Assembly: GCA_016584305.1 (NCBI GenBank)
Contig: JACEEZ010020928.1
Coordinates: 15,001 to 79,000, forward strand
Reading direction: 5' to 3'
DNA length: 64,000 nt
Source: Chionoecetes opilio
Lineage: Eukaryota > Arthropoda > Malacostraca > Decapoda > Majidae
The first letter of the stretch is position 1. Every line of letters starts with the position of its first letter. Made by a program: the position numbers and the translations under genes. Positions 1 through 64,000 of this stretch are shown here, piece after piece. Below the pieces are notes generated by a model. It was not told the DNA's origin. It made no database searches and was given only the letters and a program-made list of their open reading frames with translations.

Positions 1-98
1 GGGGTTATAAGAGGGAATTCAAGGGGTTACAAGAAGGGTTACAAGAGGGAATTCAATGGGTTACAAGAGGGGTTACAAGAGGGAATTCAAGGGGGTGG
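1..98. repeat. Minisatellite of about 15-35 bp units
   Basis: Tandem copies of a unit built from ggggttacaagag and ggaattcaa repeat at least five times with small variations. The tract starts at the window edge, so its full size is unknown. There is no coding signal. Confidence 0.8.
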
Positions 99-314
99 AA
101 GTAATGAGTGTGGACGGGGAGTGAGTTAAGGCGTTGCTCCCCTGTACACACACAAGGTGGCCGCTACCTGGTGATGTGCGTCAGGTGTGATGGGCGCCAT
201 ACCACGCCCCGGTGGCTAATTACCCCGGGGCGTCGTGCAGGTCGTGGCCAAGGGACGAGTGGTCACTGCATTGGGTGGTCGTAACCTTTCTATTAGTCTG
301 GTATTTTATTACAG
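99..314. other. No recognisable feature (host or pogo flank)
   Basis: This stretch of mixed composition holds short open frames only. It has no family resemblance that I recognise and no repeated unit apart from a local cccggggtggc/ccccggggcg similarity. It is probably the flank into which the pogo-like transposon inserted. Confidence 0.4.
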
Positions 315-615
315 CCAAGTTCCCAACATCCGACCTTCAAACATCCGACTTGTCCAAACAACCGACTTTTTTCTTCTATGTCCCAAGTCGGGTAAATTAT
401 TAAAAAATTCCAGACAACCGACCCTCGGTCAGACGTTTGAATTCAGCGGCGGGCGGGTGGCAGGTAGTTCGTGTTTTTCTCACTACCCGCTCGCAGCGCT
501 GGTAGCGGCATGGCGTTGGCGGGTGTTTTCAGAGTTTATTTACACTTGCTGTTGGCTGCTTCACCTCCACATTGTGTCTTGTTTTGGCCATTTATTTTAC
601 TTTCTACAGTGAATA

Positions 616-681
616 ATGTTGTCTACAAGTGCTAAACGTAAGCGTGTTGTGTTGAACATTGAACAGAAAGTGAATATTATG
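616..681 (+). pseudogene. pogo/Tigger transposase, N-terminal fragment (interrupted)
   Basis: From ATG at 616 the frame reads MLSTSAKRKRVVLNIEQKVN, the basic start and first helix of a CENP-B N-terminal (Psq-like) DNA-binding domain. In the family this domain binds the transposon ends. The reading frame is cut after the residues VNI by the terminus of the DIRS element at about 680. The same domain resumes at 9,967 with KKVEQGVPRQDVY, which is what should follow in the helix-turn-helix. Family assignment rests on pattern recognition only. Confidence 0.6.
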
Positions 682-930
682 ACGGCTTTGAGTACGAAAA
701 GCCTATTTTTGGGTCCCTGACAGAGCTAGTGCACTAAGCTATAAGGATAGGAAAGATCGCCACCCAGGGCAAACCCTGGGTATACAGGCAACCCATACCC
801 ACATCTGGTTTGTAAAACCAGGCTACACTCAGATCTGAAAGAAAAAGAAACACACGTCTGGCAACGCCGTGCCAATCCTGCCGAAGCCGGTGGTCCGCCA
901 GCCGGCCCGGAGCTATCAAAACCATCCCAA
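680..930. repeat. DIRS copy 1 inverted terminal repeat (left in window)
   Basis: Starts atgacggctttg at 679-690 and runs through the palindromic stretch cccagggcaaaccctggg to the gatagctccgg-type end. Its reverse complement is found at 9,752-9,966. The outermost 55 bases (681-735) are complementary to 994-1,051 of the internal complementary region. Confidence 0.85.
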
Positions 931-993
931 TAAGCATCCCCGGGGAGAGGGACTGAAAACTTGGTGGGGAAGGAAGGGTGGGAGGCCGAAGGC

Positions 994-1084
994 GGTGCAC
1001 TAGCTCTGTCAGGGACCCAAAAATAGGCTTTTCATACTTCAAAGCCGTCATTTTAGGTCACCTTAGAGCTAGTGCACTAAGCTA
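994..1084. repeat. DIRS copy 1 internal complementary region
   Basis: Bases 994-1,051 are the reverse complement of the left element end (681-735). Bases 1,050-1,084 are the reverse complement of the right element end (9,930-9,962). The two halves abut, so the block is a template spanning the junction of the two ends. In DIRS elements this region is thought to allow a circular replication intermediate to form. Confidence 0.85.
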
Positions 1085-1099
1085 CCTGCCACTTGGACT

Positions 1100-2230
1100 C
1101 GGGGCAAGAAGCCCCCGACCCCCGCGGGGAGGCAAAAGAGCAACTGCACAAGAACAAAACGATACCACTAGTATACTCACCCGAATCAAGCGGAGACGTC
1201 AATGGGAGTTCCGGTGTCCACCACCCCAGCCCCTCCGGACGGAGGGAGTCCCAGGGCAACACAGGGGAAGTCCACGACGGAGTGGGACAGGTAACGAGCC
1301 ACGAAGCACGAGGCCGTACTCCACTGTCCCCCTTCCCGTACCCTCTCCAAGGAATGGGTGCGGAGGAAGGCAAGAGACGCAGCAACACCCCGGACGTCAT
1401 GGGCGCGTGGGGCGTGACCCGGATCCGCCGACTCGATGACGCCCCGGAGACGGCCGGCAATCCCCCTGGTGGTGAGGGGACGACCAGTGCCAGGATCGCG
1501 GAACAGGAACTGCAGGTCACACGCCCAGGGCTCGGAAGCATCCAGGTAACACCGGAGCGCCGAAACCGGGCACAAAGGGTGTGCGGCGTCCCCAGCAGAC
1601 CAAGCCGGAACGACGACCGGTTGGAGACGGTGGTCCTGCCGCTCGTTCTTACCCAGCACCTTGGGCGAGAGGGAGAGGGAGACAGCGGAGCCGTCCCGCG
1701 AGAAGGTCGTCCACTGGGGTAAACGGTCAGCGCCCTCAGCTGAGAAGCCCGAAACCCCGTAGCCAGGGTCACCAGGAACAAGGCCTTCTGAACGAGGCGA
1801 GGTCCGGCAGCGTCGGACCTAAACTGGTCGCCCTGCAGGAACCGGAGAACCTTCTCCAGGGACCAGAAGGGGCCAGGACGACGGGGAGGGGGGTTTTGGG
1901 GTGGGAAAAAAACCCCCTTCTTAAACCCCGAGTCAAACGCCGGTCCAGGCCCAAACCTAAAACCGTATTTGGGGGGGGGTCAGCCGGGGCCGACGAGGAG
2001 TGGAGAGGGGACGGGGGACCTCCCACCGTCGTGGGCCAGGGGGGGAAAGGGAAATCCGGGAAAAAACCGATTCGGGAACGTCCGGATCCCCTTTGCTTTT
2101 GAAGAAACGACGAAAGGCCTTCCAGTGAGACTGAACTGTCTCGTGGGGGACAGGCAAAATGCCGCCAACATGTCCTCCGCAAACCGGGGCCCCGAAACCG
2201 TCCGACGGAGAGGGGTAGGAAAACTCCGGC
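1100..2230 (-). pseudogene. DIRS copy 1 tyrosine recombinase (frameshifted)
   Basis: This domain would integrate the circular DNA copy of the DIRS element. Reading leftwards, the segment FLVTLATGFRASQLRAL (about 1,735-1,785) carries the first catalytic Arg. A long frame at 1,186-1,659 then carries HAPRAHDVRGVAASL, the H-x-x-R box. It continues to CFVARYLSH, which contains the nucleophilic Tyr. All four expected catalytic residues can be seen, but in different frames. Upstream of 1,790 the sequence is too homopolymer-damaged to follow residue by residue. The undamaged homologue is at 43,150-44,230. The domain ends close to the internal complementary region, as usual in DIRS. Confidence 0.8.
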
Positions 2231-3776
2231 GTGTAGCTTAAGGTGGAAAGGGAAACCTGGCCGGAGCTTTCCCCCAAAAAAGCGGGGCCCCTTGAGGGAA
2301 AAGGGGGGGGACAAACCCGGCCTTCAGTTCCCGGGGAAAACCCCGGTTTTCGCCGGCCAGAGAGGAGCCCAACCCTGGTCCCCCTTGCCCCTGTAGGAAA
2401 GCAGTTTGTTTGCCTTTCCTTCAGGAGGACCTGGGCGGAGGCGGAAAACCCGGTTAAAAATGGCCGCCCCCGGGTTCCCAGTCTTCCCGGGAGGGGGTTT
2501 CCCGGGCCCCCCCCAACTGGCCGGGGCCCCCCTCTCAAAAAAAGGGCCCGTAGTTGGGCCGAGGGCGGGACGCGAAAAAAGGTCCACCTCCCCGAGTTGC
2601 CCCAACCCGCCCGACAGGAGCCCCAAAACGCTTTCCCGGGGGAAGGGTGCCACTCCACCGACGAAAACCCCCCCGGGAAACAAAACAGGGGGGGCGGCCC
2701 ACACCTTTTCCACTTTCCCCGGGAGAACCCTGGCAGCAGATAAGGTGAAAAGGGCCCCCAGGGGCCAAGATCTGCTTTCCCAAAGGGGACAAAAGGGGGG
2801 CGGAAAATTTTGGGGTTTCCCTTGGCGGGCGACCATGGACCGCGACCCCTGTTGTCCATTTTTTGAAGCAGAGAAAAAACCGTCCCCTTTTGGGGGTTGG
2901 GTTCGATCCCGGAGGAAAAAAAAGGAACCAGCAGCTCCTTGGGCGTTTTTATGTGGGATTTTGCCCCTCCCCACCCCCGGACCCCCGCCGAAACCCTGCC
3001 GGCCCGGTTTGGAGGATTGGGGGAGCCCCACCCGACGTTTCCACCGGGGATCCCGACAAACAAAAGACGTAAGGGGGGGAGGCAGCCACCCGGTCCACGC
3101 GGGGAAACCGCCCCCCCACCCAAACCCCTTAGCCAGTAGTTTGGGGGGCCAGGGGGGACGGGGCCGGACAATTTGCGGGGGCGCACCGGGAACGGCTGGG
3201 GTTTTCCCCCCCGGACAAGGCCCACGGAAAGAAGGTGGCCCGGGGAGTGACCTCTGCGGCGCAGTTGGGCGAGCCCCAGAAGGGGCTCCCAATGCCTCCT
3301 TGAACAAAAAACCCGGGGCACCGGGGGGGCCCCGGGAAAAGGCGTTGATGAAACCCTTTTTCCCCTTTTCCCCCGGGGAAAGCGGACCGCCAAACCCAAA
3401 GGGAAATCCCCCTTGCAATGCCCCGCCCCCGTAATGCGAGGGAAAGGGGGGAAGGAAAGGCTTTCCCTTGGTTTTACTAGGAACCTCCCTCTTCCCCCCC
3501 CCCAAACCGCCAAAGGGTCGGTCCCCGGGGATTTCGAACCGCTTTTCCCCCTGAAACGGGGGGAACACCACCAATCGTCCCCCAAAAACATGAGGGCAAA
3601 TTCACCCCTGCAGACACCATCCCCTGAGCCACCACCTTTGGGGGCCGCGTAAAAAACCCCCGGAGCGATGGAGAGGGCCGAAGGGGAGTCTGGTGAACTG
3701 CCCCGTGTCCGAATTTCCCCCCTGGAAGGGCCCCGGGAAAGGGCCCGGGAAACGAGGATGGGAATGGGGCATTTCC
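2231..3776 (-). pseudogene. DIRS copy 1 reverse transcriptase (C part) and RNase H, heavily damaged
   Basis: The minus-strand reading contains FLGDDWW (about 3,550-3,590), corresponding to the YLDDWL catalytic motif of DIRS reverse transcriptase. Further on, PKELLVPFF and KMDNRG (about 2,850-2,960) match the RNase H Glu and Asp blocks of the better copy at 42,500-42,620. Runs of G and C are lengthened throughout, so no frame is continuous. The protein is cut at 3,776 by the gypsy LTR and continues at 8,497. The second active-site Asp is present here but is Val in the copy at 41,940. Confidence 0.7.
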
Positions 3777-3981
3777 ATGAGTAAAACCCGTTAGGGGTTT
3801 AGTAATTGTTTTTTAAAACTGTTTCTTTACTTTTTACGAAATTACGAGCCCTTTTGGGGGAAACTTAGAGGGGCAGTTTTAGCCTCAGCCGGGGGCCTTT
3901 GCTGTTACACGGGTTTAATATACGGGATGGGACTTTTCCCCGCTGTGTCCCTTTTCCCCCGAAAAACCCGAGGTTTCAACG
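3777..3981 (+). repeat. gypsy A 5' LTR
   Basis: Starts tgagtaaaacccgttagggg and ends near ggtttcaac(a) before tggcgg, which would be the start of the primer-binding site. It aligns along its length with 8,314-8,496 but has extra bases in most homopolymers, consistent with sequence noise rather than old divergence. Confidence 0.75.
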
Positions 3982-4204
3982 TGGCGGAAAAAAGGGTAAA
4001 ACTACGAGCCATGCCCCTTGTTTGGACCCTTTTTGGGGTTCGCGGGGTCGGAAAAAGTCCCGCGTGGGGAGGAATGGTGCGAAAAAGACTGGAGGGGAAA
4101 TACCCCTTTCCCCGCCAACCAAGGGCCAAAACGATGCCGGGGAAAAAGGGGCAAGTTTCCTGTCTTTTGGTGGGGGCCCGCAAACTTAAAAAGTAAACCC
4201 TTTT

Positions 4205-4850
4205 TGTTCCCTTTTGCAGGCCCCGAAAAAGCCGAAGGAATTGGCCCCTCCCAAAGTTGGTGGAGCTGTTGCAGTGTCCTACGCGCCGAAGCCTTCTGTT
4301 GTCGTGGCGCGCTTCAGATTCAATTCGTGTGGGAAAGGACTGGTAACGAATCTGTTCAAGAATTTGTGGCTCGGTTGCGGAAACTCTCGGCTGGTGTCAG
4401 TTTGGAGGGATGTTGCAAGAAATGATAAGAGATCGTCTGGTTGTGTGGCCTTGATAGTGGGGCAATTCAAAGCAAGTTATTGGCTGGGGCTGATTTGTCA
4501 CTGGATAAGGCAGTTGAAATTGCAGGGGCCATGGAAACAGTGAGACAAATGCTCGAGAACTGAAGCACTTTTCTCCAGCCGAACCCGGAGCTTCAGTCTG
4601 AAGTGTGTCGAATGGAGGAACCATCCGACCCTGTATCACGAAGTGCTGCAAGACGTTTCAGGGATGAAGGTTCGTTTCGCAGAAGGGTTCATCAAGGTGC
4701 TTCCGTTGTTTAAGTACGAGGCATAACGGCCGTAATTGCCCCTTTAGGAACAAGATTTGCTTTGAGTGTAGAAAGGTGGGGCACACCAGGGCTGCACACA
4801 AAGCTGGCTCTTTTTTTCATCGTGGAGCATGAAGCTGCTTCACCGGATTT
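4205..4850 (+). pseudogene. gypsy A gag (capsid C-terminus and zinc knuckles)
   Basis: Gag would form the virus-like particle that packages the element RNA. The frames give NESVQEFVARLRKLS and CQFGGMLQEMIRDRLV, then IQSKLLAEADLSLDKAVEIA, typical of the C-terminal capsid domain of gypsy gag. Two CCHC-like knuckles follow: CFRC at 4,699 and CFECRKVGHT at 4,759. The last Cys of the second knuckle is not visible. At least four frame changes interrupt the gene. No reliable start codon is visible, because 3,982-4,204 is homopolymer-damaged and shows no family resemblance. Confidence 0.7.
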
Positions 4851-4954
4851 TGGATGATTATACCCCTCACCGTGCCCCATCCGAGCCAGCGGACACAACG
4901 ATGTATATAAACTGTATCATATGGATTCATCTCGTCCGCGGGGAGCCCAGTATG

Positions 4955-5260
4955 AGCCACCTTCATGTTAGAAGTGCAGCTTGATGGACAATGGACGCAG
5001 ATGGAGCTTGACACCGGAGCATCTGCTTCAGTTATGGGGGAAACGGTGTACCGTAAATTTGGGTTTTGGGGGACGCTGTCCCACTAAGGGCTTCAGAGCG
5101 CAGCTTCAAGACGTACACTGGTGAGAATATTAACGTTTTAGGGGGTTGCAGACGGGGATGTTGCTGTTGAAGGAGTGGTCACAAAGAAGTTGCCTATTGT
5201 AATAGTTCAAGGCCGAGGTCCAGGGTTGACGGCCGGAATGGATGAGACTCGAAAATTTTC
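4955..5260 (+). pseudogene. gypsy A aspartic protease
   Basis: This retropepsin would cleave Gag-Pol. The frame LDGQWTQMELDTGASASVMG carries the catalytic Asp-Thr-Gly-Ala at 5,010-5,021. A later segment GFRAQLQ and VEGVV...PIVIVQGRGPGL fits the second half of the retropepsin fold. Frameshifts after 5,050 break it. The inverted counterpart shows the same DTGAS-type site on the minus strand near 39,920. Confidence 0.75.
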
Positions 5261-5269
5261 AGTGGTCTA

Positions 5270-6160
5270 AGTTGTTGGGTGAAGAACAGGTGCGTTGTCT
5301 TTATGCTGAAAAGGTATACGCGGACGTTTTAAGAAGAGTTAGGTGTTACAAGGGTGGTAAGGCCGCCTCCTCATTGACAAAACAGCTACGCCAACTTTTT
5401 TTTTAAAGCTGGGCCCTGTTCCTCTTTCTTTGCAAGATAAAGTGGAAAAGGGGAACTTATAAGATTAGAGTCTCAGGGAGTAATTCAGCCTTTTAGCTAC
5501 AGTAATTAGGCGGCACCCCTTGTTGTCGTACCCAAGGCTTCGGGTAATGTCAGACTGTGGGGTTGATTTTAAGCTGACAGTGAACAAGGCCCCCAGCATG
5601 GAGCATATCCATTACCCAGGGTGGAGGAACTGTTTACTTCCCTTGTCGGTTGTCAAGTATTTAGCAAGTTGGACATGAGTCACGCCTACAATCAAATAGA
5701 GCTTGATGAAGATTCACAGACGTAGTGGTGGTCAACACCCCTAGGGGATTGAAGATGTTTACAAGACTTGCTTTTGAGATCCATTCAGCAGTGGCTTTTT
5801 TTTCAGAAAATATTGTCTAATCTCTTTCTGAGTTTCTCATGTGCGGTGTTTTCTGGATGATGTCGTCGTGGGTGGAAGGATCGGGAGGAGCACGACGCCT
5901 TGTTGGAGGAAGTACTACGAAGAATGTGGCAAGCGGGACTACGCCTGAATGGGGAAAAAAATGCCAACTGAGATTAAGCAAGGAACTTATCTGGGAAACA
6001 TGTGATAAGTGGCCGTGGAATAGATCCTACACAGGAGAAAACAAGAGCTTTTGGTCGGGCCCCCTTTTCCTACGGATTGAGTCTCTAAAGGCGTGGTTGG
6101 GATGCTAAATTATTAGGAAATTTTCCCCTCAAGGATATTGAAACTGTCTTAACACCTTTT
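5270..6160 (+). pseudogene. gypsy A reverse transcriptase
   Basis: It copies element RNA into DNA. Recognisable blocks in several frames are [20 protein letters not shown] (about 5,655-5,720), NTPRGL followed by FTRLAFEIHSAV (about 5,735-5,795), FLDDVVV with both catalytic Asp (about 5,849-5,869), and GLRLNGEKCQL (about 5,938-5,975). Indels and stops occur every 50-150 bases. The YxDD box reads FLDD, a common gypsy variant. Confidence 0.8.
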
Positions 6161-6690
6161 GTACATGCTGCTTCGACAAGGACACCCAGGGGATGTGGGG
6201 AAAGGAACAAGAAGTAGCATTCAATAAGGCGAAGGAATTGATAGCTAGTCCCCCCTGCCTAGCCCATTTTGATGTAACTTTGGAAGCTACCCTTGTTGTG
6301 ATGCCAGTCCTTATGGAGTTGCTGTGTGCTGTCCCAGACTAACCCTGACGGAGTGGAAAGACCAGTGGCATTCTACTCTAGGTCACCTTTAAAGAAACGG
6401 AGAGAAGATACGCGCAGACTGATAGGGAAGCCCTTAGTATCATTGTGGGAGTCAAGAAGTTTCACTACTTTCTTATACGGAAGACCCTTCACAATTGAAA
6501 CGGACCCTAAGCCGCTGCTGGGAATGTTCGGGAAGAAGAAACCCGTTCCTAATTGGCATCTCCTCGGGTAGTTAGATGGGCTTTGCATTATCCGCTATAA
6601 GTTTCGTCTTGTATATCTTCTGGCAAGCAACATGTCCACTGTGATGCTTTAAGTCGTCTACCCCTCGTGACACGCCCCAGACTGTACCTA
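6161..6690 (+). pseudogene. gypsy A RNase H
   Basis: It degrades the RNA of the RNA:DNA hybrid. The frame at 6,326-6,571 gives QTNPDGVERPVAFYSRS, then an indel, then FTTFLYGRPFTIETDPKPLL. The family normally has TDHKPL here, so an H to P change is visible. Further on VHCDALSRLPL (about 6,630-6,665) is the usual end of the gypsy RNase H domain. Confidence 0.8.
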
Positions 6691-6879
6691 CACCTGCTGA
6701 GACTCTTTATCTGATGGAGTTATGGAATCTGGTCCTGTGTCGCTTTCCAGGGTTTTGGGAGTGGACGAGACGTGATCCTGTAGTGTCGGCTGTTCTCCCG
6801 GGTTTGTTCATGAAGGTTGGCCCGCAAGTTCATTTTCCTCATCTGCTGAAGTTGGATCTTATAAAGCAGGTTGGATGAG

Positions 6880-8185
6880 TTAAGCATTCATGAGGGTTTT
6901 CGCATGTGGGGGAGTAGAATAGTAATACCTCCTCAGGGTCGGGATGCCATATTGACTGAGTTACATGAAGGGCATTTGGGGCATCCCGTATGAAAAGTCA
7001 CTGTAGAGCCTATTTTTGGTGGCCTGGAGTTGATCGGGAGATAGAAAACACAGCCAAGCAGTGTCAAGTGTGTCAGGAGCACAAGCCTTTGGTCCCCCCT
7101 TTAGAGCTGCATCCCTGGAGTTGGCCTCAGAAACCCTGTGTCGTCTGCATTTGGATTATTGGTGGCCCCCTTTGAGGGTCAGATGTGGCTGCTCATCACT
7201 GATGCACACAGTAAGGGCTGGATGTTTCATAAAGCATCGTCCCCTTTAGCATATGTGATATTGAGAAATGCAGACAAAGTTTGCCAATTTTGGGCCCTTT
7301 CCCGAGACCATTGTAACAGACAATGCTGCCTGCTTCACATGCCCGGAATTTCAGCATTTTGTCACGTAATGGTATCAGGAATATAACTTCTCCTCCTTGG
7401 TCCCTAAAAGTAATGGATAGTTGAGCGTGGGAGTGCAAAAATTTAAATTGGGACTGAAGAAACAAAGAGGTTGGTAGCCTGGGATACTAGGGTTGCTAGA
7501 TTTTGTTTAACTATCGCTGTAATCCTCATACTGCACAGGCGTAAGTCCCGCAGAGCTGCTATTCAAACCCTCCAAAGAGGACACACCTGGATCTACTCAG
7601 ACAAGATATTAGGAGAGGGAGAGTGGAGAAGTATCAGTGGGCTCAAAAGGTGGCGATATGATCAACATGCTCGACCAAGATCATTCACAGTGGGGGACGG
7701 AGTTTACGTATCCAGCGTGTCGAGGCTAGGGGGGCCTAAGTGGTTGCCGGGTACAGTGTCGGCTTGTCAAGGAACGGCATGTTGGTAACGCTGGAAACGG
7801 TAGAGTATTTTGGAGGCATATTGATCACATAAGACTCAGGACTAGAATCTTCCAGACCTACAGAGCCTGCAATGGTGCCCGGAGCAGCGGTTCCCCGACG
7901 CGTCAGGAGGACACGACGAACAAGAGTCTGGTTCAGAGTTCCGAGGGCCCCGTCTAAGTGAAGCACACGAACCCCAATTGAACCCTCCACGTTAGTCACT
8001 GCTTTCCTCATCCATACCCAGCGCAGTGCTTACCAGAAATGAGCACAATGAGGCCAAAGGATCATCAAAGACAGGGAGCCTAACTATCCATCGCCTCCTC
8101 AGCAGCCGGTAGAGAGGGAGTCGCCCACGGAGACGTCTGTCACGACGCCATAAGGCGTTCATCGAGGATGTCAAGGAAGCCAGAT
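6880..8185 (+). pseudogene. gypsy A integrase
   Basis: It inserts the cDNA into the genome. The zinc-binding HHCC domain reads HEGHLGHPRMK...YFWWPGVDREIE...CQVCQEHK (about 6,960-7,085). The core follows with LHLDY (first Asp, about 7,145-7,160), VTDNAACF (second Asp, about 7,313-7,336) and a broken NG..VERGVQ (Glu, about 7,410-7,435). The C-terminal part has DQHARPRSFTVGDGVYV and GPKWLPGTV (7,650-7,760), typical of gypsy integrase tails. All catalytic positions can be seen across frames. It ends about 130 bases before the 3' LTR. Confidence 0.8.
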
Positions 8186-8313
8186 AGATAGGAATATTGA
8201 GCAGTATATTTGAATGCAGTTTATCAATTTATATCTTTAATTGTAGGAAGTAACTTTGTTCTGTTGTTCTTTTGTTAAGTGTAGGTATGTTGTTTGTATC
8301 TACGATGGAGGAA

Positions 8314-8496
8314 TGTAGTAAACCAGTTAGGGGTTCAGTATTGTTCGAATACTGTTCGTGACTTATACGAACTTACGAGCTTAGGGAATGAACTTAGAGG
8401 AGCAGTTCAGCCCCAGCCGCATAGCTGTGTACACGGCCTCAATATACGCATGGACTTCCCCTGTTGTGTCCTTCCCCTGAAACCTGAGCTACAACA
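8314..8496 (+). repeat. gypsy A 3' LTR
   Basis: 183 bp, starting tgtagtaaaccagttagggg and ending gagctacaaca, preceded by the purine stretch gatggaggaa. It contains a near-palindrome gtattgttcgaatactgttcg. Its inverted copy on the right palindrome arm is at 36,421-36,599. Confidence 0.85.
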
Positions 8497-9170
8497 TGCC
8501 AGTAGGCGTCCTTGAGATCGAGGGACGCCATACAGTCCCCTTGCCTCAGCCGAAGTCGGACCTGGTCCAAGGTCAGCATACGGAACCAGTGGTTGCGCAC
8601 AAATCCGTTTAGGCGGCTGAGGTCCAAGATAAGCCGCCCCTTCGAAGAGTCCTTCTTGGGTACGATGAAAATGCGGGAAAGAAAGACCTTTCCCCGCGCC
8701 TTCTCCACTATCCCGGAGGAGTGCATGTCCGACACGTCGGAGGCGAGCACTGTGGAGACCGGTGTCCAAGAAGGAGGTCGCCGAAGGGGTGGTAGGGCAA
8801 TCCAGGGCGAAGAAAGACCGTTTCGGACCACCCTGGCGGCCCAACCTCTCTGCGGCCAGGCTGCCCGAAACCCGGACAGGAGGCCCTGGAAGGGAGGCTC
8901 AGAAGTGAGAGCGACCCTTTGGGGGAAGGCTTGTGGACAGTAGCGGGCCCCGAGCGAAAGGCCCGAGACCCAGAGCCCCTGAACGGAAGGCCCACCCCGA
9001 CTGGGGCGGGCGAGGATCCTGGGGCCATCCACACGGGGTGAGCACTCCCCGGACTGCCCCTCCCGACGAAAAGAGCCCCGACGACACTGCTGGACCCCCT
9101 CCCGGAACCCCCCGGCCGAGACGGTCTGGGGGCCCGGGAGACCCCAGAGGACGGTGGGGAGGAATTGAGG
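8497..9170 (-). pseudogene. DIRS copy 1 reverse transcriptase, N-terminal part
   Basis: The minus-strand frame reads FLSRIFIVPKKDSSKGRLIL, then DLSRLNGFVRNHWFRM and MASLDLKDAYWHV, which is the fingers/palm region of DIRS reverse transcriptase including the first catalytic Asp (LDLKDAYWHV). It stops at 8,497 because the gypsy LTR interrupts it. The protein resumes at 3,776 on the same strand. Upstream of about 8,930 the frame is proline/glycine-rich with no domain I recognise. The N at 9,172 marks a deletion relative to the right arm. Confidence 0.85.
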
Positions 9171-9171
9171 G

Positions 9172-9172
9172 N
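9172..9172. other. Ambiguous base N marking a collapsed gap
   Basis: This single N sits in gaggngctaacc. The bases on its left correspond to about 35,740 on the inverted right arm, and the bases on its right to about 33,775. The intervening 1.95 kb of DIRS sequence is absent from the left arm. Confidence 0.8.
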
Positions 9173-9194
9173 GCTAACCATGGGCCCAAACCCC

Positions 9195-9410
9195 AAAGCT
9201 TTCCATGTGGCACGACCAGGGGAACCACCAAACCCCCGCACCAGCCCTTGGGAGGGTCCGGGCGGGGGTGGGGCGTGGCTGGGTGAACGACGTAACCATC
9301 CGCCCATCTCAGCTCACATGTGGCAGACCAGGAACCACCAAACCCCCGCACCAGCCCTTGGGAGAGTCCGGGCGGGGGTGGGGCGTGGCTGGGTGAATGA
9401 CAAAACCGTA
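9195..9410. repeat. Tandem repeat of about 100 bp in DIRS 5' region (left arm)
   Basis: At least two copies of a unit containing accaccaaacccccgcacc, gtccgggcgggggtggggcg and tggctgggtga. The same unit is present about four times, reverse-complemented, at 33,450-33,790, so copy number differs between the arms. Confidence 0.8.
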
Positions 9411-9751
9411 CAGGTGTCAGGCCAGGGACGCCCTGGCGGGGAAATAAGGCCCAGGGGAGAAAGGATGAAAGCCGCGCCCCTGGGGCGTAGCGTAACACCA
9501 CAGACACAGACACCAGCCGAATAAAATATTTTGAAGACACAGCTGGGCCCAAACCAGGGATGAAGAATAATCTACACTCATGCCCGTGAACCCTACAGAA
9601 GGATTACGAAGCATGAATGGGTAAAAACTTCACACACACCCACGTAAACACGAAGAAACAGCAGGTGCTCACCATATGGCCTGAAGAGAGACAATACGTG
9701 TTACAGGAGACGTCAGCAGGTGTTGACTCGATGAAGGCAAAAAGAAGAATG

Positions 9752-9966
9752 GTTTTGATAGCTCCGGGCCGGCTGGCGGACTACCGGCCTCGGCAGGATT
9801 GGCACGGCGTTGCCAGACGTGTGTTTCTTTTTCTTTCAGAACTGAGTGTAGCCTGGTTTTACAAACCAAATGTGAGTATGGGTTGCCTGTATACCCAGGG
9901 TTTGCCCTGGGTGGCGATCTTTCCTATCCTTATAGCTTAGTGCACTAGCTCTAAGGGGACCTAAAA
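9752..9966. repeat. DIRS copy 1 inverted terminal repeat (right in window)
   Basis: Reverse complement of 680-930 over most of its length, with the same cccagggtttgccctggg palindrome. It ends gctctaaggggacctaaaa at about 9,966, and pogo transposase sequence resumes directly after it. Confidence 0.85.
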
Positions 9967-10448
9967 TAAGGAAAGTAGAACAAGGTGTTCCTAGACAAGA
10001 TGTATATCGATATAAGATATATAAGATATATGTAAGATATATACATATTATATATTATATTATATATATACATATTATATGTAAGATACATATATAAGAT
10101 ATATGTCGGGAATTTAACATCGGCAAGACGACTGTGGTGGACATTTTAAAGTCCAAAGAGAACTTGTTCAAGTTTTATGCTGGTACAGAAACTAATGACG
10201 GAAATTCACAAGTGACTTGGGATGATGCACAACAAGGTTTAGAAAAATTCATTTCCTTCATGGAAACAAGGAATGAATTCACAACTCAGGAAGTCATGAA
10301 CCAGTATATGTTGCACTCCAGGTTTCTAAGCTATAGAAGAGCATCATCAAAGCAGTTAACCTTGCAGGAAACATTCAAGAGAGCTGCCAGGCAAATACCT
10401 ACACCAACCAGTACACCTGTACATTATATTCTTTATTATATTTATTAA
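9967..10448 (+). pseudogene. pogo/Tigger transposase, rest of HTH plus C-terminal tail, DDE domain missing
   Basis: After the DIRS end the frame gives KKVEQGVPRQDVY. An AT-dinucleotide expansion (about 9,995-10,105) then interrupts it, and it resumes as EFNIGKTTVVDILKSKENL, the second half of a CENP-B-type helix-turn-helix. Next comes a segment with WDDAQQGLEKFISFMETRN and QLTLQETFK, matching the tail seen after the DDE domain in Tigger/Jerky proteins (an acidic helix, then KQTTLDKFF-like residues). No DDE domain is present, so HTH and tail are joined by an internal deletion. The frame stops at about 10,448. An inverted, noisier copy lies at 32,340-32,680. Confidence 0.6.
9995..10105. repeat. 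AT-rich dinucleotide/ataag microsatellite
   Basis: An imperfect run of (TA)n and gatatata units that interrupts the pogo transposase reading. It recurs inverted at 32,690-32,775. Confidence 0.8.
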
Positions 10449-10567
10449 ATTATGTACATCCGAACATCCGACTATTCCAATCATCCGACCTACCTTCGGT
10501 CCCCCCAAGGTCGGATAACTAATACATAGCTGTAGTACTGAAATTCATTTCCTCTTTTTTCTCTCTC

Positions 10568-11422
10568 TGTAAGTTATTAGCGTACTGGTTATATTATATG
10601 TACGTGTTAATCGATACTAATACAGTATGTCTGAGTGTGTGTGTGTCTTGTACTGGCGCCTAGCGGATGCTGAGTGCTGACACCTTATGATGAGGTTATG
10701 TTGACGAAGTATCACGCCATGGCCCATAAGGATGACGTGAACAATCAACCTGGTGTCTTGATGCAACACGTAGACACCTCGCCCTGGTTCCAGACTACAC
10801 ACACAAGTTGTGTGTGTATCATCTCAGCGCTCTGCCCAAGGATGATGACGCTGATGAGAGTGCAACAGACCTGAGAGACATGTCCACCGGAACCTGTCAG
10901 TTCCGGCCTCCTTTCCTTATATGCTGCAACTGGCCGGAGAGGGGACAGAACACGGAGAGCTACCAGGAGACGCGTTAAAGCCTTGCGCTCCTATTCACGA
11001 ACACCTTCTGGGGTCTTTATGTGTGTACCCCACACCTGGGGTGTTGGAGTACCTGTCACGTCATTAACTGTTCCCGGCATCCGTACTCTAGACATTAGTT
11101 CATTGGCCGACAACGAACTGCGTGACATTATTATTGTATAAAACCTTAACAAGTGTACATATGTATTAATATATATTGTTTGTAGAATATTGTCTTTACT
11201 CGAATTCCCTTGGCCACTAAAGAAATACTTTAAATTAAATAAGAACCGCTCGACCCGTTTAGCCCATACATACCACGTATTGATGTGTACCTCTGGGCAA
11301 CGAAGCAAGTTCACCAGCCCGTCAAGAGGGCATCATCCGGCAATCACCCTACAGGTTAGTCAACCAGTATCAACATGGAGTGAACCGTTACCCGTAAAAT
11401 AAACCCTACTAAGGAAGGGAAA
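10568..11422 (+). repeat. LARD-like element 5' LTR (left arm)
   Basis: Matches 14,628-15,698 from tatcgtactggtta through cgtaaaataacc...actaag. The second copy is longer because of a 200-bp TA tract (15,243-15,450) at the place where this copy has only atatgtattaatatata. Confidence 0.75.
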
Positions 11423-11617
11423 ATAATTGGTGAATTAAGCGGGAATGAGCTACATTTAAAAACAAATCACGCATAGGGTTGCGTTACAAGACATAATGGT
11501 AATGTCGTAACATAAAAAAGCGACAACGGTGGTATGTGGCAAACATTAAAATTGTAATATAAGTTACGTGCCTTAAGTGAATAACGGACGAGTACATACT
11601 AATTAATACACGTGAAG

Positions 11618-11969
11618 AAGGGGGAAATATACCATGATGCAAGTGAACAAGTTAAACAAAAGGTAGCTTGGGAGGAGGACAGGCGAGAGGATAAGAGAGT
11701 TGAGAAGATTGCTCAATTCATGCTGTTTCAAAACCTGCACCTCGAGGAAGCGAGTCAGCACTCCTCACTGCCCAAGCCCATCCACACAAATTCTGTATAG
11801 AGGACAGGAGGACAAGATTCTCTGCATTAACTGCTCTGGACAAACAGATTTTTTTCAAGAGGACAAGAAACAACGAGGAGAGAACGCGTGGAAGAAGAGG
11901 TTATCAAGAGGACGAGGACAAGACGTGCAGGTTTATATGGCACAGACGGAGGGACAAGATTTGAATTAG
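11618..11969 (+). CDS. Short open frames in LARD interior, unidentified
   Basis: The inverted copy on the right arm has a 109-codon frame (31,112 to 30,783, minus) starting MAKCTVNKGTWERQARDKRV. Here the same stretch is split in two frames (11,612-11,800 and 11,700-11,969). The residues are basic and rich in Arg, Lys and Ser (RKRVSTSSL, KKRFLKRTRTRRARF). I recognise no domain. It could be a remnant of gag or chance coding. Position just after the putative primer-binding site is where gag would start. Confidence 0.3.
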
Positions 11970-12057
11970 TATAAGAAGGCAGGGCGATGAGTAGGGACAA
12001 CTAGCCGATCATTTAATTCCAATACTTCCAATTAGCAAACTCCTTGTAAACAGGCCA

Positions 12058-12145
12058 GACAGCGCCACTCAGCCAGCCTAAGCCTTGCAGCCAGCCTACA
12101 GCCTTGCAGCCAGCCTCCACAGCTTTGCAGCCAGCCAGAATTGCA
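12058..12145. repeat. Minisatellite of 17-19 bp
   Basis: About four tandem units of ttgcagccagcctacagc. It recurs as gctggctgcaagg-type units on the inverted arm at 30,595-30,680. Confidence 0.8.
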
Positions 12146-12517
12146 GCCGGACAAGCCAGCGCGACAGCCCGTTAGTCATCATTCCTCACATCGTGTAACA
12201 ACGCCCTTGGAGAAAGCCTTATGATTTCAGCAGTACGGGATGGACTGCCTTTGCTGAATCCACACAAGTTAGTGAGTAAAACAACATCTAGCTGAACCTT
12301 ACATGAGACATATTTTAAAACTCCACTCGTTTACATAAACTAACACTTAGTGGTGAGATATGGTATTTTCACATTTGTTTTTGCTTAAATAGCCATGTGA
12401 AAGGAATTTCAATAATGAATTTGTGTTATTTTCTAAAGATGTTTTTAAATATGAGTACGCTAATATTTCAAATTTTTTGTAATTCTTAATAATGTGTACC
12501 TTCCCTTATATGTAATA
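12146..12517. other. Interior of LARD element, no identified feature
   Basis: AT-rich sequence with no frame over 60 codons and no family resemblance. It is mirrored at 30,190-30,590. Confidence 0.5.
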
Positions 12518-13156
12518 CTAGCCGCAAAGCGCCCTCCGGGCGAACTTTTTTGGCTAGCTCCTGCGAAGGGCTATTGGTGGGCCCTCGGCCCACCACTGTG
12601 GTCACCGACTCTCCAGATGCCACTTCTAACTTTCCTGAAATCATGGCTGTAGAAAATGGATATATTAACGCAAACCCATTCACATCACCCCCAACCCATT
12701 CACTTCACCATTACCCATCACTCCCACCATTACCAATCACCCCCACCAATTCACTCACCATTACCCATCACCACACCACCTATTCACTCACCCATTACCA
12801 TCCACCCCATCTATTCCCTTCCACCCATCACCCACCCACCCATCACCCCAAACCATTACCCATCACCCCACCCATTCAACACCCATTACCCACACCCTAC
12901 ATCAAGGCTTCCTCAATTTCGCAACCCACTTTTTTTCACAATTACGCTATAGGCTGCTTAAAAAAAAAGAAGAAAAAACGTGATCGGATCCATCTCATAA
13001 GTGGGCTTAAAACCTACCCCTGTCAACCTGCGTGCAAAAATGTGGTATTGAGGGATTCCGCCACGGGGGCGGAACCTATACCACACACACCACACACAAC
13101 ACACACACACACCAGACATACACAAAACACACACTTTCGCTTTTATTAATTATCGA
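12518..13156 (-). mobile_element. Non-autonomous Helitron-like element (left arm)
   Basis: On the minus strand the element starts with TC followed by a short AT stretch and aaaagcgaaagtgtgtg. It ends with a GC hairpin (gcccggagggcgc...gcggc) directly before CTAG, and the 5' TC and 3' hairpin-CTRR are Helitron hallmarks. It sits between A and T of the host with no target duplication. The body holds a minisatellite of cccattcac/attacccatc units (about 12,680-12,900) and a GT/CA tract near the 5' end. There is no Rep/helicase gene. The inverted copy is 29,494-30,186. Confidence 0.7.
12680..12900. repeat. Minisatellite inside the Helitron-like element
   Basis: Irregular tandem units of cccattcact and accattacccatcac, roughly 10-30 bp. 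It is mirrored at 29,775-30,030 with different unit number. The open frames seen here are products of this repeat, not genes. Confidence 0.8.
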
Positions 13157-14627
13157 TATATATTCAATTCCCTTCTTGAATTGCTCTTAAAATCCAGGAG
13201 ATGGGAGATAATAGTTAATTAATTAATAGTTTTACTTATGAATTTATGATCTTAAACAAAAGTTAGATGTGAGGAATTATTTGTAGTATGTATAGTTATA
13301 GCAGATGTACATCTAGTCTCGGAGGAAGCAAGGAAATGACAGTAGAGGAAGTTAACCTTTTGTTTGCGGAAGGAACTCTTGAATTGAGGGATGAATGTAA
13401 TCACCTCCGAGTACCTCCGTGGCTAACTAAAAATAACCTACTGCACCTCAGATACTCTCCTCTACTAACTCGAAGTCTAATGTCTAACACATCCGTTGCA
13501 GTAGTTATTTTTTTGCCCCCTGCGAGACTCTCCTCAGGCCACTAGTGCTATACCGCCAAGTTTATCTCCAGGAAATAATATGTTTTGTCCATGTAAGGAT
13601 ATTATAACACAAAAGCTATAGTTTAGCAGCCAAGTGGCTACAGGCACTCTGTCAAAGGAGGTTAATTAATGCCATTGGCATCCTTATGCACATTTATGGT
13701 TTAGAATACGCCTAGCTGAAGGCAGCTCTTCATCATTCTTAGAGAATGAATAAATAAAATACATTACTCTCTGATATGCCATGCCTATACATGAATATAT
13801 GACTTAAATGCATAGCTGAACGTGAAAAATTCATTATACAGCACCGGAGTCAGATTTTTATAGCTGAGATGCCGTACCCGTAATAATAGGATTCATAAAT
13901 AACAAAATAAAATTATTAAATAAAACTAATAAACTCTTAGAAGCAGCAAAATGCCAATGTCAAGGGAAGTTACTGCCATGTGCACTCCAGCACAACATTT
14001 TGATTGAGTTATAATACTATTTGAAAGCTGAAAATCAGTTCCTATCACTTAAGGTGTTGAAAATAATAATATGCATATCTTAATGTTGTGATAATTTTTT
14101 AGTACGACCGGAGTCAGATTTTTATAGCATTACAAGCCGTATTCTACCCATAAGTTTAAAGAAGCAGGTCTTAAAATATAAAAATAGATAAATACTGCCA
14201 GTGTATACTCACGTTCTCAAGGCCCCTGCTGTGTTTTACCTTACTCCACACTTCGCTGTTATTAAGTGACTACGCGGTGAGAGTTTTTGGCAAACGCACT
14301 TCTTAATATTTGCAGAGATAATTAAACACATTTTGCTAACAGCTTTGAGTCATTTATATTCTAATAACTATGTTAGATTCTGTTGAAGTATTTCCCAGTT
14401 TATTGATGTCCTTAATGCACTGTTCCTTATATCATTACACCTGTTATACCAAACATTTGGTGGGATTCCTGTTTGCTTATGTTGTCATGTAAACCCTCCC
14501 TTGTAAGGTACTTTGTAAGGATTGTGCAACACTGAGAATTCGGTATAAGATACACAACGATGTACACCCAGTTAGGTATACATGTCTTTATACAATGCGA
14601 GGACGCCATTGTTATAAGGGGCGGAAG
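13157..14627. other. Interior of LARD element, no identified coding region
   Basis: AT-rich sequence. The only longish frame (13,288-13,545) has no recognised domain and is not preserved in the inverted copy. Two blocks around accggagtcagatttttatagc (13,843 and 14,106) are similar to each other. It is mirrored at 28,000-29,490. Confidence 0.5.
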
Positions 14628-15331
14628 TGATATTATCGTACTGGTTAATTATATGTAGTGTTTAATCGATAGTAATACAGTATGTCTGAGTGTGTGTGTG
14701 TTTGTACTGGCGCCTAGCGGATGCTGAGTGCTGAAACCTTCTGAGAGGTTATAGTTGACGAAGTATTCAACGCATGGCCATAAGGATTGGACGGGACTAA
14801 TCAACTGGTGTTTCATGAAAACGTAGACACCTCGCCCTGCGTTCCAGACTACACCACACAAGTTGACTACCTGGACCTGGTCAGACTAACACATTCTGAC
14901 TACAATCTCAGCGCTATGACCCAAGGATGATGACGCTGCCGGAGAGTGCAACAGGCCTGAGAGGACATGTCCACCGGACCTGTCAGTTTCCGCCTCCTTT
15001 CTTCTATGCTGCAACTGGCCGGAGAGGGACAGAACACGGAGAGCTACAGGAGATCGTTAGCTTGCGCTCCTACTCACGACACACCTTCCTGGGTGTCTGT
15101 TGTACCCCACACCTGGGGTGTGGAGTACCTTGTCACGTCATTAACTGTTCCCGGCTCTGTCTCATAGCCATTAGTTTCATTGGCCGTTACTTAACGGACT
15201 GCGGACATTATTATTGTATAAACCTTCACAAGTGTACCACTATATACTAATATAATATATAATCTATATATCTATATATATAGATATATATATTATATAT
15301 ATTATATATATATATATTATATATATATATA

Positions 15332-15367
<36 letters not shown>

Positions 15368-15698
15368 ATATAATATTATATATATATATATTATATCTAT
15401 ATATATATATATTATATATATATATATTTTCATATATATAGTATATAATATATATCGTTTGTAGAATATTGTCTTACTCGAATCCTTTGGCACTAAAGAA
15501 ACTTATAATTAAGTAAGAAAACCGCCACACGTTTAGCCATACATATCCACTTTATTGAGTGTACATCTGGGCAACGAAGCAAAGTTACAGCCCGTCAAGA
15601 GGGGCATCATTCCGGCAATCACCACTACCAGGTTAGTCAACCAGTATCAACAGGAGTGAACCGTTACCCGTAAAATAACCATACTAAGAAGGGTAACA
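14628..15698 (+). repeat. LARD-like element 3' LTR (left arm)
   Basis: Direct repeat of 10,568-11,422, starting tgatattatcgtactgg after a purine stretch and ending gaagggtaaca. It carries the (TA)n tract 15,243-15,450. Confidence 0.75.
15243..15450. repeat. (TA)n microsatellite in LTR
   Basis: About 200 bp of imperfect TA/ATAT. The inverted LTR has an equivalent tract at 27,005-27,240. Confidence 0.9.
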
Positions 15699-17450
15699 CT
15701 GTATGTATATTATCTGTATTTAAATTAATAGTAATAAAGTTCCATTTCTTTTCTCTTTTATCCGTCTCTATATGTATGCATCGACATTTAATAGTTCTGA
15801 AGTTTATTTCCTCTTTTTTTTTTTCACTGTGTATGACTAAATGTGTGTTTGGGTTGTTTGTTTTGGCTGTGTGCATGCCCTCAGGCGAAATTAAATTATT
15901 ATTTTAATATTATTATTATTATCATCTCATTACTATTTTATCAATCGGGAGGGAAAGGAATCGAGAGAATAGAAAACATGGCAGCCGCTGGGGCTGTGGC
16001 GACGCGTACTATAGGAAATGGATCGTGCACTCCGCGACCTGTTATTCCCTAGTTATAGTCACAGTGGCCCAGAGTTGCATGAAGGCCCGCGGCTGGGGTC
16101 ACGAGGAGGTCACCCATCAGAGGGTCACGGCGCCCGGGTGTGTGCATGCGTCCTCCAGGGCCTGTGGGATCACGGACGCACGAAAGGACTGACCTGGGAT
16201 TCCCCTCGCTTAAATCAAGTGTATTCATTACCATGTTTAGCAGTCAAGCCGCCGCCCGTGGCTGTCACGGATCAGACTGTGGCTGGCCAAAAGCGTTCCA
16301 TCCTACGTTTTGTAGGTAGAAAAAAATAACGTCAAAAAAAAGCATCAGCAGCAGCAGTATGTACCACTCTCCTAACCCCGTCCTCTTAAAATACCCTTGC
16401 ACTCGTAATATACCTATTTTCACCATCCACCTACAGCTTTCCGCTTCCATCTTTCGTCCCTTGCTCGAGCGGACATAATCCCAAAGCCACACACTCTTAC
16501 AGCCATCACTTTTGAGTGTTGAGCTTTGGTAAGATGGATTTTTTGTTTTATTATAATACGGGAGTCGTCTAGCAGTCACGTTGCGTGTCTCGGTGTGAAA
16601 CCACCGCCGATCTTACACTGCAATCACACTCGCTAAATCGCGTCGCTATATACCCCTCATATTTTGTTCTACCTTGGGGGGGGGCGGGGGGGGGGCGGTA
16701 AAAGATCTTCTGCAACCGTCGAGGTGGCCTAAAACACCAACATACTTGTCCATTTAACTCTACCTTCGATTGCAAGTGCATCGGAGGACACAGGGGCCTT
16801 TATGAGCCTTCATGAGCCTCTAATCACAGGCGTTCACTGTAAAAATCCTTCCTACACCCCCACAGGCGAGGCCAACCATCACAGCCCTCAGTGAGCCAGA
16901 GATACCATACCAGACCTGGAGGTCCATGCCCACAGCGCAATAGAAACCAAAGTAAAATAGGGATATGCATCTAGGGGACAAATGCAAAAAAATTAATTAA
17001 TAATCACGTCGCAAGGAAATATATAATCAGAACATGTTGTTGTTCAATGTTGAACTATGCCAATGTCACATCAGAATCAGACGTACTAATAAATACTACT
17101 AAAGACGTAATTATGGACGGAAAATGGGTAATACATTAACCCATTCCCTCAAATTATCTGACGCTGTGAATATGTTTTCTATTTAGTGCACATCCAACCC
17201 ATTCAAAATTGTAACCAAAGAGAACCATTCAAAATTGTTAACTAAAGAGAATTAGACTTAAATAATAATTGTTATTGAATTCAAAAAGAAAATGGGGAAA
17301 CTGTATTACCGAAATGTGGACGGTTTTTGTAAAGGTGCTGTTCCGGCACGTTGCGTGTGCACTACACCGTGGGGGCCTCTACTGATATCGCAGGATTGCG
17401 ATAATGCCCTTGTGCAGGGGACGTTGCGTTATGCGGACGTTTAACTTATG
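15699..17450. other. Unidentified DNA between LARD element and SINE (left arm)
   Basis: No recognisable gene. It contains a GC-richer patch (15,960-16,300) with a 103-codon frame at 16,018-16,329 that is disrupted in the inverted copy (26,100-26,460), so I do not call it a gene. A run of G broken by single C lies at 16,674-16,699, mirrored as C-runs at 25,686-25,714. The repeat content elsewhere is unclear. Confidence 0.5.
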
Positions 17451-17499
17451 ACATGCTGGAGTATTACCTCCATTTAACTACAGACAGTCGGAGTGGTGG

Positions 17500-17705
17500 C
17501 TTCCTCATGCACATAGAGAACACGGTACTTCACCCCATGAAAGCGGAGTCACAACCCCGGCTAACATCTGGAACCATTATACTGGGTGGACAGGGGCTCG
17601 GGTGTAAAGAGAACGCCCCATCTGTCTCGTCCTGGCCGGAATTCGAACCCCTGATATATCAATGTAGAAATGAAGCGCGCTACCACTGCGCCACAGGCTA
17701 CCCGG
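17500..17705 (-). repeat. tRNA-derived SINE (left arm, minus)
   Basis: The minus strand starts with a tRNA-like head: an A-box within gtggcgcagtggtagcgc and a B-box ggttcgaattcc (bases 17,703 to about 17,640). A body of about 130 bp follows with acccgagccctgtccaccc and ccggggttgtgactcc. The internal RNA polymerase III promoter boxes identify it as a SINE rather than a functional tRNA, since the cloverleaf is degenerate. It is mirrored at 24,669-24,878. Confidence 0.75.
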
Positions 17706-17807
17706 TTAATGCTCATGGCAAGTAGTAGTGGTTGTTGCAATCACGCAGTGTTTGAGGCGGTCTCTCGCTTTGTTAGTGTTTTGGTGAGTTTGTTGCGGAC
17801 ATGAAAC

Positions 17808-18238
17808 AGGGCCCGGATTATAAGGGGGCAAAGGGGGCAAATTGCCCGGGCCCCCTTGGCCTGAGGGGCCCCCAGACTTCCGGACTTCCTTTATAAAAAA
17901 ATGAAATAATTAATAGAAATTGTTTCATTATTATAACCAAAAAAACTGTGGGGGAATCAGAAAATAAAAGACAGTGAATTTATATCACTATATGGGCCTA
18001 TATACAAACTCAAAATTGTAGTCAAATGTATCTTAGTGATAAATTGAGAAATTAAAATCAGACGTCTTCTTGGGAACCCTAACATTGTTTTTTTCTCGGA
18101 AAAATAGGTTATTATTAATTTTAGCTTCATCTTATATTTGTCAAGTAATTAAATTATAGGTTGAGGGGCCCCCGAACCTCCCCCCCCCCCTCACCCCCAA
18201 GTGCCCGGGCCCACCAAGGTCTAAATCGGACCTGGAAA
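17808..18238. mobile_element. hAT-type MITE (left arm)
   Basis: Terminal inverted repeats begin cagggcccggatt and end ctaaatcggacctgg, with a longer subterminal inverted block of gggggcaaattgcccgggccc. The middle is AT-rich and non-coding. The cagggccggatttag-type end is a widespread hAT signature. Flanks contain an 8-bp-like duplication that is clearer in the inverted copy at 24,152-24,568 (ttcatgtc on both sides). Confidence 0.75.
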
Positions 18239-19084
18239 TGAAGGGATTTGATGGGGTGGACATGGATGGTGCAAGATGAGAATAAAATTAATCTAGTTTC
18301 CTTTGCAGTAACCATTGTCAAAACTGCCTACAGACATTTTCTCGGAATAAGACGCATACTTTAACATTTCATTCGCTCGTCATTCTACGACCACAGAAAT
18401 TCATATTTTTTACCTTACAATCTGGCTTTGGAAATACATCCAAAGAAAAAAAAAAGAGTATCAGTACCGTAGATAAAACTATAGTCGCCACCTGCATAAT
18501 GTCGCCAGGCTAAATATATTACGATGACTAGCATCACTAATGATTTGTATGTGCCACTGAAGATGATAAACAGTAGTTTATATTCTGGACTGTACAATCT
18601 AACCTGTTTCAGTGTAGTGTTATGCTTTTTTTGCAAGTATATACGGTTCAAATTTCGCTCCCGTTTTTTTTTTCGGGCGGACGACGAAGGCGGGAGCACC
18701 AAAACACTCGGAACATATACATACTAGCTGGTGATCTTAGTGTAGGTTCGCCACTCGGTTGATATTTTTGTATTGTTCAATTTATAGCCTTAATTATGAC
18801 AAGATTGAAGACACAATGAAACGACTCGCAAGATAGCCCCTTCTAACTTTCCTGAAATCATGGATGTAGAAATGTAAGTATTATAATGCCACCAAAAGTC
18901 TATACATCGATAAAAACGTTGTCCTGGCGACTTTAGTGTTATCTACGGTTGTGATTTTTATACGTTATAAGGAACATTTCTTATCATCTTAAACCAAATC
19001 AAGCGATGGTGAAGGGATGTAAATTCCACGAGAAAGACAGAAGGCAGAGAAGAGCCACAGTATTCAGCCTGTGTGGAGTATGCG
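18239..19084. other. Unidentified DNA (left arm)
   Basis: Contains a short ctttcctgaaatcatgg(a)tgtag motif (18,842-18,870) that also occurs in the Helitron-like element (12,630-12,652) and again at 23,480, so the segment probably includes pieces of a related element. It is mirrored at 23,265-24,150. No gene seen. Confidence 0.45.
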
Positions 19085-19395
19085 CTTCCTCTGGTAGCCA
19101 GTGGCGCAGTGGTAGCGCGCTCAGTTCACAATCGAGAGGTACTGGCATTGCTGGGTTCGAATCCCGGCCAGCGAGGCAGGAGGGCGGTTCTCCTAAACCC
19201 GAGCCCTGCTACCCAGCGTGAATGGGTTCCAGGTGTAGCGGGGGTTGGACCCGCTTCCTGGGGTAAAGTACCGGTGTACTGGCCATGCCAGGATGCTTTG
19301 TTTTGGCCGACCAGGCGACATTCTGAGAAGATAAAGGCCACTGTTGTTCGCTCAACAAACATCCCTCTATTTCTACACCCGGAGCTAGTGGGTTA
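19085..19395 (+). repeat. tRNA-derived SINE (left arm, plus)
   Basis: The head gccagtggcgcagtggtagc holds an A-box and ctgggttcgaatcccggcc holds a B-box. The body contains acccgagccctgctaccc and accggtgtactggccatgcc, shared with the SINE at 17,500-17,705, and the tail runs to about 19,395. It is mirrored at 22,945-23,243. This is a SINE and not a functional tRNA gene: there is no CCA-side acceptor pairing and the body is 200 bp longer. Confidence 0.8.
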
Positions 19396-19820
19396 ATTAC
19401 GGTATCGAGACATGGCCAGTAGCGGAACCCTGGTTTCTATGGGCACCGAAGCTGATGGCGGAGCGACTGCAATGACGTCACAGCCTCGACAGCGAATCAC
19501 AATTGGAAAAACAATGTGCCAGCCAATCAGATTGTGTCTCAAACGTGTCAGCCAATCACAAGGCAGCAGCTGCGGCCTGCATTTCAAGGCGTTGTATTTA
19601 TTCATTTTCTAGGGTTTAGTCCATCATCTTAATCCCCTGTGTCACCTCCATTGCTTCAACACATGTTTCTACATCCACATACACGCGGGTAACCACGTCG
19701 GTGGTTTGACTTCTTGTATTCTAGCTATTAATTATTCCTTCAGGAGAATAGGGCGCTCTTTCTTCTTGTGATCTTTTTCGATTGATATCTATCTATTCGT
19801 AGCTCGCCTCCTTTAGTGTT
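19315..19820 (+). repeat. Direct repeat unit 1 (0.5 kb)
   Basis: From gcgacattctgagaagat to the ctattaattattcctt...ttcttctt region this segment recurs in the same orientation at 20,333-20,830. Shared internal landmarks include tgacgtcacagcctcg, gccagccaatcagattgtg and gcggcctgcattt. CCAAT-like (ccaatca) and CRE-like (tgacgtca) boxes occur in both copies. The pair could be LTRs of a small TRIM element or a segmental duplication. Confidence 0.65.
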
Positions 19821-20332
19821 GGGGGAAGCACCACCCCAGGAGAGTTTGGGTCACAAACCCCCAGCTAACACCGGTACCTTCACTGCTGGGTGACAAGGGC
19901 TCGGGGGTTAAAAAGGAAAAGTTGGCAAGGACACAGAACATTCAGTCTGCTTACGGAAAAAAAACGCCGTGCGTGGGTGTTGGCATCGCTATGTCGCTAC
20001 CGCGCGGGTTGAGAGGCCACAGCTCACCACTCTTGTCCATCACCCCAAAACAATATCACCACAAGCGGCTGGGTTGTGATATGGCCAACTTTTGTTGTAT
20101 ATTGCCCCTGTTCAGTCTGGAGTCAGAAATATCATATATAATCAATTTATGAGTATGTTTTTTTTTTTTAAATGTAATTGGCGTCCTCAAGCACCACCCT
20201 ATAGGCAGTTGCCTTGTTTTAACAACTTACGTCTTTAAGTAGTCATCAATATCCCGGAAACCAAAAAAGCTGATGACAGTTGCCTAAGTGTTTAATGCAT
20301 GGACGTAGCGTCTGCGGGAATATGGCCCAGGG

Positions 20333-20830
20333 CGACATTCAGAGAGAGTTAATGGCCACGGTTGTTCGCTCAACAACACCCCTCTATTTGCACACCCCAG
20401 CGTTTAGTGGGTTACAGATACGAGGGACATGGCAGGGGCGGATACATGGTTGGCTGATAGGTGAGTGGCTGAGGACTACATGACGTCACAGCCTCGCCAG
20501 CGAATCACAATGTGTAAAAACAAACGTGCCAGCCAATCAGATTGTGTTCAAACGTGTTAGCACTCACAATGCAGCATTCCGTCGGCCTGCATTTTCAAGG
20601 TGTGTAATTTATTTCTATTCTCTAGGCTTATTCCATCATACTCATCCCCTGGTCACCTCCAGTCGCTTAAACACTTGTTTCTACCTCCACATACCACGGC
20701 GGGTCAGACACCGGTGGCTTGTACTCCTTGATTCTAGCTATTAATTATTCCTTACGAAGTAACGAGCCGCTTCTTCTTCCTCTGGACCCTTTTCGGTAAT
20801 GTATCGCTCGTAGAATACGTAGTCACAAGG
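20333..20830 (+). repeat. Direct repeat unit 2 (0.5 kb)
   Basis: Second copy of 19,315-19,820. The 0.5 kb between the copies includes a SINE-body fragment (19,845-19,905). Both units are mirrored at about 21,480-21,960 and 22,500-22,995. Confidence 0.65.
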
Positions 20831-20929
20831 AGGGATGAATGGGCAGGTGGTTGAGCATGGTGGTACACGCCCAAAAGGAGAAAAAGGTAAACCATGACCT
20901 GTTGTGTGCCACGAACGCATTTCAGGTAC

Positions 20930-21350
20930 TATCGGGCTGAAAGAGGAGATACGGAGGTCCAAGCTCTCAACACTAGATGACTGGGACCGATGACAACTGT
21001 ACTACACGAGCACCAATGTCCGGTCCACATTTTTATCCGCGGCACTACGACCACGCGCGACGAGTACTCGTTATTGCGTTAGACACTCTTAGACGCACTT
21101 TCACCGTCACACATAACACACGTCAAGTTGTGTGTTGTAGTAGAGAATGTGAGCTCTACCAGACACCACACACCTCTCTTTGTGTGATGGATATCAACAC
21201 CAAAGATTTTCCTGTCGGGTGATGATCACTAGATCGTCGAGGATAACTGAGTGTGTGCCTCACCTCCCCCGCCCACTTAGAGAGTTCCTAGTAAGTAGGC
21301 AGCGAACACAACTCTCCCTACGAACTATCTGCTCGCACACACGAGCGAGT
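20930..21350. other. Palindrome centre / spacer
   Basis: Self-complementarity fades here. The last clear matches are around cgcatttcaggt (20,925) and cctgaaatgcgtt (21,357). A small hairpin-capable motif, aacacacgtcaagttgtgtgtt-like (stem of seven), lies at 21,115-21,136. No gene seen. Confidence 0.6.
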
Positions 21351-22944
21351 GGTAACCTGAAATGCGTTCTGTGCACTAACATGGTCATTATGTTTACCTT
21401 TTTCTCCTCCATAGGGACGGTAGATAGAGTAGGACTGATAAAGGGCCGAACGAAAAACCACCATGCGTCACAACCGCCATTCATCCTCCTTGGTGACTAC
21501 GGATTATCTACGAAGCGATATATTACACGAAAAGAGGTACAAGAGGAAGAGAAGACGGCTCTTACTCGGAAAGGAATAATGAATACTGAATACAAGGAAG
21601 TACAAGCCACCGGTGTCTGACCCGCGTGTATGGGAGGTAGAAAAGTGTTGAAGCGGACGGAGGGGTGACACAGGGGATGAAGGAATGATGGAATGAGCTA
21701 GAGAATAGAAATAAAACAGAGACCGGAAAAATGCAGGGCCGCGTGATGCTGCATTGTGATGGCTAACACGTTGAGACACAATCTGATTGGTGGCACGTTG
21801 TTTTTCACCACAATTGTGATTCGCTGGCGACGGCTGGCGACGTCATTGTAGTCGGCTCAGCCACTCAACTATCAGCAACCATGTACCGCCACTGCAGTCT
21901 CTATCTGATACCCACTACGCTGGGGTGTAGAAATAGAGGGGTGTTGTGAGCTAACAACCGTGGCCATTAACTCTCTTGAATGTCTGCCCTGGGGGCATAG
22001 ATCCGAGACGCTAAACGTCCATGCTTAACAACTTAGCAACTGTCATTCAAGCTGTTTGGGTATACGCGGGGTAGATTGATGACGTACTTAACGGACGTTA
22101 AGTTGTTAAAAAAAGGCAAGTGCCTATAGGGTGGTGTTTAGGACGCAATATACATAAAAATACTCATAATTGAGTATATATGATATTTTCTGACCCAGAA
22201 CTGAACAGGGCAAGTATACAAACAAAAATTAGGCATCTAACAAACCAGCCGCTTAGGTGATATTGTTTTTGGGTGATGGGGACAAGAGTGCGGAGTGGGG
22301 CATCTCCCCGCGGCGGGGAGCGACTAGCGATGCCAGACAACCACCACGCACGGGCTCCGTAGCAAGATGAATGTATGTGTTGAACTTTCCTGTTTAAAAA
22401 CCCGGCCCTTGTCCACCCAGCAGTGAATGCAGTACCGGGGTTCGGGGGTTGTGGACCAGTCTCATGGGTGGTGGCCAGTTTCAACCCAACACTAAAGAAG
22501 GCGAGCTACGAATAGATAGATATCAAGCGAAAAGATAACAAGAAGAAGAAGAGCGCCCTATACTCTGAAGGAATAATAATAGCTAGAATACAAGGATAGT
22601 ACAAACCAGCGGCGTGTTACCCGGTGTATGTGGAGGTAGAAAGAAACAGGGTTTTGAAGCAATGGAGGTGACACAGGGATGAACACGGAATGGATGGAAT
22701 AAGCTAGAAAATAGAAAATAAATACACGACCTTGAAAAATGCAGGCCGCAGGCTGCTGCCTTGTGATTGGCTGACACGTTTGAGGACACAAATCTGATGG
22801 CTGGACATTTGTTTTTTACACAATTGTGATTCGCTGTTCGAGGCTGTGACGTCAATTGCAGTCGCCTAAGCCAATCAGCTATCGGTTGCCCATAGCAACC
22901 ATGTGCCGCTGCTGCCATGTCTCGTTACCGGAATACCCACTAGG
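21351..22944. repeat. Right-arm mirror of the 0.5-kb repeats
   Basis: Inverted counterparts of 20,333-20,830 (about 21,480-21,960) and of 19,315-19,820 (about 22,500-22,995), with the intervening SINE-body fragment around 22,400-22,490. Landmarks such as the ggctgacacgtttgag and gaggctgtgacgtca boxes are on the opposite strand. Confidence 0.7.
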
Positions 22945-23243
22945 CTCCGGGGTGTAGAAATAGAGATGTGTTGAGCGAAACAACATTGGCCTTTATCTCT
23001 CTCCAGAATGTTGCCCTCGGTCGGCCCAAAACAAAAGCACCAGGCCATGGCAAGTACACCGGTACTTACCCGGAGCCGGGGTCAAAACCCCGGCTAACAC
23101 TGGAACCCATTCACTGCTGGGTAGACAGGGGCTCGGGTGTAAGGAGAACGCCATTGCCTCGTCCTGGCCGGGATTCGAAACCCAGCAATGCCAGTACCTC
23201 TCGATTGTGAAACTGAGCGCGCTACCACGCGCCACTGGCTACC
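22945..23243 (-). repeat. tRNA-derived SINE (right arm, minus)
   Basis: Mirror of 19,085-19,395. The minus strand carries the A-box (ccagtggcgcgtggtagcgc) and B-box (gggtttcgaatcccgg). One base differs in each box relative to the left copy. Confidence 0.75.
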
Positions 23244-24151
23244 AGAGGAAGCGGCCATTAGCTCACCAACAGGCTGGATATGAATACTGTGGCTTCTTCT
23301 CGCCTTCTGTCTTTCTCGTGGAAATTTACATTCCCTTCACCATCGCTGGATTTGGTAAGATGATAAGAATAGTACTTTATAACGTAGTAAAACATCGCAA
23401 CCGTAGATAACACTAAAGTCGCCAGTGGACCACGTTTTATTCGAGTATAATTTGGGGCTAAATACTTACATTTCTACATCCATGATTTCAGCGAAATTTA
23501 GAAGGGGCTCATATGGAGAGTCTGTGTCATTGTGTCTCTCATTCTGTGTCATATTAGGGCTATAATATGAACAAATACAAAAATATTCAAACCGAGTGGC
23601 GACCTACACTAAGTCACCAGCTCGTATGTATAGTTCCGAGAGTGTCTCCCGCCGTCGTCGTCGCCGAAAAAAAAAAAACCGGGTAGCGAAATTTGAAACC
23701 GTATATACTGCAACAAAAAAAGCATAAACTACACTGAAAAAAAAAAAAAAAAAACAGGGGTAGATTGTACAGTCATGATATAAACTACTGTGTATATCTT
23801 CAGTAGGCACATACAAACTCAGTAGTGATGCTATCATTGCGTAATATTTTTTTTAAAATTTTTTTTTGTTTTTTTAGCCTGGCGACATTATTAATGCAGG
23901 TGGCGACTATAGGGTTATCTACGGTACTGATACGCTTTTTTTTTCGTTGGATGTATTTCAAAGCAAGATTTAATGGGGGAAAATATGACTTCTGTGGTCG
24001 TAGAATGACGAGCGAATGAAATGTGTACAGTATGCGTCTTATTTCGAGAAAATGTCTGTAGAGTTGATAGAAAAATGGTGACTGCAAAGGATAACTAGGA
24101 TTAATTTTATTCATCTTGCACATCCATTCCACCCCATCAAACCCCTTCATG
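23244..24151. other. Unidentified DNA (right arm)
   Basis: Mirror of 18,239-19,084. A-runs such as 23,738-23,754 and T-runs are longer than in the left arm. No gene seen. Confidence 0.45.
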
Positions 24152-24568
24152 TCAGGGCCGGATTTAGACCTTGGGGGGGCCGGGACTCTTCAGGTGCGGG
24201 TGGCCCCTCCACATTATAAATTTAATTACTGACAAATATAAAATGAACTCTAAAATTAATAATAAACCGTTATTGTTCGAGAAAAAAACAATGTAGGTTC
24301 CCAAGAAGACGTCGGATTTTAAATTTTCTCAATTTTATTCATAAGAATAAAATTTGTACTACAATTTGAGTTTGAATATAGGCCAATAGTGATATAAAAT
24401 TCACTGTCTTTTATTTCTGATGCCCCACAGTTTTTTTTATATAATAATGAAACAAATTTCTATAATTATTTCATTTTTTTAATAAAGGAAGTCCAGGAAG
24501 TCTGGGGGGCCCATCAGGCAGGGGGCCCGGGGCAATTGCCCCCTTGGCCCCCCTAAATCACGGCCATG
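24152..24568. mobile_element. hAT-type MITE (right arm)
   Basis: Starts cagggccggatttag at 24,152 and ends ctaaatcacggcc(atg) at about 24,568. Both sides carry ttcatgtc, an 8-bp direct repeat that fits a hAT target duplication. The body is AT-rich and non-coding. It is the mirror of 17,808-18,238. Confidence 0.75.
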
Positions 24569-24668
24569 TTCATGTCGCACAAACTACACAGAAACACTAA
24601 CAAAGCAGAGACCGCCTCCCCCAAACACTGCGGACTTTGAACAACCAAATAACTACTATCATGAGCAT

Positions 24669-24878
24669 TAACCGGGTAGCCTGTGGCGGACAGTTGGTTA
24701 GCGCGCTCATTCACAAATTGTTAGAGCAGGGTCGAATTCCGGGCCAGGACGAGACAGATGGGCGGTCTCTTTACACCCCGAGCCCTGTCCAACCAGTAGA
24801 TTAATTTGGGGTACCAGATGTTAGCCGAGGGGTTGTGACCCGCTCATGGGGTGAAGTACCGGTGTTATGCTGAGGTGC
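24669..24878 (+). repeat. tRNA-derived SINE (right arm, plus)
   Basis: Mirror of 17,500-17,705. The head (gtagcctgtggcggacagttggttagcgcgc) and B-box (gggtcgaattccggg) are recognisable but with extra bases in both boxes. Confidence 0.65.
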
Positions 24879-26734
24879 ATGAGGAAGCAAACACTCCGGA
24901 ACTGTCTGGAGTAAATGGGGTTTTGTAAAAATACTCCAGCATGTCAGTAAGTGAAACGTCGCCATAACGCACACGTCCCCTGCACACGGGACATACATCG
25001 CAATCCTGCGATATCAGTAGAGGCCACACGTTGATAGTGCACACACCCGGTGCCGGAAACAGCACTTTACAAAAAACGTCACACATTATCGGTAATACAA
25101 GTTTCCCCAAGTGTCTTTTATGCAATCAATAACAATTATTATTTAAGGCTAATTCTCTTTAGTTACAATTGTGAATGGTCTCTTGGTTACAATTTTGAAT
25201 GGCTTGGCTGTCACTAACATAGAAACCATATTCACAGCGTCGATTGATTTGATTAATTATTAATCCATTTTCGTACAATAATAGTCGTTAGTAGTATTAA
25301 TGTACGTCTGATTCTGATGTGACATTGGCATAGTTTTCAACATGAAAACAAACATGTTCTGATTAATCTCATTTCCTTGCGACGTGATTATTATTATTTT
25401 TTTGCATTTGTCCCTATAGGCATATACCTATTTATATTTGTGTCTATTGCGCCTGTGTTGCAGTGACCTCCAGGGCTGGGATGGTATCTCTGGCTCACTT
25501 GAGGGCTGTGATGGTTGGGCCTCGCCTGTTGTGGTTTCGGAAGGATGTTTACAGTGACGCTGGATTAGAGCTCATGAAGGCTCATAAAGGCCCCCTGTGT
25601 CCTCCGATGCAATTGCAAGCGAAAGGTAGAGTTAATGCGACAGTATGTGGGGTCTGTTAGGCCACTCGACGCGTGCAGAAAGATCTTTTACCGCCCCCCC
25701 CCCCGCCCCCCCCCAAGGTAGAACAAAATCTGGGGTTATGCGACGCGATTTAGCGAGTGTGCTGCAGTGTAAGATACGCGGTGGGATTTAGAGACACGCA
25801 ACGGACTGCTATAGCTGACCACTGTATTAACATAAAACAAAAAAAACTCCATCTAATCCAAAGCTCAAAACACTCAAAAAGTGAGGCTGTAAGAGGTGTG
25901 TGGCTTTTGGGATTATGGCTCGCTCAAGGGCAAATAGGAAAGGAAGGGAACGGGGAAAGCTTGTAGGTGGAGGTGAAAAATAGGGTAGAGTACAGTTGAA
26001 GGGAGTTTTTAAAGGGACAGGGTGAGGAGAGGTGTACATCCTGCTGCTGCTGCTGACTTTTTTTTGACGTTATTTGTATCTACCTACAAAAGACAGGTAG
26101 AGATGGAAACGCTTGGCCATACCAACAAGTCTGATCCGTGACAGCATCGTGGCGGCGGATTGACTGCTAAAACATGGGTAATGAGACACTGAGTAAGCGA
26201 GGGGAATTCCAGGTCAGCTCCTTTCGTGGCCGGCCGTGACACCACAGGCCCTGGAGGACGCATTGCAACCACCCGGCGACGTTTTGACCCTCTGATGGTG
26301 ACCTCCTTCGTGACCCCAGCCTCGGGCCTTCATTTTTGGGGTAACTCGGGGCCACTGTGACTGATAACAGGATAAACAGGTCGCGGGAGTTGCAGCGATC
26401 CATTTCGTATAGTACGCGTACGCACAGACCCAGCGGGTAGCCATGTTCTATTTCTCTCAGATTGCTTTCCTCCGATTGCTTAATAATAGTAATTGGGAAA
26501 TGATGATAATATAATAATATTAATAAAATAATTTAGAATTTCGCTGAGGCATGCAAGCCAAAACTAAAACAACACAAAACAAAACATAGACTATTCATAC
26601 ACAGTGTGAAAAAAAAAAGAGGGAAATAAAACTTCAGAAACACTTTAAAAATTGCAGAGGCATACAATAGAGAGGAAAAGAGAAAGGAATATGACTTAGT
26701 ACTATTAAAAATTAACATACAGAAATCTACCTAC
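24879..26734. other. Unidentified DNA (right arm)
   Basis: Mirror of 15,699-17,450, including the C-runs at 25,686-25,714 and the GC-richer patch 26,100-26,460. No reading frame is preserved between the two arms, which argues against a protein gene. Confidence 0.5.
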
Positions 26735-27898
26735 AGTTAACTTCTTAGTATGGTTATTTTACGGGTAACGGGTGTTCACTCCATGTTGATACTGGGTTGA
26801 CTAACCTGGACGGCAGAGGGATTGCGGATGATGCCCTCTTGAGGGCTGTAACTATTTAGCTTCGTTTGCCCCAGATGTACACATCAAATAAAGTTGGAAT
26901 GTATGGGTAAAACGTAGGAAGAAATGGTCGAGGGTTTTCACGTAATTTATAAGTATCTTTAGTGCCAAAGGAATTCGAGGTAAGACAAATATTCCTAACA
27001 AACGATATATATTATTATTTGATCTAATATACTCGTATATATATATAATAATATATATATATATATATCGATATATTATATATTACTATATAATATATAT
27101 ATGTATATATATATCCCTAACTATATACATATATATTGTATATATATATATTAATATAATATTATATTATTATATATATATATACTATAATACTATATTA
27201 TATATATAATATCATATATATATATATAGATATATATATATGTACACTTGTGAAGGTTTTATACAATAATAATGTCACGCAGTCCGTTTAAGTAACGGCC
27301 ACATTGAAACTAAGTCTAGGAGACAGAGCCTGGAACAGCTTAATGAGGGACAAGGTACTCCACACCCACAGGGGTGGGGTACACACAGACACCCAGGAAG
27401 GTGTGTCGTGAGTAGGAGCGCCAAGGCCTAACGCAATCTCCTGTAGCTCTCGTGTCTATGTCCCCTCTCCGGCCAGTTGCAGCATATAAGGACAAGGAGG
27501 CCGGAATTGACAGGTTACGGTGGAAACATGTCTTTCAGGCCTGTTGCACTCTCGTCAGCGTACATCTCCTTGGGCTAGAGAGCGATGAGATGTTGTAGTC
27601 TGTCGTGGGTAGCTGGAACCAGGCAGGAGGTCAACGATGTGGTGTGTCTGGAACCAGGGCGATGGTGTCTACGTGTGCATGAAGACAACCAGGGTGATTG
27701 TCCACGATCCCACAATCCTTATGGGCCATGAGCGTGAGTATGCGTCAACATAAACCTCGAATCAGAAAGGTGTCAGCACATACAGCATCCGCTAGGCGCC
27801 AGTGGACGAAGGACAAACACACACTCAGACTAACGTGCATAAATTACACTATGATTAACACATACATATAATAAATAACCAGTACGCATAAATACACT
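26735..27898 (-). repeat. LARD-like LTR (right arm, inner)
   Basis: Inverted match to 14,628-15,698, with a (TA)n tract at 27,005-27,240 and a pyrimidine stretch ctccccctct at its outer side, which is the complement of the polypurine tract. Confidence 0.7.
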
Positions 27899-29493
27899 AC
27901 TCCCCCTCTAATAACAATGACGTATCTCGCATTGTATAAAGATATGTATACCAACTGGTGTTACATCGTTGTGGAAGCTGATACCGATTCTCTCCCCCCT
28001 GTGTTGCCAATACTTACAAGGACCTGATACAAGGTGAGGTTTACATTGACAACATAGCAAAGAGGAATCCACCAAATGTTTGGTATAAACAGGTGTAATG
28101 ATTATAAGGACAGTGCACTTAAGGACATCAATAAACGGTAAAATACTTTACAAAGAATCAACATGAGTATTCGAAATAAATGAACTCAAAGTCTGCTTAG
28201 ACAATGTGTTAATATCTACTTCAAATATTAAGAAGTGTGTTTGCACAAAAACTCTTACGAGCGTAGTCATTAAGATAATGATCAACGAACGGTGTAAGTG
28301 ACGGTGAAGAGGGTAAAACTACAGCAGGGCCCTTGAGAACGGTGAGTAATACATCGCAGCTAGATTATATATTATTAGATTTTAAGACCTGCTTCTTTAA
28401 ATAACTTTAATGGAGTAGGATACGGCTAAAGGTAGTGACACTAGTACAGTGCTAGTATACATACATCACTGCCACTCCGGCGCTTAGTCACGCCATATTA
28501 TTCCCACACAAAAATATTAAATAAACTTGCAGACAAAATTTAAAATCAGGCCAATTCGAATTTATCAAGCTCAACATAGTAGAGTAGGAACTTCCACTCA
28601 AAATGTTGCTCAGCCGGCGGAAAGTGACACATGGTCAGTATAACTTCCTGGGACATTGGCATTTGGCTGCTTCTAAGAGTTTATTAGTTTTATTATGAAT
28701 TTTATTTTGGTATTTATGAAACTATTATTACGGGAGTACGGCATCTCAGCTAATAAAATCTGACTTCCGGGTCTGTAATAGAATTTTCACGTTAAGATAT
28801 GCATGAAGTCATATATGCAGTATAGCATGGCTATCAGAGAGTAATGTATTTATTTAATCATTCTCTAAGAAGTTTTGATAAGAGCTGCCTTCAGCTAGAA
28901 TTTAGAATAGTATTCTATAACCATTAAAAATGTGCATAAGGAGTGCCAATGCCAGTGAATTAAACATCTCTTTGACACGAGTGCCTGTAGCACTTGGCTG
29001 CTAAACTAATAGCTTTGGTTATAATACCTGAATAGACAAAAATATATTTCGGGCAGATAAACTTCGCGTAATAGCACTAGTGGCACTGAGGAAGAGTCTT
29101 CAGGCAGGGGCAAAAAAAAACTAACTGCAAACGGATGTGTTAGAATTAGACTTCGGTTAGTAGAGGAAGAGTAATCTGAGGTGCAGTAAGGCTATTATGT
29201 TACAACGGAGAGTACTCGAGGGGATCTACATTCATCCCTACAAATTAAAGAGTTAATCCTCAAACAAAATAAAGGTTAACTTCCCTCTAGACTGTCATTT
29301 CCTTGCTTCCTCAGTAGACTAGGAGTACATCTGTATAACTTACGATAAATAGCAAATAATTCACTCAATATCCTTAACTTGTAAGTTTAATAAGAGCAAT
29401 AAATTCATAAGAAAACTTTACATTAAGTTAAACTATTATCCTCCCATCTCCTGGATTTTTTAAGGCATTCAAGAAGGAGAATTGCAATATATA

Positions 29494-30186
29494 TCTATAT
29501 TAATAAAAGCGAAAGTGTGTGTTTGTGTATGTCTGTGTGTGTGTGGTGTGTTGGCGTGGTGGTGTGTGGTATAGTTCCGCCCCCCGTGCGGAATCGCCAT
29601 CATATACCACATTTTTGGAAACAGGATTGCACCAGGGGTAGGTTTTAAGCCCACTTATGAGATATTCCCGATCACTTTTTTCTTCTCCTTCTTTTGTTTT
29701 AGCAGACTTTAGCGAGAATTGCTGAAAAAAACGTGGGTTGCGAGAGTGAGGAAGGCCCTTGATGTAGGGGGATGGGTACATGGGTGAGTGAATGGGGTGG
29801 GGTGCGGGTGATGGGTAATGGGTGGGGGTGATGGGTGGGGGGGGGGGTTGATGGGTGAGGGAATGATGGGGGGTGATGGGTAATGGGTGTGGGACCGTGA
29901 ATAGGTGTGTGGTGATGGGTAATGGCCGTGAGTGAATGGGTGGGGGGTGATTGTTAAATGGGTGGGGAGGTGCGTGGTAATGGGTAATGGGTGAGTGACA
30001 TGGGTTGGGGGTGAGTGAAGGGTTGGGCCGGTAACTATATAATACATTCTCAGCCATGATCTTCAGAAAGATTAGAAGGGGCATCGTGGGAGGGTCTGTG
30101 ACACAGGTGTGGGCCAGAGGGGGACCACCAATAGCCCTTCGCAGGAGCTAGCCAAAAAGTCGCCGGGAGGGCGGCTTTGCGGCTAG
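29494..30186 (+). mobile_element. Non-autonomous Helitron-like element (right arm)
   Basis: Begins TCTATATTAATAAAAGCG after A. It ends with the hairpin gccgggagggcggc...gcggc and CTAG before T at 30,187. This copy shows the termini better than the left-arm copy at 12,518-13,156. It carries a GT tract near the 5' end and a gatgggtaatggg minisatellite (29,775-30,030). There is no helicase gene. Confidence 0.75.
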
Positions 30187-31310
30187 TATTACATAGAAAG
30201 GGAATTTTATTTTTTATTTTTTTCTTTGGGTAACACAGTAGTAAGAATTACAAAAAATGGAACATTAGCTGTAGACATATTAAAACATCTTTAGAAAAAT
30301 CAAATAAACAGAATTAAGTATTGAAATTCTTCACCTGGTATTAAGCAAAAACAAATGTGAAAAATACATATCTCACCACTAAGTGTTATTTATGTAAACC
30401 GAGTGAGGTTTAAAAATGATGTCTCATGTAAGGTCAGCTAGATGTTGTTTTACTTCACCATAACATTGTGGTGGATTTAGAAAAAGGCAATCCATCCGTA
30501 ATGCTTGAATACAGAAGGCTTCTCACCAAGGGCGTTGTTACAGACTGTGAGGAATGATGACTAGACGGGCTGTCGCGCTGGCTGTCCGGCGCTGCAAGTT
30601 CTGGCTGGTGCCAAAGCTGTGAGGCTGGGACTGCAAGGCTGTGAGGCTGGCCTGCAAGGCTGGGAGGCTGGCTGAGTGGAATGCGGAGCGGCTTGTTTTA
30701 CAAGGAGTTTGCTTAATTGGAAGTATTGGAAATTAATGAGTCGGCTAGTTGTCCCTCTCTCGCCCTGCCTTCATTATAAGAATCAAATCTTGTCCCTCCC
30801 GTCTGTGCCATGATAAAACCTTGCACGTCTTGTCCTCGTCCTCTTGAGGAACCTCTTCTTCCACGCGTTCTCGTTCCCTCGTTCTTGTTCCTCTTGAAAA
30901 AAAATCTGTGGCCCAGAGCAGTTAAGCAAGAGAATCTTGTGCCTGCCTGTTCTAAGTAACAGAATTTGTGGTGATGGAGCAGTGAGCAGTGAGGAAGTGC
31001 TGACTCGCTTCCTCGAGGCAGGTTTGACACAAGCATGATTGAGCACTCTTCTCACTCTTTTATCCCTCGCCTGTCTCTCCCAAGTACCTTTGTTTACTGT
31101 GCACTTTGCCATGGTATATTACACTCTTCACGTGTATTAATTAGTATGTATCGTCCAGTATTCACTTAAGGCACGTAACTATATTACAATTTTATGTTGC
31201 CACAACAACCGTTGTCGTCTTTTATGTTACGACTATTACCATTATGTCTTGTAACCGCAACCACTATGCGTGATGTAATGTTATCTCATTCCACCGCAAT
31301 TCACCAATTA

Positions 31311-32193
31311 TGTTACCATTCGTAGTATGGTTATTTTACGGGTAACGGGTTCACTTCCAGTGATACTGGTGAACTAACCGGTAAGGGTGATTGCCGGATG
31401 GTGCCCTCTTGACGGGCTGGTAACTTGCTTCGTTTGCCCAAGGTAACATCAAATAAGTGGTATGTATGGGGCTAAACGTGGTCGAGCGCGTTATTATGGT
31501 AATTATAAGTATTCTTTAGTGCCAAGGGATTTCTGAGTAAGAACAATATTCTCTACAAACAATATATGATTAGTATATATATGTACCACTTGTGAAGGTT
31601 TATAACAAATAAAATGTTCACGCAGTTCGTAATGTAACGGCCAATGGAACAACTAATGTCTTAGGAGACAGAGCCGGGAACAGCTTAATGGACGTGAAAA
31701 GCGTATTCACACCCCCGGTGTGGGGTACACACAGACACCCAGGAAGGTGTGCGTGAAATAGGAGCGCAAGGCTAACGCGTCTCCTGTAGCTTCCGTTGTT
31801 CGTCCCCTCTCCGGCCAGTTGAGCATATAAGGAAAGGAGGGCCGGAAAATTGACAGGTTCGGTGGACAGTCTCTCAGGTCTGTTGCACTCTCATCAGCGG
31901 TCATCATCCTGGGCAGAGCGCTGAGATTGATACACACACAACTTTGTGGTGTAGTCGGGAACCAGGGAGAGGTTGGTCTACGTGTTGCATCAAGGACACC
32001 AGGTTGATTGTTCACGTCATCCTTATGGGCCATGGCGTGATTATTCGTCAACATAACCTCATCAAAGCTGGTCAGCACGCAGCGATCCGATAGCGACAGT
32101 ACAAGACACAACACACTCAGACAGACTGTAAATTAGTATTTTTTGTCGATTTAACACGTACATATAATATAACCAGTACGCTAATAACTTACA
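31311..32193 (-). repeat. LARD-like LTR (right arm, outer)
   Basis: Inverted match to 10,568-11,422. It ends at aacttaca (32,193), followed by a GA-rich stretch that corresponds to ctcttttttctctctc on the left arm. Confidence 0.7.
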
Positions 32194-32239
32194 GAAGAGA
32201 GAAAAAAAAGAGGAAATGAATTTCAGTACTACAGCTAGT

Positions 32240-32815
32240 ATTAGTTATCCGACCTTGGGGGGACCGAAGGTAGGTGCGGATGATTGGAATAGTCGGCTGT
32301 TCGGATGTACATAATTTAATATGAATATAAGAAAGAATATAATGTACAGGTTTAATGGGTGGTGTAGGTATTGCCTGGCAGCTTCTTGATGTTTCCTGCC
32401 AGGTTAAATGCTTTGATGATGCTTTCTATAGCTTAGCAACCTGGAGTGCAAACATATACTGGTCATGACTTCCGAGTTGTGAAATTCATTCCTTTTTCCA
32501 TGAAGGAAAGAATTTTCGAAAACCTGGTTATGTGCATCTCATCCCCCCAATGTCACTTAGTAGTGCAATTTCGTCATTAGTTTCTGTACAACAAGCATAA
32601 CAACTTGATCAACAAAGGCTATCCTTTCAGAAACTTTATAAAATGTCCCACGTCGTCTTGTGATGTTAAATCCCGACATGTACTTTATATATGGATCTGA
32701 CATATAATATGTATATATGATAAAATATAAGATAGAAGATGTATATATCTTAAATATATTTATATATAATTAGCGATAACATCTTTGTCTAGGAACACCT
32801 GTTCTACTTTCCTTA
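32240..32815 (-). pseudogene. pogo/Tigger tail and partial transposase (right arm copy)
   Basis: Inverted copy of 9,967-10,525. The same HTH half and C-terminal tail can be followed with more indels (for example gtcgggatttaacatcacaag on the minus strand). A TA-rich tract occupies 32,690-32,775. The N-terminal half of the transposase is not found on this side, because the palindrome ends before reaching it. Confidence 0.6.
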
Positions 32816-33449
32816 TTTTAGTCCCCTTAGAGCGTAGTGCACTAAGCTATAAGGATAGGAACGATCGCCACCCGAGGCAAAACCCCTGGGTATACAGGCA
32901 ACCCATACTCACATTTGGTTTGTAAAACCCAAAGCTACACTCAGACTGAAAAAAAAAGAAACACACTCGGAAACGCCGTCCCCAATCCGGCGGGGCCGGT
33001 GTCCGCCCCCGGGCCCCGGAGCTATCAAACATTTTTTTTTGCTTTCAGGGTTTGACCTGTGACGTCCCCTGTAACCGGTTGTCTCTTTTTCGGCCCATAT
33101 GGGGGCCCCCTGCTTTTTTTTTTGTTTTTACTGGGTTGTGTGAATTTTTCCCCCTTTCATGCTTCGAAATCCTTTGTAGGGTTCACGGGCAGAGTGTGAT
33201 TATTCTTATCCCTGGTTTTGGGGCCCAGTGTCTTAAAATATTTATTGGGCCCTGGTTTTCGTGTCTTGGTTTTTACGTACGCCCCGGGGGGCGCGGTTTC
33301 ATCCTTTCCCCCCTGGGCCTTATTTCCTTCCCCAGGGTTTTCCTGGCTGACACCGACGGTTCGTCATTCCCCACCGCCCCCCCCCCCACCCGGGCCCCCC
33401 CAAGGGGGTGGGGGTTTTTGGGGTTTCCGGGTCTCCACAGTGAGGGGGA

Positions 33450-33790
33450 AGGGGCGGATGGTTAGTCGTTCACCCAGTCACGCCCCACCCCCCCCCGGGA
33501 CCCTCCAAGGGCGGTGCGGGGGTTTGGGGGTTTTTCCGGGTCTCCCCAATGTGAGCGAGATGGGGGATGGTTACGTCGTTCCCCCAGCCACGCCCCACCC
33601 CCGCCCGGACCCTCCCGGGGGTGGTGGGGGGGTTTGGTGGTTCCTGGTCTGCCACATGTGAGTGAGATCGGGGGATGGTTACGTCGCCCCCCAAACCCAC
33701 CCCCCCCCGCCGGGACCTCCGGGGGGCCGGTTAGGGGGTTTTGGGTAGTTCCCCTGGCCTTCCACGTTTGCGCTGTATGGGCGGATGGTT
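33450..33790. repeat. Tandem repeat of about 105 bp in DIRS copy 2
   Basis: About four units, each with gatggttacgtcgt, cagccacgccccacccc and tttggtggttcctgg. They start near 33,457, 33,562, 33,673 and 33,781. The left arm keeps only two to three. Confidence 0.8.
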
Positions 33791-35979
33791 CGTCGTCTTG
33801 CGGTCCCCAAACCCCCCCACCCCGAAACCCCCCCCCCACCCCCCATGGGCCGGGTAGGGGAGTTGAGCGGGCCCCTGGCTGCCTGTCGCCCCCCCCCCTC
33901 CCCCTCCCACCCACTTTCCTGGGGGTCGGGGCAGGCGTGGGGCGATGCGATGGGGGTTTGGGGGGGCGTTTCGTTTTTGGTCTAGTCCCTTTCCCTTCAC
34001 TTTTTACCCTTCTTTTCCAGCGGATCAATTGTGGGCCCAGGGCTGCCGGTGTCTTTAGGTCCCGGGGCCACAACTTGCTCCTCGCACGGCCCCCGTGCCT
34101 TTGTGGGACCTCTTTCTCCCGCCGTTGCCCGGTATGCTGGATGGCGGCGGCTCACCCCCGGGGGGGGTGTCCCCCTGCTTTACCGGCGGGGCCCTATGCT
34201 AAACCCAAAGGAGGGTGGCGAAGGTTTTGGGGAAGTCTCCAACGCAGCCCTTCCGTCGTCTGGCGGACGGGTTTTGGGTTTCTGGGCTGGGCCCTCGCCA
34301 AGTCGTCCATCTCCCCCTCGTCTCGCACCTCCCGCCCCCTGCCTCTGCTTCCATGACTCGGCGCGATCGTGCTGACGGTGGAGAAAGATTGGGGGTCTCC
34401 TCAGTCCCTCCCCATGACCGGGGGGCCTCCCTTTTTTTTGAGGATTTCCCCGGGGGGTCGTGGCCCCCCGGTGGTCAGGGTCTCCGGGCCTTCCCCCCCC
34501 CCACCCCCTTTTTCCCGGGGGTTTCGGCTTAGATGTCTTAGTGAATTCCTTCATGGCAGAATGGAGTCCACTTAACTTCTGGGTCCCTTTTCTCCGACGC
34601 CGAGGCGTCGCGGTCCCCATCGCCTGCTTCCCCTCTCACCGGTGCCTCCTTTGAGTCTGTGGTATCGAGGATGACTACCGGTGTGCCCCACGGGGAAAAG
34701 GATGCTGCCTACCCGTGCCCAAGAACGCGGTTCGGGACTTCCGATCCCCGGTTCCCGTCCCCGGGGCCCCTTTCCCCCGCCTTTTTTTTCTGAGGGCCCT
34801 TTAGGTGCACTTCCCCTCGTCCCCCTGGGAGGATGCCTTGGGACTCCCTCCTTCTTCCCCGTCCCTTTTTTCCTGGGCACCGATTTTCCCCGTCATTGCT
34901 TGGAGTATTTACGGGCGGCTTGTTGCCTCGGCGTCTGGGGGACGGCTCGGGGGCCCAGTTCCAGACTTGGAGGTGCGTCGCTCCCCGGGGGGGCGGAGGA
35001 CAGGAGTCCTACCTTAACCCCCCGGATTCCCTTTTTCTCGCCCGGACGTCCCTGCAGCAGCCGCGGTTTTCGGGGCCGTTTGGATGCTCTGGCCTCCTAC
35101 TGGGGTGAGCCTAGTTTGGTCAAAGGGTGGCTTTCCCCTGTGTGGAGGGAAGCCCCGGATGCCAGTGGCTTTTTTTCGGGGGCCCAAAAAGGTTTCCCGG
35201 GGAAAGGGCCCGGGCCCGGACCCTGCCGAAGTGTGGAGAGCGGGTCCACCCGTGTGAACCGGGTCCTTCTCCGCCTGGGCCCCATCCCGGGTTTTCCCCG
35301 GCCTTGGTGGCTTCCCCCGTGTGATGGTGATTTTCCCCCGGGTGTCCCGGCTTCCCCCCAAGGACCTCCTGTGGCGGGCGCAAACCGGTGAAGGAGGAGC
35401 TTTTTTGCCGGGATTTTAGGAGCGGGGAACCGCCTCCCTGTTTACCTCTTCGTTTCCCCTTTTTCAGTCAGCGGGGACGGCCCCCTTCCTTTTCCCGCCC
35501 GTGGATCACACTTTCCCCCTCCCGCCCTCCCGGTCGGATGTCTGTCGGCTTTTTCGACCCCCCTGTGATGGGTTCGGGGCCTCCCTCCTCCCGACGGTCC
35601 GCCCCGCCATTGACGGGCCTCACTGCCCCCTTTGGGTCTTTCCCCCGGAGGCTTTCGGGACCGCCGGAGCGATCACAGAGATTCGCCGGATTTGTCCTTC
35701 GATTCGGGGGTCTTTTCGGAGCCCTCCTGAGCAGTGTTCGCCTCAATCCTCCCCCCCGTCACTCTGGTGTCTATCCGGCCCCCAAAACCCGTCTCGGGGC
35801 CGGGGGGGTTTGGGAGGGGGGCCAGCAGGGTTCGCGGGGCCTTTTTGTCGGGAGGGGCATCCGGAGTCCACCCCCGTGTGGATGGCCCCCCAGGATCCTC
35901 GTCGTCCCCGTCGGGGTGGGCCTTCCGGTTAGGGGCTTGGGTCTCGGGCCCTTTCGTCGGGGCCCGTACTGTCCACAAG

Positions 35980-36420
35980 CCTTCCTCAAAGGGGCGCCTC
36001 ATTTGAGCCTCCCTTCCAGGGCCTCCTGTACGGGTTTCGGGCAGACTGGCCGCAGAGACGGTTCGGCGAGGCCACGGGTGGTACGAAAACGGTCTTTCTG
36101 TCGGCCCTGGATTGCCCTACACACCCTTCGGCCGACCTCCTTCTTGGACAACGTACTCCACAGTGCTTCGCCTCCGACGTGTCGGACATGCACTCCTCCG
36201 GGATAGTGGAGAAGGCGCGGGGAAAAGTCTTTCTTTCCGCAGTTTCATCGTATCCCAAGAAGGACTCTTCGAGGGGCGGCTTATCTTGGACCTCAGCCGC
36301 CCTAAACGGATTTGTGCGCAACCAATGGTTCCGGTATGCGACCTGTGGACCAGGTCCGACTTCGGCCTGGAGGCAAGGGGGACTGTATTGGCGTCCCTCG
36401 ATCCAAGGACGCCTACTGGC
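35980..36420 (+). pseudogene. DIRS copy 2 reverse transcriptase, N-terminal part
   Basis: Corresponds to 8,497-8,960 on the left arm. Blocks YPKKDSSRG, LDLSRPKRICAQP and ASLDPRTPTGCC are in shifted frames and match PKKDSSKGRLILDLSRLNGF and MASLDLKDAYW of copy 1. It is cut at 36,420 by the gypsy LTR at the same base as on the left arm. Confidence 0.8.
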
Positions 36421-36739
36421 TGTTGTAGCTCAGGTTTCAGGGGAGGACCACACAGGGGACGTCCATGCGTATATTGAGGCGTGTACACAGCTATGCGGCT
36501 GGTGCTGAACTGCTCCTCTAGTTCATTCCCTAAGCTGTAAGTTCGTATAAGTCACGAAACAGTATTCGAACAATACTGAACCCCTAACTGGTTCATACAT
36601 TTCCTCCATAGTAGATACAAACAACATACTACACTGAACCCCCCCCCAAAAGAAACAAACAGAACAAAAGTTACTTCTACAACTTAAAGATATACATTGA
36701 TAAACTGCATTAAATATACTGCAAATCAATATTCCAGAT

Positions 36740-38190
36740 CTATCTGGCTTCCTTGACATCCTCGCATGAAAAACGCCTTAGTGGCGTCGTGACAGACGTC
36801 TCAGTGGGCGACTCCCTCTCTACCGGCTTGCTGAGGAGGCGAGGGATAGTTAGGTCCCTGTCTTTGATGATCCTTTGGACTCATTGTGCATCATTTCTGG
36901 TAAGCACTGCGTGGGTAGGATGAGGCAGCAGTGAACTACGTGGATGGTGCAATTGGGTCGTACCTGCCCTTGTGGCTTCACTAGACGGGAAACTCGGCGA
37001 ACTCTGAACCAGACTCTTGTTCTGTCGTGTCCTCCTGACGCGTCGGGGACCGCGCTCGGGCACCATTGCAGGCTCTGTAGGTCCCCTGGAAGATATAGTA
37101 ATGATTTTAGTGATCAATATGCCTCCTAAATTACTATACGTTTCCAGCGTTACACACATGCCGTCCTTGACAGCCGGACAAACTGTACCCGGAAACCACT
37201 TAGGCACCCCCCCTAAGCTCGACACGATGGATACGTGAAACTCCGTCTCCCATGGAATGATCTTGGTCGAGCATGTTGATAATATCGCACCTTTGAGCCA
37301 CTGATACTTATCACTCTGCCTCTCCTAAAACCCTCCCTTCCCCCTCAACCCAAAAATATTGTATGAGAGATTCCAGGTGTTGTCCTCACTTGGACGGTTG
37401 AATAGCAGCTCTGCGGGACTTACGCCTGTTGCACAGTATGAGGAGTACCGCGATAAGTTAAACAAAAATCTAGCAAAACCCTTAGTATCCAGGCTAACCA
37501 CCTAGTTGTTGCTTCAGTCCCAATTAAAAGTTTGCACTGCACGCGTCAACTAGTCCATTACTTTTAGGAGACCAAGAGGAGAAGTTATATGTCTGATACC
37601 ATTACGCTGACACAAAATGACTAAATTCCGGGCATGTGAAGCAGGCAGCATTGTCTGTTACAATGGTCTCAGGAAGTCCAAAATGGCAAAACTTTGTCTG
37701 CATTCTCAAACATAAGTCACATTTATGTGAAGGGGACGATGCTTAGAACATCAGCCACTTACTGGTCGCATCAGTGATGAGCAAGCCACACTCCTGACCT
37801 CAAAGGGGCAACAATAATCCAAATGCAGACGGACACAGGTTCTGAGGCAACCTCCAGGGATGCAGCTCTGAAGGGGAACCAAAGCTTGTGCTCCTGACAC
37901 ACTTGACACTGCTGGCTGTGTTTCTACTCCGATCAAACTCCAGGCCACCAAAAATAGGCTCTACGTGACTTTCATACGGGATGCCCCAAAATGCCCTTAT
38001 TGTAACTCAGTCAATATGGCATCCCGACCCTGAGGAGGTATTACTATTCTACTCCCCCAATGCGACAAACCCTCATGAATGCTTAAAATCCAACCTGCGT
38101 TTATAAGATCAACTTCAGAAGATGAGGAAGATGAACTTGCGGTGCCAACTTCATGAAACGAAGGAGAACAGCCGACACACCGGATCACGT
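36740..38190 (-). pseudogene. gypsy A integrase (inverted copy)
   Basis: Minus-strand frames give the HHCC-type CQ..QEHK equivalent (SSVSGAQALVPLQ is its shifted reading, near 37,870-37,900), the core LHLDYCCPFE block (about 37,800-37,830) and SRKPDRSG at the end (about 36,740). It is homologous block by block to 6,880-8,185 but with independent frameshifts. Confidence 0.7.
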
Positions 38191-38229
38191 ATCGTACACT
38201 CCCGAAAACTGGGCAAGCGACACAGGGAC

Positions 38230-40520
38230 CAGATCATAAACTCATCAGAGGAAGAGTCTCAGCAGGTGTAGGTACAGTCGGGGTCGTGTCACGAGGGGTA
38301 GACGACTTTAAAGCATAACAGTGGACATGTGCTTGCAGAAGAATATCAAGACGAAACTCTATAGGCGGTAATAGCAAAGCCCATCTAAAATACCCGAGGA
38401 CTTCGATGCCAATATAGGAAAACGGGTTCTCTTCCCGACATTCCAAGCAGCGCTTATGGTCCTCCGTTTCAAGTGAAAGGGTCCTCTCCGTATAAGTAGT
38501 AGTGAAACTCTTGACTCCCACAATGTACTAGGTGTGCTTCCCCTATCAGTCTGCGCGTACTTCTCTCCGTTTCATTAAGGACCTAGAGTAGAATGCCACT
38601 GGTCTTTCCACTCCTCAGGGTTAGTCTGGGGACAGCACCACAGCCACTCCATAAGGACTGGGCATCACAAGCAAGGTTAGCTTCCAAAGTTACATCAAAA
38701 TGGGTAGGCAGGGAAGGACTAGCTATTCAATTCCTTCGCCTGATGAAGCTACGTCTTGTTCCTTCCCCAAATCCACTGCTGTCCTTTCGATAGCAGCAGT
38801 ACAAAGTGTAAGACAGTTTGCAATATCCTTGAGGACTTTCCATAATAATTTAGCATCCCAAGCCACGCACCTTTAGAGGACTCACTCGTAGGAAAAGGGG
38901 AGGCCTGACCAATAGCTCTTGTTTTTCTGTGTAGGATCTATTCCACGGCCACTTATCACATGTCCTAGATAAGTTACCTCTTAATCTCAGTTGGCATTTT
39001 TAACCGATTCAGGCGTAGTCCGCTTGCCACATTTCGTCAGTACTTCCTCCAACAAGCGTCGTGCTCCTCCAGATCCTTTCACCGACGACCGGACATCATC
39101 AGAACACCGCCACATGAGGAGCTCAGAAGAAGATTAGACAATATTATGAAGAATAGCCATGCTGTGATGGATCTCAAAGCAAGTCTGTAAACATCTTCAA
39201 AATCCCTAGGGTGTTGACACACATACGTCTGTGAATCTTCCTTCAAGCTCTATTTGATTGTAGGCGTGACTCATGTCCAACTGCTAAATACTTGACAACC
39301 AGACAAGGAAGTAAAACAGTTTCGCCACCCTGGGTAATGGATACTGCTCCAGTGCTGAGGCCTGTCACTGTCAGCTTAAAATCACCACACAGTCGACATT
39401 ACCAGAAGTCCTTGGGTACGACAACAAGGGTGCCGCCTAATTACTGTAGCTAACAGGCTGAATTACTCCCTGAGACTCTAATCTTATAAGTTCCTTATTA
39501 ACATTTATCTTGCAAAAAGAAATAGGAAGGCCGAGCTTTAAAAAACGTGGCGTCGTAGCTGTTTTTGTCAATGAGGAGTGCTGGCCTTACCCACCCTTGT
39601 AACAACCTAACTCCTCCTTAACACGTTCCGCGTATACCTTTTCAGCATAAAGACAACGCACCTGTTCTTCACCAACAACTCTAGACCACGAAACTTTACG
39701 AGTCTCAATCAGTCCGGCCGATCAACCCTGGCATCGGCCTGGGAACTATTACAATAGGCACTCTTTTTGACCACCTCCTTCACCAGAACATCCACGTCTG
39801 CAACACCTAAAACGTTTATTTCTCACCAGGGTGTCTTGAAGCTGCGCTCTGAAGCCCTTATGGTCACAGCGGTCTACAAACCAATTTACGGTACACACCG
39901 TTTCCCCCATAACTGAAGCAGATGCTCCGGTGGTCAAGCTCCTCTGCGTCCATTGTCCATCAAGCTGCCACTTCTAACATGACCAGGTGGCTCATAGGGC
40001 TCCCCGCGGACGAGATGAATCCATATGATACAGTTTATATCCAATCGTTGTCGTCAGCTGGCTCGGATGGGGCCACGGTGAGGTGTATAAATCATCCAAC
40101 TCCGGTTGAAGCAGCTTCATGCCCACGATGAAAAAGAGCCAGGCTTTGTGTGCAGCCCTGTGTGCCCCACCTTTCTACACTCAAAGCAAATCTGTTCTAA
40201 AAGGGGCACTTACGGCCGTTCATGCATCGTAATAAACAACGGAAGCACCTGATGAACCCTTCTGCGAAAACGAACTTCATCACCTGAATGTCTTTGCAGC
40301 ACTTCGTGATACAGGGTCGGATGGTTCTCCATTTCGACACACGTCAGACTGAAGCTCCGGGTTCGGCTGGAGAGAGTGCTTCAGTTCTCGAGCATTGGTC
40401 TCAGCTGTTTCATGGCCACTGCAATTTCAAACTGCCTTATCCGTGACAATCAGCCTCAGCCACTAATTGCTTTGAATTGCCCCACTATCAAGCCCCACAC
40501 ACCAGACGATCTTTATCAGT
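38230..40520 (-). pseudogene. gypsy A RNase H, reverse transcriptase, protease and gag (inverted copy)
   Basis: Landmarks on the minus strand are the RNase H end (VHCYALKSSTP near 38,310-38,330, a damaged VHCDALSRLP), the TETEDHKRCLECR region (38,430-38,460), the protease frame TGASASVMGETVCTVNWF (39,880-39,937) and the gag zinc knuckle/MHR region (40,150-40,500). Because its errors are independent of the left arm, comparing both copies would tell sequencing noise from true mutations. Confidence 0.7.
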
Positions 40521-40524
40521 TCTT

Positions 40525-41010
40525 GCAAGTATTCTGGATTTTTGGGCAGGTTTCAACAGATCTGCCAACCCCAAACATAACAGACCATTAGATGTCATGC
40601 TAAAACCATTGTGAATTTTGTGACTAGAGTGAAATAAATTATATTTAGTTTAATTTTTTGAAAATTTGTCTGAAAAATTCATCACATGAAATATTTCCAT
40701 AAATGTTTCTATGCATTTTGATGTTTCAGTCAGCATCAAATTTACTTGCTTTAACCTCTTATGCCCATTTATTGGTGAAAAAATAGGCGAAAACAAACAT
40801 TCAAAAATGCTCCAAAAAACGGCGTTTCAGAAAACGTGTATAGAAATAAATTCATGCTTCATGAGGCAACGGTTTCCTGACATTTTGGGTTATAATGGTT
40901 GTAATTTCGACTTTTCCAGGTCAAAAAAGCATTGGAAAACCGTGCAGGGGGGTATAAAAATAAGAAAAAATTGTTTTCTGAACAGGTCTACCAGTGCCGG
41001 AGCTGACTCG
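40525..41010. other. AT-rich insertion or flank at the palindrome edge, unidentified
   Basis: About 490 bp, distinctly AT-rich (for example tttagtttaattttttgaaaatttg), with one 106-codon frame at 40,711-41,031 that I cannot assign. It matches neither the expected gypsy 5' LTR nor DIRS. It separates the right palindrome arm from DIRS copy 3. Confidence 0.6.
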
Positions 41011-41534
41011 ACAGCAGATTCTCCGGATTAGTCCCTTCGATTCGGAGGTCTTGTCGGAGCCCTCCTTGCAGCAGTGTCTCGCTTCAACCCCCCCCACCGG
41101 TCACTCTGGGGTTCTACTCCGGCCCCCAGACCGTCTCGGCCGTGGGGTTCCGGGAGGGGTCCAGCAGTGTTCGTCGGGGCTCTTCTCTTTCGGGAGGGGC
41201 AGTCCGGAGTGCTCACCCCCGTGGGGATGGCCCCCAGGATCCTCGCGTCCCAGTCGGGGTGGCCTTCCGGGTTCAGGGGCTCTGGGTCTCGGGCCTTTCG
41301 CTGGGGGCCCGCTACTGTCCAAAAGGGCCTTCCTCCAAGGGTCGCTCTCGTTTTCTGAGCCTCCCTTCCAGGGCCCTTTCCGGGTCCGGGTTTCGGGCAG
41401 CCTGGCCGCAGAGAGGTTGGGGCCCCCAGGGTGGTTCGAAACGGTCTTTCTTGGCCCTGGATTGCCCTACCCCCCCTTTTCGGCGACTCCTTCTTGGACG
41501 CCGGTCCCACATGCTCGCCGCCCACGTGTCGGAC

Positions 41535-42260
41535 ATGCACTCCTCCGGGGTAGTGGAGAAGGCGCGGGGAAAGGTCTTCCTTTCCCGCATTTTCATCGTA
41601 CCAAGAAGGACTCTTCGAAGGGGCGGCTTATCTTGGACCTCAGCCGCCTAAACGGATTTGTGCGCAACCCCCGGGTTTCCGTATGCTGACCTTGGCCCAG
41701 GCCCGCCTTCGGCTGAGGCAAGGGGACTGGATGGCGTCCCTCGATCTCAAGGACGCCTACTGGCATGTCCCATTCATCCTCGGTTCCGGCGTTTCCCTGG
41801 CCTTCCAGGTGGGATCGGACCACGTGGAAAGTTCACCAGACTGCCCTTCGGCCTCTCCATCGCTCCGAGGGTTTTTACGCGGCTCACCAAGGTGGTGGCT
41901 CAGCGGATGGTGTCTGCAGGGGTCAATTGCCTCTTGTATTTGGACGTTTGGCTGGTGTCCGCCCCGTCTCAGGAGGAAGCGGTTCGCATGCTGGACCGAG
42001 CTTTGGCGGTGGCGGGGGAGATGGGGTTCCTACTCAACAAGGGAAGTCCGTCCTTACCCCTCTCCCCCCCATTATTGGCTGGGCATGCAATGGGACTCCC
42101 GTTCAGCTGCGGTCCGCATCTCGGGGGAAAATGCGGCCAAGCTTCATCAACGCCTCTTCCGGCCTCGGTGTCCCGTTTTTGTCAAGGAGGCTTTGGGTCC
42201 CTTCTCGGCTCGCTCACTTAAACAACAGTCACTCCCCTGGGCCGTCTTCGTCTCCGTCGC
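41535..42260 (+). pseudogene. DIRS copy 3 reverse transcriptase
   Basis: Blocks in order: KKDSSKGRLILDLSRLNGFV (frame 40,994-41,689), MASLDLKDAYWHV with the first catalytic Asp (41,730-41,770), FTRLPFGLSIAPRVFTRLTK (frame 41,658-42,221, about 41,830-41,890) and CLLYLDVWLVSAPSQEEA (41,930-41,985). The last is the YLDDWL box with the second Asp changed to Val by one base (gat to gtt). Copy 1 keeps DD at this site, so the enzyme encoded here would be dead if the base is real. Confidence 0.85.
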
Positions 42261-42289
42261 CTTGTCCGGGTGGTGAACACAGCCGTTCC

Positions 42290-42800
42290 GGTGCGGCCCC
42301 GCGACTTGCTCCGGCCCGTCCCTCCCCTGGCCCTCAACTACTGGACGAGTGGTTGGTGGAGGGGGGTTTTCTTCCCGTGGAGGGGGTGGCTGCCTCCGCC
42401 CCCTAGGGGTCTTCGTGATGCGGATGCGTCGGACGTCGGGGGGGCTACCCAATCCTCCGACGGCCGGCAGGGTTTCGGCGGGTGGTCCGGGGTGGAGCGC
42501 AGACTCCACATCAACGTCAAGGAGCTGCTGGTCCCTCTTCTCTTTCCTCCGATCGAACCCGATCCCAGATGGGACGGCTCTCTGCTTCGAGATGGACAAC
42601 ATGGTCGCGGTCCACTGTCTCGCCCGCCAAGGACTTCCAGATCCGCCCTTTCTGTTGTCCCTTTCGGGGGCAGATCTTTCGGCCTGGCGGCCCGTTTCCA
42701 CCTTCATTCTGTCTCCCAAAGGTTCCTGCCGGAGTGGAGAATGTGTGGGCCGACGCACTGTCTCGCTTCCGGGGCTCGTCGGTAGAGTGGCAGCTTCACC
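42290..42800 (+). pseudogene. DIRS copy 3 RNase H
   Basis: Frames carry DADASDVGG (first Asp region, 42,415-42,445), RRLHINVKELLVPLL (Glu region, 42,500-42,545) and FEMDNMVAVHCLARQG (second Asp, 42,585-42,635). VWADALSRF (about 42,742-42,770) follows, the usual end of DIRS RNase H. The order and spacing fit DIRS pol. Two to three frameshifts separate the blocks. I see no adenine methyltransferase motif, which some DIRS elements carry. Confidence 0.8.
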
Positions 42801-43129
42801 CGGAGGGGTTTTGCGGCTCTCTGTCGGCGGTGGGGCACTCCGGAGGTGGACCTCTTTGCGTTTCCCCCCGCTCTGCCCAACTACAGGCCTTTTTGACGAG
42901 GGGGGACCGGACAGCTGCGGGAGGCCCGGACGCCCTCACGGGAAAACTGGAAAGGTGGCGCCATGTTTACCTGTTTCCGCCTCCCTGCACCAGTGTCCTC
43001 CTGAAGGTATGCAACAAACTGCGTTCCTACAGGGGCAAGGTGACCATGTGGCTCCTCTCTGGCCGGCGCAACCGTGGTTCTCCGAACTGAAGGCCTGGTG
43101 TCCCCCCCCCGGTTCCTCTAGGGGCCCTC

Positions 43130-44230
43130 ACTTTGCTGGAGGAGCTCCCGGCCAGGCTTCTTTCACCTTGAAGCTACACGCCTGGAGTTTCTCCGTACCT
43201 CTCTCCGTCGGACGGTCTCGGACGCGGTAGCGGAGGACCCTGTTGGCGCTCTTCGCCCGTCCTCTACGAGCAGTATCAGTCTCACTGGAAGGCCCTTTCA
43301 GTCGTTCCTCAAACTCAAAGGGGCCCCGCGACGTCTCTGAATCGGTCGTCCTGGATTTTCTTTCCTTCCTGCCCACGACGTGGGAGGTCTCCGCTACTCT
43401 CTCCACTCACCTTGCGGCCCTGGCTGACCCCCTCAAATACGGTTGGGGTTTTGGGCCTGGACCGGCGTTCTGTGACCCTGTTGAAGAGGGGGTTTTTTCC
43501 ACCAAAACCCCCCTCCCCGTCGTCCTGGTCCCTTCTGGTCCCTGGAGAAGGTTCTCCGGTTCCTGCAGGGCGACCAGTTTGGGTCGGGACGCTGCCGGAC
43601 CTCGCCTCCTTCAGAAGGCCTTGTTCCTGGTGGCCCTGGCTACGGGGTTTCGGGCTTTTCAGCTGAGGGCGCTGACCCGTTTCCCCCAGTGGACGACCTT
43701 CTCGCGGGGACGGCTCCGCTGTCCTCCCTCTCCCTCTCGCCAAGGTGGGTGGGTAAGAACGAGCGGCAGGACCACCGTCTCCAACCGGTCGTCGTTCCGG
43801 TTGGTCTGCTGGGGACGCCGCACACCCCTTGTGCCCGGTTTCGTGCGCTCCGGTGTTACCTGGATGCTTCCGAGCCCTGGGCGTGCGACCTGCAGTTCCT
43901 GTTCCGCGATCCTGTCACTGGTCGTCCCTCACCACCAGGGGGATTGCCGGCCGGCTCCGGGGCGTCATCGAGTCGGCGGATCCGGGTCACGCCCCTCGCG
44001 CCCATGAGTCCGGGGTGTTGCTGCGTCTCTGGCCTTCCTCCGCACCCATTCCTTGGAGAGGGTACGGGAAGGGGGGCAGTGGAGTACGGCCTCGTGCTTC
44101 GTGGCTCGTTACCTGTCCCACTCCGTCGTGGGCTTCCCCTGTGTTGCCCTGGGACTCCCCCCGTCCGGAGGGGCTGGGGTGGTGGACGCCGGGCCTCCCA
44201 TGACGTCTCCCGCTTGATTCGGGTGAGTAT
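43130..44230 (+). pseudogene. DIRS copy 3 tyrosine recombinase
   Basis: It would integrate the circular element DNA. The frame at 43,243-44,007 carries ALFLVALATGFRAFQLRAL with the first catalytic Arg (about 43,617-43,675). The frame 43,829-44,203 contains TTRGIAGRLRGVIESADPGH and HAPRAHESGV, where the HxxR box is altered compared with HDVRG in copy 1. It is followed by ASWLVTCPTPSWASPVL in a shifted frame that hides the Tyr block (cgttacctgtcccactccg, about 44,107-44,126). Residues are complete only when frames are combined. Confidence 0.8.
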
Positions 44231-44331
44231 AATAGTTGGTATCGTTTTGTTCTTGTGCAGTTTTCTCTTTTGCCTCCCCGCGGGGGGTCGAGGGCTTCTT
44301 GCCCGTCTCCAAGTGGCAGGTAGCTTAGTGC

Positions 44332-44408
44332 ACTAGCTCTAAGGGGACCAAAATGACGGCTTGAAGTATGAAAAGCCTGTTTTTGGGTCCCTGACAGAGC
44401 TAGTGCAC
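44332..44408. repeat. DIRS copy 3 internal complementary region
   Basis: Contains gcttagtgcactagctctaa joined to aatgacggcttgaagtatg and gggtccctgacagagctagtg, the complements of the two element ends. Same arrangement as 994-1,084. Confidence 0.85.
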
Positions 44409-44499
44409 GGCCTTCGGCCTCCCACCCTTCTTCCCCGCCAGTTTCAGCCCCTCTCACCGGGATGATTTGGGGATGGTTTAGATGGCTCCGAGCCGCTGG

Positions 44500-44716
44500 C
44501 GGAACAGCCGGCCTCGTTCAGATGGGCACGCGTTGCAGGGAGTATGTTCTTTTTCAGTTTATCTATGTGTAGCCTGGTATGTGTAACCAGAGTTGGTATT
44601 GAGTTGCTGTATACCCAGGTTTGCCCTGGGTGGCACGACTTTCCTATCCTATTAGCTTAGGCAACTAGCTATGTCAGGGACCCAAAAACAGGCTTTTCAT
44701 ACTTCAAAGCCGTCAA
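44500..44716. repeat. DIRS copy 3 right terminal repeat
   Basis: Ends ttcatacttcaaagccgtca at about 44,716, identical in layout to the reverse complement of 680-930. It includes the cccaggtttgccctggg palindrome. The flank attttaccc begins directly after. Confidence 0.8.
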
Positions 44717-45354
44717 TTTTACCCTCCGAAAATTGCTGAGCTCGGACTGACCAATCCTTGGGTTAAATGCGGAATCTCGCACACCAAATAACACTCCATT
44801 CCCTTGCCCACGGGTTTGACTTTTCAACATTTGAAGTGAAAAGCATCGGGAACCAACGGGACCACGTGTAAAGCTCCCGCAAAACATTTCCATAATCGCA
44901 CCACGATTACGAAGAATTTTAATTATTGGCGCTATCGTGGAAATTGACCTCAAGACGTGCAGACCACGATAGCCTCACAACAGTGTCACCGCTGCCTGTA
45001 AAGATAGCCAGTTGCAAGAATGTTCTCGTCGTGTGCGTATGGATCCCGGCATCGAAATCCCCGAATGCACAGGTTCAAGAACGCTTCATTTCACCCCCAC
45101 CCAGTGCCCCATCGTGAAAAGATTCTTCGGGCGGTAACACCATAACGATGAGATGATCAATGTAGCGACCATATATTATAAATACTTCCAGTGTACATCT
45201 ATTAATCAACATATTCAATATGGACACGTTTCTGAGTAAAGAATCAAACGCGGTTGCTGAGCCAAAAAGGCAGCTAATTCATAATTTTCAGTGCGTGAAT
45301 CAAGACAATCGGATCAATGCATACACATACATACATACATATATATACATATAT

Positions 45355-45433
<79 letters not shown>

Positions 45434-45950
45434 TCTATATATATATATTTAAAGTATATACGGGCAGGATATTTTCTCTGGGACAGATATCGTTAAAAGT
45501 GATCGCTCGTCCCAGCGTTATATATTTTCAAAGGATATTTTCTCTTTGTCTTAAGAGTGTCTTTTTTCTTTGTGATCAATTATGACTTTGCCGTAGCTGG
45601 TCATTTGCTGGTTATCGCGATTCGGGTTATGGGACCATTCATTCTTCAGCAGCGTGGGAGAGGATGTTTTCTCCTCAGATGTAGAGGTGAGCATGATGGG
45701 AGTGGATGTGTAGTGGAGGGAGGTGGGGATAGGACAGGTTGGGTGAAAGAAGAATTAAAGAGAAGAAGATAAGTGAAGGAAAAAGTATGAGGAAAGTCGA
45801 AGAGTGGATAGATGGCGGACTAACCGCCTTGCTATATTTTTTATTAAAAAATTATTTTATTGTTAGTCGCTCCTCTTTTTTGTATTTCATCTTATCAATT
45901 GATATCTATTTAATTATTATCATATTATGCTCCCTTTAAATTTAATTCTT
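44717..45950. repeat. Unidentified block present twice in the window
   Basis: Recurs directly at 61,999-63,235. It contains an inverted pair cgctatcgtg/cacgatagc (44,930-44,975), a 34-codon frame MDTFLSKESNAVAEPKRQLI (45,220-45,320) and a (TA)n tract at 45,318-45,450. The short frame vaguely resembles the start of some transposase or zinc-finger proteins, but I cannot name it. This is the flank that received DIRS copy 3. Confidence 0.6.
45318..45450. repeat. (catacata)n and (TA)n microsatellite
   Basis: A short acatacat run then 110 bp of TA. The direct-repeat copy is at 62,600-62,728. Confidence 0.9.
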
Positions 45951-46099
45951 TAACACTCCGATTTGAGCAAAAAGACAGATCAGCATCTACCTAAAAAAAA
46001 AAAAGAAGACAAAAGTAGAAAAAAATAGTATATATTATATAATAAAGTAAATAAAAATAAAGTAGAAAATTAGCTAATAATGCCTTCTTCTCAATCTGT

Positions 46100-47950
46100 T
46101 ATATTGGGTGTGGTTTATTTTATTTAGCTGAATGCATGGTTTCCTGAACCAACCATGTTCCTGTTGTTATTGTTTGCAATTATTTCCATGTATAATGAGT
46201 TTGTAATATATTTATAAGTCTGTGTTTGTGTTTTTGACCTCTGTTCATATAAGTTGTGTTATTGATTCCAGTTTCCTAATTGGTGCAGTTCTGCTGTGTT
46301 TCTTCATATGGGTATTTTCATCGAAGGCGAACCTTAAGGCTTATATTTTAAACGTGGTGTAGTGATAGCATAGCTGATTTGGGATAATGTGTTTAGTGTA
46401 TATTGTTGGACTAATGTCAGCATTGGTAGGATACATGCTTTTATTAAATGTAGTTTTATATTAGTAGGTAATCCTGTAATCTTTTTTAAAGTTGTAGTGC
46501 TGCTCCTGCTTTATTTTTGTTATGTTTTACTTGATTCAAAATACCTTTCTTTTGAATTTAGTCCTAGTATTTTGCCTTCGCTGGAGTAAGGAATAAACTG
46601 TTCCCTCTATATTAAGGGGTATGTTTTCTTAACCGCCTATTGGGATTAATTTAAAATTTTGTTGAGTTCGTTGGATACTCCATTTATTTTCAAATTGTGA
46701 TTCTTTCTATTCTGCTTACCACCTTAGCAGCCAGAATCTTCTGATTTATTAGGCTGCTGTATGTATAATTGAGTGATGTCATCTGAATATATCATATGTA
46801 CAACCTACTGAAGGTGCTGGAATGTCTTGGATGTGTTAGAGTGAGTAGAGGGTCGGTGAAAGGGAGGCTGTCCCGAGGCACTCCGCTTCTATATCCTGAA
46901 ATATATTACCATTGTAGTTATTTAGTATGCTTGCTGTTCTGTTTTCCAAAAAAGTGCAAATTTAGTTGTTTAATGATGTCTGGCAATCCTGTTGTTAGTA
47001 CTTATATTTTGGGCCCTTGTGCAAGGACTTTATCAAAGGATTTTGATACGTCTCGTAAAAAACTAAGTAGCATTGTTGTTGCTGGCTAGAGCGTCAGCTT
47101 ATTTTTCTGTTGTTCACAGCCAGCAGTGTCTGTTACCCCTAGATACTCTAAAAACCTATGCTGTGTTTCCGGTGAGGAAATATTGTTAGTTTCTAGGTAT
47201 TTACTAAGTCTTTTGGTAATATTTTTTCATAAATTTTCCCTGGGACTCAAGCAAGGAAATGGTCTCTATAATAATTGATTGAATCTGTACTTGTCTTATT
47301 GCTTTAGGTTATAAGGGTTATGTTGGCATGTTGAATTTGTTAGGAAAATACCCTAAGATAATGAGGAATTTAAAATTTGTGTATATTGTAATTGCTTCCT
47401 CTGGCATGTTTAACAATATGTTTTATTTATTTGGCTATGACCAGGTGTGTGTTTTTAAGTTGTTTATGATATTATTTATATTTTCTTCGTTGTTATCTTG
47501 AGCAGTGATATAATTCGAGTCCCGTCAAGTCTAGTTATATCAGCCTTGTCAATCTTGCTTGCAGGTTCCATTATCTGCTATGTATTATCTACTATAGCTC
47601 AGTATTTGGTTCGAAATTCTGTTTCTTTCGGGATGATATAAAAGACGTTTTCCAGATCTTCTCTAAAAACTTCCTCCTTCTCCTCCTCCGTTGTAGAGCT
47701 TTTTTATTATTATGTATAATGTGTTTTTTTTTTTTAATTTTTTATGGGGAGAGGTGTTGCTTTTATTTCCTCTCAATTTTTTACATTTTCCCAGAAATCT
47801 TGGGGGTTTGATACCAAGGTTTTTAAGTCATTTATTTTTGTTTTCCCAGTTATTAGTATACTGTTCTTTGCATTCTTCTATTAGATTTTTCCTTAGTAGT
47901 TTTGTAAATTATATATTTCACCATACGTCCAACCACGCATCTCAGCTTCA
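46100..47950 (-). pseudogene. Jockey LINE reverse transcriptase and C-terminus
   Basis: It would prime reverse transcription at the nicked target. Minus-strand blocks, in several frames, are NPQDFWENVK (about 47,790-47,820), the conserved LINE segment upstream of RT, then SLLESQGK (about 47,225-47,250), equivalent to RPISLLxxxGK. FRVSRG (about 47,155) is equivalent to GFRxxRGT. NIKLHLIKACILPMLTL and NTAELHQLGN (about 46,260-46,470) belong to the C-terminal region. The YADD box could not be located with confidence. Family assignment to Jockey is by recall of these blocks. Confidence 0.7.
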
Positions 47951-48099
47951 TCTCTTAGGTTTTTTAAAAGACACCATTGTAAGTGCTTGATTTTATTGCT
48001 GAGTATGTTTTAGGAACTATCTTAATTGGTTTTAGGTATGTAGTCTCCATAGCTTTTAAAAATATATTTTACCCAAGTTTGTATTGATGCATCAATCTC

Positions 48100-49180
48100 C
48101 TCTCTATTAGCTTCATTTTTCGGTCCTGCTACCTGTATATTTTCTTTGATATTTTGGTGACAAAGTCCAATCGACCATTTCCAAGTTGTTCTTAACGAGG
48201 GGTGGGTATCGTAATTGCTTGAGCAGTGCTGGTAAATATTATTGGTATGTGGTCGATGACGTGACTGGTCCTCCAGCTTCTATTATATGATTGTGTAAAC
48301 TTTATATTTGAGTATGATTCAGGTGTCGAAGAGTGTTGTGGCCAAAAAAAGTGGAAAGTTGGGACCTAAATGGAATAATTATTGCTGTAGGTTAATAATT
48401 TTATCCCTTTCCCTACAGTGTATGTAGGAATCCCTAGGATATTATGTTTATCGTGAGATCTCCTAAGGTAGGTTGGGTAGTGTTTGATGCCATCTGTGAA
48501 GTACCGGTCCGGTAGGGGAGGTAAGGTCTTCTGGGTGGGATGTATGTTGTTGCGATTGAGATTGGTCCTGTGTTAGTTTCTATAGTTATTTGCAAATAGA
48601 TCGGATAAAAAATCATCTGTAATTTTGTGTTTGATGTTTGATTAATGCAGATAGCGCTTCGTCATGTAATTCGTGTAGAGTTGATTGTATGTTGTGTGAC
48701 ACTCCAAAAAAGTTAAGAGAACCATCTGATTTTATTCCGTGACTATTAATTAAGAATAAGTCGGGATTGATAACTCTGTAAATGTAGTAAGAAAGTGTTG
48801 TTTGTACGCAAGTTGGATACGTTGTGTTGTACTATTTTTATGTTATCCATCCATACTTGTGTTATTGAGAGGTTGTGAGTGCCATTTATGTTTTATTTAG
48901 AACTTTTTCTGATCTTGTCTTTGGTCTGTGGAGTTAGTCTTTCCTGGTGAATCCACCTCTTAATTTTCTTGAAAGATGGTCATCTGCAATTGCGCCAACA
49001 TATGTTTTAGGTCTATTTCATCATTTTTTATTAGTGTAAGTATTGGTTCTTCTGAATTTGTGCTGACAAACCTCCATTTGTTATCTCTTTTCCTCTCGCC
49101 TTTCATCAACTGGTCCCTTTAAAGGTACGCTGCGGGACCAAACCTTAGCCTTTTACTGGTGAATTATCTCTAGGCCTAGT
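48100..49180 (-). pseudogene. Jockey LINE endonuclease (APE type)
   Basis: It nicks the genomic target. Minus-strand frames contain NPDLFLINSHGIKSD (about 48,735-48,780), then LHELHDEALSALIK (48,640-48,680). IYLQITIETNTGPISIATTY and IPPRRPYLP follow (48,510-48,605), the signature of Jockey-clade endonucleases around the beta-sheet core. Catalytic Asp/His blocks after 48,450 are obscured by frameshifts. The domain starts just inside the LTR-element junction. Confidence 0.75.
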
Positions 49181-49237
49181 TCTATCCCGGCTTATCGGTC
49201 CAGCGGGGCATCTCTGGTACTGGTTGTTCTTGGTCAT

Positions 49238-49321
49238 TATCATAAGCCTCGCCTTATACTCATCCTGTGTGACACAAACACACACACCACACCACACACA
49301 CACAACACCCAACACACACAC

Positions 49322-49366
<45 letters not shown>

Positions 49367-50010
49367 CCACACACACACACACACACACACTATGCCTGGA
49401 GTACCACTAACTACCCTTCCTCAAATCAACACGAAGGAAGCACCGGGAACAATCCGGATCTCGACGGTTTTTGGGGTTTTTTTTTTGCAACTCAAGCTGA
49501 GTGAAGCAGCCCCAGGCAAAATACGAGGCATTTATAAACCTCGTTTTTTTGTTAGTCAGTCAGCTGTATATAGCTGAAGCGTTACTACTCTCTCGAGGAA
49601 ACATAGCCCCCCCCCCCAGTAACACCATTCCGTGGTGCCTCATTAAGTAAGTACAACCAGCAACATTAGCACCGGGGACTTCTACTCAAGTCACTCACAT
49701 ATTATTATTAGCTTACGACAGGTGGGTGAAAATTCCCATCTTAGTATTCTTTTTGTGTTTTCTCTAGGGTTAATTATCTTGTGTTATGTACATCATTGCG
49801 TCATTTAGTTATATAAGCATTTTCTTTAGCATCTCTGTTGGGCTCAAAAGCCAAGATCATATTTACTCCTTGCTACAAGGTGATTTATTTGATATTTTAA
49901 ATTGGTTATTGTTTATTCTACTTCTGTCCAATCACCTTTTTGTTATGGTTTCGGGCGTTTCAGTCTCGCTACTCATTCCTCTAGACAACTCACTGTCTCC
50001 GCTCGTAACA
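49238..50010 (+). repeat. Gmr1-like element 5' LTR
   Basis: From tatcataagcctcgcc to ctcgtaaca. It contains a (CA)n tract (49,267-49,390). After the LTR gttgggggcctgaccggg could be the primer-binding site. Matches 55,744-56,523 throughout. Confidence 0.8.
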
Positions 50011-50636
50011 GTTGGGGGCCTGACCGGGATTGTAATAACCTTTACGGGTGTTATCTATAAACTCACTCAGTGATATTTCATATTTTTCTGTGTTTCACCC
50101 CCGGTATTTTCTTTGTGTGAGAGTTCACTGTGTCTATGTTGGTGGGTTATTACTTACGTGTGCTACATGATTGAGCGTCTTGTGATAGCTGTGCCTTTAA
50201 AAAAATCATACACGAAGGCCTGGTGTAGAGGCATTTTACAGTTCGTCACACTGCTTAAATTACTTATTAGCTCTGTTTGATTATTTTTCCAAGTAGGACA
50301 CTTCCTCCCCGCTAAGCTATACTGACTCATCTTTCTCACGGAAACCAGCGAGTTCCAAATCGAGTTACTCACGCGATTATTAACTGGGGACAGTTCCAAA
50401 ACTCAAACATTTGAGTACCGTATGCCAGATCTGTCGTGCGGATTGTGGGTACTGATTCTCTGGTCTTCTCCATGGCTCGTTATATCCTGAAGTGAACATC
50501 TCAGGGGTTCATTCCCCTATCAAACTCATGTCAGGGTAGTTTTCAGTTTAAGAGCTCGAGTGATTTTCCTGAAATAGAGGCCCTTGGCATCTCTCTTTAA
50601 CCCTATGTGTGGTATAATTTTGTTTTAACATACTCA
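50011..50636. other. Leader of the Gmr1-like element, no gene seen
   Basis: Non-coding interval between 5' LTR and gag. Its frames have no recognisable similarity. A leader of this length is normal for gypsy elements. Confidence 0.5.
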
Positions 50637-51860
50637 TGGGGTTGATGCGGAAGAGGTTGTCGGTAATCCCCTCTGCTGAAGAACTTAAAGCTGCAAGAGT
50701 TACTAAGATCATCTCAAGTATATGCCGCTAACTTTGGCATCCAGTTCACTCATGATACTAAAAAAGGAAAACTTAATGGGACACTCATTTTAAATCATCT
50801 AGGTTAAGAAAAAAAAAAAAACCAAGAACTGACCCTCAGTCAGAAACCACACTCTAGAGGTTCTCAGACACAGTACTTCTCCTAAGAAGTGGAGAAAGTG
50901 AAAAATGCTTTTACAAGGTATTACAAATGAAAGTTAGACTAGAAAGAGCGAAAAAAGAACATGATAGAGAAGAAAAAAGAGCGTGAAGAGAAGAAAAAGA
51001 ACGTGAAAGAGAACGTGAAAGAGAAGAAAAAGTTTCTCGAAACGCCCGAAAATAACAGTTACAATTTATCAAGAGGTGAAACTTAGTAGAAAAAACTATA
51101 AAAAGTAGAGCAGGAAAAAGAGGCATGATAGAGAACATCAGTTAAAAAGTCCCGATCTGCAGAATAAAGGTCACGCCACTCAAACTCCAAATAAATTACA
51201 ATTAACAAAAATTTTGCCTCTTTACCTCAGTTCCTGATTACGATCCTGAAGCTTTTCTTTGATGAGTTCGAATCCTTGCCCACGCATTTCAGTAATAAAG
51301 AGTATGGACCTGGCTTGTCAGCCAAAACTTAATGGAAAAGGCTTTATCTGTTCTAGACAGTGTTGCAGGATAATGCCGAATTATGATGTAGTTAAAGAGT
51401 GCTATACTACAGCTTACGCGGTCACCACAGAAAGATACCGACAAAACGTCGCAAACAGAAACCAAAAATACTGGTCAAAACTTACCTAGGAATTTGCCTC
51501 AGAGAAAATTCAGAGCCCTTAAAAACTGGCCAAGTCTGCATCAGTCCACACTTATGGACGATCTGGTAAATCTCGTAGCACTGGAGAATTAACGTAAAAT
51601 ATCCTACTCAATCATGTGCACATTACAGCAGGAGAGACAAAACCTACTCAAGCTGCTAAAATAGCAGATGTCTTTTTCCTTAGTACATAGCCCTGTATCT
51701 CGGGAAGAGAAGTAGAAGGTCAGTCCATTGTAAGTTTCAGGTGCAAGTATGAAAAAGGATGAAGTCTGTAGATAGTGGTTCCAAGCCAAGTGTGTTCTGC
51801 TATTTCTGTAAGAAAACTGGCCACCTCATAAAGAAAACGTCCTGACCCTAGGTTGATAAA
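50637..51860 (+). pseudogene. Gmr1-like gag
   Basis: The start segment MGLMRKRLSVIPSAEELKAA (from 50,637) resembles the short helical leader of these gags. A long charged Glu/Lys/Arg coiled-coil region follows (50,935-51,060). The capsid part contains AYAVTTERYRQN and RNRNQKYWS (51,410-51,475), the conserved YRxxFR-like motif. The zinc knuckle CYFCKKTGHLIKK is at 51,798-51,836. Its fourth Cys is missing (cgt where tgt is expected). At least four frameshifts break it. Confidence 0.75.
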
Positions 51861-52300
51861 GTAGCGAAAATGGGCACATTTTCTAAACCAGGTGCTCGGT
51901 GAACACAATAATTCCACTCCCTTTTGTTACTGATACTTTCAAAACCTTCAGGTCACAACGGGGACTGTCTCCCTCGACTCGGACTCTGAGGAGCGCCCCT
52001 CTCCAGATTATGCGGGATACTGCTTCTGCCCAATCAATCCTCTTAAATCTGCACTTCCAGAAGTATGAACGGAAGATTACAGGGGAGAAGGTCTGGACCT
52101 CAAGGATTTCACCAGACTTAACCGTACCTGTGGTAGGGTGTACCTGATTGTCCGCTATTGTTACTAAGGAGTGTAACCATGCTGTCCAGTGAGGACAAGT
52201 CTTTACCCATTCCTCATACTAAACTTAATGTTAGCAACGATCTGGCTGGTGAGTTAGTCATTCCACCCTTCTCACTAATAACTCACATTACCATACAACC
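51861..52300 (+). other. Expected protease region, not clearly recognised
   Basis: The interval between zinc knuckle and integrase contains SLDSDSEERPSP-like and RTCGRVYLIVRYC-like frames. I cannot find a clear D-[TS]-G active site. A protease could lie here in damaged form. Confidence 0.3.
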
Positions 52301-52389
52301 CCACAGCTAACATGGAAAGAGCAGCAAGCTTTCCTAACTGTGCCGTACCGTGCACAGTCCGAAGCAACTGACCTCAAATACCCCCTCAG

Positions 52390-53628
52390 CCCTTGTCAAC
52401 TACCACTCCTCATACGCCTAACGTAAGTCTTGGCCAATGTATCTCTGAAAAAACTACTTGCGAGGCTCAACGAGGACGATGCTACTCTGTCTCAGGTACC
52501 ATGCAGAACACATTCCTAAAGATTCAGATCACTCATCCCCCTTCTTTCTCATTACCAGGACAAAGTTCTTATGAGGGCATCAAACTGCATAAACTTCTGA
52601 TGATGCACTGGGATGAGTCACCAAATTGTATTGCCAATCAACTTGAGAGAGCCAATTCATGGAGACGCTCATGGAGAACAAGCAGTCACATTAGGAATTA
52701 AGAAAATGTGTCAAAATACTCAATGATTGTTACGGCCAGAGAAAAAAAAGACATAACTTCAATGATAAATTCTTGTCACCACTTGCGAAGATTATGGGGA
52801 AAACCTAAACCAAATATTCCAGTACCACTCCAAACCTATCAAGTGCCTGAGGAACCTTTTCAAAAGATCATCATTGATCATCGTTTGGCCATTGCCCCAA
52901 AGACTAGCGTGAGGGAACCAATACCATCCTAACATTAGTGCCAACCACCCCCGATACCCTCTGATGACGGCTTTTTTCTTCGTCTTCTTTTCCCAGCTTT
53001 TCCCCACTTCTTTATAAAAAAAAACATTACAGCCACCCCACAAACAAAAACAATGTGTCAAAACTCACTCAACTGTTCACTACCCTTTGGCCATACTAGG
53101 GAAATTCAAAGTGACCGCCCCGGCACTGGCAAAAATTTCACGAGCGGAGCGGATTCTTTTGCAGCAAAGCAGTTCTGGCAGAGCTTGGAACCACACAGAA
53201 TCTATTCTCGGCATTTTTTCACCATACCATCCTCAACACAAGGTTGCTTTGGCAGAGAAGCTTGTCACCAGACCCGTAAGGCACTTCTTTCCGCAAGTTT
53301 TGACATGACAAGGAACAAGATATGGGACGAAAACCGAACGAAAAACGAAAGCCTTACCTTTCGTGCCTATTCGCCATACGGGAGAACACCCAACGAGTCC
53401 CTGGTGTTTGCTCCCTTTGAGCTATTGTTTGGTCGTAATGTTAGGGGGGCCACTTAAGTAATCAAAGAAACAGATTGCTAAACAACACTACCAGTAAACT
53501 TGTCACTATCACTCAATACATTGAGGGAGAAACTTAGGGAAACGTTAAGAAATACTCTTGACCAAGTCCCGCGCCTTCATTTGCTCGAAGCAATCTCAAA
53601 CAAAGGCTCCAAGTGGTAATGGTTAATG

Positions 53629-53720
<92 letters not shown>

Positions 53721-53960
53721 ACCTTTGCTAATAAAGCTAAAGTTTTAAGTAAGAACATTCAATGAAGGTACCAAGAGTCCTTGCTTTCATTTCCTAGTCT
53801 TTGGTTCACCTTTACAAGCTAAATACCATGTGGTCATTATACATCAGTTAGGAAAGGTCTCCAGCTTAAAGTGACAATAACTATATCAAAACACTCCGAC
53901 CGCCGTTAAAAAGCACTCAGCTTAATTCACATTAACTACTGAAATTATACAAGAGTAGAC
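52390..53960 (+). pseudogene. Gmr1-like integrase
   Basis: The zinc-binding part is degraded (HTSDDALG, about 52,590-52,615). The linker PLQTYQVPEEPFQKIIID (about 52,825-52,880) leads to the first catalytic Asp. REIQSDR (second Asp, about 53,098-53,120) is followed by NFTS. YHPQHKVALAEKL (53,225-53,265) carries the Glu. NESLVFAPFELLFGRNVRG (frame 53,053-53,457) ends the core. The C-terminal domain (FGSPLQAKYHV, about 53,800-53,830) follows a run of 91 A (53,629-53,719). All three catalytic residues are present across frames. Confidence 0.8.
53629..53719. repeat. Run of 91 consecutive A inside integrase
   Basis: Uninterrupted A homopolymer between GTTAATG and CACCTTTGC, where the related proteins simply continue. 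No LINE or SINE sequence is attached to it. Confidence 0.95.
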
Positions 53961-54129
53961 CAAAAACCTTGCACCTGATACAAATAACATACCTGATTCA
54001 AAATACAATGGCCAGGTTGCAACCATTTCTGTACCTGAAAATTACCCACCACCCTTGTAAACAGGTACAGATTGTGAAAAAAAAAAAAAAACTCAACCAT
54101 ACTTGGTAATCTCAGAGATACCTAACACA

Positions 54130-55700
54130 CCTATCTTTCCTCTCACAGGGAGAGAGGGGGAGAGGGAACCATGAAAGAGGAGAGACATTGAGAGACCCCA
54201 TAAACCACCATTATGCTAAACCATAAAGATTGTCCTTGGCGGATCATCCTAAAATCATTGTAACATGACCTCCCACGCCCCTCCACGGATGTCGAGCTTT
54301 CTCCCAGGAACATCTCCTTCTTCGTCAACCACCCCTACCGAATCTACATCCTCGGAAAATTTGACCACGATGAGGCAAGAGCTGGTCTGGATTATTACTC
54401 CAGCAGGGATGGCTATTCCCAGCCCAGTCTCCCGTGGGTCGTAACCATGGCTTCTCGTCCTCCAAGGAGGATGGAAAACAATTGCGCCTCTGCACGAACT
54501 AACGACAGAGTACAGCAGAGTAAACGCCTGTGACTGTTCGGAATCGCCTACCCTACTTTTACCCAAAAAACCAAAAAAAAAAAAAAAAGAATAGATGATC
54601 CATGGACAAGGGTTTTGTGAACGACTAATTATATAACTAAAAAATTGGACTTACTGAAGGGATACTTACAACATTACCCCTTACGAAAAAGGCACCAACA
54701 AAATATCAGCCTCTTCATCACACCCTTTGGTATTTTACCAATACAGAGTCATTGCCTTTTGGGATGAGGTGAGGAATGCCCCTTCTACCTTCCAAAGGCA
54801 AATGGATCTATTATTACGGATCTGGCTTGGTGGAGTTTGTTACTTAGACGACATTATGATATTTACAGAGCATTGGGAGCAGCACCCCTTCTAAAACTCC
54901 GGAAAGTTGTCTGACCAACTTGCAGGGAGCACAACTGGACCATCAAGCTGGCCAAGACCACCTTCAGCCGAGCCACGGTGGACATACCTGGGGACACGAG
55001 TGGGACAAGGCCATACGTACGACCCAAATATGGCCAACATCTCCGCCATCTTGGAGTACCCTGCCCCTACTACTCGGAAGGCCGCCTACGGCGCTTTCCT
55101 GGGTATGGCAGGTGTACTAACGGAGATTCTGTCCCAACTCGCGGCCGCCCGCTACCGTCCCGTCTCAATGGCTCCACTATGTGGGGCGTGACCTACCACT
55201 GGCCCGGACGTCTGCCAAAGCGCCTTCAACCCAAATTAAGAACTTCCTCTGTCCCAGGGTCCCGTGGCTCCATCGTCCCCGACTTCGCCAAACCCTTTGC
55301 TCTGCAAAAGATAGCCAGCGACCAACCGCCCTTAGGGAGCTGTACTCTTACAAGAGGTGAGGGCATTCTCACCCCTTGGCATACCACTTCCAGCACGTTC
55401 AACATCCACCAAAAGCGGTACAGCACCATCGAGAAGGAACTCCTGGCAATCGTTTTTCTCAGCGTACAAAAATTCAGTGTTATCTCCAGCCCAAGTCAAG
55501 ATCCCTTTAAAAGTCTCCACTGATCACAACCCTCTGTCCTTCCTAAATCGCGCCAAGTTACCACCATCAAGCCTTCTCCGATGGTCTATCATTCCTCCAC
55601 CTCACAACCTGACCATCATTACACACAAAGGGCACAACGACAACATCATTGCAGACGCTCTCTTCGCACCTGAGGCTCAACTAGACCCAGTTCAACTCCT
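54130..55700 (+). pseudogene. Gmr1-like reverse transcriptase and RNase H
   Basis: Blocks in order: YSRVNAC (about 54,510-54,530), KLDLLKGYLQ (54,640-54,672), FITPFG (54,715-54,735) and CYLDDIMIFT with both catalytic Asp (54,837-54,866). Next come NISAILEYPAPTTRKA (frame 54,907-55,191) and the RNase H segments FAKPFALQ (55,285-55,310) and FNIHQKRYSTIEKELLAIVF (55,397-55,458). STDHNPLSFLNRAKL (55,515-55,560) and IIADAL (55,645-55,662) complete the domain. It ends about 40 bp before the polypurine tract, so no integrase follows. Confidence 0.85.
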
Positions 55701-55743
55701 ACGGACTCCACATCCCTCCCATGGCGTCCGTGATGGGGGGAGA

Positions 55744-55775
55744 TATCATAAGCCTCGCCTTATCCTCATCCTGTT

Positions 55776-55818
<43 letters not shown>

Positions 55819-56523
55819 CCACCCACCACCACACACACACACACAAACACACACAACACACACACACACACACACACACACACCACACACACACAACACA
55901 CACACACAACCCACTGCCTGGAGTACCAATAAACTACCTTCCCTCAATCAACACGAAGGCAAGGTCACCGGAACTACTCGGGATCTCGCCCGGTTTGTTC
56001 GACTCAAAGCTGAGTGAAGCAAGCCCAAGGCAAAATACGAGGGATTTATAAACATCGTTTTCTTCTGTTCAGTCAGTCATTCTGAATAGCTGCTGAAGCG
56101 TTTACTACTCTCTCGATGAACCCATAGCTAGTAACACCATTCTTGTGCTTAAGTAAGTACCAAACCAAGTCAACATTGGCCCACCGGGGACTCTACTCAA
56201 GTCAACTACATTATTATTTATTAGCTTTACACCTGTGGTGAAATTCATTCCTAGTATTATTTTTGTGTTTGTTCTCTAGCGGTTACTAGTCTGTGTTATG
56301 TACATATTGGTCATTTAGTTAGAAAAAGCATTTTCTTAGTGCTAGTCATCTTGTTTGTATGCTTCAAAAGCAAGATATCTACTCCTTGCTACAAGGGATT
56401 TATTTGATATTTTAAATGTTATTGTTATCTACTTTCTTTCCATCACCTTTTGTTATAGGTTTCGGGCTTTTAGTTCTCGCTACTCATTCCTCTAAGACAA
56501 ACCTCATGTCTCGCTCAGTAACA
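55744..56523 (+). repeat. Gmr1-like element 3' LTR
   Basis: Direct copy of 49,238-50,010 with a longer (CA)n tract (55,778-55,910). Ends ctcagtaaca. The next bases gtaatattatc are flank. Confidence 0.8.
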
Positions 56524-56529
56524 GTAATA

Positions 56530-57620
56530 TTATCTTACTTCTGCTCCGCTCCGCTGTCTGTCCGTCTGATACATCCCTCACTAGTCTGTCTAGCCAACGG
56601 AGCTTTCTTTTGTTGGCCCATTTACGATGTCAGCAGAAGGGGGATTTCCAGGGTAAATTTATAATGGGAAGATTGTTCATTTTGAAAAAAGTATATGATT
56701 TCTTTATTCTATGGACCCGGCGTTAGTTTAACCAGTTCATTAAGTGGGCATGAATCATGCAGGAGTCAGGATAGTAGCTGCCGTCGTGTCTTTGCTAAAC
56801 GATGTCTATTTTTGTGCTGGTTACTATTAATTGCTGGGTGCTTGGCTATAAAATGTTTTAGGCCTTCTTTCTTTTCCCTTCATTTTCCTTTTCTATTTTC
56901 TTTTTCTCCGGAACCATTTTGTAGGCCTGAGTCCTGTGTACTTCCAACCGCAGTTAATGCACAGTTGTTTTCAGCTATGCAGTTTCCTCCAGTATGTTCA
57001 GTATGCTACGCATTCTGAACATATTGTATAATTTTTGTCTTTGGGCATTGGTTGGTGAAGTGGCGTCCAGACTGGTCGCATCTCATACATGTAGTGATGG
57101 GAATATATACTTCTTTTTTAATTGAAGTGGTGGGTATGCTCATTGAAGCCTACCAGACCCGCTTCCTGTTGCTTTTGTCGGCTGATTTGGTTTTGGTTGA
57201 AGCATATTAATAATGTTCTTTTTGGGTATTGAAAGTTTCTTGGTCTATTCATCCGTTAATCCAGCTAATCTGGCAGCGAAGTTCCTCTTATTTCATTCTT
57301 TCAGTATTCTTATAAATGTGTCATCCACATTAAAGACGAGCACTGTCTTTTCGCCATAAATTCTGGTGGTATATAGGGTTCATGTGCGCCGCTGAGGTCT
57401 ATTTGCACTGTCCTTGAAAATTTTATCTAGCTCATCGCCGTGCGTGTCAGAACTATAGGCCATCGTTTTACATGGATGATTTTAGTTGCATAGACAAGTT
57501 TTGGAAGAGAATCTCCAATAGCTTGGTTTTAGAGCGAGGTGAGGTGTTGGCGTAGTTTATTTTAACTCGCGCCATGGTGGTCATCCGTAATGGAATGAGG
57601 TGATACACCAAACATATAAA
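56530..57620 (-). pseudogene. Jockey LINE ORF1 (zinc-knuckle protein)
   Basis: The RNA-binding ORF1 protein. Minus-strand frames give MARVKINYANTSPRSKTK near 57,530-57,575, and CMRCDQSGRHFTNQCPKT (about 57,030-57,090), a CCHC-type knuckle. The next Cys-rich segments follow (KCSECV and CINCG in neighbouring frames, 56,940-57,020). It is interrupted at 56,530 by the 3' LTR of the Gmr1-like element. ORF2 resumes at 49,237. Confidence 0.65.
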
Positions 57621-57900
57621 ACAAAAAAATGAAAACAATAAAAAATTAAATAAATAAATCTAAAAGACAAGACTGCTCGGAGAGCAAGACCACACCTACG
57701 CTACTACAGCTAGTGCCGTTAGCGCGCTCCCGCACCTGAAAGGCGTCGGAGGACACAGGCACAGGCTGCCCACGGAGGGACTTACCTACCCTACAGTTGT
57801 TGCTGCACACTGGCGGCTCCTATCACCACCCTTCTAAGGGCCTCCTTGTGACCATGGCCTGCGCCAGAATAGTTGGTTCGGTTCGTGCGGGGAGTACGTG

Positions 57901-58571
57901 TGGACGAAAATGAATTAACTAGCCCTCTAAGTTAGGCCTAAAACCCGACCAATGATCCTGACAAACACCCGACAAACGACCCGAGGTCAACCAACCGACA
58001 AACGACAACAAACAACCCTCAGGCACATAGCAACACAACAGCTGTGTGCATAAAAGCACAACAGACTGCTTCGTTCCGTCAGAAGCCACCAGGATGTAAC
58101 AAAGCGTGCCTGCGCGGTAAGAGCTGTGGTCGGCGTGAGTGGAGCGGGAGCAGCACGTCTTGTCAGTTTGCTGCCAGGCGAGAAGGTGAGCATGATGGGT
58201 GAGTTAAGCCGGTTACTTAAGGAGAAGTCATGGCGTCCTCGCGTGTGGGCGGGCGACGATCATTGGTGGAGACTTCTGCCTCCTTCCTTGCTTTGCGACT
58301 CTGAAGGGTTGGATACGCTACCCTTTTTCTTTCATGGATTGGAGAGCTTGTAGGGTCGTGTGCTTGTATACGTTAAGCTTGGGATTGATATATAATTATG
58401 TACCAGTGCTTCAAAATTGAAAGTCTTGCCGTAAAATCTACGCCACAGGGCGACCATTTATGTATTTTCTTCTAAAAATGTTCTATGTTATGGTGATGCC
58501 GTGTTTCTCTAGTAGGAGCCAAAAAAAAGTTCATATAATATAATATAATATATATATATAGCATATATATA
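57901..58571. other. Region between LINE and TIR element, no gene identified
   Basis: The low-coordinate side could be the 5' untranslated region of the Jockey LINE. Two short frames (57,987-58,193 minus and 58,126-58,353 plus) have no recognisable domains. Confidence 0.4.
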
Positions 58572-60521
58572 TTAGGGTGGTCCAGGTAGAATAGGGGGTA
58601 TAATTTTTTTCCCCGAATTCCTGTGCTCCCCGGGTCTTATTTAAGACCTTTACTCCAGAAAGTGTTTTGAGCGAAATTTTTACCGGATCGAAGAACATTT
58701 AGAGGTGGCTCAAGGAATCTGAAGTTCCGACACTGACGTCGTCTGACCCCGCCCAGACTAAAAGAACCCCTCTGTTTAATAGCCGCTTTGTAGGCGGGGG
58801 TCTCATGCTTGCCAGGCACTCATTGTCGCCCAGCTGTCAGGACGGCTTTCGAGGGATAGGGAACCGCTTTCGGTGCTCCGCCACCACCCCCATGAGGTAC
58901 TGGAGCTGGTCCTCCTTGGCGGTGTGCCTTCCATTGTACTTTTTTATCAGGGCCACACCCCGCTCAGCGTGGTCGTTCACCACCGCGATGTTGTTGATGC
59001 GCTACTTGGCGGTGGCGTAGCCCTCGCAGGAGCGAGGTGTTGTCAGGGACTCCAGCGTCGGGAGATTCCCCTTCCCAACCTTGACCCACTTCGGGATGTC
59101 GTAATCATCGTTGTCCTCCTTTTCCTTCATGGCTTGAACCATTGCCCTCTTTGTCTCAGGTGGAACCTCCTTGTCGAAGAAAGTAAGGCACACCAGCTCC
59201 TCCGGTACCACAGGTGGTTATCCAGCTTGGCCGAAGACACTTTCGCAATCTGGGGGTCGGGGTAGGTCCGCAGCTTCTGCAGAAAATCCAGGTCAGTCCT
59301 AGGAGCAGCAGCAGCGAATGAAGTGGTAAACCATGGCTTATAGTACAACCGTGACGGCAAAAAAAGGGACATCCCGGCGCATTTTTTTCTCCCACGTTGT
59401 CAGTCGGGACTTGTCCCGAAAACATCCAAATCTTCAAGCCTGTATACAGAGTCTTGGGCCATCCAGTGTTCCTGCGTGCATTGCCCCAGGGACGCTTGAA
59501 GAAAATCCCGGGGACAGACCGTCCCAGGTAAATTATTCCAGCTCAGCAACTCTTGGTTAGACATCCTGAACGACTTGGCCTAGTGGACAGTTCGGAAAGG
59601 CGAAGTCTAGGAGTGGCCTCCCTTTCCTCTACGAGAACGGGGCGAGTCTCGTCGAGTCTCCTCCTGTTTGGAAACTCCTTCTTGTCGAGGAGGGGTGCCA
59701 CTGGCCTTGAAAGTGGTCGGAAAACACTCTGAATGTTTGGTCCGGAGGAGGAGCCCCGCGCATGCTCCGAAGCCGGCTACCATGCTCACCTCTCAATTTG
59801 CATACCTGCTTCGCCTCCTTCTTCTTCTGGGGCCGCTTACCTCCTTCGCACCAGCACAAGGTTAGCGACTCCAATGACCCCGCCGCCCGAGCTCCCACTG
59901 GGCGAGGAGGAAGTCTCGGTCCTCTGGGGTTCTTGATGAGTTTAAAGGAGTCTGCTGAGCCACATCGAACAGTTTGCCCATTCCGTCTGAACCGACTCCT
60001 CATTGGTCTTCGCGTCTGTGTCTTCCATCACTGATCTTCTTCAGGCCCTGCCAGCAGTCAAGAATGGGACTGGACCTTAGCCAGTCATCTTGTCCTGTCT
60101 TGTGTAGGGATCCTCGACTTATCGAGAACACAAGTACCTCCTCACCACAAATTTGAACTCTCAGCTCTTTCCTTTTGAGGGATTGAGGTGGGTTGTGTTG
60201 AAAACGCGGAGCACTTGGCCGGCAGAGGGAGTTTGGTCCCCCAGATGGTGTGCCTCCGAGCCAACTAGATATAAAAGGCACGGTTTCGACATCTGTGGAG
60301 AGAAAGAAAATGCTCGACGGCGGACTCTGCTCCCTCAACATCCAGAACCAATGATATGGTATGACACTCTGAAACAGGCTAGCAGAAACTTCAGAACATT
60401 GACTACCACTAAATATTGCACAACTCATGTGAAAAAAACCAATATTTTTTCCCGCAAGAGAAAAAGAAAGAAAGGCGGGGAGAAAAATTAATCGCAAGTT
60501 CGTCTTTTTGGACCACCCTAA
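58572..60521 (-). mobile_element. DNA transposon-like element with TIR ttagggtggtcc
   Basis: Starts ttagggtggtcca at 58,572 and ends ggaccaccctaa at 60,521: perfect 12-bp terminal inverted repeats 1.95 kb apart, flanked on both sides by TA-rich microsatellite. The inside is more GC-rich than its surroundings and codes on the minus strand. The superfamily is not certain, and the target duplication cannot be read because both flanks are (TA)n. Confidence 0.65.
58880..59450 (-). pseudogene. Uncharacterised multicopy protein (contains AERGVALI motif)
   Basis: Reading leftwards on the minus strand: YKPWFTTSFAAAAPRTDLDF then LQKLRTYPDPQIAKVSSAKL (frame 59,372-59,127), DDYDIPKWVKVGKGNLPTLE (frame 59,211-59,002), then NNIAVVNDHAERGVALIKKY and DQLQYLMGVVAEHRKRFP (about 59,000-58,850). 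I recall similar conserved blocks in uncharacterised multicopy proteins of arthropods and other invertebrates, but know no function. The upstream part (to 60,480) is too frameshifted to read. Three or more frame changes are present. Confidence 0.5.
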
Positions 60522-60524
60522 AGA

Positions 60525-60743
60525 TATATATATATATATATTATATATAATAGATATATATATAAATATATATATTAATATATATATGTATATATATATG
60601 TATATATATATATCTAATCTATTAATATATTATATATATTATATAATATATATATATTATATATAATATATATATATAGAAGATATATATTGTATATAGA
60701 TATACTATAATATATAATATATATATATATATATAATATATAG

Positions 60744-60772
<29 letters not shown>
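60525..60772. repeat. (TA)n microsatellite
   Basis: About 245 bp of imperfect TA repeats next to the TIR element. A shorter tract (58,537-58,571) lies on the other side. Confidence 0.9.
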
Positions 60773-60774
<2 letters not shown>

Positions 60775-61150
60775 CACGGCTCTTATGTAGGAATTTTGGG
60801 CTTCGTTGAGAAATGAATGTTATTTTTTCCACCATATATCATTTTGTTCCCCATCATTTCAGGATTTACAAAATATATGTTGTGAATTTTTCTCTCACTA
60901 TTTAGTGTCATAAATAAGAGGGAAAATTTACCTATGTGAGGAAAGCTGTATTTCAGCAATGACATTGAAATAGATGGGATTGACTTGTATATAGTTTTCA
61001 GAAATAGGTCACAAAGATGTTTTTTGAGGAAAAAATCATGCTACATTGAATGTAGCAGAATTGAACCTCCTGATGAACAATTCCAAAAATCTAAAAAATT
61101 TATTCCCCTCCTGGGGAAAGCCTAAGAAAATACTTATTTGCTCTCGACAA
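60773..61150. other. AT-rich DNA, no gene identified
   Basis: No convincing frame. It may be the 5' part of the gene fragment that follows. Confidence 0.4.
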
Positions 61151-61800
61151 AGTCAAGTATGCCAGAATGATCACCCTATACCTGTCTGAAATGAAAGGGC
61201 TTGAACAAACAGACAAAGACATATGGAATGAATTCAAGAGTGGAAACTTTGTTGTGAATTAATTAACAAGTTCATTGTGAATCGAGTCTGATCCATGCAT
61301 GAACATGATAATCGCTGGACGAAGGTACTGAGGACGCATTGAAATAATGTTCAATGGAGTGCCAGAATCCGACTATTTCCCCCCCCCCCCCCCCCCCCCC
61401 CCCACACAGCTCGGGGAATAACCGCTGGACAGAAGAGTTGTGGCATGGCAGGCATGCCAGAGTCCCAGTCACATACATCACCACGAAATTGTCCAGACTT
61501 TGCAGCGAGGTAGGAGAAACAAGTCAATAAGCTGAAGGAGGTCAATCAATATTACAATGATCCTTCAGATTTGATAGTGAAAGAGCTGATGAGCCTTGTG
61601 AGCCAAACAGTCATGCCTCCCAAAGTCATGCATGATCTCTCCAATCTGAAGACCATTGGCCAGAATGCATACAAGACATTAGTTCTGGGCCGCATAGTAT
61701 CAGGGAAGACAAACTTAGGGCTCCAATGAAAGAAGAATGAAACTGAACATCTGGAAGAATGCTGGCCAAAAAACAATCACCATAAAGTGTGAGCTCAAGT
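61150..61800 (+). pseudogene. Fragment of an uncharacterised transposon-associated protein
   Basis: The plus strand reads YLSEMKGLEQTDKDIWNEFK then SGNFVVN (61,175-61,260), and later EVNQYYNDPSDLIVKELMSL (61,540-61,600) and LKTIGQNAYKTLVLGRIVSG (61,640-61,705). These blocks resemble large uncharacterised proteins common in cnidarians and crustaceans (yLxxM, F..GnF.v, G...Y..yv). The C-run at 61,379-61,403 splits it. Its end is replaced at about 61,840 by a DIRS terminal repeat. Assignment is tentative. Confidence 0.4.
61379..61403. repeat. Run of about 25 C
   Basis: Uninterrupted C homopolymer inside the protein fragment above. Length is likely to be unreliable. Confidence 0.9.
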
Positions 61801-61839
61801 GATAGATCTGATAAATGAACGTGGCCCGTATGTTTCTTT

Positions 61840-61998
61840 TCGTTTTCTTGTGTAGCCTGGTTTGTGAAAACCAATTTTGGGTTTGGTTGCCTGTATACCC
61901 AGGGTTTGCCCTGGGGGGCGATCTTTCCTATCCTATAGCTTAGTGCACTAGCTCTGTCAGGGACCCAAAAACAGGCTTTTCATACTTCAAAGCCGTCA
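61840..61998. repeat. DIRS terminal repeat (second copy of the 44,716 end)
   Basis: Contains tgtagcctggttt, ccagggtttgccctgg and the end ttcatacttcaaagccgtca followed by ttttaccc, identical in arrangement to 44,560-44,716 and its flank. Only the outer half of the repeat is present. Confidence 0.8.
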
Positions 61999-62648
61999 TT
62001 TTACCCTTTCCCGAAAATTGCTTGGGGGCTCGTACGACCAATCCTTGGGTAATGCTGGAATCTCGCACCCCAAATACACTCCATTCCCTTGCCCACGGGT
62101 TTGACTTTTTCACATTTGTAAGTGAAAAGTCATCGGGAACCAACGGGACCAGTGTAAAGCTCCTGCACACATTCCATAATCGAACCACGATTTACGAACA
62201 ATTAATTATTGGCGCTATCGTGAATTTGACCTCAATACGTGCAGACCACGATAGCCTCACAACAGTGTCACGCTCCCTGTAAGTATAGGCCAGTTGCAAG
62301 AAGGTCTCGTCGTTTTGCCGTATTGGATCCCGCATCGAAATCCCCGACTGCACAGGTTCAAGAACAGCTTCATTTCACCCCCACCTGTGCCCCATCGTGA
62401 AAAGATCTTCGGGCGGTAACACCATACCGATGAGATGACAATGAGCACCATATATTTATTAAAAATTCCAGTGTACATCTATAATCAACATATTCAATAT
62501 GTGACACGTTTCTGAGTAAGAATCAACGCGGTTGCTGAGCCAAAAAGGCAGCTAATTCATAATTTTCAGTTGCCGTGAACTCAAGACAATCGGATCATGC
62601 ATACACATACATACATACATATATATACATATATATACATATATATAT

Positions 62649-62696
<48 letters not shown>

Positions 62697-64000
62697 ATAT
62701 ATTTTATATATATATATATATATATATTTAAAGTATATACGGGCAGGATATTTTCTCTGGGACAGATATCTTTAAAAAGTGATAGCTAGTTCAGCGTTTA
62801 TTATCTTTTTCAAGATATTTTCTCTTTGTCTTAAGAGTGTCTTTTTTCTTTAGTGATCAATTTTATGACTTTGCCGTAGCTGGTCATTTTGCTGTATCGC
62901 GATTTCGGTTATGGACCATTCATTCTTCAGCAGCGTGGAGAGATGTTTTCTCCTCAGATGTAGAGGTGAGCATGATGGGAGTGGAGTGAGTGGAGTGGAG
63001 TGGGGATAGACGGGGTTGGGTGAAAGAAAAATTTAAAGAGGAAGAAGATAAGTGAAGGAAAGTATGAAGGAAAGTCGAAGATTGGATAGATGGCGGACTA
63101 ACCCCTTTGCTATATTTTTTATAAAAAATTTTTATTTTTTTGTTAGTCGCTCTCTTTTTTGTATTTCATCTTTATCAATTGATATCTATTTAATTATTAT
63201 CATATTATGCTCCCTTTAAATTTATTTCTTAACATCTCAGATTGTAAAAAGAAAAGATCAGCATCTAAAAAAAAAAAGAAGACAAAAGTAGAAAAAAAAA
63301 ATTATATATATAATAAAGTAAATAAATAAAGTAGAAAATTTAGCTAATATTCCTTCTTATCAATCTGTGTATATTGGGTGTGGTTTTATTTATTTAGCTG
63401 AATGATTGGTTTCCTAAACCCAACCATGTTCCCTGTTTTTATTGTTTGAAATTTATTTCCATGTATAATGAGCCCTTGTAATTATTTATAAGTCTGTGTT
63501 TTTTTGTTTTGACCTCTGTCATATAATGTTGTGTTTATTGTTTCCCAGTTTCCCAAATTGGTCCCATTTTCTGCTGTGTTTCTTTCATATGGGTATTTTT
63601 TCATCGAAGGCAAACCCTTTAAAGGCTTTATTTAAACTTTTTGTAGTGATAGCATAGCTGTTTTGGATAATGTGTTAGTGTATATGTGGGTTTGTCAGCA
63701 TTGGTAGGATACATGCTTTATTAAATGTATTTTTAATTAGTAGGTAATCCTGTAAATCTTTTAAAGTTGTTAGTGCTGCTCCTGCTTTATTTTTGTTATG
63801 TTTTACTTGATTCAAAATACCTCTTCTTTTGAAATTTAGTCCTAGTATTTTGCCTTCGCGGGGAGTAAGGAATAACTGTTCCCTCTATACTTATAGGGAA
63901 ATGTTTTTCTTAACCGCCATTGGATAATTTAAAATTTTTTGAGTTCGTTTGGATACTCCATTTATTTTCATAATTGTTGATTCTTTCTATTCTCTTACCA
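61999..64000. repeat. Direct repeat of 44,717-46,730
   Basis: The sequence follows 44,717 onwards at a constant offset of about 17,275 bases to the end of the window. It includes the unidentified block, its (TA)n tract (62,600-62,728) and the 3' end of the Jockey LINE (63,235-64,000, minus). The repeat continues past the window. Confidence 0.9.

Follow-up and report, generated by a model that had tools for sequence, protein, structure and literature searches.

The Gmr1-like elements are said to go back to Goodwin and Poulter in 2002. The available text of three papers uses the name for gypsy elements whose integrase lies upstream of the reverse transcriptase (RT) (PMC6238403, PMC8220671, PMC2774666). 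Four Gmr1-related elements were described in 2013 from shrimps, a prawn and a spider crab, and the available part of that report argues the order in GyRex4/5 from two non-overlapping fragments, both similar to a fish element of Gmr1 structure (PMC3587641). Excerpts of other papers count Gmr1 among the clades of several phyla (PMC8556966), derive the SCAN domain from a Gmr1-like Gag (PMC3424704) and place SCAN in over half of the frog Gmr elements (PMC4131045). The accessible main text of one paper on decapod repeats does not mention Gmr1 (PMC10454600). Among the papers listed by a literature search, none dealt with crustacean Gag according to its title. The locus described here lies in a window of 64,000 nucleotides, the whole stretch of DNA that was analyzed, and we are close to certain that it is a copy of a young, multicopy Gmr1-like Ty3/gypsy LTR retrotransposon, most likely of a malacostracan crustacean; its frame breaks are most likely sequencing errors.

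A blastn comparison identified an LTR pair at 49,238 to 50,012 and 55,744 to 56,525 (E 1.6e-164, 79.7% identity over 834 columns with 111 gaps), with termini that we refined to 49,238 to 50,010 and 55,744 to 56,523. Both LTRs begin with TATCATAAG and finish with GTAACA, and the LTR ends of the family are TA...CA. Of the 16 copies that have an LTR pair, the window copy among them, 15 allowed both outer termini to be placed, and the outer coordinates given in the original prediction proved exact. We placed the domains between the LTRs by tblastn of domain pieces from four relatives, aligned one by one, which gave the order Gag (SCAN-like, with a zinc knuckle), protease, integrase, RT and RNase H, all on the plus strand (Table 1). 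This confirmed the prediction that the integrase precedes RT and RNase H, and the RNase H does end beside the polypurine tract. The complete layout (LTR, primer-binding site, SCAN-like Gag with zinc knuckle, protease, integrase, RT, RNase H, polypurine tract, LTR) is common to other copies in the source genome, and as a domain order it recurs in relatives from other species.

Table 1. Features of the element, in window coordinates
Feature	Position	Strand	Basis
5' LTR, TATCATAAG...CGTAACA	49238..50010	+	blastn pair; termini in 15/16 copies
Primer-binding site TGGGGGCCTGACCGGGAT	50013..50030	+	same stretch, with small differences, 3' of the 5' LTR in other copies printed
Gag capsid part, SCAN-like	51430..51688	+	tblastn, best E 8e-8, 39 bits
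Gag zinc knuckle	51762..51833 (about)	+	tblastn of P0011 and P0013
Protease region (putative), two frames	51896..52280	+	tblastn of relatives' SCAN-to-integrase pieces (P0015, P0019, P0011), E 1.6e-10 to 2e-12
Integrase (zinc finger, core, C-terminal part)	52616..53829	+	tblastn of relatives' H2C2, rve and C-terminal pieces; rve best E 5e-10
Integrase zinc finger	52616..52779	+	tblastn of relatives' pieces
Integrase core	52825..53274	+	tblastn of relatives' pieces
Integrase C-terminal part	53257..53829	+	tblastn of relatives' pieces
Run of 91 A inside integrase C-terminal part	53629..53719	+	sequence
Reverse transcriptase	54370..55149	+	tblastn E 3e-21; weak Pfam RVT_1 in one piece
RNase H	55183..55662	+	Pfam RT_RNaseH; tblastn E 1e-15
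Polypurine tract	55734..55743	+	sequence; similar tract at this position in other copies
3' LTR	55744..56523	+	blastn pair; located termini

The primer-binding site may resemble the complement of the 3' end of a proline tRNA. The zinc knuckle motif C-x2-C-x4-H-x4-C is present in the consensus of nine relatives. We assigned the putative protease region, which has no Pfam protease match, by its position and its active-site motif, which reads DTA in the window copy. Alignments to all four of the other copies compared stop at 53,621 and restart at 53,713 to 53,714, around the run of 91 A. By analogy with LTR retrotransposons in general, transcription would start from the 5' LTR, Gag would form a particle, and a tRNA would prime reverse transcription, with the polypurine tract priming the second strand; the protease would cut one polyprotein, and integration would leave a 4-base duplication.

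The frames of the window element are badly broken, with a longest plus-strand frame of 202 residues, and we therefore sought full-length relatives for the domain reading. Pfam analysis of 10 single-frame window pieces gave RVT_1 (E 1.3e-4, 22.2 bits, under the cut-off of 29.6), RT_RNaseH_2 (E 1.3e-6, slightly under its cut-off), RT_RNaseH (E 1.2e-5, over its cut-off) and a DUF842 match at chance level. No integrase, protease or SCAN model matched any of these 10 broken pieces, so these parts of the window element were identified only through relatives. A search with the RNase H gave 4,087 matches, of which 120 were listed, and a search with the integrase part of one relative gave 2,064 matches, of which 120 were listed and 109 were new. 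Eight relatives were then read with Pfam, and these had matches to RVT_1, RT_RNaseH, H2C2 and p58_C. The copia model RVT_2, which would mark a Ty1/copia element, matched neither the eight relatives nor the ten window pieces, and among solved structures in the PDB the relatives' profile matched Ty3 best. A copia element with a diverged RT would account for the domain order, which is all that points to it, and against these matches it has virtually no chance of being correct. The domain matches assign the enzymes to the Ty3/gypsy type, as had been predicted for the RT.

The Pfam order in relatives P0011 and P0015 was SCAN, H2C2, rve, p58_C, RVT_1 and RNase H, and P0008, P0010, P0013, P0019 and P0076 had subsets of that set in the same order. 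P0013 has no recognized integrase core. The relatives from Oratosquilla, Scylla and Penaeus monodon (P0008, P0010, P0013, P0015 and P0019) resemble the window element in domain order and carry it on one predicted protein, in other hosts; they are 66 to 69% identical to P0001, which is itself 82 to 84% identical to copies in the source genome. Relatives with the integrase before RT come from mantis shrimp, penaeid shrimp, mud crab and fish. The integrase came first in 59 of the 59 proteins holding both an integrase core and RT among the 120 listed RNase H matches. The apple protein among them, P0123, is a fusion model in which an RNase H piece precedes the core, and it should not count. Among the 109 new listed integrase matches, the integrase came first in 96 of the 97 proteins holding both, and the sole exception, P0144, consists of two integrase-RT units in a row. 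The integrase search did not look at RT and is therefore an independent test that integrase of this kind belongs to integrase-first elements. Scans of viral contigs with the RNase H and integrase pieces gave 11 and 6 stretches that fit the pattern, none of which was confirmed.

The original prediction had proposed looking for copies with the same order elsewhere in the genome, and it had named RT-first intact copies, or an integrase and RT from two joined elements, as findings that would speak against it. In the source genome (1.94 Gb, 20,818 contigs), we scored 41 RT-RNase H and 40 integrase matches, those of the window included, from 316 and 274 candidates, and counted as a pair any integrase and RT within 6 kb on one strand. 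All 25 pairs were integrase first and none was RT first (24 distinct integrase matches, window included; contig C5386 pairs twice), and 18 of the 25 had an integrase-RT gap of 539 to 545 bases. For the other 16 of the 40 integrase matches no scored RT lay within 6 kb, but scoring was confined to the best 40 candidates, and these matches are therefore no evidence of lone integrases. Among 20 copies that we fetched, the integrase preceded RT in 19, all seven pieces were present in 18, and all seven together with an LTR pair were present in 15. Of the remaining two, L016 lacked the SCAN piece alone, and L017, which contains 5,000 N, had RT and RNase H only. The same method applied to a conventional gypsy element at 5.4 to 7.1 kb of the window gave RT, RNase H and then an integrase zinc finger, and so did a copy of this control elsewhere in the genome (L029). 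The RT-first gypsy matches at 5.4 to 7.1 kb and 39.5 to 37.4 kb count as a single control, being one element seen twice owing to a palindrome.

We considered whether two gypsy elements joined at about 53,960 to 54,130, by nested insertion or misassembly, could give an apparent integrase-RT order in the window. The contig is poor, with a large palindrome and a high indel rate, which would favor such a join. However, on contigs other than that of the window the integrase lay upstream in 24 of 24 pairs, 18 of them with the 539- to 545-base gap (range, 245 to 875), and in another copy a single open frame of 851 residues with no unknown residue begins inside the integrase zinc finger and extends to RNase H. 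The same order occurs in other species, and integrase and RT-RNase H both fall among malacostracan sequences in trees. These results make the join extremely improbable, and we regard it as excluded.

The LTR pairs of the 15 fetched copies other than the window copy differ by a median of 0.43% mismatches (range, 0 to 3.2%). The 4-base flanks matched in 11 of 15 copies, a set that contains the window copy and omits L026, whose 5' end was not located; 5,000 shuffles gave a mean of 2.5 matching copies and a maximum of 7. The flanks of the window copy, TCAT and GTAA, do not match, and three other copies also lack a match. The family leaves 4-base target duplications, and these matches together with the low LTR divergence indicate that it is young.

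Compared with nine other copies, the RT-RNase H part of the window copy had 3.9 to 6.4% mismatches, 10.2 to 11.2% inserted bases and 1.6 to 2.7% missing bases, and its integrase had 3.6 to 6.9% mismatches and 14.4 to 16.1% inserted bases; missing bases over both parts were 1.6 to 3.8%. Insertions exceeded mismatches and deletions against all nine copies in both parts. When four copies were compared with three others, mismatches were 0.3 to 1.4% and either kind of gap was at most 0.9%. Against the L011 LTR, both window LTRs had 3.7% mismatches, with 9.0% and 10.3% insertions, and against the L009 LTR they had 3.5% and 3.7% mismatches, with 6.6% and 6.3% insertions. Neutral decay produces mostly substitutions, and uncorrected long reads produce an insertion-rich error pattern like that of the window copy. 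This excess of insertions leads us to read the frameshifts as mostly uncorrected sequencing errors in the contig, which is their most likely origin.

An old, decayed copy in which the frameshifts are real mutations is improbable, although several observations agree with it. The two window LTRs differ from each other by 7.8% mismatches, far from the family median, the copy lacks a target duplication, and other copies are broken too, with longest frames of 182 to 999 residues in the 15 fetched copies that contain no more than one N (L013, L016, L017, L018 and L025, where N runs give false long frames, are outside this range; the 851-residue frame was kept). The arms of the palindrome elsewhere in the window are also not dominated by insertions. 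However, the insertions outnumber the other changes against each copy and in both LTRs, where decay should have left mainly substitutions.

The palindrome takes up the window's first 44.7 kb, as an inverted repeat of 680 to 20,864 against 44,715 to 21,457 in four main blocks. Against one copy of another element, its left arm had 3.3% mismatches, 1.5% insertions and 1.4% deletions, and its right arm had 4.4%, 3.0% and 4.5%. The arms show no insertion excess, and the error-rich stretch may therefore be local. A hairpin adapter that went unrecognized or a real duplication may explain the palindrome, which is possibly an artifact. The apparent decay of the window copy, and perhaps the palindrome, should not be taken as biology without better reads.

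Membership in the Gmr1-like group fits the integrase upstream of RT inside one LTR pair, the gypsy-type RT and RNase H, and the SCAN-like Gag. Six of the eight relatives read with Pfam had a SCAN match, and SCAN-like pieces scored 65 to 127 bits in 18 of the 20 fetched copies and weakly, at 39 bits, in the window. We used IQ-TREE to build one tree from 30 rows of RT-RNase H and another from 24 rows of integrase; crustacean, fish, coral and urchin sequences were among the rows, and none was named Gmr1. In the RT-RNase H tree, a copy from the source genome grouped with Scylla, Oratosquilla, Penaeus monodon and vannamei, Panulirus and Petrolisthes (16 rows, support 83/96), and in the integrase tree it grouped with Scylla and P0011 (98/96). 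Fish and coral fell outside the malacostracan group in both trees, as did urchin in the RT-RNase H tree, and several deep forks are tentative. The crustacean integrase-first proteins P0089 and P0107 fell outside the group holding the family, which indicates that crustaceans hold more than one integrase-first lineage. A third tree, which included the RT-first gypsy L029 and left out the apple, Palaemon2 and P0001 rows, agreed and set L029 apart on a very long branch. The relatives' domains, the order in the window, the 25 pairs and the trees together support the predicted gypsy-type, integrase-before-RT, Gmr1-like element in a crustacean-like genome.

Like described Gmr1-like Ty3/gypsy elements, this one has gypsy-type RT and integrase, integrase upstream of RT and a SCAN-type Gag; the crustacean-like host is the only difference shown. 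It shares a relationship to Gmr1 with the decapod elements GyRex4/GyRex5, Gychoro2, GyMaja1 and GyLiva4 as described in the available part of PMC3587641, and differs from those descriptions in being traced from LTR to LTR with seven pieces in 15 of 20 copies. Since decapod Gmr1-like elements have been known since 2013 (same source), this copy does not open up the tracing of the order's origin that had been hoped for from a crustacean copy. The layout is real, and the element adds one more ordinary member to a group already known. It adds to the crustacean Gmr1-like elements a well-populated young family with LTR-to-LTR structure, which by itself is little.

Tentatively, the integrase-first order and the SCAN-type Gag might have a single joint origin deep in animals and have stayed in one lineage since then, although we find this somewhat doubtful. 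Integrase-first proteins in an octocoral (P0071), fishes (P0076, P0088 and P0095) and malacostracans would fit a single origin. SCAN and the integrase-first order occur together in a fish (P0095) and in crustaceans; the octocoral protein counts for the order only, and in an urchin protein (P0091) we found SCAN, RT and RNase H but no integrase. Horizontal transfer of integrase-first elements may be the explanation instead of a single deep descent. If the single deep origin is true, the SCAN fold would predate the vertebrate SCAN proteins by far.

The window holds a large imperfect palindrome centred at ~21.16 kb, with arms that align in four main blocks at 81-87% identity with 9-13% indels. It is possibly the product of a hairpin adapter missed in a long read, or possibly a genuine inverted duplication. 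The conventional gypsy that served as our domain-order control has a mate in this palindrome and scored at least 40 further match rows in the genome assembly to which the window belongs. Three frames, judged by eye, resemble DIRS-type reverse transcriptase; Pfam gave no match in the three pieces searched. ARAGORN called one tRNA within the palindrome.

The INT-first Gmr1-like element is flanked on both sides by a direct repeat whose copies share 88.8% identity at a spacing of ~17.3 kb. The CA-rich simple repeats of both its LTRs were also found in other copies of the element.

Features of the window, in window coordinates
Feature	Coordinates	Strand
Palindrome	680-20,864 vs 21,457-44,715	
Conventional gypsy (RT-RNase H-INT)	5,400-7,200	
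Palindrome mate of conventional gypsy	39.5-37.4 kb	-
Candidate DIRS-type reverse transcriptase frame	8,407-9,173	-
Candidate DIRS-type reverse transcriptase frame	35,331-36,508	+
Candidate DIRS-type reverse transcriptase frame	40,982-41,689	+
tRNA-Val (cac)	19,095-19,175	
Direct repeat	44,542-46,721 and 61,828-64,000	
CA-rich simple repeat, 5' LTR	49,290-49,395	
CA-rich simple repeat, 3' LTR	55,778-55,912
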